A DNA stretch of 59,964 bases. Origin: Thermoflexus hugenholtzii JAD2. GTDB taxonomy: Bacteria; Chloroflexota; Chloroflexia; Chloroflexales; Roseiflexaceae. This document shows, piece after piece, positions 1 to 59,964 of the stretch; position 1 is the stretch's first letter, and each line of letters starts with the position of its first letter. Position numbers and translations under genes: made by a program. The stretch covers positions 1 to 59,964 of the forward strand of contig CAMCVW010000018.1 in NCBI GenBank assembly GCA_945881915.1. Reading direction: 5' to 3'. Under the pieces are notes generated by a model that was not told the origin of the DNA, did no database searches, and was given only the letters and a program-made list of their open reading frames with translations.

Positions 1-42
1 CACACATTTGACATTTCATGGCTTCGCCTCTCGCAGTATGGA

Positions 43-1548
43 TTACTGATCACATTTCACTAGAATGACGCTGATATTGTCATCGCCACCCGCGTTGTTG
101 GCTACTTCGACCAGGGTATCGGCAATATTCGCCAAGCCGTTCTGATTACGGATTGTACCAATAATATCGGGGTCACGGACCATTTCCCACATACCATCAC
201 TACACAAAACTAACACATCATTTGGTCGGAGACGCTCGATGTAGATATCTACTTCGGCGAGTGCCGAGACTCCTAGCGAACGCAACACCCCATTTCGCTG
301 AGGGTGGGTATAAATATCTTCCTCAACGATGTGCTCAAGTTCCACGAGCTTCATCACCAGCGAATGGTCATTCGTCACACGTCGAAGCTGGTCATCACGA
401 ATAATATAGGTGCGACTATCACCGATGTTGGCAATGTACGCTACATCGCCGAGGACCAGTGCCATCGTGAGTGTGGTGCCCATATCGTTGCCGAGACGCT
501 TCGCTTCAACCATGATTTGTGTATTTGCATGCTGGATTGCGTCGTCGATACACTGCACCACAGCTGCAACATCAGTAGCAAACAATGGGTTGCTTATGTG
601 GGTATTATTTGCCGCAAAAATATGTTCGAAGATGGATTGGACTGCGGTAGCGCTGGCAACTTCGCCGGCTGCATGACCACCCATCCCATCTGCGACAACA
701 TACAAACCGACTTGATAGTTATTCTTGTCGCGATGCCACGTCGTCGATGCAGTCAAGATGGTATCCTCGTTGCCTGCGCGGCGCCGCCCAACATCAGATT
801 TGGCTGCGAATGACTGCACGAGTGTCCGACGTGTCTCAAATGGTGCAATTGCCTCTTCTACGGCTTGCAGACAGTCAATCAAAGTGGTCAGAATATCGCT
901 GCGCACATCGGCGAGAATGGTCAAGAGAGGATTGACATCTGCGTCAGCAATGTCAAAACGGCGGGTGATTCTTGGAATTTCCACAAATGTCGCCAATATC
1001 TCAGCGGTCTCGTGGACAATCGCTTGTTGATTGGTAGTGAGCATCGTCAGAAAAGGAGCTGCTCCCAGAGCAACACTGCCATCACTCTGCAGGAAGATAT
1101 CCGTTGACTGCAGTTTGCCTAACTGGTAGCCAGCATCATAGAGTTGCACGACACCAGTGAACATAGCGCGCGCCAGAAGCAAAGCGTCGTGAGCCGACAA
1201 CGGCATCACGGTGCTTCCTTCAGGAGTACGTGCCAGTACAACAGTGCCGTTGGGTGTTTCCAATGATTCGTACAGCACAGGGAGTCGTAACAAATCCTGC
1301 GTAATTGCCGGATTGCGGTGGATGTCGAGCAGCATACCGACGGTCATACTACCTAATAACTCACCGCGGTAGCGACGTGGGGTAAAGCGTGCACCACAGG
1401 AACCACAGTATTCATCGCCGGCAGCGCCGAATCGACTGTCACAAAACCAACACCTTCGCCACGGCTCTTGGTCGATTGCCCAAAGCGTGCCGTCATTCAT
1501 GTCAGATAAGGTATAGCGAGCTGCGTTCGTCGTCGTTTTTTTGTTCAC
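43..1548 (-). CDS. PP2C-type Ser/Thr phosphatase with N-terminal zinc ribbon and kinase-like middle region
   Basis: Predicted metal-dependent (Mn/Mg) protein Ser/Thr phosphatase. The C-terminal half carries PP2C motifs: RxxNED near its start, VVADGMGGHAAGE, GDSRTYI, LCSDGMWEM and DDNISVI, so the metal-binding aspartates look intact. The N-terminus has a four-cysteine ribbon (CWFC and CGSC, 11 residues between the pairs). The middle resembles a protein kinase C-lobe, but the HRD and DFG positions read GKLQS and LGAAP, suggesting a dead kinase fold. A longer reading from GTG at 1584 exists; GTG at 1548 is preferred because a GAGG ribosome site lies about 6 bases upstream. No transmembrane segment is seen, so it is probably cytosolic. 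It is divergent from the ABC exporter gene. Confidence 0.85.
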   Translation of the reverse strand: MNKKTTTNAARYTLSDMNDGTLWAIDQEPWRRCWFCDSRFGAAGDEYCGSCGARFTPRRYRGELLGSMTVGMLLDIHRNPAITQDLLRLPVLYESLETPNGTVVLARTPEGSTVMPLSAHDALLLARAMFTGVVQLYDAGYQLGKLQSTDIFLQSDGSVALGAAPFLTMLTTNQQAIVHETAEILATFVEIPRITRRFDIADADVNPLLTILADVRSDILTTLIDCLQAVEEAIAPFETRRTLVQSFAAKSDVGRRRAGNEDTILTASTTWHRDKNNYQVGLYVVADGMGGHAAGEVASATAVQSIFEHIFAANNTHISNPLFATDVAAVVQCIDDAIQHANTQIMVEAKRLGNDMGTTLTMALVLGDVAYIANIGDSRTYIIRDDQLRRVTNDHSLVMKLVELEHIVEEDIYTHPQRNGVLRSLGVSALAEVDIYIERLRPNDVLVLCSDGMWEMVRDPDIIGTIRNQNGLANIADTLVEVANNAGGDDNISVILVKCDQ

Positions 1549-1693
1549 CAGAGACCTCGTGACGGATTTGCTATATCTTAACACGCAGCATGATTGAAAA
1601 AGTCTCTCATCTATTACAGACGTGTGACATTCAGCATCAGGTAGAAGAAAACAGCACTTTTAACACAATCAACATTTGGTTTACCAGCTACGG

Positions 1694-1699
1694 TATACT
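1694..1699 (+). promoter_or_regulatory. -10 element TATACT upstream of the ABC exporter gene
   Basis: TATACT lies about 30 bases before the ATG at 1728. It supports that start over the in-frame ATG at 1590, which would lie upstream of the promoter. No convincing -35 box is seen. The same TATACT hexamer occurs before other genes in the window (7968, 10700, 20243). Confidence 0.4.
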
Positions 1700-1727
1700 A
1701 GCGGTAACAACATACAGGCGAACACAC

Positions 1728-3488
1728 ATGACACCCAGCAAACAATCTGTCCCGCGACCCGATACGATTCTGTTTGTCCTTCTTTTTCGGGCGGTACGAC
1801 CACATTGGCGCCCGCTTGCTATTTCGTTAGTACTGCTCGCCATCACTGCAGCACTAAACGTTGTCCCCCCGACACTGCTCCAATGGGCAATCGACGGCCC
1901 CATTCTTAGCGGGACCACTGAGGATCTGTGGACAATAACGATACTCTATGGGAGCACCGCCATTGCGATGTTCTTGATTCAATACGTATATACCTACTAC
2001 CTCCAGCAAGCGGGACAGCGTGCTTTATCTGACATGCGCACGGATTTGTTTAGACGCATCATGGAGCAGGACCAAGCCTTCTTTTTGCGCAATCCGGTTG
2101 GTGATCTCGTCATGCGGTTGACGAGCGACATCGATACACTCAGTGCGTTGTTGTCAACGAGTGCGGTGACAATCGTGACCGAAACTGCAACGCTGCTGGT
2201 TGTCATCGTCGTCATGTTCACGGTCAATTGGCGATTAGCCCTCTTGGTAATTGCTATTTTGCCGGTGCTCGTTCTCGTCACGCGGTATTTCAGTGAGCGT
2301 GTCCGGAATTCTTCGACGGGTGAACGCACGGCATTATCGAAAGTCTCGGGATATCTCAACGAACAGCTGCAGGGAGTCCCCGTGCTCCAAATCTTCGGGG
2401 CACAACGACCTAGCATGGATCGCTTCGACAACTTGAATCACGGTTACCGGCGTGCACTTATTTCATTGCGTCGGCACAGCGCGCTTTTTTTGATGACCCA
2501 AGAATTCCTGGCTGCGGTAGGGTTGGGCATATTGCTCTATGGTGGTGGGCACGGAGTCCTTGCAGGATGGGCAACGATGGGGATGTTGGTTGCCTTCATC
2601 CAGTATGCTGATCGGGCATTCCAGCCAGTGTTGCGTCTATCGGAACAGTATAATGCGGTCCAGATTGCATTCGGAGCAGCCGAACGCATCGAACGGACAT
2701 TGCACGAACCACGGACGATTATGCCCCCTGCTGTGCCCATCAATCCAACCCATCCGTTCCGTGGGGATGTCGTACTCCAAAACATCCACTTCCAATATCT
2801 GCCCGAGCGACCGGTGTTGCGTGGCATCGACATCCATATCCCCGCAGGACAACGCGTCGCAATTGTCGGGCCGACCGGAGCAGGCAAAACCAGTCTGATT
2901 GGGTTGCTCGCTCGTTGGTACGATCCACAACAGGGACGCATCCTCCTCGATGGTGTCGACATTAAATCGCTCGAGCCACAGACATTGCGGAGCCTCGTGT
3001 CGGTCATCCCACAAGATCCAATTACATTTGCTGGCGACATCGAATTCAATATTTCGCTCTATCAACAGCTCATCACGGAAGAAATCCAGAACGCTGCAAT
3101 CACGGCGAATGCAGCCAGCTTCATTGAACGTCTCCCCGAGCGCTACCACTCACTGGTGACGCCGAATGGCGCAAATCTGTCTGCGGGTGAACGGCAGTTG
3201 CTCGCACTGGCGCGGGCCATCGCACTCCAACCCCATGGTATCCTCATCCTTGATGAGGCAACGAGCAGTATCGACACAACCACTGAAGCACTCGTACAAG
3301 ATGCGTTGGAGCGACTATTTCGCGGTCGAACGAGCATTATCATTGCTCACCGGCTCGCCACAGTACGCAGTGCAGATAGGATTTTGGTTATCCAACAAGG
3401 ACTGGTGATCGAAGACGGCGACCATGCCACGCTGATTGCGCAGAACGGACTCTACGCCAAATTGTATGCGCACCAACTGACTGATTAA
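1728..3488 (+). CDS. ABC exporter half-transporter (fused membrane and ATPase domains)
   Basis: Inner-membrane ATP-driven exporter of the MsbA/LmrA architecture, 586 residues, the usual length for a half-transporter that works as a dimer. The N-terminal part holds the six-helix transmembrane domain. The nucleotide-binding domain shows Walker A (GPTGAGKTS), Q-loop (IPQDP), signature (LSAGERQ), Walker B with catalytic Glu (ILILDEATSSID) and the H-loop (IIAHRL). Start 1728 is chosen because the extra 46 residues from the in-frame ATG at 1590 would lie before a -10 element and do not resemble the family. Substrate cannot be read from sequence; a lipid, drug or peptide is possible. It is transcribed away from the phosphatase gene. 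Confidence 0.9.
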   Translation: MTPSKQSVPRPDTILFVLLFRAVRPHWRPLAISLVLLAITAALNVVPPTLLQWAIDGPILSGTTEDLWTITILYGSTAIAMFLIQYVYTYYLQQAGQRALSDMRTDLFRRIMEQDQAFFLRNPVGDLVMRLTSDIDTLSALLSTSAVTIVTETATLLVVIVVMFTVNWRLALLVIAILPVLVLVTRYFSERVRNSSTGERTALSKVSGYLNEQLQGVPVLQIFGAQRPSMDRFDNLNHGYRRALISLRRHSALFLMTQEFLAAVGLGILLYGGGHGVLAGWATMGMLVAFIQYADRAFQPVLRLSEQYNAVQIAFGAAERIERTLHEPRTIMPPAVPINPTHPFRGDVVLQNIHFQYLPERPVLRGIDIHIPAGQRVAIVGPTGAGKTSLIGLLARWYDPQQGRILLDGVDIKSLEPQTLRSLVSVIPQDPITFAGDIEFNISLYQQLITEEIQNAAITANAASFIERLPERYHSLVTPNGANLSAGERQLLALARAIALQPHGILILDEATSSIDTTTEALVQDALERLFRGRTSIIIAHRLATVRSADRILVIQQGLVIEDGDHATLIAQNGLYAKLYAHQLTD

Positions 3489-3570
3489 GTCGTGCTACTC
3501 CGGCACTGATGATTGCGCAGCAGGAATACTTGACCTTGATTTCGCCCGCACAAGTTTGAATAGGTAGTGT

Positions 3571-4959
3571 ATGTTCATTGCGCGCAACGACCTTCTCTAT
3601 GACAATCCAGCCCGAATGAGTTATGGGATATCAGTCACTGATATTGACGGCGATGGACTCTATGAGTTCGTCGTCACTGGATTTGGGTACCCCAACATCG
3701 CGCTCAAGTGGACTGGTCGCGGCTACCTCGACTGCGCAGATGCAGTGATTGCTGATCCGAACGGTCAAGCAATCGGGGTGGCGGCTGGTGACATTGACAG
3801 CGATGGAATGGAAGAACTGTATATCCTCAATAGCGATACGTTTGCTGGCGATAAACAACAGCGGGATCGGCTGTTCGCATTGCATGGTGGGGCGCGCGTT
3901 GATTTGTTCGCCCAACCCGAGGCGGAACTGTTGGCAAACCCGAGCGCCGGTCGTTCAGTCGCGGCAATTGACCGCTTCGGAAGCGGTCGATATAGCTTTG
4001 TCGTGGCGAATTATGGTGCGCGCATGCGCGTCTACGAACTCGATGCACGGTGGCAATTGTCGGAGCAGAGTCACGCAGCCCACGTAACATACGCCAGTGG
4101 TGGCCGTGGTTTAGCAACCGGCCAACTCTTTGGCAATGATGTAGATATCATATGCATCAACGAACGTGGGCCTAATTTAATCCTTGCCAACGCAGGTGAT
4201 GGTACCTTCCTTGATGTCGCAGCTTCCTGCGGCCTGCAAGACCGACTGATGCACGGTCGTGGTGTCACGCTCTTTGATGCAAATGACGATGGGCGTCTGG
4301 ACATCGCATACGGGAATTGGGAAGGAGCACAGCGACTTTGGGTGCGCACCGGTGGTCCATATGCATTCGTGGATGTAGCAACAGCTGAATATGCCGCCCC
4401 CAGTCGCGTCCGTACTGTCATTGCTGCAGACTTTGATAATGATGGCAACCCAGAAATATTCTTCAATTGTATGGGCGAGCCGAACCGACTGTTCGGCCGC
4501 AGAGATGGACACTGGGTCTCGCTCGACATCGGCGATGCTCGCGAGCCGGATGGCCTTGGAACCGGTGCTGCGATTGCGGATCTCGATGGCGACGGACGTC
4601 TTGAGCTGCTCATTGCCCACGGAGAGTCAGCACCGCAACCTCTTTCACTTTTTCATGTGGCAGCCAACACGAATCATTGGCTGCGGGTACGCCCCCTCAC
4701 GCGTGCCGGTGCTCCTGCACGCGGTGCGTTGGTGGTTATCCATATGGGGGATCGCCGTGTCGCTCAGACAATTGATGGTGGGAGTGGCTACCTCTGTCAG
4801 ATGGAACCAGTCGCCCATTTTGGACTCGGGACACAGCGCGACATTGATCAACTCAGTATTCAGTGGCCAAGTGGTGCAACAACCATCATCACCCGGCCAC
4901 ATGTCGATCAGCTCCTCATCGTGCCGCATCCCGCAGTCGACGACGACCAAATTTTGTAA
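3571..4959 (+). CDS. FG-GAP/VCBS repeat protein with C-terminal ASPIC/UnbV domain
   Basis: 462-residue predicted beta-propeller. It has at least five calcium-binding-type DxDxDG loops (DIDGDGLYE, DIDSDGMEE, DANDDGRLD, DFDNDGNPE, DLDGDGRLE), typical of FG-GAP/VCBS blades. The C-terminus matches the ASPIC/UnbV module (around HFGLGTQRDIDQLSIQWPSG). Most family members are exported, but no signal peptide or membrane segment is visible here: the protein starts MFIARNDLLYDNPA. Molecular role is unknown. It lies 82 bases after the ABC exporter and 17 bases before the ThyX-like gene, so these rightward genes may be cotranscribed. Confidence 0.8.
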   Translation: MFIARNDLLYDNPARMSYGISVTDIDGDGLYEFVVTGFGYPNIALKWTGRGYLDCADAVIADPNGQAIGVAAGDIDSDGMEELYILNSDTFAGDKQQRDRLFALHGGARVDLFAQPEAELLANPSAGRSVAAIDRFGSGRYSFVVANYGARMRVYELDARWQLSEQSHAAHVTYASGGRGLATGQLFGNDVDIICINERGPNLILANAGDGTFLDVAASCGLQDRLMHGRGVTLFDANDDGRLDIAYGNWEGAQRLWVRTGGPYAFVDVATAEYAAPSRVRTVIAADFDNDGNPEIFFNCMGEPNRLFGRRDGHWVSLDIGDAREPDGLGTGAAIADLDGDGRLELLIAHGESAPQPLSLFHVAANTNHWLRVRPLTRAGAPARGALVVIHMGDRRVAQTIDGGSGYLCQMEPVAHFGLGTQRDIDQLSIQWPSGATTIITRPHVDQLLIVPHPAVDDDQIL

Positions 4960-4976
4960 TCATACAGGAGTCACGT

Positions 4977-6599
4977 ATGACCGATCACCAGCCACAACCG
5001 GAATTCACAGCCACAGAACGGGCCGTGCTCGAACCATTTGTGACAAGTGTCGATGCACGAATTTTTGGACTACGCAATTTACCGGAAGTCGTCAAAGGTG
5101 CGCTCTTTTCGCGGTATTCTCGGAGCGAAAAATCCATTCGCCGGATTCTCCTCGATGAGTTCATCCATCAACCCGAATCAGGGTTCCACCAACTCGTCGC
5201 GACCCCAACAAACGCATCGGCCGATCAAATCGTCGCCACAAAACAGGCCGAAGCATTCTATGATCGTGTGTTGGTTGGCTACGGTGACGATTCTGTTGCC
5301 GAATTGGGCGGTGCACATGTTGCCTGCGAGGACATCAGTAATGTCGCCGCCAAAATTCTCGAGGACGCCCGCATCGGTCTATCCCCCCTCGAAAAATCGA
5401 CACGGTACGTCTCTTTTACGACCAAGATAGATGGAGCTTTTCGCTACGTTCGTGAATCTTCCATCATGGCGTCCCCCCATGCCGATGCCTACATTGCAGC
5501 AATGGACGGCTTATTCGAAGCATATGCTGCCCTGCTGGCACCGACAATCGGCTGGGTGCAGTCACAATCACCACGAGACGCAAACACCAGCGAACGAGCC
5601 TACACGGCCGCAACACGTGCCAAAGCATTTGACCTCTTGCGTGGCCTCTTGCCTATGGCAACGCGGACAAACGTCGGCATGTATGGCAACGGTCGTGCAT
5701 TTGAATACCTGATTACACGTGCTGGTTCGCATGATCTGACCGAGCTGCAGAGCATTAAAACGCGCCTCTACGATGCGTTGAGTGCCATGATCCCCTCGTT
5801 CGTCAAACGCGCTCACTCGGACCGTGGTGCAGCGATGGGTGCTTATCTTGCTACCATCCGTGTTGCAGGCGCAGACGCAGCTCGCGCCATACCCACCAAA
5901 GAATACGCGCAAACCCCCAATGTACAGCTCGTTGCATACCAGCAAGATGCGCTCCAACGCGTCGTCACTGCAATTCTCTACCCGCATGCCGACGCAGACT
6001 ACGATACCGTCGCTGCCCATGTCGCAACCCTTGATCACGCACAATGTGCCGCTCTGGTTGCGCAGGCCAGTGGCGAGCGTGCGGTCCGCTTTCACAAACC
6101 TGGTCGGGCCTTTGAAGAAGCCGTCTACACGTTCGACATCATCGCTGACATCGGCGCCTACCGAGATCTGCAGCGTCACCGGATGTTGACCCAAGAACGT
6201 CAGCCATATGGTGTCGAGTTGGGCTACAGCGTGCCGCCAGAACTGATAGCTGCAGGTCTGGATGGTCCATTCCGTGCCGCCATTGAACAGGCAATCACGG
6301 TCACACGTCGCATCCGCGCTGATCTGCCCACCGCAAGCCAATATGCCGTGCCGATGGCCTGTCACATGCGCTGGCGCTTCACACTCAACCTGCGCGAAGC
6401 GTTCCACTTGTGCGAACTACGTTCGTCGCAGCAAGGTCATCCGGCGTACCGCCGTGTTGCGCAAGACATCTACCGACTCTTGTCTGCGGTGCATCCAACG
6501 TTGACAGCCGCAATGCACTTTGTGGACATGCACGATCATCCACTCGAACGCCTTGCAGCAGAACAACGACTCGACAAAAAACTCGCATCACAAAAATAA
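4977..6599 (+). CDS. double-length ThyX-like protein (flavin-dependent thymidylate synthase family)
   Basis: 540 residues, about twice the length of a classical ThyX, consistent with two tandem ThyX-like halves. The first half has SRYSRSEKSIRR and LEKSTRYVSF; the second has LQRHRMLTQERQPYG. The second echoes the ThyX signature RHRxxSxNExSxRY, but the serine and asparagine positions are changed, so authentic FAD-dependent dUMP methylation is uncertain. Start is the ATG at 4977, which has AGGAG about 7 bases upstream; a longer reading from 4863 would run deep into the upstream gene. Whether this is the cell's thymidylate synthase or a related flavoenzyme cannot be decided here. Confidence 0.75.
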   Translation: MTDHQPQPEFTATERAVLEPFVTSVDARIFGLRNLPEVVKGALFSRYSRSEKSIRRILLDEFIHQPESGFHQLVATPTNASADQIVATKQAEAFYDRVLVGYGDDSVAELGGAHVACEDISNVAAKILEDARIGLSPLEKSTRYVSFTTKIDGAFRYVRESSIMASPHADAYIAAMDGLFEAYAALLAPTIGWVQSQSPRDANTSERAYTAATRAKAFDLLRGLLPMATRTNVGMYGNGRAFEYLITRAGSHDLTELQSIKTRLYDALSAMIPSFVKRAHSDRGAAMGAYLATIRVAGADAARAIPTKEYAQTPNVQLVAYQQDALQRVVTAILYPHADADYDTVAAHVATLDHAQCAALVAQASGERAVRFHKPGRAFEEAVYTFDIIADIGAYRDLQRHRMLTQERQPYGVELGYSVPPELIAAGLDGPFRAAIEQAITVTRRIRADLPTASQYAVPMACHMRWRFTLNLREAFHLCELRSSQQGHPAYRRVAQDIYRLLSAVHPTLTAAMHFVDMHDHPLERLAAEQRLDKKLASQK

Positions 6600-6603
6600 A
6601 AAT

Positions 6604-6638
6604 CCCCTCGCACTGGTCACCACCAACCAGTGCGAGGG
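6604..6638 (-). terminator. intrinsic terminator for ssb
   Basis: Inverted repeat CCCTCGCACTGGT / ACCAGTGCGAGGG. Read on the minus strand it is followed by ATTTTTATTTTT. It separates the convergent ThyX-like and ssb genes. Confidence 0.75.
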
Positions 6639-6651
6639 TGTCTACGGGCGA

Positions 6652-7035
6652 CTATTCTTCTTCGGCTTCCTCTGATGTATCGTCGTTTTCGACAGGACTC
6701 AGCACGACGCAGTCACTGGCGCGAACGACCGTCTTGTAGCGCTTCACTCCCGTCTGTTTGTCGTCCCACGACTGCGTCAACAAACTCCCACGGACCAACA
6801 CACGAGACCCACGTGAGAGGTTCTTGGCGCAGCGTTCGGCCAGCTTGTCCCACGCCTCGACCGTCATCCACTCAGATTCGAAGCCGTACCCGCTACTGGC
6901 GTTGCCAGTCATGCGTTTGGTGGCCACGCTAAAACTGCAGACCTTGCTTTTAGCACCGATGGTCTTGAGCTCCGTATCGTTCCCCAACCAGCCAATCAAT
7001 TCGACACTGTTGAGTGTCCCTGCGATACTGCGCAT
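6652..7035 (-). CDS. ssb: single-stranded DNA-binding protein
   Basis: 127-residue OB-fold SSB that coats single-stranded DNA in replication and repair. The typical start MRSIAGTLNSVELIGWLGND is followed by the SSB pattern ESEWMTVEAWDKLAE and a GSRVLVRGSL strand. The tail is very acidic (EEAEEE) but lacks the DDDIPF-type end used by many SSBs to recruit partners, so partner binding may differ. ATG at 7035 is chosen because AAGGAGG lies 5 bases upstream; a longer start at 7056 overlaps that site. The gene stands alone and is shorter than main housekeeping SSBs (about 150-180 residues), so it may be a second copy. Confidence 0.9.
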   Translation of the reverse strand: MRSIAGTLNSVELIGWLGNDTELKTIGAKSKVCSFSVATKRMTGNASSGYGFESEWMTVEAWDKLAERCAKNLSRGSRVLVRGSLLTQSWDDKQTGVKRYKTVVRASDCVVLSPVENDDTSEEAEEE

Positions 7036-7143
7036 ATGCGCCTCCTTGTGTGTCATTCATACGCATGTGTATGAACGTTCGCAAGTACTACCGTCACAGC
7101 ATGGCAAAAAGGTACGCGGGGCGCCAAAATTCCCCGTAAATCA

Positions 7144-7899
7144 TCAAATCGGCATCTGTTCAAGATCTACTGCTGCTCCCGAAAAAGGTGCTGCTGCCGG
7201 ACTTGCATAAAAGAGCACTGCGCTAGCAATGTCTGCGGGGCGTAACAACACCCCTGTCGGACGCGTCTTGCCGGCAGCGATATGCCAATTGGCGGGGCCG
7301 TTGAGTTCTTTCTGAAGCCGATCTTCCCCGTCAGTATGTGTCCAGCCAATGTTCAGACAATGAAATCTGATGTGCTCGTGCCGATGCGCAGCCGCCAGAT
7401 TCCGCGTCATGGTCATCAACGCTCCCTTGCTTGTGGCATACGCCAGAAGCTCCGGAGCACCGACATAGGCATTTAACGAACCGATGTTGACCACCACCGC
7501 ACCGTGTGCATTCTGGCGCATACTCGCAAGCGCATGACGCGTGATCAAAAGCGGTGCCCTCACATTGAGAGCCATCATCGCATCAAAAAAATCCGCATCA
7601 GTCTGCTCAATCCGTCCACGTGTGACCGAAGCAGCATTGTTGACAATGACATCAATGTGACCGTATTGACCCAATGCAGCGTCGACGAATGCCTCACACG
7701 ACTCGGGCAACCGGAGGTCTACGTTCACCCAGGTAGTGTGTTCGGGTGCGCGAGCACATAGTGCCGTTGCGCCATCCTGCTCAAATCCGCAGAACACAAC
7801 CCGCGCGCCTTCATCCAAGAACTGGCACGCAGTTGCATACCCAATTCCACTCGTAGCACCACTAATCAGTACGACCTGTTGCTCGAATCGTCGGCACAT
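7144..7899 (-). CDS. SDR-family NAD(P)-dependent oxidoreductase
   Basis: Classical short-chain dehydrogenase/reductase of 251 residues. The Rossmann glycine motif is at G14-G20 (GATSGIG), NNAA at 87-90, catalytic Ser141 and the Y154xxxK158 pair. A GGGAGG ribosome site precedes the ATG at 7899. It probably oxidises or reduces a small alcohol or ketone, but substrate cannot be inferred. It is divergent from the molybdenum hydroxylase genes with about 100 bases between them. Confidence 0.85.
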   Translation of the reverse strand: MCRRFEQQVVLISGATSGIGYATACQFLDEGARVVFCGFEQDGATALCARAPEHTTWVNVDLRLPESCEAFVDAALGQYGHIDVIVNNAASVTRGRIEQTDADFFDAMMALNVRAPLLITRHALASMRQNAHGAVVVNIGSLNAYVGAPELLAYATSKGALMTMTRNLAAAHRHEHIRFHCLNIGWTHTDGEDRLQKELNGPANWHIAAGKTRPTGVLLRPADIASAVLFYASPAAAPFSGAAVDLEQMPI

Positions 7900-7967
7900 T
7901 GCATCCTCCCTCAGCGTCTATTCATCCATTGTACGAGGAACCGCACCAAAAAATGCACCAAAGCCGG

Positions 7968-7973
7968 TATACT
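7968..7973 (+). promoter_or_regulatory. -10 element TATACT for the molybdenum hydroxylase pair
   Basis: TATACT 26 bases before the ATG at 8000, followed by AAGGGG as ribosome site. A good -35 is not visible. Confidence 0.4.
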
Positions 7974-7999
7974 AGAAAAAACAGAAAGGGGCAGTAATA

Positions 8000-8473
8000 A
8001 TGGAACTATCAATTAATGGCAAACTCGTCACAATCGCCGATAACGGCGATTCGCGCCCGCTTGTCCTCGTTTTGCGTGACGAGCTCAATATGACGGGCAC
8101 AAAGTTTGGTTGTGGGGCAGGAATCTGCGGCGCATGTACCGTCCATGTCGACGGCGTTGCCACTCGTGCATGTCAAACTCCAGTCAATCAGTTAGCGGGC
8201 AAAAGCATCACCACCATAGAGGGGCTGAGTCTTGCTGATGGATCACTCCACCCCCTCCAGCAAGCATTCATTGAACACCAAGTGCCCCAGTGCGGCTGGT
8301 GCATGAGTGGTCAGATTATGACTGCAGCCGCCTTATTGGCAGTCAATGCAAATCCAAGCAGAGCCGATATCGTCACTGCCATGGATACCAATTATTGTCG
8401 CTGCGGCACCTACCATCGCATTCGTAATGCAGTCGCCCATGCTGCATCACTCAAAAACCCGGTGACAGAATGA
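8000..8473 (+). CDS. (2Fe-2S) subunit of a molybdenum hydroxylase (isoquinoline oxidoreductase alpha-type)
   Basis: 157-residue electron-transfer subunit of the xanthine oxidase superfamily. Cysteines C38, C43, C46 and C58 form the plant-ferredoxin-type cluster site. C98, C101, C133 and C135 form the second 2Fe-2S site (QCGWC and YCRCG). It would pass electrons from the molybdopterin subunit to an acceptor. Its stop overlaps the start of the next gene in ATGA, indicating translational coupling. No FAD subunit is nearby, as expected for the two-subunit IorAB type, which donates electrons to the respiratory chain. Confidence 0.92.
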   Translation: MELSINGKLVTIADNGDSRPLVLVLRDELNMTGTKFGCGAGICGACTVHVDGVATRACQTPVNQLAGKSITTIEGLSLADGSLHPLQQAFIEHQVPQCGWCMSGQIMTAAALLAVNANPSRADIVTAMDTNYCRCGTYHRIRNAVAHAASLKNPVTE

Positions 8474-10653
8474 AGAATCCGTCTTTACGTTGGAAGATAA
8501 GCCGTCGTGGATTTCTCGTCGGTGTAGGAACAACCGTCGCGGTCGTCGCTGTGGGTTGGGTTGCGGGCAAAAACTCGCTCCGCCTTGCAATATCGAACAT
8601 GGCCGAAGGCACCGAAAAAGCCATTACACGCGGGGCGCCTCCCGCAACTCCGATGCAATGGCTCAGCATCAGCGCCGATAATATTTTGACTGTGCATGTC
8701 CAAAAAATCGAGATGGGCCAGGGAATATTGACGGCTTTAGCCCAAATTGCAGCAGAAGAACTCAGTCTGCCATGGGAGAATGTTCGCATCGTCATGGACC
8801 CGACCGGTTCACCCGTCCAAGACCCGAACGGCACCGGCAACAGCGAAAGCGTCGTTTCACACTACTTACCACTCCGTAATGCCGCTGCGACACTCCGCGA
8901 TATGCTGGCCGCTGCTGCTGCGACCCAACTCAACGTTCCAGTCGCCGCCCTCAAAAACACCCCTACTGGTTTTGTCACCGATTCAGGGGTTGCACGCACC
9001 TATGGTGCAATCGTTGCGGCGCACACAGCTGAGTGGGTGGTCCCCGAGACAGCGCCAGTGCTCAAGGAGACATCGGCATTCAGCTTGATTGGTACTTCGC
9101 AGAAACGATTAGATATCCCCGCAAAAGTAACCGGTACCGCAGTCTACGGTCACGACGTTCGCCTCCCCAATATGACGTGGGGCGTGGTTGCTCGGCCGCG
9201 TATCATTGGTGCGGTGATTGCGTCCGTCGATCCGAAAAATGCAGCCACAATGCCTGGTGTCGTCGCCATTGTCAACGAAGATTCATTCGTCGGTGTCGTT
9301 GCCGAAACAAAGGCACAGGCACAAACGGCACTGCTGACCATGGATATTCAATGGAAGCTTCCTGACACGCTCGTCACCCAGGCAGCCATCGACGCAGCCA
9401 CAACGGTTGATCCTGCTACTGGTGTCGAAATCCAGCGCGACGGAGATGCGCTCGCAGCACTCGAGTCTGCAAAGACCGTCTACACCCGGGAATTTCGCAC
9501 ACCGATGGCAGTACACGCACACCTCGAACCACAAGCTTCGGTGGTCGATGTTCGTCCCGATGGAGTCGATGCTTGGGTCTCAACCCAGGTACCTGCGGGG
9601 ATGGCCTCGGCAATTGCAGAGGCACTCAACCGGGAAGCGGCAAATGTCACCGTCCACCCTGTCTACCTCGGTGGTGGATTTGGACGAAGACTCGATGCGG
9701 ACCTTGGGATTGAAGCTGCACGACTATCGGCTGCAGCGCAACGCCCCGTTGCGATAGCCTGGTCTCGTGCTGATGAATTCCACAACGGATTCGTACGACC
9801 ACCGACCCACCACGTGATGCGCGGCAGTCTCGCTCCTGACGGAACCATCGAAGCGCTCAGTCATCACCAAGCGAGCGGTGATGTGTTGCTGACGATTTTT
9901 CCGGCCGCAGTCGGAACGTTCCTCGGCTGGGATATCGGAGCGGTACGTGGAGCAAAATGGTATTACACCGCCAATGCAGGTCGCCTCATGACCGCTCAAC
10001 GCGTGCAACTTCCCATCGCAACGAGTTTTTGGCGTGGCCTTGGTTTGCTGGCAAACGGGTTTGCCATCGAAAGCTTTATCGATGAACTCGCCGAAAAAGC
10101 TGGCATCGATCCGTTGACATTCCGTATGCAGAATTTACCAGACACCGAGTTTGGTACGCGCATGAAGGCGACGCTCAATGCTGTCTCCACGCTCGCCAAT
10201 TGGAATAGCGGTCCTCCTGAGGGGCACGCCTACGGATTAGCATGCTCTGCAGACGCAGGTACATGTGTGGCACAAATCGCAGATGTGTCGATTGTTGATG
10301 GAGCAGTCCGCGTACATCACGTCTATGCAGCGATCGATTGTGGATTGGTCATCAATCCTGACGGCGTCGTTGCGCAAACCGAAGGCGGCATTATGATGGG
10401 GGTCAGTTCTACACTCATCGAAGCACTGACGGTTGTGGATGGGGCATTCAGCGCGTCTAATTTTGATGCATATCCATTGCTACGTAACAACCAAGCGCCA
10501 GATATCAGCGTCGTCATTGTGCCGAGCACTGCAGCTCCTGGCGGCATGGGTGAACCTCCCATCGGTCCCATTGCAGGTGCAATTGCCAATGCGGTGTATC
10601 GGTTGACGGGGTCGCGACCGCAAACGCTCCCTATCGAGATTCAAGCGAAATAG
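8470..10653 (+). CDS. molybdopterin-binding subunit of an aldehyde/isoquinoline oxidoreductase-type hydroxylase
   Basis: 727-residue catalytic partner of the preceding 2Fe-2S protein, of the IorB type. The N-terminus carries a Tat-like signal (SRRGFLVGVGTT, then a hydrophobic stretch), so the complex is probably exported folded to the outer face of the membrane. Family motifs include GGGFGRRLDADLGIEA near the middle and GEPPIGPIAGAIANA near the end, where the molybdenum active-site Glu region is expected. Probable reaction: hydroxylation of an aldehyde or N-heterocycle using water. The specific substrate is not readable from sequence. Confidence 0.9.
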   Translation: MKNPSLRWKISRRGFLVGVGTTVAVVAVGWVAGKNSLRLAISNMAEGTEKAITRGAPPATPMQWLSISADNILTVHVQKIEMGQGILTALAQIAAEELSLPWENVRIVMDPTGSPVQDPNGTGNSESVVSHYLPLRNAAATLRDMLAAAAATQLNVPVAALKNTPTGFVTDSGVARTYGAIVAAHTAEWVVPETAPVLKETSAFSLIGTSQKRLDIPAKVTGTAVYGHDVRLPNMTWGVVARPRIIGAVIASVDPKNAATMPGVVAIVNEDSFVGVVAETKAQAQTALLTMDIQWKLPDTLVTQAAIDAATTVDPATGVEIQRDGDALAALESAKTVYTREFRTPMAVHAHLEPQASVVDVRPDGVDAWVSTQVPAGMASAIAEALNREAANVTVHPVYLGGGFGRRLDADLGIEAARLSAAAQRPVAIAWSRADEFHNGFVRPPTHHVMRGSLAPDGTIEALSHHQASGDVLLTIFPAAVGTFLGWDIGAVRGAKWYYTANAGRLMTAQRVQLPIATSFWRGLGLLANGFAIESFIDELAEKAGIDPLTFRMQNLPDTEFGTRMKATLNAVSTLANWNSGPPEGHAYGLACSADAGTCVAQIADVSIVDGAVRVHHVYAAIDCGLVINPDGVVAQTEGGIMMGVSSTLIEALTVVDGAFSASNFDAYPLLRNNQAPDISVVIVPSTAAPGGMGEPPIGPIAGAIANAVYRLTGSRPQTLPIEIQAK

Positions 10654-10676
10654 CCCGCAGATACGCACAAGCGTAT

Positions 10677-10705
10677 TTGCATTGTCAGATTTGACGCGTT
10701 ATACT
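10677..10705 (+). promoter_or_regulatory. promoter of tRNA-Lys
   Basis: TTGCAT, a 17-base spacer and TATACT end 10 bases before the tRNA. The -35 box is a partial match only. Confidence 0.5.
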
Positions 10706-10715
10706 ATGAGTGTGT

Positions 10716-10790
10716 GGGTCAGTAGCTCAATGGCAGAGCACTTGCCTTTTAAGCAATGAGTTGTAGGTTCGAATCCCACCTGACCCACCA
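10716..10790 (+). tRNA. tRNA-Lys (anticodon TTT), CCA encoded
   Basis: Cloverleaf read by eye: acceptor GGGTCAG with CTGACCC, discriminator A and encoded CCA; D arm GCTC/GAGC; anticodon loop CTTTTAA giving TTT; T arm GTAGG-TTCGAAT-CCCAC. Two flaws are seen: C-T at 27-43 and A-C in the T stem. A run of seven T follows, probably part of termination. It lies between the molybdenum hydroxylase and oxidase genes. Confidence 0.93.
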
Positions 10791-11119
10791 CACTTTTTTT
10801 CGTCGCACATAGCGACCTAGAAGCGATCCATACCGCATCCCGCCAGGGGGCAAAATGAAAATCCCAGATCAACGGCTGCGTCGTCAGCTACGTTCTGTCC
10901 TGCTCTGTATCAACGGATACATTGAGCGGGAATTTTGTGTTGTGTGTACAAGAAATCCCTACAAGTCACTTTCAGACTTCCCCATCGGAACAACTCCTCA
11001 CATTTGTGGATCTATGCCGAAACAGGCATTGCCATATGACATCCAAATTTTTGCACGGCTCACCAGCCTCGCAAAAAAATTATCGGGGTGGCATAGACGA
11101 ATGTACAGAGGAGGGCTCA
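10791..11119. other. intergenic region upstream of the oxidase operon
   Basis: 329 bases with no convincing gene. A 101-codon reading from 10855 has no family resemblance and overlaps the real small oxidase gene in another frame. The region holds a strong hairpin at 11046-11079 and the ribosome site of the next gene. Confidence 0.5.
11046..11079. promoter_or_regulatory. hairpin in the oxidase operon leader
   Basis: Inverted repeat with arms AATTTTTGC and GCAAAAAAA, plus an inner GGCT-CACC-AGCC stem, ending 40 bases before the first oxidase gene. It could be an attenuator, an mRNA-stabilising structure or an operator. Function is inferred only. Confidence 0.4.
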
Positions 11120-11269
11120 ATGGACAATGTGCCAACGGCACCCCACACCGACCAGGATGAGTTTTCACCGGTAGGAACACTCCTATTTGTGATGATTATG
11201 CTCATCGGCTATGTCGTGTATTGGGGCTACATTTGGTTCTTGGTCGTCATTGAACGGGGAGGAAACTAA
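11120..11269 (+). CDS. small single-span subunit of ba3-type cytochrome oxidase (IIa-like)
   Basis: 49 residues with a polar N-terminus (MDNVPTAPHTDQDEFSPVG) and one hydrophobic helix (about residues 19-42). AGAGGAGG lies 6 bases before the ATG. It ends 2 bases before the subunit II gene. Size, topology and position match the IIa subunit of Thermus-type ba3 oxidase, which fills the place of the second helix missing from subunit II. The identification rests on context and topology, not on a sequence signature. Confidence 0.75.
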   Translation: MDNVPTAPHTDQDEFSPVGTLLFVMIMLIGYVVYWGYIWFLVVIERGGN

Positions 11270-11271
11270 AC

Positions 11272-11754
11272 ATGCATATTGATCGTCTCGAACGCTACTG
11301 GATTATCGCCGTCGGCGTAGTATTCGGCGCATTTGCTGCAGCAATTGTCGCATCCGTCGTGGTATTTGGTGTCCATCTGCCGAGCCCGGTCGGGCGCATC
11401 GACCCAGCCAAATTAGCAGAATCCGAATTTGCCAAACCAGGCCTCACCCAAGACAGTGAGCATGCCTACACCTTGCGCATGGTAGCCAAAATGTGGAGAT
11501 TCGACATAGGGTCGAAAGAACCGCAGCCTACAATCAAGTTACCCGCTGGAAGCAGGCTCAAAATCGTTGCCACGAGTCTCGATGTCACACATGGAATATA
11601 TGTGGAACGACACGATGTGAACGTCATGTTGCTCCCCGGCCAGATTTCGCAGGTCGAAGTCTTGTTCAGTAAACCTGGCATTTACCACATTATTTGCCAC
11701 GAGTACTGCGGCCCAGGACATCAAGCCATGATTGCAACGATTGAAGTTAGCTAA
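11272..11754 (+). CDS. cbaB: cytochrome c oxidase subunit II, ba3-type (CuA)
   Basis: 160-residue electron-entry subunit. One N-terminal membrane helix (about 10-34) anchors an outer cupredoxin domain. The binuclear CuA ligands are all present: H107, C142, E144 (backbone ligand), C146, H150 and M153 within CHEYCGPGHQAM. The short length and single helix are typical of B-family oxidases. It receives electrons from a soluble cytochrome c or copper protein. It lies between the small IIa-like gene (2-base gap) and subunit I (11-base gap). Confidence 0.92.
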   Translation: MHIDRLERYWIIAVGVVFGAFAAAIVASVVVFGVHLPSPVGRIDPAKLAESEFAKPGLTQDSEHAYTLRMVAKMWRFDIGSKEPQPTIKLPAGSRLKIVATSLDVTHGIYVERHDVNVMLLPGQISQVEVLFSKPGIYHIICHEYCGPGHQAMIATIEVS

Positions 11755-11765
11755 AGGCAAAAACA

Positions 11766-13460
11766 ATGCAACAAACGAAACCATACATCAGCACTCCAGA
11801 ACTCACGTTCCCCAAAGTGGGATTTTTGTCGGCAGAACAATGGATAGTGGGTTCCCATGTTTTGACCGGATTAGTAGCGTTGCTGATCGGTATCTTCCTC
11901 GGACCATTCCAGGTTTTTCGGCGGGCACCTGCACTCAAGTGGGAAATCCCTGTGTTCAGCTACTACTATCAGGCATTGACGGTCCACGGCGTCTTGAATG
12001 CCCTCTTCTTCACCACGTTCTTCATTGTGGGATTTAGTTACTTCATCTTGATGCGTTCACTCAAGCGCGAGATGTGGAGTACCAAACTCGTATGGATTGC
12101 CTACGCACTGATGCTCATTGGATTGCTGCTGGTCCTCTATGCACTCATAACGAATCAAGCAAACGTGCTATACACGTTCTATCCATCGCTCATCGCCCAC
12201 CCTGCGTTCTATCTCGGCCTGGTGTTGCTCGTTGTCGGTACATGGATTGTGACCGCGAATTTGTTCTTGACGTACAACCTCTGGCGGAAAGAAAATCCAC
12301 AAGAACATTTACCACTGGCAGTCTTTGCGACGTTGACAAATTTTGTTTTATGGTGCGTCGCATCCCTCGGCGTCGCTATTGAAGTTTTGTTTATGTTGTT
12401 ACCTCTGTCACTTGGCCTTATCACGCACACAGATCCTCAAGCCGGCCGTGCGTTGTTCTGGTTTTTCGGACATCCACTGGTGTACTTCTGGCTCCTTCCC
12501 GCGTATACATCGTGGTATACCATGCTTCCAAAACAAGCCAACAGCAAGATTTTTTCTGATCCACTGGCGCGCGTCTCTTTCATTCTTTTGATGATTTTCT
12601 CAATCCCGGTTGGCGTTCATCACATGTTTACCGATCCAGGCGTGAGTGCAGTGATGAAGGGCATCCAAACGGTGTTTACCTTCATCGTTGCAGTTCCCAG
12701 TTTATTGACTGCGTTCAACGTCGGTGCCATGCTCGAACGTGCCGGTCGCAACCGTGGCGCCAAAACGCCATTCGACTGGATGTGGAAGCAAGACTGGAAG
12801 AATCCCGTCATCGCAGCCCAAATCTCTGCGATGCTGTTATTCATCACCGGCGGGGTCACGGGTATTATGAACGCGTCACTAACGCTCAACATTGCCTTGC
12901 ACAATACTTCTTGGATCCCGGCACACTTTCATCAGACGTTGGGGGGCGCAGTCACCCTGACATTCATGGGCATCTGTTACTGGCTCATCCCAATGATTCG
13001 TGGTCGCGGGCTGTATAGTGTCAAGATGGCGCTCTGGCAAGTGCATACGTGGTCTATCGGCATGATGATTTTTGGTTATACGTACGGCGCCGCAGGGTTA
13101 ATCGGCGTACCCCGTCGTACCGACCTCGGTGCAGCACCGTACATCAATCCCGAAGCGGTGCCCTACCTCAATATGTCCATCATCAGTGGTGTCCTACTAC
13201 TCATCAGTGCGATCCTGTTCTTCATCAATATGGCTGGCACGATGTTGCTATCCAAGAAGCAATTGACCGAAGAAGCACCAATCGATACGTATGTCGAATC
13301 GAAGTCTCCGTTGTGGATGGAGAAGTGGGGGCTCTGGTTGAGCATCGTCGGGATCCTCTGTGTCATCGCGTGGGCACCGGTGTTCCTCGAAGTAGTCGAC
13401 TTCACACATGGATTCCAGATACCTGGGTACAGTCCAAACGGCGGTCTTTACAAGCCATAG
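11766..13460 (+). CDS. cbaA: cytochrome c oxidase subunit I, ba3-type
   Basis: 564-residue catalytic subunit with about 12-13 membrane helices. Expected metal ligands are visible: a heme ligand in the first helices (VGSHVLTG / VHGVLNALFF), the CuB histidine with the nearby Tyr (FGHPLVYFWLLP), the HH pair (VGVHHMFTDPG) and the HFH motif binding both hemes (PAHFHQTLGG). The sequence is B-family rather than aa3-type. It reduces oxygen to water while pumping protons. In a phototroph it would support aerobic or microaerobic respiration. No heme a synthesis genes lie nearby. Confidence 0.93.
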   Translation: MQQTKPYISTPELTFPKVGFLSAEQWIVGSHVLTGLVALLIGIFLGPFQVFRRAPALKWEIPVFSYYYQALTVHGVLNALFFTTFFIVGFSYFILMRSLKREMWSTKLVWIAYALMLIGLLLVLYALITNQANVLYTFYPSLIAHPAFYLGLVLLVVGTWIVTANLFLTYNLWRKENPQEHLPLAVFATLTNFVLWCVASLGVAIEVLFMLLPLSLGLITHTDPQAGRALFWFFGHPLVYFWLLPAYTSWYTMLPKQANSKIFSDPLARVSFILLMIFSIPVGVHHMFTDPGVSAVMKGIQTVFTFIVAVPSLLTAFNVGAMLERAGRNRGAKTPFDWMWKQDWKNPVIAAQISAMLLFITGGVTGIMNASLTLNIALHNTSWIPAHFHQTLGGAVTLTFMGICYWLIPMIRGRGLYSVKMALWQVHTWSIGMMIFGYTYGAAGLIGVPRRTDLGAAPYINPEAVPYLNMSIISGVLLLISAILFFINMAGTMLLSKKQLTEEAPIDTYVESKSPLWMEKWGLWLSIVGILCVIAWAPVFLEVVDFTHGFQIPGYSPNGGLYKP

Positions 13461-13469
13461 CGGTATACC

Positions 13470-13495
13470 GTGGCGGGGTCTTCGGACCCCGCCAC
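13470..13495 (+). promoter_or_regulatory. perfect hairpin with TTCG loop after subunit I
   Basis: Arms GTGGCGGGGTC and GACCCCGCCAC (11 bp, perfect) with the very stable TTCG tetraloop, but no T run follows. More likely an mRNA processing or stability element setting subunit ratios than a full terminator, since a gene with its own ribosome site follows 13 bases later. Confidence 0.55.
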
Positions 13496-13508
13496 GAGAG
13501 GATTCGTG

Positions 13509-13778
13509 ATGTTTAAATCTTATGCACCATATGAATTTTCCCTTCAGATGAGTGCTGCCATGTGTTGGGGCCTGTCTGTTTGCAGCCTCCTCTTTGCCTA
13601 TGCATATAGCCAAGACATCACGGCGATCGTGGCATCCCCCGCGCAGATTTGGGCATTTGTTTGCGGAGTTCCTCTGCAAAGCAATGCCACGCTGCCCATT
13701 CTCATCGGGATGGGAATCTGCGCTGCTGGGCTGGGCAGCATCCTTATGGTCATCCGCAAGCGCGCGCTGACCGAGTAG
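13509..13778 (+). CDS. small two-helix membrane protein of the oxidase operon
   Basis: 89 residues with two hydrophobic segments (about 14-33 and 60-80) and a basic C-terminus (IRKRALTE). AGAGG lies about 8 bases before the ATG. A GTG start at 13470 is rejected because it sits inside the hairpin. Its place after the oxidase subunits suggests an accessory or assembly role for the oxidase, but I recognise no family. Confidence 0.6.
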   Translation: MFKSYAPYEFSLQMSAAMCWGLSVCSLLFAYAYSQDITAIVASPAQIWAFVCGVPLQSNATLPILIGMGICAAGLGSILMVIRKRALTE

Positions 13779-13857
13779 CCCACCACCTGTACCTGCCGTA
13801 TGTTAGACTACAGGGGCGTCACTTCTGGCGTTGCCTGTTTTTGGTGTGAGAGGTCGT

Positions 13858-14559
13858 ATGGAAGCAGACGTCACTCGGCAGTCGACAGTCACCCAAGCAA
13901 TGGAAGATTATCTCAAAAATATCTACGAACTCTCGCAAGATCAAGCTTCGGTGTCCACTTCACGCCTCGCGGAACGTATGAATGTGCGGCCTGCTTCAGC
14001 AACCGGCATGTTAAAGACGCTCGCCGAGCTCCACCTCGTCGCACATACGCGCTATTACGGAGTCACGCTCACTCCAGCTGGTGAACGTGTCGCACTCGAA
14101 ATTCTGCGTCATCATCGCCTCATCGAACGCTATCTCGTCGAAGCGTTGGGATTTGGCTGGGATGAAGTCCACGATGAAGCTGATCGGCTGGAGCATGTCA
14201 TTTCGGAGAAATTCGAAGCCCGTATTGCCACACTGCTCGGCAATCCGACCACGGATCCGCACGGTGCCCCCATTCCCGCGATGGATGGCACCATGCCGGT
14301 GTTGAGCTCGTTGAGCCTGGTCGATGTAGTCATCGGGCATCTGTACTCCATAACACGCGTCCGTGGCGACAACTTCCCCGAGCGGCTCAAATATCTCGAA
14401 TCATTGGGATTAATCCCCGGCAAGTCAATCGTCGTCGACACAATTGCACCATTTGAAGGGCCGGTTTCGATTGCCGTCGACGATACGATAGTCGCAATTG
14501 ATCGCCGGATGGCTCTTTTGATTACCGTCCAAAAAAACGATGCACCCGCTCCCTCGTGA
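13858..14559 (+). CDS. DtxR/MntR-family metal-dependent transcriptional regulator
   Basis: 233 residues in the DtxR layout. The N-terminal winged helix contains AMEDYLKNIYELSQ and the helix-turn-helix region STSRLAERMNVRPASATGML. The dimerisation/metal-binding domain includes HHRLIERYLVEALGFGWDEVHDEAD. The C-terminal part is SH3/FeoA-like. It is expected to bind Fe(II) or Mn(II) and repress metal uptake genes. Start is the ATG at 13858 with GAGAGG upstream; GTG readings from 13831 are less likely. No metal transporter lies nearby. Its 3' end overlaps the next gene by 20 bases. Confidence 0.9.
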   Translation: MEADVTRQSTVTQAMEDYLKNIYELSQDQASVSTSRLAERMNVRPASATGMLKTLAELHLVAHTRYYGVTLTPAGERVALEILRHHRLIERYLVEALGFGWDEVHDEADRLEHVISEKFEARIATLLGNPTTDPHGAPIPAMDGTMPVLSSLSLVDVVIGHLYSITRVRGDNFPERLKYLESLGLIPGKSIVVDTIAPFEGPVSIAVDDTIVAIDRRMALLITVQKNDAPAPS

Positions 14560-15478
14560 ATTTATCACCACCATGGTGAACCTCTACGGGAGCCGTGGCC
14601 AACGCTGGTGTGATACCCTGCCAATCCACCTACAGAGGCTTGCAGAAGACTGGAACTTGGATCTGGGTGAACCTTTTCCACTCAGCTACAACTACGTCTG
14701 TGCAGCAACACATCGCGCGACAGGGCAGGCGGTCGTCCTCAAAACGTCTCCCGATAATCCGGATTTCCACAGTGAAGTCGCCATGCTCCGCCACTACAAC
14801 GGCCGCAGCGCAGTTACCCTGCTCGCAGTCCACGAATCACCCACTGCACTGCTGATGCCTGCGGCAACTCCCGGTACACGACTGGTCGACAGCGGACTGT
14901 CCGACGATACACAGACACATATTGCAGCCACCGTGATGCGCGCATGTATCACGCCTGCGAGGCCCAATGCACCATTCCCAGCCCACCTGATGCAAGGCGC
15001 CGTACTGACCGACCTGCCTGCGCGACACCCGGCAGCGGTAGATCTCATCGGTATTGCACATCACGCCGCAACAATCCGATTTTTATCACAGCGTCATCCG
15101 AATGATTCACGGTTTGCATTGCACGGGGACTTACACCACGAAAACATACTGCGCCATGGAACGGATTGGCTCATCATCGATCCCAAAGGTGTTATCGGCG
15201 AGCCGGCAGCGGAATGTGCAGCGTTCCTGCGGAACCCCGGGCGCTTGCTCGATAGCGGTATCGACGTTGTCGCGCTGACAATCAAACGTATCGGCATTTT
15301 TGCTTCCGTACTGCAGATTCCCGCATCCAAAATCGCCCATTGGAACTACGCACTCATGGTTCTGTCTGCGTGGTGGTGCTACGAAGAAGCACAGACCATC
15401 CCATCGCGTGTATGCGGCTATATCGACGCATTCGCGCAGGTTGCGGCACACTGTGCGCAGCAAGAAACACACAAATAG
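14540..15478 (+). CDS. aminoglycoside/hydroxyurea-type kinase family protein (StrB/APH(6)-like)
   Basis: 312-residue small-molecule kinase of the APH(6)/hydroxyurea kinase family. The N-terminus (PREFITTMVNLYGSRGQRW) fits the family start. The catalytic loop is LHGDLHHENIL and the metal-binding segment is IIDPKGVIGEPAAE. Family members phosphorylate streptomycin, but chromosomal copies in environmental bacteria often have unknown substrates, so resistance is not implied. The start overlaps the regulator gene, suggesting coupling. The last 57 bases of this gene are copied at 16591-16647 by the local tandem duplication. Confidence 0.8.
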   Translation: MHPLPREFITTMVNLYGSRGQRWCDTLPIHLQRLAEDWNLDLGEPFPLSYNYVCAATHRATGQAVVLKTSPDNPDFHSEVAMLRHYNGRSAVTLLAVHESPTALLMPAATPGTRLVDSGLSDDTQTHIAATVMRACITPARPNAPFPAHLMQGAVLTDLPARHPAAVDLIGIAHHAATIRFLSQRHPNDSRFALHGDLHHENILRHGTDWLIIDPKGVIGEPAAECAAFLRNPGRLLDSGIDVVALTIKRIGIFASVLQIPASKIAHWNYALMVLSAWWCYEEAQTIPSRVCGYIDAFAQVAAHCAQQETHK

Positions 15479-15505
15479 CCCACAGACGCTTGGCGTCCGT
15501 GGGCT
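15477..15505. terminator. hairpin between convergent kinase and protease A genes
   Basis: AGCCCACAGACGC / GCGTCCGTGGGCT with one central mismatch. Probably a bidirectional terminator, though T runs are poor. The duplicate copy is at 16646-16674. Confidence 0.6.
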
Positions 15506-15518
15506 CGTTCGTATCTCC

Positions 15519-16352
15519 TCAGTACTTCAGTTTTGCCTGTGCCTTGATCCATGGAAAAACGGTTGAAACCTTCGTATAGACACCCGGATACCGCGCCAGT
15601 GCACAGTCATTGCCCCAACTCACAATCCCAATCTGGATTTTGGTGGCATCTTGCGTCGTAACCAATGGGCCACCACTGTCACCCTGGCAAGAGTCTTTGC
15701 CACCGATTGCATATCCCGCGCAAGCCATGCGACCGGTTATCCCGCCGTCATAGTACGTATTGCACGCACGTTGTGACACCATCGGCACTTGCACCTTGCG
15801 CAACACATTAGAGACTTCGCCGCCGCTTTCCGTTGTGCCCCAGCCCGAGACCGTCGCCATTTTGCTCGCTGTATACAATGGATTGAATGAGGCCGCTGTC
15901 GTGGCAAGCTTGACAACCTTCACCCCCACACTCGGAGTGACAGCCGCGTTGAGCCTGAGTACCGCGACATCAAAATCATACGAATCAGGGTCGTAGCTCG
16001 GATGGACTGCCACCGCACTCACCAGCCGCTGTTGGAAGTATGGATTGAGGTTGTTTTTTGCCAAAGAACCGATATTCTGCAACCCGACATACACCCGGAA
16101 TTTATTCGCGCTATAGGGATCACCAAAGTCATCAACCGAACAGTGCGCCGCAGTCAACACATATTGGTTTGCGATGAGAGAACCGCCACAAATATACCCA
16201 TCGGCCAAAACCAGAACTTGGTACGGGAATTCTGCCATGGTCGCTGCGGTTCCGCCGACAATCTTTGGGCGGGCAATGAGTTGTGCGTGCGCAGATGGGA
16301 ATCGCAGTGAAAGTGTAAAAACCACCATGAGAAACAGTATGAGTCGCTTCAT
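15519..16352 (-). CDS. secreted trypsin-like serine protease, copy A
   Basis: 277-residue S1A protease. Signal peptide about 1-23 (MKRLILFLMVVFTLSLRFPS...AHA), activation site at I31 (IVGG), catalytic triad H70 (LTAAHC), D128 (DFDVAVL) and S226 (GDSGGP). D220 at the bottom of the S1 pocket predicts cleavage after Arg/Lys. The pocket wall reads SWGNDC. GAGGG lies before the ATG at 16352; an upstream in-frame start at 16418 would bury the signal peptide. It is about 89% identical in protein to copy B (31 differences, counted by eye). Such animal-type proteases are uncommon in bacteria. Confidence 0.92.
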   Translation of the reverse strand: MKRLILFLMVVFTLSLRFPSAHAQLIARPKIVGGTAATMAEFPYQVLVLADGYICGGSLIANQYVLTAAHCSVDDFGDPYSANKFRVYVGLQNIGSLAKNNLNPYFQQRLVSAVAVHPSYDPDSYDFDVAVLRLNAAVTPSVGVKVVKLATTAASFNPLYTASKMATVSGWGTTESGGEVSNVLRKVQVPMVSQRACNTYYDGGITGRMACAGYAIGGKDSCQGDSGGPLVTTQDATKIQIGIVSWGNDCALARYPGVYTKVSTVFPWIKAQAKLKY

Positions 16353-16448
16353 CAAACCCTCTTTCCGTGCTTCAACCGTACATAGAGTACAGACGCTGAA
16401 AGTGTCCGATTCGTTCAATTTTGATAACGGAATTTCATCCTGCAGCGG

Positions 16449-16590
16449 CTAGCGTGTACGTGTGGGAGTGCGTGTCCTTTTTGCCGCAGACCCGACCACC
16501 AGTACACTGCCATTTCGTAACCCGATGACACTATTGAACTGCTCTGCTGCAATCGACACCGCGTTATTGGTGAAGGGTATACTCAACTGC
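16449..16590 (-). pseudogene. duplicated 3' fragment of the protease-RCC1 gene
   Basis: Copy of the last part of the fusion gene (17618-17759), including its stop codon, left between the protease copies by the tandem duplication. About 5 of 141 bases differ. It has no start and no coding role is expected. Confidence 0.88.
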
Positions 16591-16647
16591 ATCGACGCAT
16601 TCGCGCTGGTTGCGGCACACTATGCGCAGCAAGAAACACAAAAATAG
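16591..16647 (+). pseudogene. duplicated 3' fragment of the kinase-like gene
   Basis: Copy of 15422-15478, the last codons and stop of the APH-like gene. It has no start of its own. A chance 61-codon frame across the junction (16462-16647) is an artefact of the duplication. Confidence 0.88.
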
Positions 16648-16687
16648 CCCACAGACGCATTGCGTCCGTGGGCTCGTTCGTATCTCC

Positions 16688-17521
16688 TCAGTACGTCAAT
16701 TTTGCCTGTGCCTTGATCCATGGAAAAACGGTTGAAACCTTCGTATAGACACCCGGATACCGCGCCAGTGCACATCCAACGCCATAACTGACAATCCCTA
16801 TTTGGATTTTGGTGGAACCTTGCTTTGTGACCAATGGGCCACCGCTGTCACCCTGGCAAGAGTCTTTGCCACCGATTGCATATCCCGCGCAAGCCATGCG
16901 ACCGGTTATCCCGCCGCCATAGTACGCATTGCACGCAGCAGTTGACACCATCGGCACTTGCACCTTGCGCAACACATTTGAGACGCTGCCGCCGTAGGTC
17001 GTTGTGCCCCAGCCCGAGACCGTCGCCATTTTGCCCGCTGCATACAATGGATTGAATGAGGTTGATGTCTTGGCAAGCTTGACGACCTTCACCCCCACAC
17101 TCGGAGTGACAGCCGCGTTGAGCTTGAGTACCGCGACATCAAAATCTTCCGAATCAGGGTCGTATCTCGCATGGACTGCCACCGCACTCACCAGCCGCTG
17201 TTGGAAGTATGGATTGAGATGGTTTTTTGCTAATGAACCCCTATTCTGCAACCCTGCATACACCCGGAATTTATTCGCGCTATAGGGATCACCAAAGTCA
17301 TCAACCGAACAGTGCGCCGCAGTCAACACATATTGGTTTGCGATGAGAGAACCGCCACACACATACCCATTGACCAAAACCAGAACTTGGTACGGGAATT
17401 CTGCCATGGTCGCTGCGGTACCACCGACAATCTTTGGGCGGGCAATCAGTTGTGCCTGCACAGATGGGAATCGCAGTGAAAGTGTAAAAACCACCATGAG
17501 GAACAGTATGAGTCGCTTCAT
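16688..17521 (-). CDS. secreted trypsin-like serine protease, copy B
   Basis: 277-residue paralogue of copy A with the same signal peptide pattern, IVGG activation site, His-Asp-Ser triad and S1 aspartate. Differences lie mostly in likely surface positions and around the substrate cleft: the pocket wall SWGNDC of copy A is SYGVGC here, and TTESGGEV becomes TTTYGGSV. The rare W-to-Y change at the chymotrypsin-215 position should affect the S2-S4 side of the cleft. The ATG at 17521 has the same GAGGG site as copy A. Probably secreted and active, with shifted preference (inference). Confidence 0.92.
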   Translation of the reverse strand: MKRLILFLMVVFTLSLRFPSVQAQLIARPKIVGGTAATMAEFPYQVLVLVNGYVCGGSLIANQYVLTAAHCSVDDFGDPYSANKFRVYAGLQNRGSLAKNHLNPYFQQRLVSAVAVHARYDPDSEDFDVAVLKLNAAVTPSVGVKVVKLAKTSTSFNPLYAAGKMATVSGWGTTTYGGSVSNVLRKVQVPMVSTAACNAYYGGGITGRMACAGYAIGGKDSCQGDSGGPLVTKQGSTKIQIGIVSYGVGCALARYPGVYTKVSTVFPWIKAQAKLTY

Positions 17522-17617
17522 CAAACCCTCTTTCCGTGCATCTTCCGTAAATGAAGTATAGACGATATCATCGGTCGATTCTTTCAATTTTCACCTAAAA
17601 ACCACAACACACGTCCA

Positions 17618-19396
17618 CTAGCGCGTACGTGTGGGAGTGCGTGTCCTTATTGCCGCAGACCCGACCACCAGTACACTGCCATTTCGTAACCCGATGACAC
17701 TATTGAACTGCCCTGCTGCAATCGACACCGCGTTATTGGTGACGGGGATACTCAACTGCCCCTGAGATTTTTGCCCCCAACCAACCACGGAACCATTGCG
17801 TTTGAGTGCGAGCGAAAATCCATTCCCCGCGCTGATAGCATAGACATCCTTGAGCCCTGGCGGTGGGATTGCTTGCTGAATGCTGTTATTGCCCCACCCG
17901 ATGACCGTTCCCGTGTCGCGCAGGGCAAGTGCGTGATTGGTGCCGGCACTGATGCCGACAATGTGTGAACCAGCGGTGCTGGGAATCGACACTTGGCCAG
18001 CAGTGTTTTTACCCCAGCCTATGACTTTGCCTGAGCTTTTCAGCGCAAGTGAATAGCCATTGCCAGCAGCAACCGCAACAACCCCGTTCAATCCTGCCGG
18101 TTTGCCACTACACTGCTTGCTGAGGTCACTCCCCCAACACAGCACTGACCCCGCTTTGATGGCCAAAACGTGACTTGGACCAGCCGCGATACTGGTCACC
18201 CCGGAATGTGCGGCGATGGGAATGTTGAGCTGCCTATAGTCGTTTGCACCCCAGCCATAGACGCGCCCTGCCCGACTCAACGCTATGGTGTAGTTGTTCC
18301 CTGCTGCAACATCATCGAACAACACTGTTGCGAGCTTGATTGGAATCGTCGACTGCCCTTGCGAGTTAACCCCCCAGGTAACGAGGGTCCCGTTGTAGAG
18401 GGCCGCAACAGAAAAAGAAGCACCGCTAGCGACCCTTTTCACGGCGATCGGCAGCGGGGTGGGCGTCACCGTCGGTGTGCGAGTTCCGGTCGCAATGCGC
18501 GTGGAAGTTCGGGTCGCTGTCTGCGCCTGTGTGTTACTGGCAGTCGGCGTGATACTGGCAGTCGGTGAAGGACCAAGTGCCTCGGTATACGATGTAATCC
18601 AACTTTGAAAAAACGATACCCGCGTATAGATTCCCGGATAATCCGGCCAGGCACACCCTTCGCCGGAACTGACAATCCCCACAACAGTGAATACCGAGGT
18701 ATCTACGGTAAACAACGGTCCGCCGCTGTCACCCTGACACGCATCAATTCCACCGTTGTCATAGTCCCCGGCGCACATCATGCGTGTCGTAATCGGCTGT
18801 GAGATGTTGATGTATGTATCATCACAATGTGAATTGATCACCACAGGCACCGTGACCTTGCGCAAGTTCGATGAAGAACTGCCGCCATAGCTCACCGTTC
18901 CCCACCCTGCAACGGTCGTTATTGCGCCATCAGCATATAACGGCTCTGCCGCTGGTAAGAAACCAAGCTGCGCGACACCCACTTGCGCCGTCATCGTCAT
19001 TGGAGTGGCGAGCTCGAGCAACGCGATATCGTAGTCGTATATTGATGCATCATAGCTGGCATGCGTTATCACGCGTGTGATGGCGCTGGTCTGAGCATAG
19101 GGGTTGCACCCATTACAGCTGCTGTGCATACCCATGGCAACCCGATATTGCGATGCACTCGCACCCGACACGCAATGTGCTGCAGTCATCACCCACGTCG
19201 GGGCTATCAACGCACCACCACATCGGTGGCTGGTGATGCTCCCTGTGTAGTAGATATATGCCATGAATGGAAATTCGTTCGGGGTCGCCTCGGTACCGCC
19301 TACGATTTTTGGGGTAATCAGTGTTTCGGCACGCACACGGATGTGCCAGCCTACCACTACCGAAAGAAGGATAAGACACATAACCAATCGGCGCAT
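17618..19396 (-). CDS. secreted trypsin-like protease fused to an RCC1-type beta-propeller
   Basis: 592 residues. A signal peptide (about 1-23) and S1A domain with IVGG at 31, H74 (MTAAHC), the Asp in YDYDIALLEL and the Ser in ACQGDSGGP, with S1 aspartate present. Next comes a Thr/Pro/Ser-rich linker (about 283-320, e.g. TPTVTPTPLP). The C-terminal part is a run of about seven RCC1-like blades with repeated motifs such as AAGNGYSLALKSSGKVIGWG and SAGTNHALALRDTGTVIGWG. The blades probably bind a substrate or surface. Last residues are RTRTPTRTR. Its 3' end served as one boundary of the tandem duplication. Confidence 0.92.
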   Translation of the reverse strand: MRRLVMCLILLSVVVGWHIRVRAETLITPKIVGGTEATPNEFPFMAYIYYTGSITSHRCGGALIAPTWVMTAAHCVSGASASQYRVAMGMHSSCNGCNPYAQTSAITRVITHASYDASIYDYDIALLELATPMTMTAQVGVAQLGFLPAAEPLYADGAITTVAGWGTVSYGGSSSSNLRKVTVPVVINSHCDDTYINISQPITTRMMCAGDYDNGGIDACQGDSGGPLFTVDTSVFTVVGIVSSGEGCAWPDYPGIYTRVSFFQSWITSYTEALGPSPTASITPTASNTQAQTATRTSTRIATGTRTPTVTPTPLPIAVKRVASGASFSVAALYNGTLVTWGVNSQGQSTIPIKLATVLFDDVAAGNNYTIALSRAGRVYGWGANDYRQLNIPIAAHSGVTSIAAGPSHVLAIKAGSVLCWGSDLSKQCSGKPAGLNGVVAVAAGNGYSLALKSSGKVIGWGKNTAGQVSIPSTAGSHIVGISAGTNHALALRDTGTVIGWGNNSIQQAIPPPGLKDVYAISAGNGFSLALKRNGSVVGWGQKSQGQLSIPVTNNAVSIAAGQFNSVIGLRNGSVLVVGSAAIRTRTPTRTR

Positions 19397-19509
19397 AGTG
19401 CTCTCTACTGAAGGATTAAGAATATCTTACACCGCCTATAAGCTACAGACGACTCCGGACGTATGTATGTTCCACCAAAAAATGCTTCACATTGCGTATC
19501 CGACTGGGA

Positions 19510-19538
19510 TTGTGTATGCTTATGTGGTTATGTATACA
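19510..19538 (+). promoter_or_regulatory. promoter with 17-base spacer
   Basis: TTGTGT, 17 bases, TATACA. It places transcription start near 19545, right at the GAGGAG ribosome site, and so excludes upstream starts for the next gene. Confidence 0.6.
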
Positions 19539-19556
19539 CCCATAGAGGAGCCTCTT

Positions 19557-20222
19557 GTGAGCAATAAATCTCAACCCAAACAGTTCGACGAGACGGATTT
19601 CGAGTTGAATCTCGTCGTCGGTTCAATTTTCACCGTGACGCCCCAAGAAGACAAAGCTGCCTTCGAGAGCGAACGCCAATGGGTCGAAGAAATCCAGGAC
19701 CTCTTGCGTGGCGAAAACATCATCATTGATCTCCTGGCCAATCCTGGCACGATGATCTGGGAGGGAGGCATTCGCCACGGTGTCGACCTCGACCGGCTCT
19801 GTCTGATTGCTGCGTATATGGAAAACGGGATGGACTTCCAAGCCATCTTGAACCGGCCTTCAAAAGAAGAAGACGACACCGATCCACTCCTCGAGCGTAT
19901 CTGGGAAGACGAACTAGACACCCAGTTCCCGCACCTCATCAAACATCAGGCCTTGGACGGGTATTACTTGCCCATCGACTTCCCCGAACCGATTTGGTTC
20001 TTGCCAGAATCAGATGCAGAGGGTGAAGATCCCGATAATGAAGACGTCGAAATCTTTTCGTTCGGGTCTGCACCAGCACTGATTCGCGAGTTGTACATCT
20101 TGCGCGGGCTGATGCAACAATTCGAAATCTCGCCCAAGCATGCCACGATGCGCTGTCTGAATGCCTTGATGGAAGGCGCGCAGACCAGTGTCAATACGGA
20201 TTTGCCGCTGTTGATTTGGTAA
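19557..20222 (+). CDS. acidic protein of unknown function
   Basis: 221 residues, rich in Asp/Glu, with no signal peptide or membrane segment, so probably cytosolic. GTG start with GAGGAG 6 bases upstream (MSNKSQPKQFDETDFELN). A central segment (EEDDTDPLLERIWEDELD) and a stretch after PESDAEGEDPDNEDVE are strongly acidic and possibly flexible. The C-terminal part (about 170-221) looks helical. I recognise no family. It lies about 50 bases before miaB on the same strand. Confidence 0.75.
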   Translation: MSNKSQPKQFDETDFELNLVVGSIFTVTPQEDKAAFESERQWVEEIQDLLRGENIIIDLLANPGTMIWEGGIRHGVDLDRLCLIAAYMENGMDFQAILNRPSKEEDDTDPLLERIWEDELDTQFPHLIKHQALDGYYLPIDFPEPIWFLPESDAEGEDPDNEDVEIFSFGSAPALIRELYILRGLMQQFEISPKHATMRCLNALMEGAQTSVNTDLPLLIW

Positions 20223-20240
20223 ACGAAGCCTAGACCTGTG

Positions 20241-20248
20241 CTATACTT
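20241..20248 (+). promoter_or_regulatory. -10 TATACT before miaB
   Basis: TATACT at 20243-20248 preceded by TG plus one base (an extended -10), about 25-37 bases before the possible miaB starts. Confidence 0.45.
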
Positions 20249-20272
20249 ACTTTTTAGTAGGTTCGAGCAAGG

Positions 20273-21652
20273 ATGTATCGGTCGATGCAGGATATCCCTC
20301 TCATTTTGAACGCACCAGCGACGACTTCGCGCGACGATACGCCGCGCGACCGTCGCTATTATGTGTGGACGGTGGGCTGTCAGATGAATATTTCGGACTC
20401 TGAGCGGCTCGAAAGCGGGCTTCAGAGCGTCGGCTATGCACCGGCTTCCCGCCCCGAAGACGCAAGCTTCGTGGTGCTCAATTCGTGTAGTGTCCGTGCC
20501 TCGGCAGAAGAACGCATTATCGGCAAAATCGGCGATCTTCATCGCGTCAAGCGCCAGAATCCCGATTTAAAAATCGTGCTCTGGGGCTGTATGGTAGGTC
20601 CCGAGAACACATCGATATTCAAGGAAAAACTGCCCATCGTTGATTACTTCGTCTCGCCATCAGCCGTTGATGAAGTGGTCGCACTGGCACCCAATGCCAT
20701 TTACACGATGGATGAGCCAGCGTTGCCTGTTGCCGATTGGACCAATCCACCGGTCGTAGTCTATGTACCCATTCAATACGGGTGCAACATGACGTGCTCG
20801 TATTGTGTGATTCCCCTACGTCGTGGCAAAGAAATCAGCCGACCACTCGACGAGATTGTCGAGGAAGTCACGCGCATTGTTGCACGTGGCGCCAAAGAGA
20901 TTACTCTGTTGGGACAAATCGTCGACTCCTGGGGGCACGACCTGCCCGGTCGCCCAGAACTGGCCGATCTGCTCATCGCCGTTCATGCAGTACCAGGATT
21001 GGTCCGACTCCGATTCTTGACGTCACACCCAGCCTGGATCAATGAGAGGCTGATGCAGACGATGGCGAGCCTCCCAAAGTGCCCGCGCGAAATCAATTTG
21101 CCCATCCAACATGGGCACGATGCAATGCTCAAAAGAATGCGCCGTGGCTATACCGTTCAACGCTATCGCGAGCTTGCAGCCAGCCTACGCCGTGTTATGC
21201 CAGATATTTCGCTCAGCACTGATATCATCGTGGGGCATCCCGGTGAGTCCGATGAGGAGTTTCATGCAACCGTCGACCTCGTCAAAGAAATTCTCTTTGA
21301 CAAAATACATATCGCTGCGTTTTCTTCACGGCCCGGCACACGTGCCGCGACGCTCGAAGAAGACCCTGCCCAAGCTGTGCCAGAGGGCGTAAAAGCCCAA
21401 CGGCGCATCGAACTCGAACGCGTCCAAGAAGAAATCGCCACGCAGCGCAGCGCACGGCTCCTGCACACGGTGGTCGAAGTCTTGGTCGAAGCCGAAAGCA
21501 AGGGCAAATGGCGTGGCCGGTCGAGTGGGAATCAGCTGGTGTTCTTTGGAAGCCCAGAAGACTGGCGTGGTCGCATTGCACGTGTGCATGTAACCCACAC
21601 CAGTCCGTGGTCCATGTCTGGGGACGTCATTGGCGAGGCCGATGCAGACTAA
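20273..21652 (+). CDS. miaB: tRNA-2-methylthio-N6-dimethylallyladenosine synthase
   Basis: 459-residue radical SAM methylthiotransferase that adds the methylthio group at tRNA position A37. The N-terminal cluster cysteines are C36, C72 and C106 (VGCQMN, NSCSVR, WGCMVG). The radical SAM CxxxCxxC is at C171, C175 and C178. A C-terminal TRAM-like domain follows (EVLVEAESKGKWRGRS). The ATG at 20273 sits right after AAGG; the in-frame ATG at 20285 has better spacing and could be the true start. The gene overlaps the CPBP protease gene by 11 bases. Confidence 0.93.
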   Translation: MYRSMQDIPLILNAPATTSRDDTPRDRRYYVWTVGCQMNISDSERLESGLQSVGYAPASRPEDASFVVLNSCSVRASAEERIIGKIGDLHRVKRQNPDLKIVLWGCMVGPENTSIFKEKLPIVDYFVSPSAVDEVVALAPNAIYTMDEPALPVADWTNPPVVVYVPIQYGCNMTCSYCVIPLRRGKEISRPLDEIVEEVTRIVARGAKEITLLGQIVDSWGHDLPGRPELADLLIAVHAVPGLVRLRFLTSHPAWINERLMQTMASLPKCPREINLPIQHGHDAMLKRMRRGYTVQRYRELAASLRRVMPDISLSTDIIVGHPGESDEEFHATVDLVKEILFDKIHIAAFSSRPGTRAATLEEDPAQAVPEGVKAQRRIELERVQEEIATQRSARLLHTVVEVLVEAESKGKWRGRSSGNQLVFFGSPEDWRGRIARVHVTHTSPWSMSGDVIGEADAD

Positions 21653-22379
21653 ACGATGGCTTGTGTTGTGCCTCGACATTGCAGTCTGCCTGCTCTGTGC
21701 AGTCGGTGCTTCGATAGCCGTTACCCTCCTGTTTGCATGGATCCAGCCCACAGGTCAGGTGCCTACACTCAAGAGCATGGGGATCTCGGCGGTCATTGGA
21801 GTGCTCTTGCTGCAAAACACGCTCATCCTCGCATATGTCATTTGGCGTGCAGGTGATTGTCGTACCTGGCTTTGGGGGGACGCTCAAGCACGGTTCGGCC
21901 ATATCCTGGTGTACAGTGCGGTGGCGGTTCCCTTGGTACTCATGGTCAATATCGTCGTGGGTGCAGTGTTTTTCGTTTTTGGAGTGCAGCATAACCAGTC
22001 TGCGTTGTATCCTCTGACTGCTGGGGACACTCTCGGTCAAATCGGTTTTTTTGCCGTGGCAGTAGTGCTCGTGCCGGTCGCCGAGGAAGTTTTGTTCCGG
22101 GGCTTCATCTACGGTCGTGTTGCACGCTTGAGTTCCCCAGGAGTTGCGATTGTCTCGAGCGCGGTGATATTTGCAGTCGCACACACCTGGTCTGCGAGTA
22201 GTGGCAGTATCGCGCTGGTAGTGCAAATATGCGCGCTGGGGCTCGTTCTCGGCTGGATACGAAGTCAGAGTCAGAGTACATTCCCGAGTATGGTGGCACA
22301 TGCACTGAACAACGCCGTGGCACTTCTACTCGTAATATCGTGTGTGAACCATCCGGAACTTGGATGCGCCCGTACCTAA
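21642..22379 (+). CDS. CPBP-family intramembrane metal-independent/glutamic-type protease
   Basis: About 245 residues with six or seven hydrophobic segments, of the CPBP (Rce1/CAAX-like) family. The three motifs are present: EEVLFRG (EExxxR), FAVAHTW and HALNNA. The active site would be formed by these membrane-embedded Glu and His residues. Bacterial members serve in peptide maturation, immunity or unknown roles. ATG at 21642 lies inside the end of miaB, suggesting translational coupling. No cluster of peptide genes is nearby, so the substrate is unknown. Confidence 0.88.
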   Translation: MQTKRWLVLCLDIAVCLLCAVGASIAVTLLFAWIQPTGQVPTLKSMGISAVIGVLLLQNTLILAYVIWRAGDCRTWLWGDAQARFGHILVYSAVAVPLVLMVNIVVGAVFFVFGVQHNQSALYPLTAGDTLGQIGFFAVAVVLVPVAEEVLFRGFIYGRVARLSSPGVAIVSSAVIFAVAHTWSASSGSIALVVQICALGLVLGWIRSQSQSTFPSMVAHALNNAVALLLVISCVNHPELGCART

Positions 22380-22403
22380 TGCCGGCATGGCGAAGGAGTG
22401 ATG

Positions 22404-23522
22404 ATGAGTAAAAAAGACGAGCTGGTACGACAACGTCGACGTCTGCAAACTGTCGCCGTCAACTATGCAATTCAGGGTGATTGGGGCAATGCAATTATCG
22501 CCAATGAGGATATGCTTGCCCTCGACGAGAAAGACGTCGAAACACTCAACCGTCTTGCCAAAGCCTACTACGAAAGCGGCGATGTCGAAGCTGCAAAGCG
22601 GACGTACGCCGTCGTCCTCGAGTACAACGACCTCAACCCGATTGCACGTCGTGCGCTCAGCGTCATCGAGAAAACCGAAACGCAGAGCAGTAAAACCCGC
22701 TCGTACGTCGAAATGCGCAATTTCGTTATCGAAACAGGCAAATCCATCCTGACGACTATCCACATCGACCAGCCAGAGCCGCTCTCGTTGCTTCCCGGTG
22801 AAGTCGTATATATGGTCTTTCCCGGTACCAAACTTGCCGACACAGAAAACAAGGGCGAAGGCAAAAAGGGCAAATCCGCAAAACCCAAGGCAACTGGTAC
22901 GCCCACGTTGGCGGAGCAACCCGCTGCATTACACCTCAATTTGACTTCACTCGATTCCATCCCTTCCGTTGCATATGCGATTGATGAAATCCCCGATGAT
23001 GCCAACGCCATAGACGTGTACGACTGCAACAACAAAAAAATCGGCCGACTCGAGCCCCGCGTGGCACAGCGCATCATACGATTTATGCGTATTGGGAATC
23101 GCTATGCAGCGATCGTCTGGCGTGTCAGTGAGCACTACCATCACGTGGATCTTGCTGTCCGTGAGGTGTACCACAATCCCGACCATCGTGGTGAAGTCTC
23201 GTTCCCTGGCAAACTCATCGACGAAGACAAGGCACCGTTGTTGGACCTCGCCGATGAAGAAATCGAAGAAGGTGGGCTGGGAAGCGGCTACGACGAAGAA
23301 GAAGAGTTGCCACGGTTGTCTTCGTATGACGATGATGACGAGCCCTTCGAACCAGGCGATGGGAGCAACGAAGACGAAGACATTGACGAGTTCCCTGGCT
23401 CCAAGAAGGCGAAAGCCCGCAGCGGTCCTGCTCCGAAACAGACCTACGGAGAAAAGGAAATCAGCCTCGGAGATCTCGCCAAAGACGAAGCAAAGCACGA
23501 CAAGGATGTCGAAGAAGAATAA
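22404..23522 (+). CDS. TPR-containing protein with acidic C-terminus
   Basis: 372 residues. The N-terminus (about 5-90) fits two or three TPR helices (NYAIQGDWGNAIIANEDML, AKAYYESGDVEAAKRTYAVV). A Lys/Gly-rich spacer follows, then a region around DDANAIDVYDCNNKKIGRLE that faintly resembles a HIRAN-type beta fold. The C-terminus is extremely acidic (EEIEEGG, DDDDEPFE, NEDEDIDE). AAGGAG precedes tandem ATGs; 22404 has the best spacing. Probable protein-protein or nucleic-acid-linked adaptor in the cytosol. The HIRAN idea is speculative. Confidence 0.7.
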   Translation: MSKKDELVRQRRRLQTVAVNYAIQGDWGNAIIANEDMLALDEKDVETLNRLAKAYYESGDVEAAKRTYAVVLEYNDLNPIARRALSVIEKTETQSSKTRSYVEMRNFVIETGKSILTTIHIDQPEPLSLLPGEVVYMVFPGTKLADTENKGEGKKGKSAKPKATGTPTLAEQPAALHLNLTSLDSIPSVAYAIDEIPDDANAIDVYDCNNKKIGRLEPRVAQRIIRFMRIGNRYAAIVWRVSEHYHHVDLAVREVYHNPDHRGEVSFPGKLIDEDKAPLLDLADEEIEEGGLGSGYDEEEELPRLSSYDDDDEPFEPGDGSNEDEDIDEFPGSKKAKARSGPAPKQTYGEKEISLGDLAKDEAKHDKDVEEE

Positions 23523-23526
23523 CTGC

Positions 23527-24171
23527 TCAGTGCAAACCTTCCCGTTCTGGTGAACGGGAGGGTTTTGTATTTCCCCGCGCCACAACCATTACGTCAACAC
23601 ACACAATACCTGCGCGAAGAAGCGTGTCTATTGCTTCGGACAGGGTTGCTCCCGTCGTACAAATATCATCCACCAACAAGACGCCCCCGTCAGGAATAGT
23701 TCCATTCCACGCAAAAGCCGCAGCAACATTCTGTATGCGTTGATTCCGATCAAGCTTGGCCTGCGCGGTCGTCTCTCTAGTACGGACGAGCCCACGCCAA
23801 CATGGAACCTGCAAATAGGCAGCAACTTCCTCAGCGAGTAAGACCGCCTGATCGTAGCCGCGCTTGGCAACTCGACTCGCTGCAGCAGGCAACGGGACAA
23901 CAGCAACGTACGTTTTCGTCAGGCGAGGAGCGACACCGCGCGCCAACACCCCTGCATACCGACGCTGACCACAGTATTTGAGCAACAGCAGCGCCTCACG
24001 GATGAATCCGGTATACAAGAAGCCGATGCATATCTGTTCTGCTCCTGTAAGCGGGGGAGCCTCGCGGTACCGTGGCGCATGCTGCAGACACCGTTGACAG
24101 AGGAGCGCGCCACGAGCAGTGCAGCCGAGACATGTATCCGGGAAGAGCCATTGCAAGAATCGTTCTAGCAT
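23527..24171 (-). CDS. comF: ComF-family phosphoribosyltransferase-like protein
   Basis: 214 residues with an N-terminal double zinc-finger-like motif (CLGC and CQRC) and a type I PRTase fold. The PRPP-binding loop is LLVDDICTTGATL and the upstream conserved part is VVPLPAAASRVAKRGYDQA. ComF proteins take part in DNA uptake or recombination in competent bacteria; the enzymatic role is unclear. AGGAGGTAACGT precedes the ATG. It is last in the leftward set after the cNMP/ferredoxin gene, with a 56-base gap. Confidence 0.9.
   Translation of the reverse strand: MLERFLQWLFPDTCLGCTARGALLCQRCLQHAPRYREAPPLTGAEQICIGFLYTGFIREALLLLKYCGQRRYAGVLARGVAPRLTKTYVAVVPLPAAASRVAKRGYDQAVLLAEEVAAYLQVPCWRGLVRTRETTAQAKLDRNQRIQNVAAAFAWNGTIPDGGVLLVDDICTTGATLSEAIDTLLRAGIVCVDVMVVARGNTKPSRSPEREGLH
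23534..23565 (+). terminator. terminator after the TPR gene
   Basis: AAACCTTCCCGTTC, TGGT loop, GAACGGGAGGGTTT, then TTGTATTT. It lies inside the 3' end of the convergent comF gene. Confidence 0.75.
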
Positions 24172-24227
24172 ACGTTACCTCCTGCGAATGTAACCGCAGC
24201 AGGCAGGCAAAAAGGTACGCGCTTTTC

Positions 24228-25616
24228 TCAATACGGATAGAGTTGTTCTACATCGACGATACGCAGTGCTCCGATTGGGCAGCGTGAGACGCACGCCATA
24301 TCCTGGAAATCGGCACAAAAATCGCATTTATTGGCTTTTTTGGGTGGTTTGTTGACGATGAGCGAAATAATAGGAATGCGCTGCGCATGGTCTTGCAGTG
24401 TTGCCATAACACCAGGAGTAATCGGATCAACAGTCAACGCATCATACGGGCAGGCAGGCACACACAGCCCACACCCATCGCAACTTGGCCCCACCGTCAA
24501 TACTGAACCTGACCATTGAATTGCGTGCTGCGGGCAAATTTCCATACATTCCGCCCCGACGCGACACTGCCGACACGAATCCAGGATTTGGATAGCCTCA
24601 GTACGAATCCCCGTCAACTGCATCCGTGGCACGCCGTGTCGCGATACACAGCCATCGAGGCACAATTGACAGCCCGGCGGACAGCGCTCCACATCGCGGA
24701 CGAGAATGCGTTCACCGCGCCGTACCCCACGACGTACCAATGCATCCCCGAGTGTATCGAGTTGCGCACCGTACTGATTGCGTTCACGGATACTTGCCTG
24801 CAGAAAATCCGCCATATCGGGATGTTGGTCGAGTAGCGTCAAAAACTGCAGTGTTGGCATGGTCAATATCTGACAGGGTGTCAGCGCTCGTATGTCGTCG
24901 TGCGCCGGCTCGTTGGTCATGAGTGCCGTTGCCCCAAAAAAATCACCCGCATCCAGGTGCGAGAGCACGTGACCCTCATGTTCGACCACAAACTGCCCAG
25001 ATTCGATGAGGTGCAACCCGTTTGGTCGGTTCCCTCGGCGAATGACGAATTCTCCACGACGCACCTCGCGCACCAGTAACTGCTCCGCAATGGCGGTTCG
25101 CTCTGCGTCGCTCATCACGGCGAGGAATGGCACACGCAGCAATGTCGCCAGAACTAGGCGTTGCCGATAAATCCCCCGCAGCTGCTCAAGAAAGCCAGGA
25201 ATCAGGTGCGCATCGCCCTGCAATTGTGTCAATGGAATTTGGAGCAGCTGACAGGGCGACAGGGATACGAGCGTTGAGCTCGCGAAGTGATTGCCGAATA
25301 ACAGACCCTCGCCAAACACATCACCAGCAGAGAGCGTACCCAGTGATGCCTCGCGCCCGATGCGATCATGCAACGTGGCAGACACTGTGCCCTGGAGCAC
25401 AATGTACAGATACTCACTCGGCATCCGCTCAGTCACAATCGTCGTCTGCGCAGCAAAAACACGCAGAATAGTCTGTCGTCCGATCCAACGCAATTCTGCG
25501 ACCGAAAGCGTGCTTATCTGCACCAATTCTCGCAATGCGACAACACGCGCATCGTCAGCCATTCTGCGCGTGCGGCGTTGGACTGTCTCGGTTTTGCGCT
25601 GTATTTTTTCGCTCAT
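24228..25616 (-). CDS. protein with two cyclic-nucleotide-binding domains and a 16-cysteine ferredoxin-like C-terminus
   Basis: 462 residues. Two CNB domains lie at about 50-135 (YLYIVLQGTVSATL, LSAGDVFGEG) and 160-265 (GLHLIESGQFVVEH, LDAGDFFGAT). From residue 312 there are four cysteine quartets: 312/316/319/323, 348/351/357/361, 379/382/385/389 and 431/434/442/446; the last three end in CP like 4Fe-4S ferredoxins. It may be a redox protein gated by a cyclic nucleotide. No DNA-binding helix-turn-helix follows the CNB domains, so it is not a Crp-type regulator. The start overlaps the upstream M20 gene stop (ATGA). Confidence 0.85.
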   Translation of the reverse strand: MSEKIQRKTETVQRRTRRMADDARVVALRELVQISTLSVAELRWIGRQTILRVFAAQTTIVTERMPSEYLYIVLQGTVSATLHDRIGREASLGTLSAGDVFGEGLLFGNHFASSTLVSLSPCQLLQIPLTQLQGDAHLIPGFLEQLRGIYRQRLVLATLLRVPFLAVMSDAERTAIAEQLLVREVRRGEFVIRRGNRPNGLHLIESGQFVVEHEGHVLSHLDAGDFFGATALMTNEPAHDDIRALTPCQILTMPTLQFLTLLDQHPDMADFLQASIRERNQYGAQLDTLGDALVRRGVRRGERILVRDVERCPPGCQLCLDGCVSRHGVPRMQLTGIRTEAIQILDSCRQCRVGAECMEICPQHAIQWSGSVLTVGPSCDGCGLCVPACPYDALTVDPITPGVMATLQDHAQRIPIISLIVNKPPKKANKCDFCADFQDMACVSRCPIGALRIVDVEQLYPY

Positions 25617-26851
25617 GCACCGGAGTCCCGCGCGCGTGCATCGATGACGCGGACTGCCTGGTAGAGTGCCGTCACTGCAGCCTCGATGTCATCTGCAGCA
25701 GCAAATTCTTCGGGACAGTGGCTCCGGCCATCTTTTGTCCGAACAAAGATCATCGCCGCCGGGCAAATGCGTGCCAGCAAGCTGCCATCATGCCCAGCCC
25801 CACTCGAGATGCGCATCGTACTCCCGCAACTCGTCACGCAGGCATCCCCAACGACATCGACTAACCACGCGGGGAAGGTAACCGGAGTCGAATCGTGAAT
25901 CATTTCGATTTCGTACGAGACTCCACGAGAAGCACTTGCTTCATCAAGTGCAAGCGCAATGGTCTGCCAGAGCGACTCGACTTCGGACCAGACCAGGGAC
26001 CGCATTTCGACCGAAAAGCGAACATACCCAGGAACAACGTTCGATTGATTCGGACCGATTGTCAGTGCGCCGACCGTCGCGACCGTACCGGGGATCCTCT
26101 GTGCAGCTGATTCCGCGGAACTGATGACGGTTGCAACTGCTGCCAGAGCGTCATGGCGAAGATGCATTTGTGTCGTCCCCGCATGGTCGGGACGACCGCG
26201 ACAGATAATGTCGGCGCGACGAATGCCAACTATCCCCGTGACCGCAGCGATTGGCTGGTGCGCGTGTTCGAGGAATGGGCCTTGTTCGATGTGTACTTCG
26301 ACATATGCAGTGACAGATCCGCTACTGCGGATTGGGTGTCGCACCAGGTCAGGCGCACCACCGACCATGACGAGTGCATCGACCAATCTGCCCCAACCGG
26401 GGATATCGATATTGAGCGTGCGCTCATCGATGCCGGCACACATTGCAGTGCTCCCAATCAACGACCCAAGCGGAGTCGATTCTTCGGCCAAGAAATCGAT
26501 GACTTCGAGTGGGTGGTCGAGAGTGATTCCTTCTGCATTGAGGGTGCGTGCGACTGCCAGCCCCGCCAAAACACCAAGCGCCCCGTCGTACCGACCTCCA
26601 CCCATCACGGTATCGGTGTGCGAACCCATTATGATGGGTGCTTGCTGTGTTTTCCCGTGGCGCCGCCCGATGAGATTCCCACCTGCATCGACACTCGTCT
26701 CGAGGCCAGCCGCTTCAAACTGTGCACGCAACCAAGCACGTCCCGCCAGAAAAGCAGGGGTGAATGCCCGTCGCGTCGTTCCTACACAACCAGGTTCGAC
26801 GAAGTTCGCCAAGGTAGCGATGTCTCGATGAATCCGTGCATGGTCGATCAT
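25613..26851 (-). CDS. M20-family amidohydrolase (allantoate / N-carbamoyl-amino-acid hydrolase type)
   Basis: 412-residue dinuclear zinc hydrolase. Metal-ligand motifs: MGSHTDTV, GRYDGALGVLAGL, FLAEEST with PLGSLIGST, and HIEQGPFLE; the C-terminus has SGAGHDGS. The pattern fits the allantoate amidohydrolase/hydantoinase (carbamoylase) branch, which releases ammonia and CO2 from ureido groups. No purine or hydantoin pathway genes are adjacent, so substrate stays open. It starts 8 bases after the lipid kinase gene and is coupled to the cNMP/ferredoxin gene. Confidence 0.87.
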   Translation of the reverse strand: MIDHARIHRDIATLANFVEPGCVGTTRRAFTPAFLAGRAWLRAQFEAAGLETSVDAGGNLIGRRHGKTQQAPIIMGSHTDTVMGGGRYDGALGVLAGLAVARTLNAEGITLDHPLEVIDFLAEESTPLGSLIGSTAMCAGIDERTLNIDIPGWGRLVDALVMVGGAPDLVRHPIRSSGSVTAYVEVHIEQGPFLEHAHQPIAAVTGIVGIRRADIICRGRPDHAGTTQMHLRHDALAAVATVISSAESAAQRIPGTVATVGALTIGPNQSNVVPGYVRFSVEMRSLVWSEVESLWQTIALALDEASASRGVSYEIEMIHDSTPVTFPAWLVDVVGDACVTSCGSTMRISSGAGHDGSLLARICPAAMIFVRTKDGRSHCPEEFAAADDIEAAVTALYQAVRVIDARARDSGA

Positions 26852-26859
26852 CTACTATC

Positions 26860-27774
26860 CTAATGCAGCAAATCAACGATTCCTGGACATGCAGTCACCG
26901 TTATGTCACGTGCTGTCGTGCTCACGACTTCACCGTCAATGGCGACAGGCAAGTCGTTTTCACAGGTGATGTGAATCCGTGGAATCCGCTCCATGCGCAC
27001 CTCTGGGAGATGGGTATGGGCAGCTTTTTGGATCAACGGAATATACTGCAGGACTTTGACAATGCCGAGCATGTCTACCATGCAGATATCTAGTTGGCCA
27101 TCATCGATGTGGGCATCTGGAGTCAACCAGAACCCTGCCCCTTGGCACCGACCATTGGCGATAGTGGTAAACATCATGCGGCGCTCGACCATTTCTTCCC
27201 GGAAGTGTATCTTCATGGGGAACGCCTTGTAATTCAACAGTGCCTTCAGAATAGCCAAGTAGTAAACAGCCCAACCGGTGAGACGCTTAAACTTGAGTGC
27301 TTCGGCGGCGGCTTGCGCATCAAAACCCACCCCAACGGCATTGAGCAGGTACCGATTGACTTGGCCAGGGACTTCGACGAGTCCAAGGTCAATCGGTCGG
27401 CGTTTGTTTTCGAGGATGCGCCGAATTCCGCCCGCGATATCGTCTGCTTTGACGTCTTCCAATACTTTCACAAAATCACTGCCCGTACCCAATGGGATGA
27501 CCCCAAACGCTGCGCGCCTGCCGGTGAGCGCATTCCCCTCGACGACGCCATTGACGGTTTCGTTCAGGGTACCATCACCGCCTATCGCAATCACCACGTC
27601 GCTGCCCTGCTGGACCGCTTCGCGCGCAAGCTGTGTTGCGTGGCCTCGTGCATTGGTCAACAACAAGGTATAGGGAATATCTGCGGCACGGAGTGCTTCT
27701 TCGAGCGCCGCTTGGCGGCGACCCGCCTTCCCACGCCCAGCCGATGGATTAAGGATGATTGTCGTCTTCGACAT
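26860..27774 (-). CDS. diacylglycerol/lipid kinase family protein (YegS/DgkB-like)
   Basis: 304-residue soluble lipid kinase. It begins MSKTTIILNPSAGRGKAGR, with the nucleotide motif AIGGDGTLNETVNG and PLGTGSDFVKVL, then the C-terminal beta-sandwich. It phosphorylates diacylglycerol or a related lipid at the membrane face. AAAGGAG lies before the ATG at 27774; a longer start at 27813 is less likely. First gene of a leftward operon (kinase, M20 hydrolase, cNMP/ferredoxin protein, comF) and divergent from the YccF gene. Confidence 0.9.
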   Translation of the reverse strand: MSKTTIILNPSAGRGKAGRRQAALEEALRAADIPYTLLLTNARGHATQLAREAVQQGSDVVIAIGGDGTLNETVNGVVEGNALTGRRAAFGVIPLGTGSDFVKVLEDVKADDIAGGIRRILENKRRPIDLGLVEVPGQVNRYLLNAVGVGFDAQAAAEALKFKRLTGWAVYYLAILKALLNYKAFPMKIHFREEMVERRMMFTTIANGRCQGAGFWLTPDAHIDDGQLDICMVDMLGIVKVLQYIPLIQKAAHTHLPEVRMERIPRIHITCENDLPVAIDGEVVSTTARDITVTACPGIVDLLH

Positions 27775-27907
27775 ACAGACTCCTTTGACCGCAGAGTGTG
27801 CCAAAACGGTCATATTCGCGTACTACCTTGGTGGATGCTTGGTATTATAACTGATGCAACATGTACGAATAAGCCTTCGTATCACATTCTGTAGAAAAGG
27901 AGTTTTC

Positions 27908-28318
27908 ATGTCATCACATGCTGTCAAACAATCACCGAATCTCCTCATCCGTGTCATCTGGTTTCTTTTGTTGGGCTGGTGGCTCAGTGGTATCTGGACG
28001 GTCATCGCGTGGGTACTGTGTATCTCGATTATAGGGTTGCCCTTGGGAATCATCATGTTGAATGCACTGCCCCAAGTGACGACGCTCCGGAGCCGAGACC
28101 TGGTAACCGTTCTCGACGCACGTGGTGTCATCACCGTTGTCGATACTGATCAATATCCTCTACTCATACGAGCAGTGTATTTTGTCTTTGTCGGTTGGTG
28201 GTTTAGCGCTATCTGGCTCAGCGTGGCCTGGCTGCTGGGCTCGACCGTGGTACTGCTCCCGGTCAGCTTCTGGATGATTAACCGTGCGCCTGCCGCCCTC
28301 CTGTTGACCCGCAACTAA
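27908..28318 (+). CDS. YccF-domain membrane protein
   Basis: 136-residue inner-membrane protein with two copies of the YccF-type segment (IRVIWFLLLGWWLSGIWTVI and IRAVYFVFVGWWFSAIWLSV), each followed by another hydrophobic stretch, so four helices in total. AAAAGGAG precedes the ATG at 27908. Function of the family is unknown. Confidence 0.85.
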   Translation: MSSHAVKQSPNLLIRVIWFLLLGWWLSGIWTVIAWVLCISIIGLPLGIIMLNALPQVTTLRSRDLVTVLDARGVITVVDTDQYPLLIRAVYFVFVGWWFSAIWLSVAWLLGSTVVLLPVSFWMINRAPAALLLTRN

Positions 28319-28338
28319 AGTCCCGGTGACTCGCATTC

Positions 28339-28366
28339 GCGTCGCTGTCTTTGCTGACAGCGACGC
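28339..28366 (+). terminator. hairpin after the YccF gene
   Basis: GCGTCGCTGTC / GACAGCGACGC, extended by outer GACTC and GAGTC arms, with TTT in between. Probable terminator with a weak T tract. Confidence 0.6.
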
Positions 28367-28429
28367 TTTGAGTCAGTTGTCGTGAATGGTGCTAGAATAG
28401 CGACATCCACCGACACAAAGGAAGCAGCA

Positions 28430-29671
28430 ATGACACTCGATATTGCATGGATTCGGAACCAATTTCCCGCACTCGCCGAACAGGTAGACGGTCAACCTGC
28501 AGTGTTCTTCGATGGTCCTGGCGGTACACAGGTGCCAAATCAGGTCATCGATGCGATTAGTGACTACCTACGCCACTCCAATGCGAACACGCACGGATCA
28601 TTCTTGACGAGTCAACGCACCGATGCTGCGATTACTGCATCTCGGCAGGCAATGGCAGACTTTTTGGGTTGTGCTGCGGACGAAGTCATCTTTGGCGCCA
28701 ATATGACGTCATTGACATTCTCACTGGCGCGTGCCATCGGTCGGACCCTCAAGCCCGGTGACGAAATCGTCACAACCAAGCTCGACCATGATGCAAACGT
28801 CGCCCCCTGGCATGCCTTGAAAGAACTTGGAGTTGTCATCCGCGAGGTCGATGTGGACGTCGAAGACTGCACACTGGATATGGCCGATTTCGCCAGCAAA
28901 GTCAACGCCAAGACCAAACTCATCGCAATCGGCTTCGCATCGAATGCGGTAGGCACCATCAATGACATCAAAGCAGCAGTCAAGCTCGGACGTGCGGTCG
29001 GAGCAATGATTTTTGTGGACGCAGTGCATTACGCACCGCACGGCCCAATCGACGTCAAAGCACTCGACGTTGACTTTTTGGCCTGCTCCCCGTACAAGTT
29101 TTTTGCCCCACACAGCGGCACGATCTATGGCAAAAAAGCGCATCTCGAAGGCATTGCAGCCTATAAAGTACGCCCTGCGGGCAATGATTCGACCGAACGC
29201 TGGGAAACAGGCACCAAAAACCATGAAATCATGGCTGGAGTCACTGCCGCCATTGACTATCTCGCCGAATTAGGAACTCGCACCGCAGGCAAACCATTTG
29301 CGACACGTCGCGAAGCAGTCGATTACGCTATGCATGCGATCCAGGATTACGAGCGCACGTTGAGCGATTACCTCATCAGCGGGCTACTCAAAATTCCCGG
29401 TCTGACGTTTTATGGCATCAGTGACAGTAGCGATTTCGGCAAGCGCACACCTACTGTGGCAATTCGCATGGCCAAGCACACCCCCAACGAGGTCGCAGTA
29501 GCCTTGGCACACAAGGGGATTTTCGTGTGGGATGGCAATTACTACGCCCTCAATTTGACCGAACGTCTCGGGGTAGAAGAGACAGGCGGTATGGTTCGCA
29601 TCGGGCTCGTCCATTACAACACTACCCAAGAAGTCGACCGCTTGTTGGCGGCACTCAACGCATTGGCATAG
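28430..29671 (+). CDS. class V aminotransferase (cysteine desulfurase-like)
   Basis: 413-residue PLP enzyme of the cysteine desulfurase-like branch. It opens with FFDGPGGTQVPNQVIDAI; SNANTHGSF and the aspartate motif FVDAVHYAPH follow; the PLP lysine is in ACSPYKFFAPHSG. It lacks a clear desulfurase active-site Cys loop, so sulfur transfer is not assured; amino or lyase chemistry is also possible. AAAGGAAG precedes the ATG at 28430, and an extended -10 (TGCTAGAAT) lies about 30 bases upstream. No Fe-S assembly genes are adjacent. Confidence 0.85.
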   Translation: MTLDIAWIRNQFPALAEQVDGQPAVFFDGPGGTQVPNQVIDAISDYLRHSNANTHGSFLTSQRTDAAITASRQAMADFLGCAADEVIFGANMTSLTFSLARAIGRTLKPGDEIVTTKLDHDANVAPWHALKELGVVIREVDVDVEDCTLDMADFASKVNAKTKLIAIGFASNAVGTINDIKAAVKLGRAVGAMIFVDAVHYAPHGPIDVKALDVDFLACSPYKFFAPHSGTIYGKKAHLEGIAAYKVRPAGNDSTERWETGTKNHEIMAGVTAAIDYLAELGTRTAGKPFATRREAVDYAMHAIQDYERTLSDYLISGLLKIPGLTFYGISDSSDFGKRTPTVAIRMAKHTPNEVAVALAHKGIFVWDGNYYALNLTERLGVEETGGMVRIGLVHYNTTQEVDRLLAALNALA

Positions 29672-29680
29672 GACCCTGTT

Positions 29681-30916
29681 TCATTCCGTCCGAACGTGCC
29701 CGCGCTGACGCAGCGCGGGCACGAATGCTATCCCGAGCGATCCGAAGGCACTCAACATTCCTACCCACAGATATATCGCGACATAATCACCCGTATTGGT
29801 ACGTATGGTCTCTACGAGTACGGGCATCACCGCCCGCGCAACAGTCAATACCAACGCCAAAATGCCACTCAGAGCGCCATAAATAGCAACTCCGTACCGG
29901 TCTGCAAAGAGCGCCGCCCGGACCGGTGTGATTGCACCAAAGCTCAGTCCAAATAACACTACACAACCCCAAATCCCCCATCCTCCAGGGAACAACATCA
30001 ACACAACCAGGGCCAGTCCTTGCATGACACACAACGCCGTAGCCAAGGTATACCGCGATACATATGCGCCGAGCGGTGTGAAGAGCAGACGACTCGGCAA
30101 AGCCAGCACTCCCGCTGCAGCCGCATACCAGGCTGCGTCAGTTGCACTCAAGCCGCGGTCGATGAGCAACGGCACAAACGTCTGCAACACGACGACGAGT
30201 GCACACGTCGACGCCAAAAATGCACCGCCCAACAGCCAAAATCCACGGTCATGCATTGCTTCACGCACTGCATGCAGCGGGACGGGGCGTACCGGTGCGG
30301 TCGTCGGCCCATGCGCACCATCGACCACTGCCCCAACATCAGCGGGTGATTTACGCACCCACCAGGCCAGCAACGGGGCTACCACAACCAGCATAACCCC
30401 AGCGTAGATCCATGTGGTGACATTCCACGAATAGCGTTCGATCAACCACGTTGTGGTAGGCGTGGCAATGATAATCGCAAATCCGGCGACAAACGTCAGA
30501 ACGGTCAAGGCGGTGCTTCGTTTTCGGTCAAACCATTGCGCCACAATGACGAACGCTGGTTCATAGAGCGTGGTCGCCATAGATATTCCGAGCATGACCC
30601 ACACCACGATATGTTGCCATGGCTCGGTCACAAATCCCCACAATGCCAACCAAACTGCGCCCCAGATTGCTCCGGCTGTCATCAACCAACGCGCACCATA
30701 CCGGTCAAGCAAAATGCCCACCGGCCAGGCGAGCAACCCGGCGACGAGTTGGGCAGCCGTAACCGCGCCATTGATGGTCGCTCGAGACCAGCCAAAGGCC
30801 TGCTCTAATGGCACGACATAGACGCTGAACGCGTATATGAGAATGCCGTACGAGAGCGTTTCGGTCACTGCCAATACCGCTACCAAGTTCCATCCGTAGT
30901 ACCAGCGGCGGGTCAC
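29681..30916 (-). CDS. MFS transporter
   Basis: 411-residue major facilitator with about 12 helices, beginning MTRRWYYGWNLVAVLAVTET, which resembles the monocarboxylate/oxalate-formate (OFA-like) branch. The start is GTG at 30916, whose GTGA overlaps the stop of the glycosyltransferase gene; GAGAGG lies upstream. Substrate is unknown. It is in one operon with the glycosyltransferase and converges on the class V aminotransferase gene 9 bases away. Confidence 0.88.
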   Translation of the reverse strand: MTRRWYYGWNLVAVLAVTETLSYGILIYAFSVYVVPLEQAFGWSRATINGAVTAAQLVAGLLAWPVGILLDRYGARWLMTAGAIWGAVWLALWGFVTEPWQHIVVWVMLGISMATTLYEPAFVIVAQWFDRKRSTALTVLTFVAGFAIIIATPTTTWLIERYSWNVTTWIYAGVMLVVVAPLLAWWVRKSPADVGAVVDGAHGPTTAPVRPVPLHAVREAMHDRGFWLLGGAFLASTCALVVVLQTFVPLLIDRGLSATDAAWYAAAAGVLALPSRLLFTPLGAYVSRYTLATALCVMQGLALVVLMLFPGGWGIWGCVVLFGLSFGAITPVRAALFADRYGVAIYGALSGILALVLTVARAVMPVLVETIRTNTGDYVAIYLWVGMLSAFGSLGIAFVPALRQRGHVRTE

Positions 30917-31995
30917 CGGTTCCTCTCGAGCATGGACCGTGTCGCAGATGCGCACCGCGCCCATGTGTACTGTTTGACACGCGCCAACCCGCGGGCAACA
31001 CACGCTGCAACCAGCAGGTCGTCACGATCGACTCGTTGGAGTGCGTCAGTAATCGACGGGACAGACAGTGGATCAAAGTAGACCGCCGCGTCGCCTGCAA
31101 CCTCGGGAAGCGCAGTCGTCTGTGCGCACACCACCGTCGTCCCACTCGCCATCGCCTCGAGTACCGGCATGCCGAACCCCTCATAGAGTGAGGGGAACAC
31201 AAATGCCCGCGCACTGGCAAGCAATCCATAGAGCTCAACATCCGACACGAAGCCCACCATGTGGATGTTTTTTCGCACAGGCGATGCGTCGATGAGCGCC
31301 TGGAGCGGCTCGCCCAGCCAGCCCACTTTGCCCGCGATCACCAGATGCGTGTCGTGCGTCTGCGGCATACGCACAAACGCCTCGATGAGGCGTTGCAGAT
31401 TTTTCCGTGGCTGGAGCGTCCCAACACTCAGAAAATAGCGCGTGTATGCTTGCGGTGTCGCATTGCTCGGCCGGAATGCAGCCGATACGCCATGTGCGAT
31501 TACCTGTATCCGCTGCCGATCAACCCCGGTATAACGCACCAAATCGTCCGCAGTCGCCTGCGAAATAGCGATAATTCCATCCGCGACCCAAGCTGCCCAG
31601 CGTGTGCTCACGCGCAAATAGATGTTTTGGAACGTCGTATGAGCTGCCGCATACGCCAAAAATCCCAAATCGTGGATCGTCGTCACCACCCGCGTGCCCC
31701 GCAACAATGGTGCATTCCAGGGGATGACGTGTGATGGAATAAACAAGACATCCGGGCGATCGATGAATACGTCCCATGCAAGGCGTGTATGCGTCCAGAG
31801 CCGCGCACCAGGAAGTACTCGGATGGACATTTCCGGCGCTAACGTTGGCAAATCTGAGGGCATCTCGCGGCAGTAGAGGATGTATTGATGCGGACCAGGG
31901 TCTGCAGCGAGTGCCGCCAGCAGTTCCCATGTGTAGCGTTCGGTGCCAGTACGCTGCCGCGTCGCCAATCTGCTTATGTCAATACCAATGCGCAC
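30913..31995 (-). CDS. glycosyltransferase family 4 (GT-B fold)
   Basis: 360 residues. The C-terminal donor-binding domain has SVGTLQPRKNLQRLIEAF and FPSLYEGFGMPVLEAMASG, the typical GT4 E-x7-E region. The N-terminal half (VRIGIDISRLATRQRTGTERYT) is the acceptor domain. Probable transfer of a sugar to a lipid or glycan at the cytosolic face. GTG start with AAAAGGAG 5 bases upstream. First of the two-gene operon with the MFS transporter. Confidence 0.92.
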   Translation of the reverse strand: MRIGIDISRLATRQRTGTERYTWELLAALAADPGPHQYILYCREMPSDLPTLAPEMSIRVLPGARLWTHTRLAWDVFIDRPDVLFIPSHVIPWNAPLLRGTRVVTTIHDLGFLAYAAAHTTFQNIYLRVSTRWAAWVADGIIAISQATADDLVRYTGVDRQRIQVIAHGVSAAFRPSNATPQAYTRYFLSVGTLQPRKNLQRLIEAFVRMPQTHDTHLVIAGKVGWLGEPLQALIDASPVRKNIHMVGFVSDVELYGLLASARAFVFPSLYEGFGMPVLEAMASGTTVVCAQTTALPEVAGDAAVYFDPLSVPSITDALQRVDRDDLLVAACVARGLARVKQYTWARCASATRSMLERNR

Positions 31996-32053
31996 AGCGA
32001 CTCCTTTTCGTCCTGTCTATAGAATAACACTCTCAACAACAGATATTACTGCG

Positions 32054-32079
32054 CTCCGCACATCACATAACGTGCGGAG
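32054..32079. promoter_or_regulatory. hairpin in a divergent intergenic region
   Basis: CTCCGCAC / GTGCGGAG with a 10-base loop, about 50 bases upstream of a TATAAT (32106-32111) for the ligase gene. Either a regulator site or a chance structure. Confidence 0.3.
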
Positions 32080-32143
32080 GTTTCATTTGTTCGACTTTAG
32101 ACGTGTATAATACCTGCATACTATTCCAACAAGGAAGCACGAT

Positions 32144-33343
32144 ATGCAACTCTTCGACACGCTGCGCGGTCACAAAGCGACGCTCGAGATCCCGACTGAC
32201 CGTCCATTGACGCTGTACGTCTGTGGCGTCACCCCCTACGACACGACGCATATCGGACATGCCCACACATTTCTGATTTTCGACATACTCATTCGGTATA
32301 TCCGCTCACAGGGTGGCCAGGTCACCTACTGCCAGAATGTCACCGACGTCGATGACCCGCTCTTCGAGCGCGCCAATCGCGACAACATCGCCTGGGATGC
32401 ACTGGCCAAGCGCGAAGTCGATCAGTATCTCAAAGACTGCACGGCCATGAACTTCCTCACACCTGACTTCTTCCCCAAAGTCTCGGAAGAAATCGGCGGG
32501 ATGATTCCCATCATCGAAGGCCTCATCAAAAACGGCAAAGCCTACGTTGCCAACGGCAATGTCTTCTTCGACGTCAGCAGCGAACCGAGCTACGGCGAAA
32601 TGGCCCGCCTCGGCGGCTACGAAGAACTCCTCAAAACTGCCAACGAACGCGGCAATAATCCCAACGACCCCAACAAAACCGACCCTCTTGATTTTGTGCT
32701 ATGGCGCACCTCCAACCCCGGTGAACCAACCTGGCCCAGCCCCTGGGGGCTCGGCCGCCCGGGTTGGCACATCGAATGCACTGCCATGTCGACCCGCTAT
32801 CTCGGCGAACAGCTCGATATTCACGGCGGTGGCCGCGACTTGATGTTCCCCCATCATCCGTCCGAAATCGTTCAGACCGAAGGCTACACCGGCAAGCGCC
32901 CATTCACGCGCTTCTGGATGCATGGCGGATTGACCTGGCTGGACGGCGCCAAAATGAGCAAATCCCTGGGCAATTTGGTCTTTGTGCGCGACGCAGTGTT
33001 GCAGCAGAGCCCCGATTCGATTCGCTGGTATCTTGCGTCATTCCCGTATCGCGAAGATTTCAACTACATCCGAGCTGATGCAAAAGCCGCCGAAGGCGAG
33101 ATTGCAGCTTTGGTCAGCGCCTTGCGTGCCCCGGCAGGGAACGGACCTGAACTCGACCTGGGTGCCGACTCCGCAGCATTCTATGCCGCTCTAGACGACG
33201 ATTTGGCCATGCATATTGCCTTGCAGCACCTCAAGACGATGATTACCCGCATCAACTCGCAGAGCGTCACACACTCCATTGCAGCAGCCCAAAAGCTCCT
33301 GCGTGCCTGTGCTCAGGTCATCGGATTCAAGGCAGCAGAATAG
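32144..33343 (+). CDS. short cysteinyl-tRNA synthetase / MshC-like cysteine ligase
   Basis: 399-residue class I synthetase fold that activates cysteine with ATP. Motifs: zinc ligand C27, THIGHA at 35-40, zinc ligand C212 (GWHIECTAM), HH at 237-238, E241, and KMSKS at 270-274. Normal CysRS is about 460-500 residues with a C-terminal tRNA-anticodon domain, which is missing here. The [14 protein letters not shown] and KSLGNLVFV segments look more like MshC (cysteine to glucosaminyl-inositol ligase), whereas HHPSE retains the CysRS glutamate. It may be a tRNA-independent cysteine ligase or a minimal CysRS. It precedes the LamG-like gene by 37 bases. Confidence 0.85.
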
Positions 33344-33380
33344 CCCTTAGCAGTGATTTTTCGCCATACCAAGGAACGAC

Positions 33381-34667
33381 ATGATACGCACCGCCACGCG
33401 TCGCATCAATATCGCACTCTGTATCGTCATCCTCTGCGAATGCATCGCGCTCGCACTAGTGCCGTTTGCAGTCCCCGATATTGCGGCGCGTCTGATGCGG
33501 CTCACGGTCACGAATCGCCTGCCGACACCAGCATTCTCTGCACGTGACACGCAGCCTCCCTATGCGCGTCCGCTCACGCTCCGTGACACATTCGATACTC
33601 CGAGCGCGCTCTGGGACCAAAGCAATGTGACGGTCCAAGACGGTCATCTCGCCATCGATCTGCGACTCCCGCATGCCGATGCATATTCGCTCTGGCTCGG
33701 TGATCCGACCATTGGCTCACGGGTAATGGACTTCAGGCTCTCGGCCACGATGACGCAAATATCGGGACCAGATGATGCCAGCCATGGCATCCGCTTCCGG
33801 CAAGACGCACCGGACAGTTATCTGATGGTCGCGCTCAATACGCGCGGGTATTGGAGTGTGGTGCGCTCGAACTTTGGGGTACGTGCAGAGCTCGTTCCAT
33901 GGACCTACAGCCATACCATCCAGCAAGGGATCGGCTCTTCCAACGAGCTCACCGTTGACGCCCGGGGACCACGCATCAGCATTGCCATCAACGGGGTCGT
34001 TGTAGATACCATTGTCGATGAAGCAGCGGTACGTGGCCAATTGACGTTGGCAGCCGCCACGGCAGACACCGGCGCCATGCGCGTCGACTTCGATGCGGTG
34101 TCGGGTTCGGCCGAAGGCGTCGCAATTTCTGAGGACTTCACGGACAACACCACCACACAATTCAGTACGGGCGGTTCGTATGCCAACGATGGTGCGTACC
34201 ACCTCCGTGCCAATGCCGGCGTCTCGGTATGGCAGAACTCCCTCCCCCAATCGCAGACACAGGTCACCGATTTTGACCTCAGCGTCGATACACGCATCAT
34301 CAGTGGTGATCGCGATTCAATTGGCTATGGCATTGTCTACGGCGACACAGGGGACTTTGGCCATTCAATATTGCTCTTCGGTGGCAACGGCACCGTGCAA
34401 TTGCTCCAAAGCAACCCCGCCAAAGCCACAGAACGATTGCTCGAGCCGATGAAGCTGCCCATGCTCGATACCAGCAAGGACGCAGTCAATCGCATCACCG
34501 TCCGCAAAGTCGGCACGACACTCACGCTCTTCGTCAACGACCTTGAGGTCGGCTCCATCGATAACCTCCCGAGTCAATCTGGCAGTGTCGGCATGATTCT
34601 GGTCTGTGGGACTGCGCCTGGTGAAGTAGCATTTGACAACTTCGTCCTCACCGAACGCACCCAATGA
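33381..34667 (+). CDS. membrane-anchored protein with two LamG-like (concanavalin) domains
   Basis: 428 residues. An N-terminal hydrophobic helix (about 10-32) anchors the protein. Two similar beta-sandwich domains follow, each with the pattern DTF/EDFT...W...V.DG.L. through to NE/NRITV... and ending near VDFDAV or VAFDNFV (about 68-248 and 250-425). These domains usually bind sugars or proteins outside the cell. AAGGAAC lies before the ATG. Stop overlaps the nth start (ATGA). Confidence 0.72.
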   Translation: MIRTATRRINIALCIVILCECIALALVPFAVPDIAARLMRLTVTNRLPTPAFSARDTQPPYARPLTLRDTFDTPSALWDQSNVTVQDGHLAIDLRLPHADAYSLWLGDPTIGSRVMDFRLSATMTQISGPDDASHGIRFRQDAPDSYLMVALNTRGYWSVVRSNFGVRAELVPWTYSHTIQQGIGSSNELTVDARGPRISIAINGVVVDTIVDEAAVRGQLTLAAATADTGAMRVDFDAVSGSAEGVAISEDFTDNTTTQFSTGGSYANDGAYHLRANAGVSVWQNSLPQSQTQVTDFDLSVDTRIISGDRDSIGYGIVYGDTGDFGHSILLFGGNGTVQLLQSNPAKATERLLEPMKLPMLDTSKDAVNRITVRKVGTTLTLFVNDLEVGSIDNLPSQSGSVGMILVCGTAPGEVAFDNFVLTERTQ

Positions 34668-35314
34668 GTGCCTTCCCGTTCGTCGCAGTCCTCGACATGC
34701 TCGAACCGGCGCTCGCAGCCTACCCCGTGCCGCTCATTGATCAGATGGGTCGCAGCAATCCATTCCAAGTGTTGATTGCGACAATTCTCAGTCTGCGTAC
34801 CCGCGACGACACAACCGCGCAGGTGACTCCACGCCTGTTCGCAGTGCTCGAAAATCCTGCCGTCGGCGCAACGCTCGATCCCGCGACGATTGCAACCCTC
34901 ATTTATCCCGTTGGCTTCTATCGCACCAAAGCGCAGTCAATTGTGGATATCTGCACCATCCTGACTGAGCGGTATAATGGGGTGGTTCCACACACACTCG
35001 AGGAATTATTGGCGTTGCCAGGGGTTGGCCGCAAAACAGCGAATTTGGTCCTATCCGTCGGCTACGGCATTCCCGCGATCTGCGTCGACATCCATGTACA
35101 CCGCATCTGCAACCGCTGGCAATACGTCGACACAACAACACCGGAACAAACTGAATTGGTACTCCGCGAACGTGTCCCTACCGACTCCTGGATCGCGATC
35201 AATCAACGCTTAGTGACCCTCGGTCAGCATATCTGCAAACCCATTTCTCCACTCTGTACGCAGTGTCCGCTACTCCACCTTTGTCCGCAGCACGGCGTGG
35301 GCCGACATCGTTAA
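34664..35314 (+). CDS. nth: endonuclease III (DNA glycosylase/AP lyase)
   Basis: 216-residue base-excision repair enzyme that removes oxidised pyrimidines and cuts the AP site. Helix-hairpin-helix LPGVGRKTA with catalytic K124, catalytic D142 (CVDIHVHR), and a 4Fe-4S site C191-x6-C198-x2-C201-x5-C207. All key residues are present. It is translationally coupled to the upstream LamG-like gene by ATGA. Confidence 0.95.
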   Translation: MSAFPFVAVLDMLEPALAAYPVPLIDQMGRSNPFQVLIATILSLRTRDDTTAQVTPRLFAVLENPAVGATLDPATIATLIYPVGFYRTKAQSIVDICTILTERYNGVVPHTLEELLALPGVGRKTANLVLSVGYGIPAICVDIHVHRICNRWQYVDTTTPEQTELVLRERVPTDSWIAINQRLVTLGQHICKPISPLCTQCPLLHLCPQHGVGRHR

Positions 35315-35327
35315 CCATGGAGGAACC

Positions 35328-35765
35328 ATGTACATTCGCTGGATAGTCCGTCACCACAAAAACGCTGAAACAGCCAACGTCTCGTTCTACGACGCCTACC
35401 TCGTCGAGAGCTATCGCGACGAAGCCAGCCAACCGCGCCAGCGCACCATCGGCTACCTCGGCAACATCCGCCAAATCAATGGTGAGTTTAGTGCGCTCGA
35501 ACGCGAAATATTCTTCATTCGAGCCGAACGTATCATGATGGGCATCCCCGCAATTGACGAATCAGAACGTGCCAGCATCAATACCCTCATTCGCCTGAAA
35601 ATCCCCGATCTCAATACCGCCGAAGTCGAGCGCGCCTTTCGAAACAATATTCGATGGTTCAAACGCTGGCGCCTCTCCCGCGGGATTCCGCTCACCCAAA
35701 AAGAAATTGTCGACATCCTCGAAGGTACCGAGGACGATCCACAAATCGACTACGAAGGCATGTGA
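35328..35765 (+). CDS. small conserved-looking protein of unknown function
   Basis: 145 residues. Its opening (MYIRWIVRHHKN...YDAYLVESYRDEA...RQRTIGYLGNI) resembles the N-terminal strand region of IS1634-type transposases, but no DDE catalytic part follows, so it is not a transposase. The rest is helical and basic. GGAGG lies before the ATG. It follows nth by 13 bases and is probably in the same operon. Confidence 0.65.
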   Translation: MYIRWIVRHHKNAETANVSFYDAYLVESYRDEASQPRQRTIGYLGNIRQINGEFSALEREIFFIRAERIMMGIPAIDESERASINTLIRLKIPDLNTAEVERAFRNNIRWFKRWRLSRGIPLTQKEIVDILEGTEDDPQIDYEGM

Positions 35766-36359
35766 TTCTTTTTCAGAGGAAAGCCGGCCGCGTATCGCGG
35801 CCGGATGCACCCGTCACCTGCCTCCATGGGCCGATTGCGCCGTTCCGATTCCGCATGCGTGATACCGCCGCATCCATGACATCCCAACCCTCGTTCCATC
35901 TGCGCGGTTGACCGACAGTGCTGTTCCAATACGCACATCTCTGCCGCACCCGCGGCGCCACCACTAATCACCCGTCCAGTACGTTACAGGGGGTGTTTTT
36001 TTGTGTCAACACCAGTCGAGACTGCCGGCCATGATCGTGCGTCATATGCAGATGTCGTTCAGTACCCCTGTGCACTAAGCGCACGCATCAGCTCGCCATA
36101 TCACCCAAGTGCTCGAGCCAACTACGCCATCGCTGCATACCAGTCCGCGTCTGCTTTCGTGACAGATGAATCGCCGAAACGAAATACTGGCAAGTGGCCC
36201 AGCCACTGCATCCAAAAACAACGTTCATAGCAGTTTTTCGTGTTGCTAGGGAACTCTCATTGCCAAATTGCATATCCATTTCGGCACAATAGAGGGCACA
36301 TCACCAAAGAAAAGCGCTGCACGAATAATCGTGCAGCGCCTCACAGCTGGGACCTTTTT
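35766..36359. other. 594-base intergenic region
   Basis: No supported gene. It contains a perfect 9-bp hairpin (35784-35804, CCGGCCGCG / CGCGGCCGG), a weaker GGGTG hairpin with eight T (around 35969-36002) that could end the upstream operon, and the bchH terminator. Short frames at 36003-36230 and 36088-36279 lack family features and ribosome sites. Confidence 0.5.
36314..36339 (-). terminator. terminator of bchH
   Basis: Perfect arms GCGCTGCACGA / TCGTGCAGCGC. On the minus strand it is followed by TTTTCTTT. About 20 bases past the stop codon. Confidence 0.8.
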
Positions 36360-39300
36360 TTAGACTCCGACGACGCCCTCGATCCGGTCTTCGATGTCGG
36401 CGTAGATCTCTTGCAGTCTGGCGATGGTCGCTTCGTCGCTCTGCCACAGACCGCGGCTATTTGCCTCGAGGAGGCGCTGGACGGCGGCTTTGGCAGCGTG
36501 AGGATTAGCAGCCATGAAGCGCCGGCGCACATCTTCGTCCATGATGAAGGTGTCCGACATACCGTCGTAGACCCAATTTTCGACCGAATCACCGACGGCA
36601 CTCCAACCCATCACATTGGTAAAGCGATTGGCAATTTCGGTCGCACCCGCATACCCCTGCGCCAGCAATGGCTCAAACCAACGTGGGTTGAGGATTTTGG
36701 TGCGCGCTTCGATAGTAATCATCTGTTTGGCACTGGTGATGGTCGTTTTACCGGTATAGGTTTCGGCATAACTCAACTGCACGGTCCGGCCGCTCTCGTA
36801 ACTCGCTGCCAACTGTACCGCACCACTGTGTCCGTAGTAGTGTTGCATGTCGGTCAAGCCGTACTCGACGCTGTCGATCGCCTGGAATACGTGCTCCACA
36901 GTGCCGAGCAAGCTTCGATAGGTTGCTTGTGCAGCCACGCCATTGCGCTTGCCGCCGTATGCAAAACCGCTACGCTTGATGTAGATGGATGCAAGGTCTG
37001 ATTTACTCTCCCACTGGCTTTCGTCGACCACCATGTCAACTCCGGTACCGTACTCGCCTTGTGCCTGGGTGAACAATCGTGCCGTGGCAGATTCAAACGT
37101 CTGTCCTTGTTCCTGCATCGCTACGACGTGCGCTTTGATGGGATTCATGTCTGCTGGCTCATCGGCTCGCGCAGCGCGGACAATCAAGTTGTCCATCAAG
37201 TCGAGAATCATCGGGAAGTTATCGCGGAAGATGCTGCTGATGTCGAGTACCACATCGACACGGGCCCGACCCAGTTTGTTGAGCGGAACGAGGTCATACC
37301 GGAATATTTTGCCTTGCCCGTCGCGTGCCGGCACTCCGCCAATCAACCCCAGCACCACGCCGATGCTCTCGCCTTCGCTTTTGATGGTGTCGAGTGCCCA
37401 CAACGTCAGCGACACAGTGGACGGCATCACCCCATTGTCGGCGATGTGCGACCGAATCAATTGCTCTGCCATCTGCTGACCGCGCTGCAGTGCTGCGTCA
37501 CTCGGCAAACGCCACGGATCGATTCCATGGATGTTTCGACCACTCGGGAGTGCCGCTGCACCACCACGGATGGGGTCTGCACCATGACCAGGCAAGATGT
37601 ACCCACCCTCGAGTGCATGCATGACAACGTCGATTTCGTCACCACTCTCTTCGAGTCGGATCAACATCTCACGACCATGACTGACCATGTCATTCACATG
37701 CGCAGGGGTTGGCTGATTGAAGTAGTTCTTCCAAAACGTGTCAGACGCTTCGCGTCCATAGACCACCTTCGACACGAACTCGCCGCGCACGGTCGGGGCG
37801 GAGCCGACATCGACGCCGTTTTCGAGGATGGTCTGCAACAGCCCATTACTACCCATCCGGGGAATATCTAGCGCAGCCTCGACCAACGCAATCGATCGAT
37901 CGCGAGAGACGCGTTGGCCCATGACATGCAGCCCGTCCAAAATCAAGCGTTGTTCAAGCTCGTCGAGGTAGCGTGTCAAACGCATCCGATACGCACCGTC
38001 TGGCTCGCCGGCACGGATGGGCACTTCGGGCACCAAGGGAGCCAAATCTACTGCCGGTACATCGCGCTGTAATTGACTACGCAATTGCGCCAATTGCTTA
38101 TACAGACCCGCGCGGGCATAGGGAGGAATGAGGTGGCTAATCACCGCGGCACCACCGCGTCGCTTGGCAATGGCCGATTCTGCCGGGTTATTCAACGGGT
38201 AGAGGTATAACTGCGGCACATCGCCCATGACGATGTCTGGCCAGCATTCACCCGTCAACCCCAACTGCAAGCCCGGCAACCACTCAGCAGTACCGTGCAT
38301 ACCGACGTGGACGATGGCGTCTGCACCCCAGATATCGATAAGGTACCGATAAAACGCGACAAATTGATGATGCGGCGCATAGTCGTGATCAAAGAGCATG
38401 CGCATCGGATCACCAGGGACTGCTAATGGTGGTTGCACCCCGACAAAGACATTGTCTAATTCAAACCCATCGAGGCGGATGGCATCACGCCCAGCAGGTG
38501 CGATATCGCCAGGCATCGCCCCCCACTTGTTATCGATGCGCCGCAGAATCGAATCTTTGATAAATTTTCGCAGGTCGTTTACTGGCACGGCAATGTGTTC
38601 GCCCTGCCCGCCTTCCATCGTCGCCATCCGTTTGGCGAGCGCGTCAGGTGTCGCTGGAATGTCACCAATCTGGTATCCGTCCTGTTTGAGTCGCGTCATC
38701 AACGCATGCAGCGTCGCCGGGACGTTCAACAGCGCAGCAGTGCCCAGCCGACCCAATCCTGGTGGGTAGTTATACACGACGAGGGCGATTTTTCGCTCGT
38801 TTGGTGATTTGCGGCGCAAACTCGTCCATTTTGCGGCGATTGTCGCAACGCGTTCAATCCGGTCCGGCACGGTCACGATGCGATCGTTTTCGATTGCACC
38901 GATCACGATGGGCGATATGCTGCCATCCATTTCGGGTAAGTCATACATAATGACCGACTGCATAGGAGACACACCCTTGTCGGTCCATTGCTCGAGATTT
39001 TGCATCAGCAGGGGTTGTGCAACCATGTAGGGTACGTCGAGCGCGCTCATGATTTCGGCCGATGTTGCGGCGTGTGCACCGGGGCGGGTCGAACCGGCCG
39101 GGCCGCCGACCACCGCAAAACCCATGGTGCTGATGACAAAATCGACTTTTTCTTTGGCGACCCATTCGCGCAAGGCGACGTGCGCCTCAATCCCGCTCAC
39201 AAAGATAGGCAAAACTGCCAACCCTTTTGCCTCGAGTGCGCGGATCAAATCGTTGGGGTAGGTCTGTTCTTGGAGCAAATGCTTGCGGAACACCATCATC

Positions 39301-40010
39301 GCAACCAATGGCTGCCCGCGCCGGTAATGTTTTGTTTTGATTGCCCAGCGAATGTAATCGGTATTGCTGTCGAACAATTCCGTGGTGTCTGGATGGAAGC
39401 AGCCCATCTGCGGAATCATCCGCGGCGGAACAACGGTCACCGAAACACCGAGACAATCGCGCAGAATCAAGCGAATCATCTGCGCCAAATTCGCCGAATC
39501 CGGTTGGTTCCAGTAGATGTTGACACTCAACCACGTGCGGAAGTCTTTGAGCTTTGCAGGCATCAACGGCAACAACTTGGCAGCAGCTTTGGTCAATTTG
39601 GTATAGGCATACAGGGTATCTTCGTCGCGTCCTTTGGTAATCAACCGAAGGATTGCCTGCATGGGCTTGGGCAAACCAGATTTTTTGTTCGGGTCAATCT
39701 GATAATCGCCGACTTTGGTCAGCCCCATGATCTCAGGCATACTCTCATAACAAAAAATCGTCTGCGTGCCGGCACGTTTGAGTTGGTCACCCAACCAATC
39801 CGCCTGATCACGATCATTGATGAGCGAGATAAAGACCACGTCTGCCTGGGCAATGGCTTTTTTGAGTGTCTCATCGTGGTCAGTCACATGCCCATCATGG
39901 AATCGATGAATACGCACGTCGATCCCGCCGGCGGTCAGCAACTTCTGGACTTCGGTCCAGACATGTGCATTGAACCGCTCCATGCCATTGATCATCGTAA
40001 TGGTTTTCAT
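36360..40010 (-). CDS. bchH: magnesium chelatase subunit H (BchH)
   Basis: 1216 residues, the expected size of BchH, the porphyrin-binding catalytic subunit of the three-part enzyme inserting Mg2+ into protoporphyrin IX. The N-terminal DUF3479-type region (MKTITMINGMERFNAHVW...) distinguishes it from cobalt chelatase CobN; the rest is the CobN/Mg-chelatase family core (e.g. VHVGMHGTAEWLPG, LGLTGECWPDIVMG). AAGGAAAACGG precedes the ATG. It lies downstream of bchD on the same strand with a 257-base gap that holds the micropeptide gene on the other strand. Confidence 0.95.
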   Translation of the reverse strand: MKTITMINGMERFNAHVWTEVQKLLTAGGIDVRIHRFHDGHVTDHDETLKKAIAQADVVFISLINDRDQADWLGDQLKRAGTQTIFCYESMPEIMGLTKVGDYQIDPNKKSGLPKPMQAILRLITKGRDEDTLYAYTKLTKAAAKLLPLMPAKLKDFRTWLSVNIYWNQPDSANLAQMIRLILRDCLGVSVTVVPPRMIPQMGCFHPDTTELFDSNTDYIRWAIKTKHYRRGQPLVAMMVFRKHLLQEQTYPNDLIRALEAKGLAVLPIFVSGIEAHVALREWVAKEKVDFVISTMGFAVVGGPAGSTRPGAHAATSAEIMSALDVPYMVAQPLLMQNLEQWTDKGVSPMQSVIMYDLPEMDGSISPIVIGAIENDRIVTVPDRIERVATIAAKWTSLRRKSPNERKIALVVYNYPPGLGRLGTAALLNVPATLHALMTRLKQDGYQIGDIPATPDALAKRMATMEGGQGEHIAVPVNDLRKFIKDSILRRIDNKWGAMPGDIAPAGRDAIRLDGFELDNVFVGVQPPLAVPGDPMRMLFDHDYAPHHQFVAFYRYLIDIWGADAIVHVGMHGTAEWLPGLQLGLTGECWPDIVMGDVPQLYLYPLNNPAESAIAKRRGGAAVISHLIPPYARAGLYKQLAQLRSQLQRDVPAVDLAPLVPEVPIRAGEPDGAYRMRLTRYLDELEQRLILDGLHVMGQRVSRDRSIALVEAALDIPRMGSNGLLQTILENGVDVGSAPTVRGEFVSKVVYGREASDTFWKNYFNQPTPAHVNDMVSHGREMLIRLEESGDEIDVVMHALEGGYILPGHGADPIRGGAAALPSGRNIHGIDPWRLPSDAALQRGQQMAEQLIRSHIADNGVMPSTVSLTLWALDTIKSEGESIGVVLGLIGGVPARDGQGKIFRYDLVPLNKLGRARVDVVLDISSIFRDNFPMILDLMDNLIVRAARADEPADMNPIKAHVVAMQEQGQTFESATARLFTQAQGEYGTGVDMVVDESQWESKSDLASIYIKRSGFAYGGKRNGVAAQATYRSLLGTVEHVFQAIDSVEYGLTDMQHYYGHSGAVQLAASYESGRTVQLSYAETYTGKTTITSAKQMITIEARTKILNPRWFEPLLAQGYAGATEIANRFTNVMGWSAVGDSVENWVYDGMSDTFIMDEDVRRRFMAANPHAAKAAVQRLLEANSRGLWQSDEATIARLQEIYADIEDRIEGVVGV

Positions 40011-40048
40011 TCCGTTTTCCTTCCGGCTGCTACATCACCGTTGAGCTA

Positions 40049-40076
40049 TTGTATTCTGAAAATTACTGCGTATAAT
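40049..40076 (+). promoter_or_regulatory. promoter of the micropeptide gene
   Basis: TTGTAT, 16-base spacer, TATAAT. A TACAAT on the other strand (40048-40053) could be the bchH -10, so the two divergent promoters overlap. Confidence 0.6.
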
Positions 40077-40107
40077 AGAGGCGATCATGCTACATAGGAG
40101 GTGACGT

Positions 40108-40215
40108 ATGGCGCGTACAATCGTCTTGTTGCTGGTAACTTTGGCATTCTTCTTGCCACTGGCATACAGCATTCTGATGACCTGGTTCGCAGGTGCACCA
40201 CAGCAGAGCAAGTAG
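40108..40215 (+). CDS. 35-residue single-span membrane micropeptide next to bchH
   Basis: Sequence begins MARTIVLLLVTLAFFLPLAY and ends in a polar GAPQQSK tail, so one membrane helix (about 5-27). It has every signal of a real gene: promoter TTGTAT-16-TATAAT, AGGAGG 5 bases before the ATG, and an intrinsic terminator 23 bases after the stop. It is divergent from bchH and convergent with bchD. I know no family; by size it recalls small photosystem or assembly subunits, but this is inference from position only. Confidence 0.78.
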   Translation: MARTIVLLLVTLAFFLPLAYSILMTWFAGAPQQSK

Positions 40216-40237
40216 ACTCGGCGGTCCCACCCATCCG

Positions 40238-40269
40238 ACCCATGCAACTATGGTTGTGTGGGTTTTTTT
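40238..40269 (+). terminator. terminator of the micropeptide gene
   Basis: ACCCATGCAAC, TATG loop, GTTGTGTGGGT (two G-T pairs) followed by seven T. It overlaps the end of bchD on the other strand. Confidence 0.85.
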
Positions 40270-42082
40270 ATACAAGACTCACCGCCGTCGCCGCAATATC
40301 GGCGCCAGTCGCGTTAGGCAAATAGATATACTCGCCACTGAGTTTTTCGGCGAGCTTCCGCCCTTCGCCGCGACTGAGGTAGTTACGCTGTGTGTCGATG
40401 ACCACCGCTTTGATGCCTTCGGCAGCAACTGCAGCCGCCAACGTGGCGATCTCGACGTCGATGGGGACATCGTTCTGCAAGCCTTTGTTACCACGACCGT
40501 CCGTCAAGAACAGCGCAACACACTGCTGGATTCCTTTACTCCGCGCTTGCTTGGCAACCTCGATGGTTCCCAGGAGTGCGGCAGCGAGCGGCGTCGTCCC
40601 ACCCGTTGGCAAAATGTCGAGTGCCCGTCGCGCGAGTTCGACACTCTGGGAGGCAGGCAAGAGCACTTCGCAGTGCTCACCACGGAATGCCAATAACGCC
40701 ACCCGATCACGATGGACGTATGCTTGTTGGAGCAATGTCTGCACCGCACCTTTGGCCTGCCGCATCCGATTGAGTGCCATACTGCCGCTGGCATCCACCA
40801 CAAAACAGAACAAGACACCCGCTTTGGAACGGAATTCTTTGACGCGCACGTCGTCGACGCGCAACGAGATTTTGCGTGTGGTCAGATTGTTTTTGTGGCG
40901 CAGGGGTTGCCAGGGGGCAGCGGCACGCAAGGTCGACGGTATGTCAATCCGCGCTCGCCGCGGATCGCCGGCAGTGCTCCGAATGTGTCTGCCGCGCGTA
41001 CCGTTGGTAGCACCGCGCGAACCCGATCGTCCCCGCCGTATGGTGCGGAACGGCAAATCATTTAGATGCAGCGGCAGTTCGGTCAGTAATGCCGCGAGTA
41101 TTTCTTCTTGGGGGGGTGCGAGCTCGTCTGGTTGTGGTTGCTGCTCTGCTTCGGGCTGATCATCGTCCTCGGCTTGTGCCTCGTTACTTGGTGGCGGCGG
41201 TGGCGGCTGTGCCTGCTGCTGGTCTGCAGGTGGCGGTTCCGGCGGTGCGACGTCGCGCGTTGCCCGCGGCAAAATCACCAGACGCGCCGCCACATCGAGG
41301 TCTTCCATACTCACTTCGGAGCGCAAATCGAGTGCAGCAGCAGCACATGCCACTGCGGTGGCATACATATCGACCCGGTGTCCTTCGACTCCGGCCCGTA
41401 ACGCCAAATCGACCAGCAACTGCTGCTGCTCTGGCGCGATGGTCACCCGCTCGAGCAAATCACGGGCCTGTGAAATCAGCTCTGCATCAAGGACTGCTAA
41501 CTCATCCCAGTGCGCATAATCGGGATGGATATGATGGTCCAAAACTTCGTGTCGTTGTGCCGCTGTACTCAGGCTGGGCAACAATACGAGTAACCCTATG
41601 CGATCGAGTAAGTGCCGCCGCGGCAACCCTTCAGCCGGGTCGTACGTGCCGATTAGTCGGAATCTACAGGTAATCTGCTGGCTCATTCCCTCTCGTTCGA
41701 GTTGGACCGTACCAGTATCGAGTGCCCCCAACAAGATATTCACGACTGCATCGGGGAGGAGATTGAGCGCGTCTGCATAGAGCACACCACCATCTGCACG
41801 AGCCAACAAGCCACGTCGCGCTGCCCTATTCCCGGTGCGCAACGTCGCTTCGATGTCGATGCCCCCAAGGAGTGCTTCTTCGTCGCTGCCCAGCGGGAGC
41901 TCGATAAACCCCGTAGAACCAGCGAAGAGCGACACGCTGGCGCGCGCCAAAGAGCTCTTGCCTGAGCCAACAGGAGCGCCAATAGCGACCCCGCCCAAGC
42001 GTGGATCTACTGCCAATATTCGGATTGCTTCGAGCGCTCCGTCGATTCCGACCAGACCGGCCATCGGCATGGGATGTGTCAT
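40268..42082 (-). CDS. bchD: magnesium chelatase subunit D (BchD)
   Basis: 604 residues. N-terminal AAA+ domain with Walker A GAPVGSGKSS (35-44); its Walker B reads YADALNLL, with Ala where BchI has the catalytic Glu, so it probably binds but does not hydrolyse ATP. A Pro/Glu-rich linker (PPADQQQAQPPPPPP then acidic) leads to a von Willebrand A domain with MIDAS motif DASGSM and TDGRGNKG. BchD forms the motor with BchI and docks on BchH. ATG at 42082 is preferred over the in-frame start at 42115. Confidence 0.94.
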   Translation of the reverse strand: MTHPMPMAGLVGIDGALEAIRILAVDPRLGGVAIGAPVGSGKSSLARASVSLFAGSTGFIELPLGSDEEALLGGIDIEATLRTGNRAARRGLLARADGGVLYADALNLLPDAVVNILLGALDTGTVQLEREGMSQQITCRFRLIGTYDPAEGLPRRHLLDRIGLLVLLPSLSTAAQRHEVLDHHIHPDYAHWDELAVLDAELISQARDLLERVTIAPEQQQLLVDLALRAGVEGHRVDMYATAVACAAAALDLRSEVSMEDLDVAARLVILPRATRDVAPPEPPPADQQQAQPPPPPPSNEAQAEDDDQPEAEQQPQPDELAPPQEEILAALLTELPLHLNDLPFRTIRRGRSGSRGATNGTRGRHIRSTAGDPRRARIDIPSTLRAAAPWQPLRHKNNLTTRKISLRVDDVRVKEFRSKAGVLFCFVVDASGSMALNRMRQAKGAVQTLLQQAYVHRDRVALLAFRGEHCEVLLPASQSVELARRALDILPTGGTTPLAAALLGTIEVAKQARSKGIQQCVALFLTDGRGNKGLQNDVPIDVEIATLAAAVAAEGIKAVVIDTQRNYLSRGEGRKLAEKLSGEYIYLPNATGADIAATAVSLV

Positions 42083-42528
42083 CGTGTATATCCTGTCCAC
42101 ACAGGGAATTCGCAAGTGTCGTTGTACGGGTGCATGTCGTATAAAACAATTATCACGGCATGCTGGGGAATCTTTTGGGAGACAGATGCATACTAATCGT
42201 CAGAATTCGTGGTGTGTTGAATGTGCCACGCTCTATCTGATTCACGGCTTTCGTATGGCGTAACAGACTACTTGAACGCTATTATAGCACCGCGCTCTTT
42301 TGTTGCACGATACATATACAAAACAATACATGCACAATCCTTCTACAGAAAATGAATAGCTGTTATTTTGGACATTTTTTATGCATAAATTGCCTACAAT
42401 TGCGGCGAATGATGTGCAAAATATGTGCAACGAAGCGCGTATGACGCCGACCCATGCGTGGCATTTGCGTGTATTTTGGTATGATAGAAGGAGCCAGACT
42501 TGGCATATCGTACTAGAACGAGTTGTGC
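42083..42528. other. 446-base intergenic region
   Basis: AT-rich stretch between divergent bchD and the FMN reductase gene. No gene is seen. It must contain the bchD promoter, which I cannot pinpoint, and an extended -10 for the next gene. Confidence 0.5.
42477..42485 (+). promoter_or_regulatory. extended -10 TGGTATGAT
   Basis: TG, one base, TATGAT, about 44 bases before the FMN reductase start; no -35 match. Confidence 0.4.
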
Positions 42529-43056
42529 ATGCATATCGTGACTATTTCGGGGAGTATCCGGGCGCAGTCACTCAATCGCGCCCTGCTCCAAGAGTTTGCC
42601 CGTACACTTGCCGCCCCACATACCGCACAGATAGTCGAGATACAGGATTTGCCACACTACAACCAGGACAACGAAGAACCCGCACCAGCCGTGGTGACTG
42701 CATTCCGGACGGCAATTCAGTCCGCTGATGCAGTCGTCATTGCAACGCCAGAGTATAACCATGGATACCCTGGTACCCTCAAGAATGCCCTCGACTGGGC
42801 GTCACGTCCATACGGGAAGGGTGCACTCACTGGCAAACATGCCGCAGTCATCGGCGGCGGCGGCGGAACAGGCGGCATCCGTGCGCAGATTCAATTGCGG
42901 CAAGTGCTCAATGGCTGTGGCTGTCATGTGCTGCCCCGTCCCGAGCTCGCAGTGCGCTTCCACGATGCATTCAAAGACGGGGTACTCGTTGATCCCAAAA
43001 TCAGCGAAATGCTCGGCCGCATCGCCGATGGACTCATTGCCCAAGCGAGTCGCTAA
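42529..43056 (+). CDS. NAD(P)H-dependent FMN reductase (chromate/azo reductase family)
   Basis: 175-residue flavodoxin-like reductase. FMN phosphate loop SGSIRAQSLNRAL, PEYNHGYPGTLKNALDWASR and GGGGGTGG are the family signatures. It reduces quinones, chromate or free flavin with NAD(P)H in the cytosol. ATG at 42529 is preferred to the TTG two codons earlier. It stands between bchD and the propeller/GH78 pair; a link to pigment synthesis is not evident. Confidence 0.9.
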   Translation: MHIVTISGSIRAQSLNRALLQEFARTLAAPHTAQIVEIQDLPHYNQDNEEPAPAVVTAFRTAIQSADAVVIATPEYNHGYPGTLKNALDWASRPYGKGALTGKHAAVIGGGGGTGGIRAQIQLRQVLNGCGCHVLPRPELAVRFHDAFKDGVLVDPKISEMLGRIADGLIAQASR

Positions 43057-43145
43057 TACTGGCCATGTGCTCCCCTTGACAACAGCGGGGGATGTCTGAT
43101 TCAGATTCCAGGTCTATGGCTGTATTCCCCCTCGGGAGGTTTCGT

Positions 43146-44123
43146 ATGCATCAGGTTTTTGTCGGCAGCAACAGCGGCGCGTTCATTGTCACCTGGCGTG
43201 ATTCGCTCAGTGACGCGACGATTGAACACCTCGCGGTGGAGCCGGTCATTGCAGCCGCAACCATACCCGGCCGCGGTGTGCTCTGTGCCGTCTATCACAG
43301 CAACGAAGACCATGATCATGCCCGTCTGCTGTGGTACGATGCCGCGACGCGGGCGCTCACCCCCGCCAGCGACACGGTCATCCCGAGGGTCACCAACATC
43401 GGCATTGCCGACGGCCTGATTCGCATCGGTACCGAAGGCCACCGGCTCTACACCCTCGATGAGGGTGTCGTTACCCGTGACGAAGAATTCGATGCGACCT
43501 TGCGGACACACGTGCTGCACGAAAGCAATTACGGCAACGCAATATCGATGATTACCAGCAATCCACGCAGCGGCAAAGGCATCATCGCGGTGAGTACCGG
43601 CGGCTTGTGGGTGCATCGGACAGCGGGATGGGAAGTGATGCATCACCCCCACAATCATCATGTGGGGCATCCCGACGAAGATCTGCGCCTCAGCTGCGTG
43701 CATGGCGTCGCTGCAGGCTCGCACGGTGATATGCTGGTACAGTTCCACCTTGGGCTCAAACTGTTCGACGGGCAGCAGTGGTTTGATGTCGAAAAACCCG
43801 GGCATCATGCAGGATTTTCGACCAACTACCGACCTAGCGACGATGATTTTGTGTCCGTTCCGCTCGCGTTCGACGAACAACGCAGTGCGTTGAATGGCGA
43901 GTTATCGTTTTGGATTATCGATGCTACCACCCGGCGCACCACGAATGTCCTGTTCGGTCCTGGTCGCGATTACAGCTGTGTGTTGCGGAGCGGGATGACT
44001 CGGAGCGGGAACATCATCATTGCAGGAACGACTTCTGGGCGTGTCGTTGCCCTCGAAGGCACACGCGTCAGCGAACTGCCCCATCACCTCGGACGTATTT
44101 TGGCGGTAGCAGCCGTCGGTTGA
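43146..44123 (+). CDS. probable beta-propeller protein paired with a GH78 enzyme
   Basis: 325 residues composed of repeated short strands with Gly/Asp turns (e.g. MHQVFVGSNSGAFIVTW, GNIIIAGTTSGRVVALEGT), reminiscent of sialidase or Kelch-type propellers. No signal peptide and no catalytic motif are seen. GGGAGG lies before the ATG. It is followed 15 bases later by the GH78 gene, so it may work on the same sugar or bind it. Family not recognised. Confidence 0.65.
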   Translation: MHQVFVGSNSGAFIVTWRDSLSDATIEHLAVEPVIAAATIPGRGVLCAVYHSNEDHDHARLLWYDAATRALTPASDTVIPRVTNIGIADGLIRIGTEGHRLYTLDEGVVTRDEEFDATLRTHVLHESNYGNAISMITSNPRSGKGIIAVSTGGLWVHRTAGWEVMHHPHNHHVGHPDEDLRLSCVHGVAAGSHGDMLVQFHLGLKLFDGQQWFDVEKPGHHAGFSTNYRPSDDDFVSVPLAFDEQRSALNGELSFWIIDATTRRTTNVLFGPGRDYSCVLRSGMTRSGNIIIAGTTSGRVVALEGTRVSELPHHLGRILAVAAVG

Positions 44124-44138
44124 TTGAAGGAGCATCAC

Positions 44139-46475
44139 ATGGCACTCGCTTGGCACCAACATGGTCGTTGGCAGGCTCATTGGGTACGCGGGAGTACCAC
44201 GCATGCGCCGCAGGTGACTCTTTTTCATCTGGCAATCACGATTCCCAAAAAACGTACGATCACGTTTTTGGTGAGTGGCGACGAGCGTTTTGAATGGTAC
44301 ATCGACGGTGTCTGTCACGCCCGCGGCCCGGAACGCGGCGATGGCAGTATGTGGCACTATCACACGGTGACCGTTACCCTCGCAGCTGGGGTTCATCATC
44401 TGTCAGCACTGGTCTGGAGCCTCGGTGATGCAGCAGCATTCGCCCAAATCGGCAAAGCGCACGGGCTGATTGTCTCGGCAGATGCCAAAAACAACGCGCT
44501 CTGTGCCACCGGCATTGCACCATGGCGTGCCAAAACGCTCCACAGTTACACCTTCACACCACCCAAACAAGCCTGGGGTACCGGATCGAATGTGGTGTTC
44601 GATGCACGCCTCCATCCCTGGGACTGGCACACCGGTGGCGGCACAGATTGGCTCCCGGTCGCCCCGGTCTACCATGGCGAAGATTCACTCTACGACTACG
44701 AACTCGGCAGTCACAAGCATCTGCAACCAGCGCCGTTGCCTGCGCAGCGCGATGATTTGCGCGGACTGGGGATTGTGCGTTACATCGATGCTGCGACCGA
44801 AGAGAACGCAGCAGCAACCGTCGTTCGCAAAAAAACCGATCTTCAGAGCCAGCACGTGGCATGGCAGGGAATCGCCGATGGAAGTGCATCCCTGACCATC
44901 CCGGCGCATACCACGGTACGGGTCATCTATGACCTCGGTATCTATGTATGTGGCTACCATCGGATGGTGCTCAGTGGCGGGACGGCAGCCCGGGTCCGCA
45001 TCCACTGGGAAGAATCCTTGTCGACGAACCCAAAGGAATACTTCCGCATCAAAACCAACCGGAACGAGGTATTCGGCAAAAACTTTGCAGGGGTGGGCGA
45101 TATCTTCATCGCCGACGGGTCAACGCAGGCAAGTCATCAACCGTTGTGGTGGCAATCGGGTCGGTATATCGAGGTGCTCGTGACCACCGCGGATGAGGCG
45201 TTGACCATTGAATCACTGCGCATCGCCGAAACAGGCTATCCCTTCGCATTCACCGGCGTCTTCGACAGTGATGATCAGCGCCTCAAGAGCGTCATCCCCA
45301 TGATGGAGCGCGTCTTGCAGATGTGCTCCCACGAAACGTACATGGATTGCCCCTACTACGAGCAACTGATGTACATCGGGGATACACGCCTCGAGGCGTT
45401 GGCGACGTATGTACTGACCCAAGACGACCGACTGCCCAGCAAAGCAATCAAGCTTTTTCACCAATCACGCATGCCCAACAACCTGACGCAGTCCCGGTAC
45501 CCCAGCCGGGTCCAGCAAATCATCCCGCCGTTCTCGATGTGGTGGATTGGGATGCTCCACGACAGTGCCTACTGGCGTGGTCGCGGCACAGAAGTACGCA
45601 GCATGTTGCCGGCGATGCGCGGTGTACTGGATGCGTTCCTCGCAGGCACCCAAGACAACGGCCTGGTCGCACCGCCGGCAGGATGGAACTTCGTCGACTG
45701 GGTCCCCGGCTGGCAAGGCGGCATGCCCCCAGGAGCAGATCGGCAGCCCTGCGCGACCATCAATTGGCACATCGTCTATACCCTCGGATTGGCGGCCGAC
45801 CTCGAAGACCACTACGGCGAAGCACTCCTAGCCCAACGTTGGCGCGAGCACGCCAAAACGATTGCTGCTGCACTCAGTCGCACCCTGTGGGACGCCACCG
45901 CAGGTGTCTACCGCGAAGTGCTCGATGGTATGCTCGTCAGCGAACACGCCCAGTGTCTGGCCCTCTTGAGCGGATCAGCCCCTGCCGAACACTGCACTGC
46001 CATGGCCAACGCGTTGCGTAAGCGGACAGAATTTGCACGGACGACCATCTACTTCAGCCACTACTTGTTCGAAGCCTATCGACTCACCGGCGCCATCGAC
46101 CTGCTCATCGACCGCATGCAACTGTGGTTTGATTTGCCGGCACAAGGCCTGACGACGACGGTCGAAATGCCGGAACCGACGCGATCGGATTGTCATGCCT
46201 GGGGTGCACATCCGTTGTTCCACTACCACGCGACCATCATCGGCATCCGACCGGCGGTCCCAGGAGCAAACCATGTGACCATCACTCCACAATTGGGTCC
46301 ACTGCAACGCGCCAATGCCACCACCCCTCTCGCACAGGGCCACATCAAAAGCGCATTCTGGCGCGACAACGGCGTGATGCGCGGCACGGTGACCCTCCCT
46401 GCAGGCGTCAGCGGCGAGATTGTGTTGCCGAGCGGAATCATAAAAATTCCCGCGGGGGGCACGGCGAATTTGTAG
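44139..46475 (+). CDS. family GH78 alpha-L-rhamnosidase-like glycoside hydrolase
   Basis: 778 residues. N-terminal beta-sandwich modules, then an (alpha/alpha)6 barrel with the GH78 catalytic segment DCPYYEQLMYIGDTRLEA, where the acidic residues provide the general acid. A C-terminal beta domain ends near ITPQLGPL. No signal peptide: it starts MALAWHQHGRW, so it would act in the cytosol on imported oligosaccharides or glycosides. GAAGGAG lies before the ATG at 44139. Forms a pair with the upstream propeller gene. Confidence 0.88.
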   Translation: MALAWHQHGRWQAHWVRGSTTHAPQVTLFHLAITIPKKRTITFLVSGDERFEWYIDGVCHARGPERGDGSMWHYHTVTVTLAAGVHHLSALVWSLGDAAAFAQIGKAHGLIVSADAKNNALCATGIAPWRAKTLHSYTFTPPKQAWGTGSNVVFDARLHPWDWHTGGGTDWLPVAPVYHGEDSLYDYELGSHKHLQPAPLPAQRDDLRGLGIVRYIDAATEENAAATVVRKKTDLQSQHVAWQGIADGSASLTIPAHTTVRVIYDLGIYVCGYHRMVLSGGTAARVRIHWEESLSTNPKEYFRIKTNRNEVFGKNFAGVGDIFIADGSTQASHQPLWWQSGRYIEVLVTTADEALTIESLRIAETGYPFAFTGVFDSDDQRLKSVIPMMERVLQMCSHETYMDCPYYEQLMYIGDTRLEALATYVLTQDDRLPSKAIKLFHQSRMPNNLTQSRYPSRVQQIIPPFSMWWIGMLHDSAYWRGRGTEVRSMLPAMRGVLDAFLAGTQDNGLVAPPAGWNFVDWVPGWQGGMPPGADRQPCATINWHIVYTLGLAADLEDHYGEALLAQRWREHAKTIAAALSRTLWDATAGVYREVLDGMLVSEHAQCLALLSGSAPAEHCTAMANALRKRTEFARTTIYFSHYLFEAYRLTGAIDLLIDRMQLWFDLPAQGLTTTVEMPEPTRSDCHAWGAHPLFHYHATIIGIRPAVPGANHVTITPQLGPLQRANATTPLAQGHIKSAFWRDNGVMRGTVTLPAGVSGEIVLPSGIIKIPAGGTANL

Positions 46476-46489
46476 GGAGAGAAATTCAT

Positions 46490-46534
46490 CCTCACCGAGC
46501 GTATCCCCCTCAGCTCGGTGGGGATTTTAACTTT
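46490..46534. terminator. terminator between convergent GH78 and DUF262 genes
   Basis: CCTCACCGAGC and GCTCGGTGGGG arms around a 12-base loop, then ATTTTAACTTT on the plus strand. Confidence 0.75.
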
Positions 46535-46545
46535 ATAATTCTTGG

Positions 46546-48336
46546 TTACGGACGAAACGCCAAATCTGCCACAAATAAATCACCATACAACTGCTCGCGC
46601 TGCCTTATCACTTCGTCGTTCCACCCCGACAGATACGGTGGTGCAACCTCGTGAATGCGCTTTATAACTGTGTGTTGTGAGGGCGTCACGACGAGGTCAT
46701 CAACTGCACACAAGGACTGTGTGAGGATGAGGTTTGATGTACGGTAGACCTCACGTTTGTCGGCTGGATTACTCCCACCAGCAACGCGCTGATCGACAGG
46801 GTGCGCTAGGACCAAGTTCCCGATGCTATCCGTCAGTTCATTTCCGCCATAGATGGACATAGGATTGATGTGTTCGATGTCATACCCTAACTTTGATTGA
46901 GCCTTTGTCGCTGCACTGGCATAAAGCATCGCAGAAAGTTCGGGCACCGCAGCTACAGCAGCATCAATTTGAATCTTACGGCTTATGCGCGCCAGAATAT
47001 ACCGAATTCGCTTTTTGTCATTACTGCGTCGAGTCCGCAAACCCCCTATGTTCAAGCGAAGCATTGCCAAGAGTCGCACATGATCACCGTGAGCACATAC
47101 TGATGCAGCACGAATCTGATCGTATGTTGCATGCGTTGGAAGCATCCGCACCGCAAGACACCACGCAGGCACCAAGCGTTCGTATTCCTGAGGACGTTCC
47201 TTGGCAAGAAGTGACAAAATGGTCCGATCATCAACAAATCGACCTAAAATTTCGAAACTCTCTTTGGCCAAATGAGCTCCTGCCAACAGAATAGGATAGT
47301 TCTGGACTGCGCCGAAATACCTCGAACCTTGTGTGACACGGGTATCTTCGCCACGTGGTGTTTTCCCCAAATCAATTGACCTCAGATACGTCGCCTGGAC
47401 GGGAAGTGACCGAGCAAAGCGAATGGACTCTGCTTCGCCCGTCAATTCAGCCCGCCACTTATCTCGAATATCACGATTAGAGACATTCTCCCCTCGCAGT
47501 GCAAACATCATTGCTCGCAAAAGGTACTCAATGCTTCGAATGCGTCCAGTCTTACAGAGATACAGTGTCGCATTTGCTATGTCCCAATCTGTAGAAACGC
47601 TATCCAGGAACGCCTCATTGCTTACTTTTTGGAAAATGACGTTTTTGATTAAATCTGCACTACTCAACCCCAAACCACGGTTATTTATTTTTTCAAATAT
47701 ATCAACGGCCATCTCTGTATTTGGAAGCTCAAGTCTCACCATAAATATACGGTCGACAATCTTCTGATACAGCTCTGGGATGTCGACAACATTTGGCCAC
47801 TCGTCATCCAAATATGCGTTTATTGTGTCGTAGGCCTCCTTGATGTTTTCACGGGTCCACCCATTGATATCAGGTTGTTCACGACTGTGTATATAGGCCT
47901 CAACGAGTGCGACGCCTTCCGCTGCGACCGTTACCTTTGCTCGCAGCCCGTCAGCGGAACTCCCGCGTACTTCACGCATTATGAGTCCAGCCAGTCGGCT
48001 TGCTGTGAACTGCAAGCCAGCGTTCACATTCATATGTGGGATCTGCATGAACCGTTTGTGCAAGGCAATCAACAACAGAAGAAGCGTCGTAACACGTTGT
48101 TGGCCGTCAACCAGGATGTAATCCTCGCTCGTTGACCCGTATGACACGATCACCTGCCCTAGTAAATAGACAGGACTTCCGGACTCAAGAAATTCGTGCA
48201 CGTCCTCCAAAAGTTGCTTGACCTGCTCCTCCTTCCATGCATACCCACGCTGAAAATCGGGAACCGCGTACGACTTCTGAAAAAAGTCATGGATTGATAA
48301 ACATGGAGACTGTGGAATGAGCAATGGCGATGACAT
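46546..48336 (-). CDS. DUF262/DUF1524 protein (GmrSD-like, possible anti-phage nuclease)
   Basis: 596 residues in the GmrSD layout: N-terminal DUF262 with VPDFQRGYAW and the DGQQR motif (77-81), which in GmrS-type proteins binds and hydrolyses nucleotide, and C-terminal HNH-like DUF1524 with IEHINP (487-492) and SIGNL. Single-chain GmrSD proteins are type IV restriction enzymes acting on modified phage DNA. The gene is visibly more AT-rich than its neighbours, suggesting horizontal gain. No partner gene or methyltransferase is adjacent, and it interrupts the bch region. Confidence 0.85.
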   Translation of the reverse strand: MSSPLLIPQSPCLSIHDFFQKSYAVPDFQRGYAWKEEQVKQLLEDVHEFLESGSPVYLLGQVIVSYGSTSEDYILVDGQQRVTTLLLLLIALHKRFMQIPHMNVNAGLQFTASRLAGLIMREVRGSSADGLRAKVTVAAEGVALVEAYIHSREQPDINGWTRENIKEAYDTINAYLDDEWPNVVDIPELYQKIVDRIFMVRLELPNTEMAVDIFEKINNRGLGLSSADLIKNVIFQKVSNEAFLDSVSTDWDIANATLYLCKTGRIRSIEYLLRAMMFALRGENVSNRDIRDKWRAELTGEAESIRFARSLPVQATYLRSIDLGKTPRGEDTRVTQGSRYFGAVQNYPILLAGAHLAKESFEILGRFVDDRTILSLLAKERPQEYERLVPAWCLAVRMLPTHATYDQIRAASVCAHGDHVRLLAMLRLNIGGLRTRRSNDKKRIRYILARISRKIQIDAAVAAVPELSAMLYASAATKAQSKLGYDIEHINPMSIYGGNELTDSIGNLVLAHPVDQRVAGGSNPADKREVYRTSNLILTQSLCAVDDLVVTPSQHTVIKRIHEVAPPYLSGWNDEVIRQREQLYGDLFVADLAFRP

Positions 48337-48411
48337 AGCAACTCTTTTCTCATTTTGACGTACGATCGTGATCCATAGATCTTACGTCATCCCTGATCGA
48401 CCGTCAAAAAG

Positions 48412-48439
48412 CACCTCCCGCGGTAGACCGCGGGAGGTG
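48412..48439 (-). terminator. terminator of bchI
   Basis: Perfect CACCTCCCGCGGT / ACCGCGGGAGGTG arms, followed by TTTTT on the minus strand. Confidence 0.85.
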
Positions 48440-48462
48440 CGAGCGCAACGTTTTCCGTGGGT

Positions 48463-49521
48463 TTAGCTTTTCTGCTTGGCGCGCATATCTTCAATGGCGC
48501 GTTGGATGCGGTGTTCGTCGCCGGTGGTCTCGAGCGGATCTTTGCGCAGGCGGTGGCGCAGTGCCAAAACCGCCACGCGCAGGACATCCTCAGCACCTGC
48601 AGTGGTTCGTTTTTCGTAGGCTGCTAAGGCACCGGCAGCGCGGGTGAGCGTCAATTCGCCGCGATGGCCATCAATGGCCAGGAGCGCACAGATTTCTGCC
48701 GCTGCATAAAGGCACGCGTCCAGAATCTCGACGGTAGGGAGGAGCTTCTGGGCGGCTTTGATTTTTTTGCTCAGCTTGACTTGCTCTTTTTCCCAGTGTG
48801 CGCAGAAGGTCAGCGGGTCTAGGTCGTAGGCCCGGCGGCGCCGCACGATTTCGACCCGTTCGGGGATATCCGTAATCGTGGTAATGCGCGCATGCAAGCC
48901 AAAGCGATCGAGCAACTGCGGGCGCAAATCGCCTTCCTCGGGATTCCCCGAACCAACCAGCACAAAGCGCGCCGGGTGGCGCACGCTGATGCCCTCACGC
49001 TCGACCACATTGACTCCCGAGGTCGCGACGTCGAGCAGCAAGTCTACCAGATGGTCCTCGAGCAGATTGACCTCATCGATGTACAAAAACCCGCGATTCG
49101 CCCGGGCCAACAGACCCGGCGCAAATGCCTGCACGCCGTCGACCAACGCGCGCTCGATGTCCAATGCACCGACGACCCGGTCCTCAGTCGCACCGAGTGG
49201 CAGGTCGACGACCGGGACTGGTCCCGTCTGCGCCGTCCGTTTATGGCCGTCGTTGCAGAAGGTACACATCGGCGACGGATGCAGCGGGTTGCAGTTGTAT
49301 GGGCAGCCGACGACGGTCGCCACCTCTGGGAGCATATCCGCCAACGCACGCACCGCAGTGCTTTTGGCGGTACCGCGATGACCCATGATCATCACCCCAC
49401 CGATGGTCGGGTCGACGACACACAGGGTCAACGCGAGTTTGAGTTCCGCCTGGCCAACAATGGCCGAAAAAGGGAATACCTGTTGGGGCTTTGGCTTTGA
49501 CTGAGAGGCATCCTGCGCCAT
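48463..49521 (-). CDS. bchI: magnesium chelatase subunit I (BchI)
   Basis: 352-residue AAA+ ATPase motor of Mg-chelatase. Walker A is GHRGTAKST (47-55), Walker B is LYIDEVNLL, the arginine-finger region is RPQLLDRFGL, and the cysteine group typical of BchI is at 73, 77, 86 and 89. It hexamerises and drives Mg insertion together with BchD. AAAGGA precedes the ATG. Last in the leftward operon pucC-like, methyltransferase, bchI, with a 25-base gap to the methyltransferase. Confidence 0.96.
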   Translation of the reverse strand: MAQDASQSKPKPQQVFPFSAIVGQAELKLALTLCVVDPTIGGVMIMGHRGTAKSTAVRALADMLPEVATVVGCPYNCNPLHPSPMCTFCNDGHKRTAQTGPVPVVDLPLGATEDRVVGALDIERALVDGVQAFAPGLLARANRGFLYIDEVNLLEDHLVDLLLDVATSGVNVVEREGISVRHPARFVLVGSGNPEEGDLRPQLLDRFGLHARITTITDIPERVEIVRRRRAYDLDPLTFCAHWEKEQVKLSKKIKAAQKLLPTVEILDACLYAAAEICALLAIDGHRGELTLTRAAGALAAYEKRTTAGAEDVLRVAVLALRHRLRKDPLETTGDEHRIQRAIEDMRAKQKS

Positions 49522-49546
49522 GGTGAGGAATCCTTTCCGTCCGGCA

Positions 49547-50335
49547 CTACACTGCTGCGGCAGCCTGATGATGTATCCGATACGAGTTTATGACGAAGCG
49601 GCGTTCGTACGGCATCACCGTATCGAAATCAGGCCATTCTCCATGCGCCCATTCTGCTACCTTTGCCAAGGTAGCATCCAAAAGAGTCGGTTCAATCGCC
49701 CACGTCTCGGGATCGGTGCGGCTTTGCATCTGTGCCAGCATTTGTGCGGGCGATGCGTAGGCCTGCCAGCTCGCCGCGGTGTCTTCGGGCAACGATTCGG
49801 CCCCCATCCGTGCGAGGAACTGCTGTTTGGCTGCACCAGCACCTGGAGGACGAATACCAGGCGACAACGCCATGATGACCTCACGCATACGATTCCGCAT
49901 GCGCATTGCTGGCGACGTCGGATCGTTCCAGTCGCGTCCTTCGATGAACAACCCACCTTCACGGATGACACGTACGGATTCGCGCAGGACCTCACGCCAG
50001 TCGCTGGCGTGATGCAGCACGTGTACTGCCAGGGTTGCATCGAAGCTTCCACGTGCAAATGGCATGGCCATCATATCGGCTACGAGGAGTCGGTCGAGTC
50101 CGCGTTGTGCTGCACCGTGCAACATCCCCGGCGAAACGTCGAATCCTACTACTGTACACCCGTTTGCAACAACTGGTGCCGCAATCCGTCCCGTGCCAAT
50201 GCCTATTTCCAAAATACGACCACCGAGACCGACCTGGCTGACAAGGTAGCGACCGATATCTGTCGAGACAGACGCGTCATGCACGTGGATGTCGTCGTAG
50301 TTGGCTGCTACTTTTTGAAAATCAAATTTGCTCAT
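49547..50335 (-). CDS. class I SAM-dependent methyltransferase in the bchI operon
   Basis: 262 residues with motif I LEIGIGTGRIAAPV, a post-I aspartate in VVGFDVSPGM and motif III around LRESVRVIREGGLFI. The fold is UbiE-like rather than obviously BchM. It lies 14 bases after the PucC-like gene and 25 bases before bchI, so it is expressed with pigment genes. BchM, which methylates Mg-protoporphyrin IX directly after the chelatase, is not otherwise seen in this window, so this is a candidate for that step or for another pigment or lipid methylation. Confidence 0.8.
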   Translation of the reverse strand: MSKFDFQKVAANYDDIHVHDASVSTDIGRYLVSQVGLGGRILEIGIGTGRIAAPVVANGCTVVGFDVSPGMLHGAAQRGLDRLLVADMMAMPFARGSFDATLAVHVLHHASDWREVLRESVRVIREGGLFIEGRDWNDPTSPAMRMRNRMREVIMALSPGIRPPGAGAAKQQFLARMGAESLPEDTAASWQAYASPAQMLAQMQSRTDPETWAIEPTLLDATLAKVAEWAHGEWPDFDTVMPYERRFVINSYRIHHQAAAAV

Positions 50336-50349
50336 GGCCGCGGTTACCT

Positions 50350-51717
50350 CTACGTTGCAGCGCTGTTTTCCATTGCCAACGACAGGTCTTTCGTACTCAA
50401 TGACCGGAACTCCACAATACTCACATTACGGAGCATCGCAGCACCGAGTACCATCAACACCAATTCCAAGCCAAAAATCGTCGAATAGCCCAGTGCAGGA
50501 GACATGAGCCCCGTCTCGATGAGTCCCGACTTGAGTGCACCACTCAAGATGGTCGACAAGCCAACACCGAACGCCTGCGCCATACCCCAAATGCCCATGT
50601 ACAACCCTGTCGAACCCTCTACGGTCATATCCATCATCAGCGACAAGGCGCCGACGTTATAGAACCCGGTAAACAAACCCATGATGACTAACGCAGGCGT
50701 CATCAGTTCCCGTTGGCCGGTGAATGCTGCAATCGACAGTATTCCCAGCCCAAATGCCGTCCCGAGCCCACCGACAATGCCGATCGTTTTCTTTTTGATG
50801 GAAGTGGTGCTGCTCAGAATCCCCATGATAATCATCCCGATGAGTACACCGCCACCCCACATGGTGTTGAAGGACGATGTCTCTTTGATGCTCATCCCGA
50901 ACACCTCGCCACCAAAGACTTCGAGGATAGCATCCTGAAGGAAGATACCAATAATCGAGAAGATGACGAACAAAAAGAACGCACGAACCTGACTATTGGT
51001 TTTGATGAGTTTGAATGCGACCCCTAATGCATTCAACGGCGAGACGGAGGCGGTCATCGAAGAAGCAGCTATCTGACGCAACTCTTCATTTGTGCGGCGC
51101 TTTTCGACACCAAGAATGGGCAACGCAGCGATGAACACGATGAATGGGGTGAATGAATAGATGCGTTCCATCTCGGCAAAAATGAATGTCTCGCTGATGT
51201 TTGCTCTAATGACAATGGCGGCTGCAATCGCACTGATAATGGTGAACGTCCAGACGACCGCCACAACAGCGCCCCGCTTTTCGGAATTGGTGACTTCCGC
51301 AATCAGTGCATGATGCGTATCACCGGTCGTTGCAATCCCGATTCCAAAGAGGAACAGCAACCCAAATCCGAAGACAAAGCCCAGCGTATCGCCTTGACTC
51401 ATCATCAGAGCGACGCGCGGCAGGAAGACAAACACCATCGCTGCCAGCATGCTCCCGATGAAGAAGTACGGCGTCCGCCGATACCCCAATATCGGGAAGC
51501 GGTCAGCGATTCGCCCCATGATGACCTGAAATGGCGACAAAAAGTGGTGCATGCCAATCATGATGGTGATGACCACTGCGGCAATACCGAGTTCGTGGAT
51601 CGATATTCGATTGAAGTTACTCGTCAAAAGGGCAAACATCCATCCTGCCCCAATTTTTGGGATGGCGAGGCGGAGGGTATCGGAAACGCCTCGAAGTGCT
51701 CGTATCACTGCTGCCAT
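50350..51717 (-). CDS. PucC/LhaA-type (BCD family) MFS transporter
   Basis: 455-residue membrane protein with about 12 helices. Family signatures are GMHHFLSPFQVIMGRIADRFP with GYRRTPYFFIG, and near the end GLYMGIWGMAQAFGVGLS. PucC/LhaA proteins assist assembly of light-harvesting complexes or move bacteriochlorophyll. Start is the ATG at 51717 with GAAAGGGAC upstream; a longer reading to 51852 adds 45 non-family residues. First gene of the pucC-like, methyltransferase, bchI operon. Confidence 0.88.
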   Translation of the reverse strand: MAAVIRALRGVSDTLRLAIPKIGAGWMFALLTSNFNRISIHELGIAAVVITIMIGMHHFLSPFQVIMGRIADRFPILGYRRTPYFFIGSMLAAMVFVFLPRVALMMSQGDTLGFVFGFGLLFLFGIGIATTGDTHHALIAEVTNSEKRGAVVAVVWTFTIISAIAAAIVIRANISETFIFAEMERIYSFTPFIVFIAALPILGVEKRRTNEELRQIAASSMTASVSPLNALGVAFKLIKTNSQVRAFFLFVIFSIIGIFLQDAILEVFGGEVFGMSIKETSSFNTMWGGGVLIGMIIMGILSSTTSIKKKTIGIVGGLGTAFGLGILSIAAFTGQRELMTPALVIMGLFTGFYNVGALSLMMDMTVEGSTGLYMGIWGMAQAFGVGLSTILSGALKSGLIETGLMSPALGYSTIFGLELVLMVLGAAMLRNVSIVEFRSLSTKDLSLAMENSAAT

Positions 51718-51867
51718 AGCATGTGTCCCTTTCCATGCATCATACGAATCGCAAGCTGACTCGTAGTACCGAGTCTTACGCAGAAGTATAGCACCGAGAA
51801 TTTCTGCTTCTGAACTGCATTCTGATACATCCATTCGAATATTCGTACACAATTACTCCACAAAAAA

Positions 51868-51892
51868 GCATACGCACATTTTGTGCGTATGC
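51868..51892 (-). terminator. terminator after the M24 peptidase gene
   Basis: GCATACGCAC, ATTTT loop, GTGCGTATGC; on the minus strand TTTTTT follows. About 45 bases beyond the stop. Confidence 0.75.
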
Positions 51893-51937
51893 AATGCGTT
51901 TACATCTTTGCAAAGCCATAACAGAAGCAGTGCAAAT

Positions 51938-53119
51938 CTATATCATGCGAATGGTTGTCTGTTCTTTTGACAAAAACTCTACACCTGTTTCGGTCACCAA
52001 GACATCTTCTTCGAGCCCAATATATCCAGCCGATGTCACGATTCCCAGCTCGAGCGTATAGATATTGCCGGCTTCGACGCGCATGTCTGGCGTTGAACCA
52101 TAGCGTTCCCAACGTGGTCCGAGCAACGGACCACCATCATGACAGGCTTTACCCAGGCCATGGCCGAACGCGTGCATGTATTCTTCGTAGCCCGCATCCA
52201 CAATCACATCACGTGCAACAGCATCGACTTCGTGCCCTTTTGTGCCCGGTCGCAGTGCTTTGGCACCCTCACGGATTGCTTGTCGGACGGTGTCGAAGGC
52301 ACGTTGCAATTCTGCCGGCAAGGCTGTCTCGCCCGGTTTGCGCACGTACCAGAGGCGTTGGATGTCTGAGCAGTACCCTTCTTGTTGCACGCCGAGGTCG
52401 ATGTGGACAATATGCCCGGCTTCAATTTTGATGTGCTCACTCGGAACGCCGTGCCCCACGGCGGAGTTCGGGCCGCTGTTCACAATCGGACAACCGTCCC
52501 ATGCCCAGGCAGCCGGGAGGCCACGCCGTTTGAATTCCCCATGGATAAAGTCACCGATGTCTTTTTCGCTCCGACCAATCCGAATTTCACGATCGACGAG
52601 GTCGACGATGTCCTCGGTAGTATCGATGGCAGCTTGAATCAAGGCGACTTCGCCAGCGGTCTTGCGGGACCGCAACGCGCTCAGCAGGGGACCAGCACTG
52701 ACGAGGCGATCGGCAAATGGCGTACCACGGAGGATGTCCTGCAACATCAGATGCATGCCCACCGTTAGCCCATCGGATGTTTTGTCGTCTTTGCTATAGT
52801 TGAGGCCGATCTGCCGTGGATTGAGTTTGGTCAATTCAGCGATGAGTGCTTCACGAATTCCTGCATCGTACGACACGATGCGCGGGAACACACCATATGC
52901 TTCCACTCCAGGGGCATCATAGCGTCCCACGATAGCCACACGCTCGCCGGTGCGGGCATAGATGAACGCTGAGGGCCAGGTTACATTACTGCCGATGGCC
53001 AATTCAACACCGGGATCGGGTGATACGACGGTCTCACGTGCGAATGTCAGCCAACAATCCAAGTCAAACTCGTGCAATAGCGCTGCAGCCTGATCGGATT
53101 TTTCTTGGTAGATGGTCAT
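51938..53119 (-). CDS. M24-family metallopeptidase (Xaa-Pro peptidase-like)
   Basis: 393 residues with an N-terminal creatinase-type domain and a pita-bread catalytic domain. Dinuclear metal ligands are apparent in VHIDLGVQQEGYCSD (two Asp), HAFGHGLGKACH (His), TLELGIV (Glu) and LEEDVLVTE (Glu). Probable role: trimming X-Pro peptides or hydrolysing a related amide. AAAGG precedes the ATG. It starts 31 bases after the adenylate-kinase-like gene ends. Confidence 0.9.
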   Translation of the reverse strand: MTIYQEKSDQAAALLHEFDLDCWLTFARETVVSPDPGVELAIGSNVTWPSAFIYARTGERVAIVGRYDAPGVEAYGVFPRIVSYDAGIREALIAELTKLNPRQIGLNYSKDDKTSDGLTVGMHLMLQDILRGTPFADRLVSAGPLLSALRSRKTAGEVALIQAAIDTTEDIVDLVDREIRIGRSEKDIGDFIHGEFKRRGLPAAWAWDGCPIVNSGPNSAVGHGVPSEHIKIEAGHIVHIDLGVQQEGYCSDIQRLWYVRKPGETALPAELQRAFDTVRQAIREGAKALRPGTKGHEVDAVARDVIVDAGYEEYMHAFGHGLGKACHDGGPLLGPRWERYGSTPDMRVEAGNIYTLELGIVTSAGYIGLEEDVLVTETGVEFLSKEQTTIRMI

Positions 53120-53150
53120 GGGGGTACCTTTCTGTGAGCGGGTGCGCAGA

Positions 53151-53837
53151 TCAGCGACGAGGAGCGGGTACCGCAGGGTGTGTGGTCAACACCGATAAAA
53201 TCGCATGAGCGATGAACTCTGGATCAGCGCTCGCGTCGACACGTCGCAACAACCCGTGCTGTTGATAGAAGGCAATCAAGGGCGCAGTACTGCGATGGTA
53301 GACCGCGAGCCGGTGTGCGATGATGTCTGGGGCATCATCAGGTCGGATGGTAAGGACACCGTTTTGCGCGGCACACAGCGCCAACGCGGCGGGATCTGCG
53401 AGGTGTACGGGGTATGTCTCGGTTGGCGTTATGCACATCCGTCGCCCTCCGAGCCGGGTCAACGCCGTACTATCGGGGATGTCGAGCATCACCACCGCGT
53501 CGATGGTACGCGTGAATTGCGCCAGAATCCCTGGCAACGCAGCAGCTTGCGCGAGATTCCGTGGATATCCATCGAGGATAATCCCTTGGGAAGCAGCCAG
53601 GACACCACACTGAGCGACCAATACCTGCTGAATCATATCATCAGTGACAAAATCACCTGCATCGATGAGTCGCGCAATTTCTTGGCCGAGGAGCGAGCCG
53701 GTCTTTATTTCGCCACGAAGGATAGCTCCCGTCGAGATAACCGTCATGTCTTCGAGCGCTGCCAATGCCTGACCAACCGAACTCTTCCCTGCGCCCGGAG
53801 GGCCAATGAGCACGATGTGCAACGGTGTGCGGAGCAT
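53151..53837 (-). CDS. adenylate kinase-like nucleoside monophosphate kinase
   Basis: 228 residues with P-loop GPPGAGKSS, the AMP-binding region STGAILR (usual STGDMLR), LDGYPRNLAQA and LGGRRMC. The LID zinc site is reduced, with only two cysteines (RRMC and ALCAAQ), and the AMP-site Asp is Ala. The C-terminus matches the family (VYHRSTAPLIAFYQQHG). It should phosphorylate AMP or another NMP, but the changed motif suggests a secondary or divergent kinase. It is outside a ribosomal operon. Confidence 0.82.
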   Translation of the reverse strand: MLRTPLHIVLIGPPGAGKSSVGQALAALEDMTVISTGAILRGEIKTGSLLGQEIARLIDAGDFVTDDMIQQVLVAQCGVLAASQGIILDGYPRNLAQAAALPGILAQFTRTIDAVVMLDIPDSTALTRLGGRRMCITPTETYPVHLADPAALALCAAQNGVLTIRPDDAPDIIAHRLAVYHRSTAPLIAFYQQHGLLRRVDASADPEFIAHAILSVLTTHPAVPAPRR

Positions 53838-53846
53838 ACAAATTCC

Positions 53847-54311
53847 TTATGGAGTCGCAGTGGCGACGACGTCTGCAGCTGGTTCAGGCACATCAGTGGG
53901 TTCCATAGTGGGGGTGTCTTGCGGACCGAAGGTCGGCGCCGGTATTGGCGTACGGTCGACCAACGAAGGGATAATAAGTGTCTGACCTATTTGGATTGAT
54001 TCCGGACTCGAGATATCGTTGGTGACCATGATCTCTTCGATTGTCGTACTGAAGTCGTCTGCAATCGCACTGAGTGTATCGCCAGATTTCACGATGTACA
54101 TTCCACTCGGGGTCGCAGATGGAATAATACCTTCTGCAAATGCAGTCACTGTCGCATCAATGTCCAGGGTCGCAGCAGGGGTGATATACAGTAAAGCCGC
54201 CGACGTCTCCCGCGGGGCAAGTAGTTCAGTTGATGACGAACAGCCAATCAAGAGCACCAGCGGTATACATACAACCCACACTTGCCGCAGGCGCGCGCTT
54301 CTTAGAGACAT
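53847..54311 (-). CDS. LysM-domain lipoprotein
   Basis: 154 residues. Lipobox LLIGC gives lipid attachment at C24. The single LysM domain (YIVKSGDTLSAIADDF...IQIGQTLIIPS) should bind peptidoglycan or another GlcNAc glycan. A Pro/Thr-rich tail follows. Start 54311 is chosen because it gives a proper signal peptide; longer readings from 54713 lack one. It is 9 bases upstream of the adenylate-kinase-like gene. Confidence 0.85.
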   Translation of the reverse strand: MSLRSARLRQVWVVCIPLVLLIGCSSSTELLAPRETSAALLYITPAATLDIDATVTAFAEGIIPSATPSGMYIVKSGDTLSAIADDFSTTIEEIMVTNDISSPESIQIGQTLIIPSLVDRTPIPAPTFGPQDTPTMEPTDVPEPAADVVATATP

Positions 54312-54342
54312 GAATCTACTCCAGGCACACAAATGAATTTGA

Positions 54343-55416
54343 TTATAACACAGGGCTTCCAGCATTCGAGGAAGGCATGAGCTCGCGAAAAAGCGCGTAA
54401 GTGGGATGGCTTTGTAAACGCTCAATCGGCCATTCGCCATGACGTACTTCCTCGGCGAGCGCGTTCCCTTGCGCGACAAGTACGTCACGTCCTTGGAGTG
54501 CGTCCCGGCTCGATTGGTGCGCGATGATGTGCGATATGGTGTACGCAGCGCCGAACTTCCCCCGAAACAGTGCGTAGGGCAGTCGGATCGCGATTCGATT
54601 GTCGTCACAGATTCGCAATACGACCGCATCGCGCTCTGCGCGATAGCGGGCATCAATTGCCACACCGTCGCGATACAGCTCACGCAGATACGATATCGGG
54701 TAATTACCCACACGAATCATTATGTCGTTCATCCGATTACGATGCCGCTGATTGGGCATCTGCAAATAATCCCAATAGATGAAGTCTGCACCTGCCGCGG
54801 CTACTTGCTGAATCACTTGGGTCAAGGCATAGTCCGTATCGTTGATATATGGCACGAGCGGCATCAACGCAACCCCAACGGGAATTCCTCGCTTCTTGAG
54901 TGCTGTCACGGCGGCCAGGCGTGCTGTATACGACGCTACTTTATCCTCGAATTTGCTCTGCAAATCAGGGGAATGCGACACCACTGATACGATCACCATG
55001 GCGAAGCGTTGCAGATGTATCTGACGCAATAGATCAATATCTTCGAGCACATGGGGACTTTTGGTCATAATCACTACAGGACGCTGCTGAGCGGCCAGTA
55101 TGGTCAACACCGAACGCGTGCGTCGGAAGCGCTGTTCCGCTGGTTGATAGGCATCGCTCTCTGCGACCAACCCCACCACATCATCCGGCTGCATCAGTGC
55201 GAGCTCTTGCGTGGCGTGTTGCGCGATATTTGGCATCATTCGAACGCTCTCGTTTAATGGCCGTGCCAAAAGCCCCCAGCCCTCGCAATACGCGCACCCG
55301 TATTCACATCCATCGTATATGGCAGCATGATACCGTGACATGGTTGTATCATCGATGGCGGCGAGCGGTGAACCAAAGAGCGAGGGACGATTCACGTCAA
55401 CGAGAAAAATAGGCAT
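54343..55416 (-). CDS. radical SAM protein (SPL/Rv2578c-like)
   Basis: 357 residues with the radical SAM motif CEYGCAYC, followed by a TIM-barrel-like core (VALMPLVPYINDTDY, DFIYWDYLQMPNQRHR). It resembles the spore-photoproduct-lyase-related family found outside spore formers; the true substrate is unknown and DNA-lesion repair is only a possibility. It lies between the NYN-domain gene and the LysM gene. Confidence 0.8.
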   Translation of the reverse strand: MPIFLVDVNRPSLFGSPLAAIDDTTMSRYHAAIYDGCEYGCAYCEGWGLLARPLNESVRMMPNIAQHATQELALMQPDDVVGLVAESDAYQPAEQRFRRTRSVLTILAAQQRPVVIMTKSPHVLEDIDLLRQIHLQRFAMVIVSVVSHSPDLQSKFEDKVASYTARLAAVTALKKRGIPVGVALMPLVPYINDTDYALTQVIQQVAAAGADFIYWDYLQMPNQRHRNRMNDIMIRVGNYPISYLRELYRDGVAIDARYRAERDAVVLRICDDNRIAIRLPYALFRGKFGAAYTISHIIAHQSSRDALQGRDVLVAQGNALAEEVRHGEWPIERLQSHPTYALFRELMPSSNAGSPVL

Positions 55417-55450
55417 GGTGCATCCGAGTCAACTAGCCAACAAAGGGTAC

Positions 55451-55993
55451 TTACGGTTTGCGTATTTTTGGTTTGAGATCACGCATGCTCTCTTGTAACA
55501 AGAGCAGCTCATCACTGACTTCAACCGGCAACTTCAGCTCTACCCGCCACTGTTCAATTTGCACTGCAGATAGAGGAACTTCCGGTTTTTCATCGTGGTA
55601 TTCAGTTTTGGCGCTGGTCTGCCGTGCCATTTGCTGCACAAGTATGGCATTTGGCATGACCCGCATGCCATATTGATGAGCAACATCGATGATGCGGCGA
55701 TCGGCAGTCACCAACGCCCACTCTTTGGGTTTGGAAGTCTGCTTAATGCGGCGGATAATCTGGGTATCTGCGTCTTCGGGGGACAACGCAAAGTGACAGG
55801 TCACACCGTACCCATTGAGTGACTGCTTATGCCCATAGACACCCCGGTCAAAGACAACCACCACGTGACGCCCTTTTTTGGCTGTGGCGACCTTGCGCAG
55901 TTGCATGACGAGTTTGAACTCATCGTCGTGGTCGCTGAGACTGATGTCGGGCATACTGCCGATGAGGTTATGCCCATCTACGAGATAATTCAT
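55451..55993 (-). CDS. NYN-domain (YacP-like) ribonuclease-like protein
   Basis: 180 residues beginning MNYLVDGHNLIG, the typical NYN opening with the first acidic residue. Further acidic positions are in VVVVFDRG, SPEDADTQI and LVTADRRIIDVAH, so a PIN-like metal-dependent RNase fold is likely. An in-frame ATG at 56005 is possible, but it sits at the end of the upstream terminator. No good ribosome site is visible, so initiation may be weak or leaderless. Confidence 0.75.
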   Translation of the reverse strand: MNYLVDGHNLIGSMPDISLSDHDDEFKLVMQLRKVATAKKGRHVVVVFDRGVYGHKQSLNGYGVTCHFALSPEDADTQIIRRIKQTSKPKEWALVTADRRIIDVAHQYGMRVMPNAILVQQMARQTSAKTEYHDEKPEVPLSAVQIEQWRVELKLPVEVSDELLLLQESMRDLKPKIRKP

Positions 55994-55996
55994 ATG

Positions 55997-56026
55997 AAAA
56001 AACATGGAGCCGTCAGAGACGGCTCC
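55997..56026 (-). terminator. terminator overlapping the start region of the NYN gene
   Basis: GGAGCCGTC, loop of three, GACGGCTCC; on the minus strand followed by ATG and TTTTTT. It ends transcription of the golvesin-like gene just before the NYN start. Confidence 0.75.
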
Positions 56027-56047
56027 ATCCATTGAGCTACTGATACG

Positions 56048-57427
56048 TTATGGTATCACAATACCTTTGATGGTAATGGGATCAACATCCCATGTTCCTG
56101 CCTTTTGCATCCAGTCAGTTGCACGCGCGCGGAATTCGTACGTGCCGGGACCGGTCGGAGAGAAGAGCGCTTCAATAGCACCGGTTCCCATCTGCCAGTC
56201 AATCCATTCGCCACCATCGACATGGTATTGCACATCATAGGATTGAATGCCACTGACATCGTCGTTACCTGCCCATTTGACGTATACCGCGCCGCCGTCC
56301 ATCGGTGCCACTTCTTGAATCCACGAGACCGGCGGCATGTTGTCATAGCGCGGTACCCACATCACTGCGTCGAACCGAACCCCTTGGCTCCGATCTCCGG
56401 TGATGTCGGTCAACGTGACCTTCGAGAAACCTGGCTTCATATTGTACATACCCAACGAAGCCCAGCGGCCGCTCTGCAACGCCTGATCAACCCATACTTC
56501 GCGTTCTTCGCCGTTGTTGTTGATTCGGTATATCGCTTGTCGGGTAGCAAATTTCCCACAAGGTGGGATGAACGCCATGACTTCGTAGTAGCCGATAGTA
56601 CTCATATCGGTCTGCCAGCTTGCTTCGTTTTCACCTTCAGCGAGAATGTTCGTGCCGACGGTCCAGTCGTGCTTGCCGTTCAAACCACAATAATTGTCAT
56701 ACCACTCGACTTTGGCTGAGCTGTTGTACCCTTGCGCGCCATTGTCTATGATGACCGTTCCCGGTGGATACGCGAAGTTCGCTGCGGATGAATCGCCCAA
56801 TCCGTCAGGACCAGGATCGAGACCCATCCAGAGATAGGTTACTTTGACCCAGTCATTGCGTACCATGCCGAGCCCGTCCCAAAATGCACCGTCAGCAATG
56901 TCGATGCCGTTTCCGATGGTGATGCGACGGCCAAACATATCAAGACCGCCGTTATACCCAAAGTCGACCGCTGCTTGAGCCATTGGCATACCAATAGGCA
57001 AGTCACGGTAGAAACGGCGTTCTGGCGTCCAATATTCGTCATTCGTGTTCCATGGACCGACGTCCCAGACCGGCAGCACGACACTCTTGTCTTTATATGT
57101 CACGCGCACTTGAAACTCATTGCCGCCAGGGCTTGACAGTACCTTCCATGAAGGTAATGCGACAAACCAGGCGCGCTCAGGTATACGATACCCATTGGCG
57201 GTTTTTTTGCCGACCAGACCCTCGCGAGTGGATCGAACCGTATAGGTCGGTGCAAATCCCTGTTGGAAGGCTGGGGGTGCTTGCGTCGGGGCCGGTTCGG
57301 CTGTTTCGGCGGATTGAGATCCATCCGAAATAGGTGGCGCTTCTTGAGCCAATGCCATAAATGGCACAGCAAGCATGAGCATAACCATCAGCGTGACCAA
57401 TCCCAAGACGTTTTTCCGTCGATACAT
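56048..57427 (-). CDS. secreted protein with a DPBB-like domain and a golvesin/Xly-type binding domain
   Basis: 459 residues with a signal peptide (about 1-28, ending ALAQ) and a Pro/Thr-rich spacer. A region with TANGYRIPERAWFVALPSW and VVLPVWDVGPWNTNDEYW resembles a double-psi beta-barrel (RlpA-like). Next comes a golvesin C-terminal-like domain (VKVEWYDN... to YRINNNGEEREVWVDQ... RFDAVMWVPR) and a fibronectin-like C-terminal domain. Probably an extracellular glycan-binding or wall-acting protein. GGGAGAAC precedes the ATG. Confidence 0.75.
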   Translation of the reverse strand: MYRRKNVLGLVTLMVMLMLAVPFMALAQEAPPISDGSQSAETAEPAPTQAPPAFQQGFAPTYTVRSTREGLVGKKTANGYRIPERAWFVALPSWKVLSSPGGNEFQVRVTYKDKSVVLPVWDVGPWNTNDEYWTPERRFYRDLPIGMPMAQAAVDFGYNGGLDMFGRRITIGNGIDIADGAFWDGLGMVRNDWVKVTYLWMGLDPGPDGLGDSSAANFAYPPGTVIIDNGAQGYNSSAKVEWYDNYCGLNGKHDWTVGTNILAEGENEASWQTDMSTIGYYEVMAFIPPCGKFATRQAIYRINNNGEEREVWVDQALQSGRWASLGMYNMKPGFSKVTLTDITGDRSQGVRFDAVMWVPRYDNMPPVSWIQEVAPMDGGAVYVKWAGNDDVSGIQSYDVQYHVDGGEWIDWQMGTGAIEALFSPTGPGTYEFRARATDWMQKAGTWDVDPITIKGIVIP

Positions 57428-57569
57428 GCAGTTCTCCCATAGGTGGTGCTGAGATTCCCAGTCGTGTGCATCAGAGTGTATCCGTCGTTTGACAACTACG
57501 CATTATCGTACGACATAGATATACGTTACCCTGCACACACTCTCTCTGTCAAGTCACGGAGATGACAAT

Positions 57570-57639
57570 ATAATGAGTAGCCTACTCGGCTGAAGGTACA
57601 AATGATAATGAGTAGCCTACTCGGCTGAAGGCACAAATG
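57570..57639. repeat. 35-bp direct repeat, two copies
   Basis: Tandem copies at 57570-57604 and 57605-57639 differ at one base (T/C). The second copy holds the last codons and stop of the beta-lactamase-like gene. Each contains the self-complementary GAGTAG-C-CTACTC. Confidence 0.85.
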
Positions 57640-59071
57640 CGCTGTGGATAAGGCGGGCGAATCCACTGATTGCATCACTAGCCAGCGGATCAGTGAGGTA
57701 GGCCCCGTCTGCGCCAATTGGGCGATAGACGTAAATAGCCATTAAATAATGCTGATTTGTTGGGGTGGTAACAATTCCAACATCCGCTTGCATGTCTTCT
57801 ATCCAGCCAGACTTATGCGAAACGACGACATCGTCGGGGAGCCCGCGAATCATGCGGGTATAATCAGCGTTTTCGCGCATGAGGAGCAAAATCTCTGTGC
57901 AGCGTTCGGGAGTCATTGTCTCGGGGTAAAGCTCAAGGAATGGACCATTGCCTTGACCACATTGATAGAGCGCATGAAAGACCGTCGACATTTCACGCGG
58001 AGTGGTGCGCAGCATAGGATCAGCGTCGGTGTGTGGGGCAGGGCCTTCTTCCTTTGGGCCGCCTTTGATGGTGTAATTCAATGTGCCAATCAGATATTCG
58101 CGTGCCTCATAGGGAAGGTTCTGGTAGGTGTGCTCGAGTCCCAACGCCTTGAACATTTCGTTCATATTTTGGGCGCCTTGGTAGGCAGACTCGGTTCCCT
58201 CGCCGTTCATGGATGTCGCCAGCATGCGGTTGGCCGCGATGTTATCGCTATCAATAATCATGCGTCGCATCCATGATATCTGTTTTTGGTCAAATGATTT
58301 GATCTGCGTAAATGCGTGGATCAATATGGGTACCTTCATCACACTCGCACCCGAAAAAACCGTGTTTTCGTTCAGATTGGCGACGACTTCGTCTGTGTCG
58401 AGGTTCACGACATAGATCCCGACGATGCCTTCCCAACGCGTGGCCATCGTCGTTATCGCCTCAGTGAGTACTGCACCACTGACTGCCATACCACTGTCTT
58501 GGCTCGTCAGTGGGATGGTAATCGTCGTCAAGTCTTGTTCAATAGCCTCGATGACCAGCTTTTCTGCAGCTGCAATGTCAAAAGATTGCGGCATACTCCC
58601 CACAAATCTTGCTGCATAGCGTTCATCGGCGCCAATCAACGTGACACCGCCCGCTTGCGCGACATCCGTTTGGACCAAGAGCAGTTGGCTCTGAATCGCC
58701 GCTGCATCAATGCGCAACACGGGTGTCACAGTGATACCAGTAGTCGCAGCCATGACGGCACTCACGGTAGCAGGTGTGTCGATTGTTACTCCCGTAAAAC
58801 TCACCGGTCTGGTTATCTCACCGATGGACAAGGTTATGTCACGCGGCGGAAGTTTTTGGTCATTGATGGTACGTTTGAGTGCTTCTACCGTCTGCCCACC
58901 CACATCGGTTCCGAGGAACCAAACATTCGGGGCAGAGCGCGGCTCGGGCGTCACCGTCGGTATCGGAGTCTCGAGGGGGGTGCTCGGGGTCGCAGTTTGC
59001 TGGCTGCACGCAGCCAACACGAGTGCGATGAGTCCGCCAATAACCAACTGTTGATATATCTTGTGGTTCAT
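57617..59071 (-). CDS. class A beta-lactamase-like serine hydrolase lipoprotein
   Basis: 484 residues. Lipobox ALAAC places the lipid on C22; a Pro/Thr linker follows. An N-terminal domain of about 150 residues resembles the peptidoglycan-binding (YoaR-like) type. The C-terminal domain has SVMK (SxxK), SDN (in DSDNIA) and KSG (HKSGW), the class A serine hydrolase triad. Members include cell-wall carboxypeptidases and true beta-lactamases; resistance cannot be claimed. ATG at 59071. Confidence 0.85.
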   Translation of the reverse strand: MNHKIYQQLVIGGLIALVLAACSQQTATPSTPLETPIPTVTPEPRSAPNVWFLGTDVGGQTVEALKRTINDQKLPPRDITLSIGEITRPVSFTGVTIDTPATVSAVMAATTGITVTPVLRIDAAAIQSQLLLVQTDVAQAGGVTLIGADERYAARFVGSMPQSFDIAAAEKLVIEAIEQDLTTITIPLTSQDSGMAVSGAVLTEAITTMATRWEGIVGIYVVNLDTDEVVANLNENTVFSGASVMKVPILIHAFTQIKSFDQKQISWMRRMIIDSDNIAANRMLATSMNGEGTESAYQGAQNMNEMFKALGLEHTYQNLPYEAREYLIGTLNYTIKGGPKEEGPAPHTDADPMLRTTPREMSTVFHALYQCGQGNGPFLELYPETMTPERCTEILLLMRENADYTRMIRGLPDDVVVSHKSGWIEDMQADVGIVTTPTNQHYLMAIYVYRPIGADGAYLTDPLASDAISGFARLIHSAFVPSAE

Positions 59072-59220
59072 GAAAGGCAATCCACCTGTGTGAAAAGAAT
59101 CACTTAGAATTTATCATAGTTTCTCTTTTTGTGCAAACGAAAAAATCGAAATCAATGATTCTAATGCAGTAAAACAGGGTATTTTCGGATTTTTCGTACG
59201 CGCTTGCATACGACAAAAAA

Positions 59221-59244
59221 GCGGAGCCGCATCTGCGACTCCGC
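59221..59244 (-). terminator. terminator of the aldo/keto reductase gene
   Basis: GCGGAGTCGCA / TGCGGCTCCGC with a T run on the minus strand. Confidence 0.8.
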
Positions 59245-59260
59245 CCCCATCAACCACGCG

Positions 59261-59964
59261 TTAGCGGGTTGGTCGTTTGAGGTCCAACCATTCCATCTCG
59301 GTCTGACTCAGTCGCAATTCGCTGGCGGTCGCATTTGCCTTGAATTCATCGGCAGACTGACAGCCTACCAATGCAAAAATATTGAGCGGGTAACTCATGA
59401 CATATGCAGTAGCGATCTGTGGGATGGACATACTCTTTTCTTCGGCGAGTTGTTGCACGCGATCAAGACGATTGAAGTTGTCTTCGTGTGCATACGAGCT
59501 GACAGCTAATTTGTCGAGATATGTCTCGAATGTGGCCAGGTTGTCGCGGCGCAGACGGCCCGAGAAGAATCCGCCGGCCAGGCTCGACCAGGTGAACAGT
59601 GGCATGTTGTGTTTGATGTAGTAATCGCGCGGAGTCTGCTGTGCAGGACCACTAATCGTGACACAGCCGTCCCAGGGCGGTTGTACTTGCATGGCCAACG
59701 AGAAATTTGGGCTACTCGCGACAAACGGCGCCAGTCCATGTGCCGCTGCGTATTCGTTGGCTTCTTGGACACGGGTATGGCTCCAGTTCGAGCCGCCGTA
59801 CGCCAAAATGCGACCCGCTTTGAGGTGGCTATGCAACGTTTCGACGATCGGTCCGACGGGAACTTCCGGGTCGTCACGATGCAACAAGTAGATGTCGATA
59901 TGGTCGGTCTGGAAGCGAGCGAGTGAATCATAGATATCGGCGCTGATGTCCCACGGCGTGACGC
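59261..59964 (-). CDS. aldo/keto reductase, C-terminal part (gene runs off the window)
   Basis: At least 234 residues of an NADPH-dependent aldo/keto reductase; the reading frame is open to the window edge (first visible residues VTPWDISADIYDSLARF). DHIDIYLLHRDDP carries the active-site His region, LAYGGSNWS follows, and the C-terminal NADPH-binding region is around PQIATAYVMS and ALVGCQSADEF. The N-terminal catalytic Asp/Tyr/Lys are outside. Internal starts such as TTG at 59887 are not real. Confidence 0.88.
   Translation of the reverse strand, partial: VTPWDISADIYDSLARFQTDHIDIYLLHRDDPEVPVGPIVETLHSHLKAGRILAYGGSNWSHTRVQEANEYAAAHGLAPFVASSPNFSLAMQVQPPWDGCVTISGPAQQTPRDYYIKHNMPLFTWSSLAGGFFSGRLRRDNLATFETYLDKLAVSSYAHEDNFNRLDRVQQLAEEKSMSIPQIATAYVMSYPLNIFALVGCQSADEFKANATASELRLSQTEMEWLDLKRPTR

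Follow-up and report, generated by a model that had tools for sequence, protein, structure and literature searches.

What is encoded in the short gap between the magnesium chelatase genes bchH and bchD of the window, by which we mean the whole 59,964-nucleotide stretch of DNA analysed here? A preliminary description had reported a membrane micropeptide there, with TTGTAT 16 nt ahead of TATAAT, then AGGAGG, ATG, a stop codon and a hairpin. Each of these elements was found in place when the sequence was read again, and the gene, called Y below, is laid out with its neighbours as follows.

36360..40010, minus strand: bchH, magnesium chelatase subunit H (TIGR02025 above cutoff), conserved divergent neighbour of Y
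40011..40107, no strand: divergent intergenic region of 97 bp between the start codons of bchH and Y, a shared promoter region
40049..40054, plus strand: candidate −35 box TTGTAT, 3/6 to consensus, with a 16-nt spacer to TATAAT
40071..40076, plus strand: perfect −10 box TATAAT, read directly
40096..40101, plus strand: Shine-Dalgarno sequence AGGAGG, 6 nt before the ATG, read directly
40108..40215, plus strand: Y micro-ORF of 35 aa, ATG at 40108 and stop codon TAG at 40213-40215, encoding MARTIVLLLVTLAFFLPLAYSILMTWFAGAPQQSK
40237..40264, plus strand: intrinsic terminator hairpin followed by a T run, from a pattern scan and folding
40268..42115, minus strand: bchD, magnesium chelatase subunit D (TIGR02031 above cutoff), convergent neighbour in the window's genus only

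The micro-ORF is a real gene

The Y micro-ORF is a real gene. In 20 versions of the 60-kb window generated by a first-order Markov model, no ORF had AGGAGG, ATG, a length of 20-60 aa and a strong transmembrane segment together. The real window has two such ORFs, Y and one beside the cox genes. Folding gives the terminator hairpin an 11-bp stem with z = −2.3; in the 1-kb pattern scan, 1.1 terminator-like patterns are expected by chance. The promoter scanner made no call for the Y promoter because the −35 box has just three of the six consensus positions. The preliminary description also had the promoters of Y and bchH overlapping, which is plausible because the divergent start codons are only 97 bp apart.

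The frame has been kept in all seven members of the genus in which the bchD-bchH gap is assembled, the window genome included. The other six peptides, all at the bchD-bchH gap, are 51-77% identical to that of the window. The overall pN/pS is 0.44 for all pairs of the seven species, and pairwise dN/dS is 0.10-0.50 for the pairs with unsaturated dS. When the changes that separate diverged pairs were placed at random, a stop codon appeared in 56-64% of trials, and there were nearly always more amino-acid changes than observed. By these substitution patterns, the Y frame is under purifying selection. The preliminary description had proposed a translated search of relatives for conservation of the frame, and the outcome, an open frame with a synonymous excess in 7/7 species, bears it out. 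The start codon is conserved in the alignment of the seven species, the purine-rich ribosome site is kept in all of them, and the TGCGTA columns that run into the −10 box are invariant, with the full TATAAT in four. The candidate −35 box is weakly conserved in the same alignment. In two species (G005 and G003), the terminator hairpin has kept its position with a different sequence.

Homology to protein Y of the reaction center-light harvesting complex

What is the peptide? Neither Pfam nor NCBIfam has a model for it, and NCBIfam has none for its Roseiflexus counterpart described below. It has no Pfam match to the LH alpha/beta family (PF00556); the LHC match of the genome lies elsewhere. A search of the PDB (177,635 sequences) with the peptide alone gave a single match, 8hju_Y, with E = 0.11; chain Y was thus matched and 8hju_X, subunit X, was not. 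The matched chain is 'protein Y' of the R. castenholzii RC-LH, seen by cryo-EM in 2023 (8HJU chain Y; PMC10516601). The same subunit has been named 'protein I', with MS/MS support and a function called unknown (PMC10432797). It is one helix located near TM5 of RC-L and the membrane helix of the cytochrome, with which it holds keto-γ-carotene, and on the cytoplasmic side it forms hydrogen bonds with RC-L (PMC10516601). The structures of this complex are 8HJU, 8HJV, 8IUG, 8IUN, 8J5O, and 8J5P.

Since an E-value of 0.11 is insufficient alone, further homology tests were run. Roseiflexus genomes hold obvious protein Y genes, and a profile was built from these without any sequence from the window's genus. 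With this Roseiflexus-only profile, the 3.1 Mb window genome yields a single match, the window peptide (E = 6.3e-5), and counterpart peptides in three further species are also recovered. When run on the small ORFs of the window and of 19 bchH loci, the profile selects bchH-adjacent peptides only. In the other direction, a genus-only profile recovers the Roseiflexus Y of genome G019 (E = 8e-4), but its narrow scope leaves the PDB entry of R. castenholzii Y out of reach (E = 1.5). The score of the window peptide against G019 Y has z = 9.6 over full shuffles and z = 6.6 over helix-preserving shuffles. Only one in 20,000 of the latter equals it, so the likeness to Y goes beyond composition. Profiles that join the groups reach related peptides in four further genera (g3, g5, g7, and g8). 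The joint family profile matches 8hju_Y end to end, over residues 1-39, with E = 1e-15, a value that owes most to the Roseiflexus members and gives no independent support for the window's genus.

Identity to the Y peptides outside the genus is about 26-43%. Being short and hydrophobic, the peptide shows only modest pairwise similarity to R. castenholzii Y. Both groups have in common a FLPLxxSxxxTW core at nearly equal distance from the start. In the broad Y alignment the Trp is invariant and the preceding Thr nearly so (Thr25 and Trp26 in the window peptide, aligned with Thr27 and Trp28 of R. castenholzii Y). The single hydrophobic helix of the preliminary description agrees with the AlphaFold2 model, in which residues 2-28 form one helix (mean pLDDT 84.5). 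The charges at the ends are few, Arg3 and Lys35, with no clear positive-inside signal. The orientation reported for Roseiflexus, N-terminus periplasmic and C-terminus cytoplasmic, is not obviously favoured by Arg3.

We conclude that the peptide is very probably the orthologue of protein Y (protein I, formerly TM7), the single-helix RC-LH subunit of the Roseiflexaceae with fused pufLM. The homology strongly supports the earlier guess of a small photosystem subunit. The same guess had called the subunit unrecognised, which does not hold, as the R. castenholzii orthologue was modelled by cryo-EM and described in two papers in 2023 (PMC10516601 and PMC10432797). The window peptide is thus an added member of a kind already known from structures, though unannotated and with its function unproven.

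Comparison with the known small subunits

The window peptide and R. castenholzii Y are alike in length (35 and 39 aa), in the single helix, in the FLPLxxSxxxTW core, and in hosts that have fused pufLM, a tetraheme cytochrome, and protein Z. In both groups Y has its own gene with a Shine-Dalgarno sequence and a CGTATAAT −10 region, as seen in Roseiflexus G021. However, the window gene is divergent from bchH, whereas the Roseiflexus gene is located among unrelated genes. The window peptide also differs from R. castenholzii Y in a shorter N-terminus that does not have Trp3, in a C-terminus without the acidic pair, and in the residue aligned with the carotenoid-contacting Met11, which is Leu9; in other Roseiflexus Y peptides this position is Leu or Phe.

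The window genome encodes the expected partners. Its fused pufLM is a protein of 642 aa with the R. castenholzii RC as best PDB match (E = 1e-252), its PufC has four CxxCH motifs (tetraheme) and an N-terminal membrane helix, and it has an LH polypeptide, found by a family profile match. Protein Z was located at G000:C5:24358-24489 (E = 2.8e-12) by a Roseiflexus query confirmed as Z, and almost every RC-bearing Roseiflexaceae genome searched has a detectable Z. Protein Z (protein h) is like Y a small one-helix RC subunit, but it has another sequence and is encoded apart from Y, within the puf/bch cluster of contig C5. Subunit X (TMx) resembles Y as an unannotated small subunit of one helix and similar length, but no sequence similarity between them was found. 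It was located at L117:10034-10132 in Roseiflexus G013, where a match to 8hju_X confirmed its identity. Five Roseiflexus genomes have it in all; the X query found it in no other genus of the family, the window's genus included. X is therefore either lineage-specific or too diverged to see, which leaves Y and Z as the apparent core small subunits. Subunit X is thought to gate the quinone channel. In Rhodobacter, PufX and PufY (protein U) are small helices at the opening of the RC-LH ring, and no search in this analysis gave a match to either. Roseiflexus is reported to use elements that differ from both (PMC10516601).

Distribution and gene neighbourhood in the Roseiflexaceae

Y is present in seven of the nine Roseiflexaceae genera. 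It is divergent from bchH in three of them (g1, g3, and g7), with 89-97 bp between the start codons. The preliminary description had placed the peptide in the bchD-bchH gap, and this holds for the window's genus (7/7) but not beyond it. In g3 and g7, the gene beyond Y is a homologue of the window methyltransferase gene at 49547-50335, followed by a PucC-like gene, and bchD is not there; hence, the linked neighbour is bchH rather than bchD. In g6, the bchD-bchH arrangement is kept without Y between, and Y is on another contig than bchH. In g5, Y adjoins a PucC-family gene, and in Roseiflexus it is found among genes without an evident photosynthetic role, away from bchH. From these arrangements, the Y-bchH linkage is older than the genus and is not universal. 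Of the named relatives whose BchH is 75-94% identical, most are MAGs with the label Roseiflexaceae, and several carry lake isolate names.

All RC-positive genomes with an assembled bchH have Y. Three genomes (G004, G009, and G011) have neither RC nor Y, and two of these, G009 and G011, are more than 90% complete. Four RC-positive genomes gave no Y match (G001, G010, G020, and G022). BchH was detected in none of the four, so the missing Y is probably an assembly gap where Y would adjoin bchH. One genome that is 82% complete (G080) has Y without a full RC. The gaps at bchH loci L071-L076, L078, and L080 contain no Y, and the Chloroflexaceae-like genomes (f4) gave no credible Y in a search that could miss a very diverged one.

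Some candidates were rejected. Weak matches in other families (E > 0.005; G124, G041, G082, G027, and others) are fragments of frames that are longer or do not match, and the first matches in G011, G029, G032, and G039 either belong to larger proteins or are non-coding. Separately, a member of the window's genus that is 94% complete (G009, locus L122) has BchH but no detectable RC, Y, or Z, a possible case of partial loss of phototrophy or of an assembly gap.

Alternative explanations

Could the frame be a chance or non-coding ORF within the bchH regulatory leader? Its intergenic location and weak −35 box would fit, but the frame is open in seven species with a synonymous excess, the start, Shine-Dalgarno sequence, and terminator position are conserved, and the Markov windows hold no comparable ORF, so that this explanation is refuted for practical purposes and its probability is negligible. 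A coding frame might still belong to an unrelated single-helix peptide that resembles Y merely as one hydrophobic helix resembles another, as the single-sequence E-value and the low identity outside the genus could suggest. We consider this highly improbable. The peptides are each other's sole or best match at genome scale, shuffles that preserve the helix almost never equal the score, the intermediates in g3, g5, g7, and g8 join the groups, and several of the Y-like peptides found by profile adjoin photosynthesis genes.

The peptide might instead serve magnesium chelatase or bacteriochlorophyll delivery, as an assembly or docking factor of BchH rather than a resident RC-LH subunit. Its divergent pairing with bchH in three genera and the adjoining PucC-like gene in g5 point that way. 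Against this stand the sequence orthology to a subunit resolved within the RC-LH (PMC10516601), the location of Y away from bchH in Roseiflexus and g6, and G009, in which BchH is kept but no RC was detected and the peptide is missing. We judge such a factor very unlikely. For the role in pigment synthesis offered in the preliminary description, adjacency is the only support, and Roseiflexus keeps Y away from bchH.

Proposed role of protein Y

The evidence on the peptide of the window organism is from sequence and genomic context, and its structural position is drawn from R. castenholzii. Y would most likely insert into the H-less, fused-pufLM RC-LH as a single helix, next to RC-L TM5 and the membrane helix at the N-terminus of the tetraheme cytochrome. 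By orthology, its position, contacts, and stabilising role are most likely those of the R. castenholzii subunit. Judged from the alignment, the conserved function is more likely the contact with RC-L than that with the carotenoid, since Met11 is not conserved while the Thr-Trp near the cytoplasmic end of the helix is. This near-invariant Thr-Trp end and the Pro/Phe core are candidate functional contacts of Y.

The short divergent region suggests co-expression of Y with bchH. Y would be transcribed alone from a short promoter region, back-to-back with bchH, and because the two genes would use this shared region, we infer only that the subunit may be inducible together with the first enzyme on the committed path to bacteriochlorophyll. 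The bchH-Y pairing offers a simple handle on co-regulation. A further idea, which we regard as unlikely, is that Y expressed from the shared bchH promoter region acts as a pacing or assembly factor by which RC assembly is coupled to the supply of bacteriochlorophyll, beyond any part as a passive RC subunit, and that the bchH-Y pair is an ancestral regulatory unit of the Roseiflexaceae, broken up in Roseiflexus.

Protein Y was previously known from structural papers on one Roseiflexus species and was unannotated there. It is a conserved gene across phototrophic Roseiflexaceae, members from freshwater lakes included, and is under purifying selection. What is added here is the identity of the peptide, its spread through the family, and its linkage to bchH rather than bchD.

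Other features of the window

A second membrane micro-ORF led by a Shine-Dalgarno sequence, of 49 aa, is located at 11120-11269 on the plus strand, directly upstream of a CoxII-like gene and cox1. It probably encodes a small subunit of cytochrome oxidase; no Pfam family is above cutoff for it. Between bchD and bchI, at 46546-48336 on the minus strand, there is a gene for a GmrSD-type restriction endonuclease. Three tandem genes for trypsin-family serine proteases are found at 15519-19396 on the minus strand; two are near-identical copies of 299 aa, and one has RCC1 repeats.
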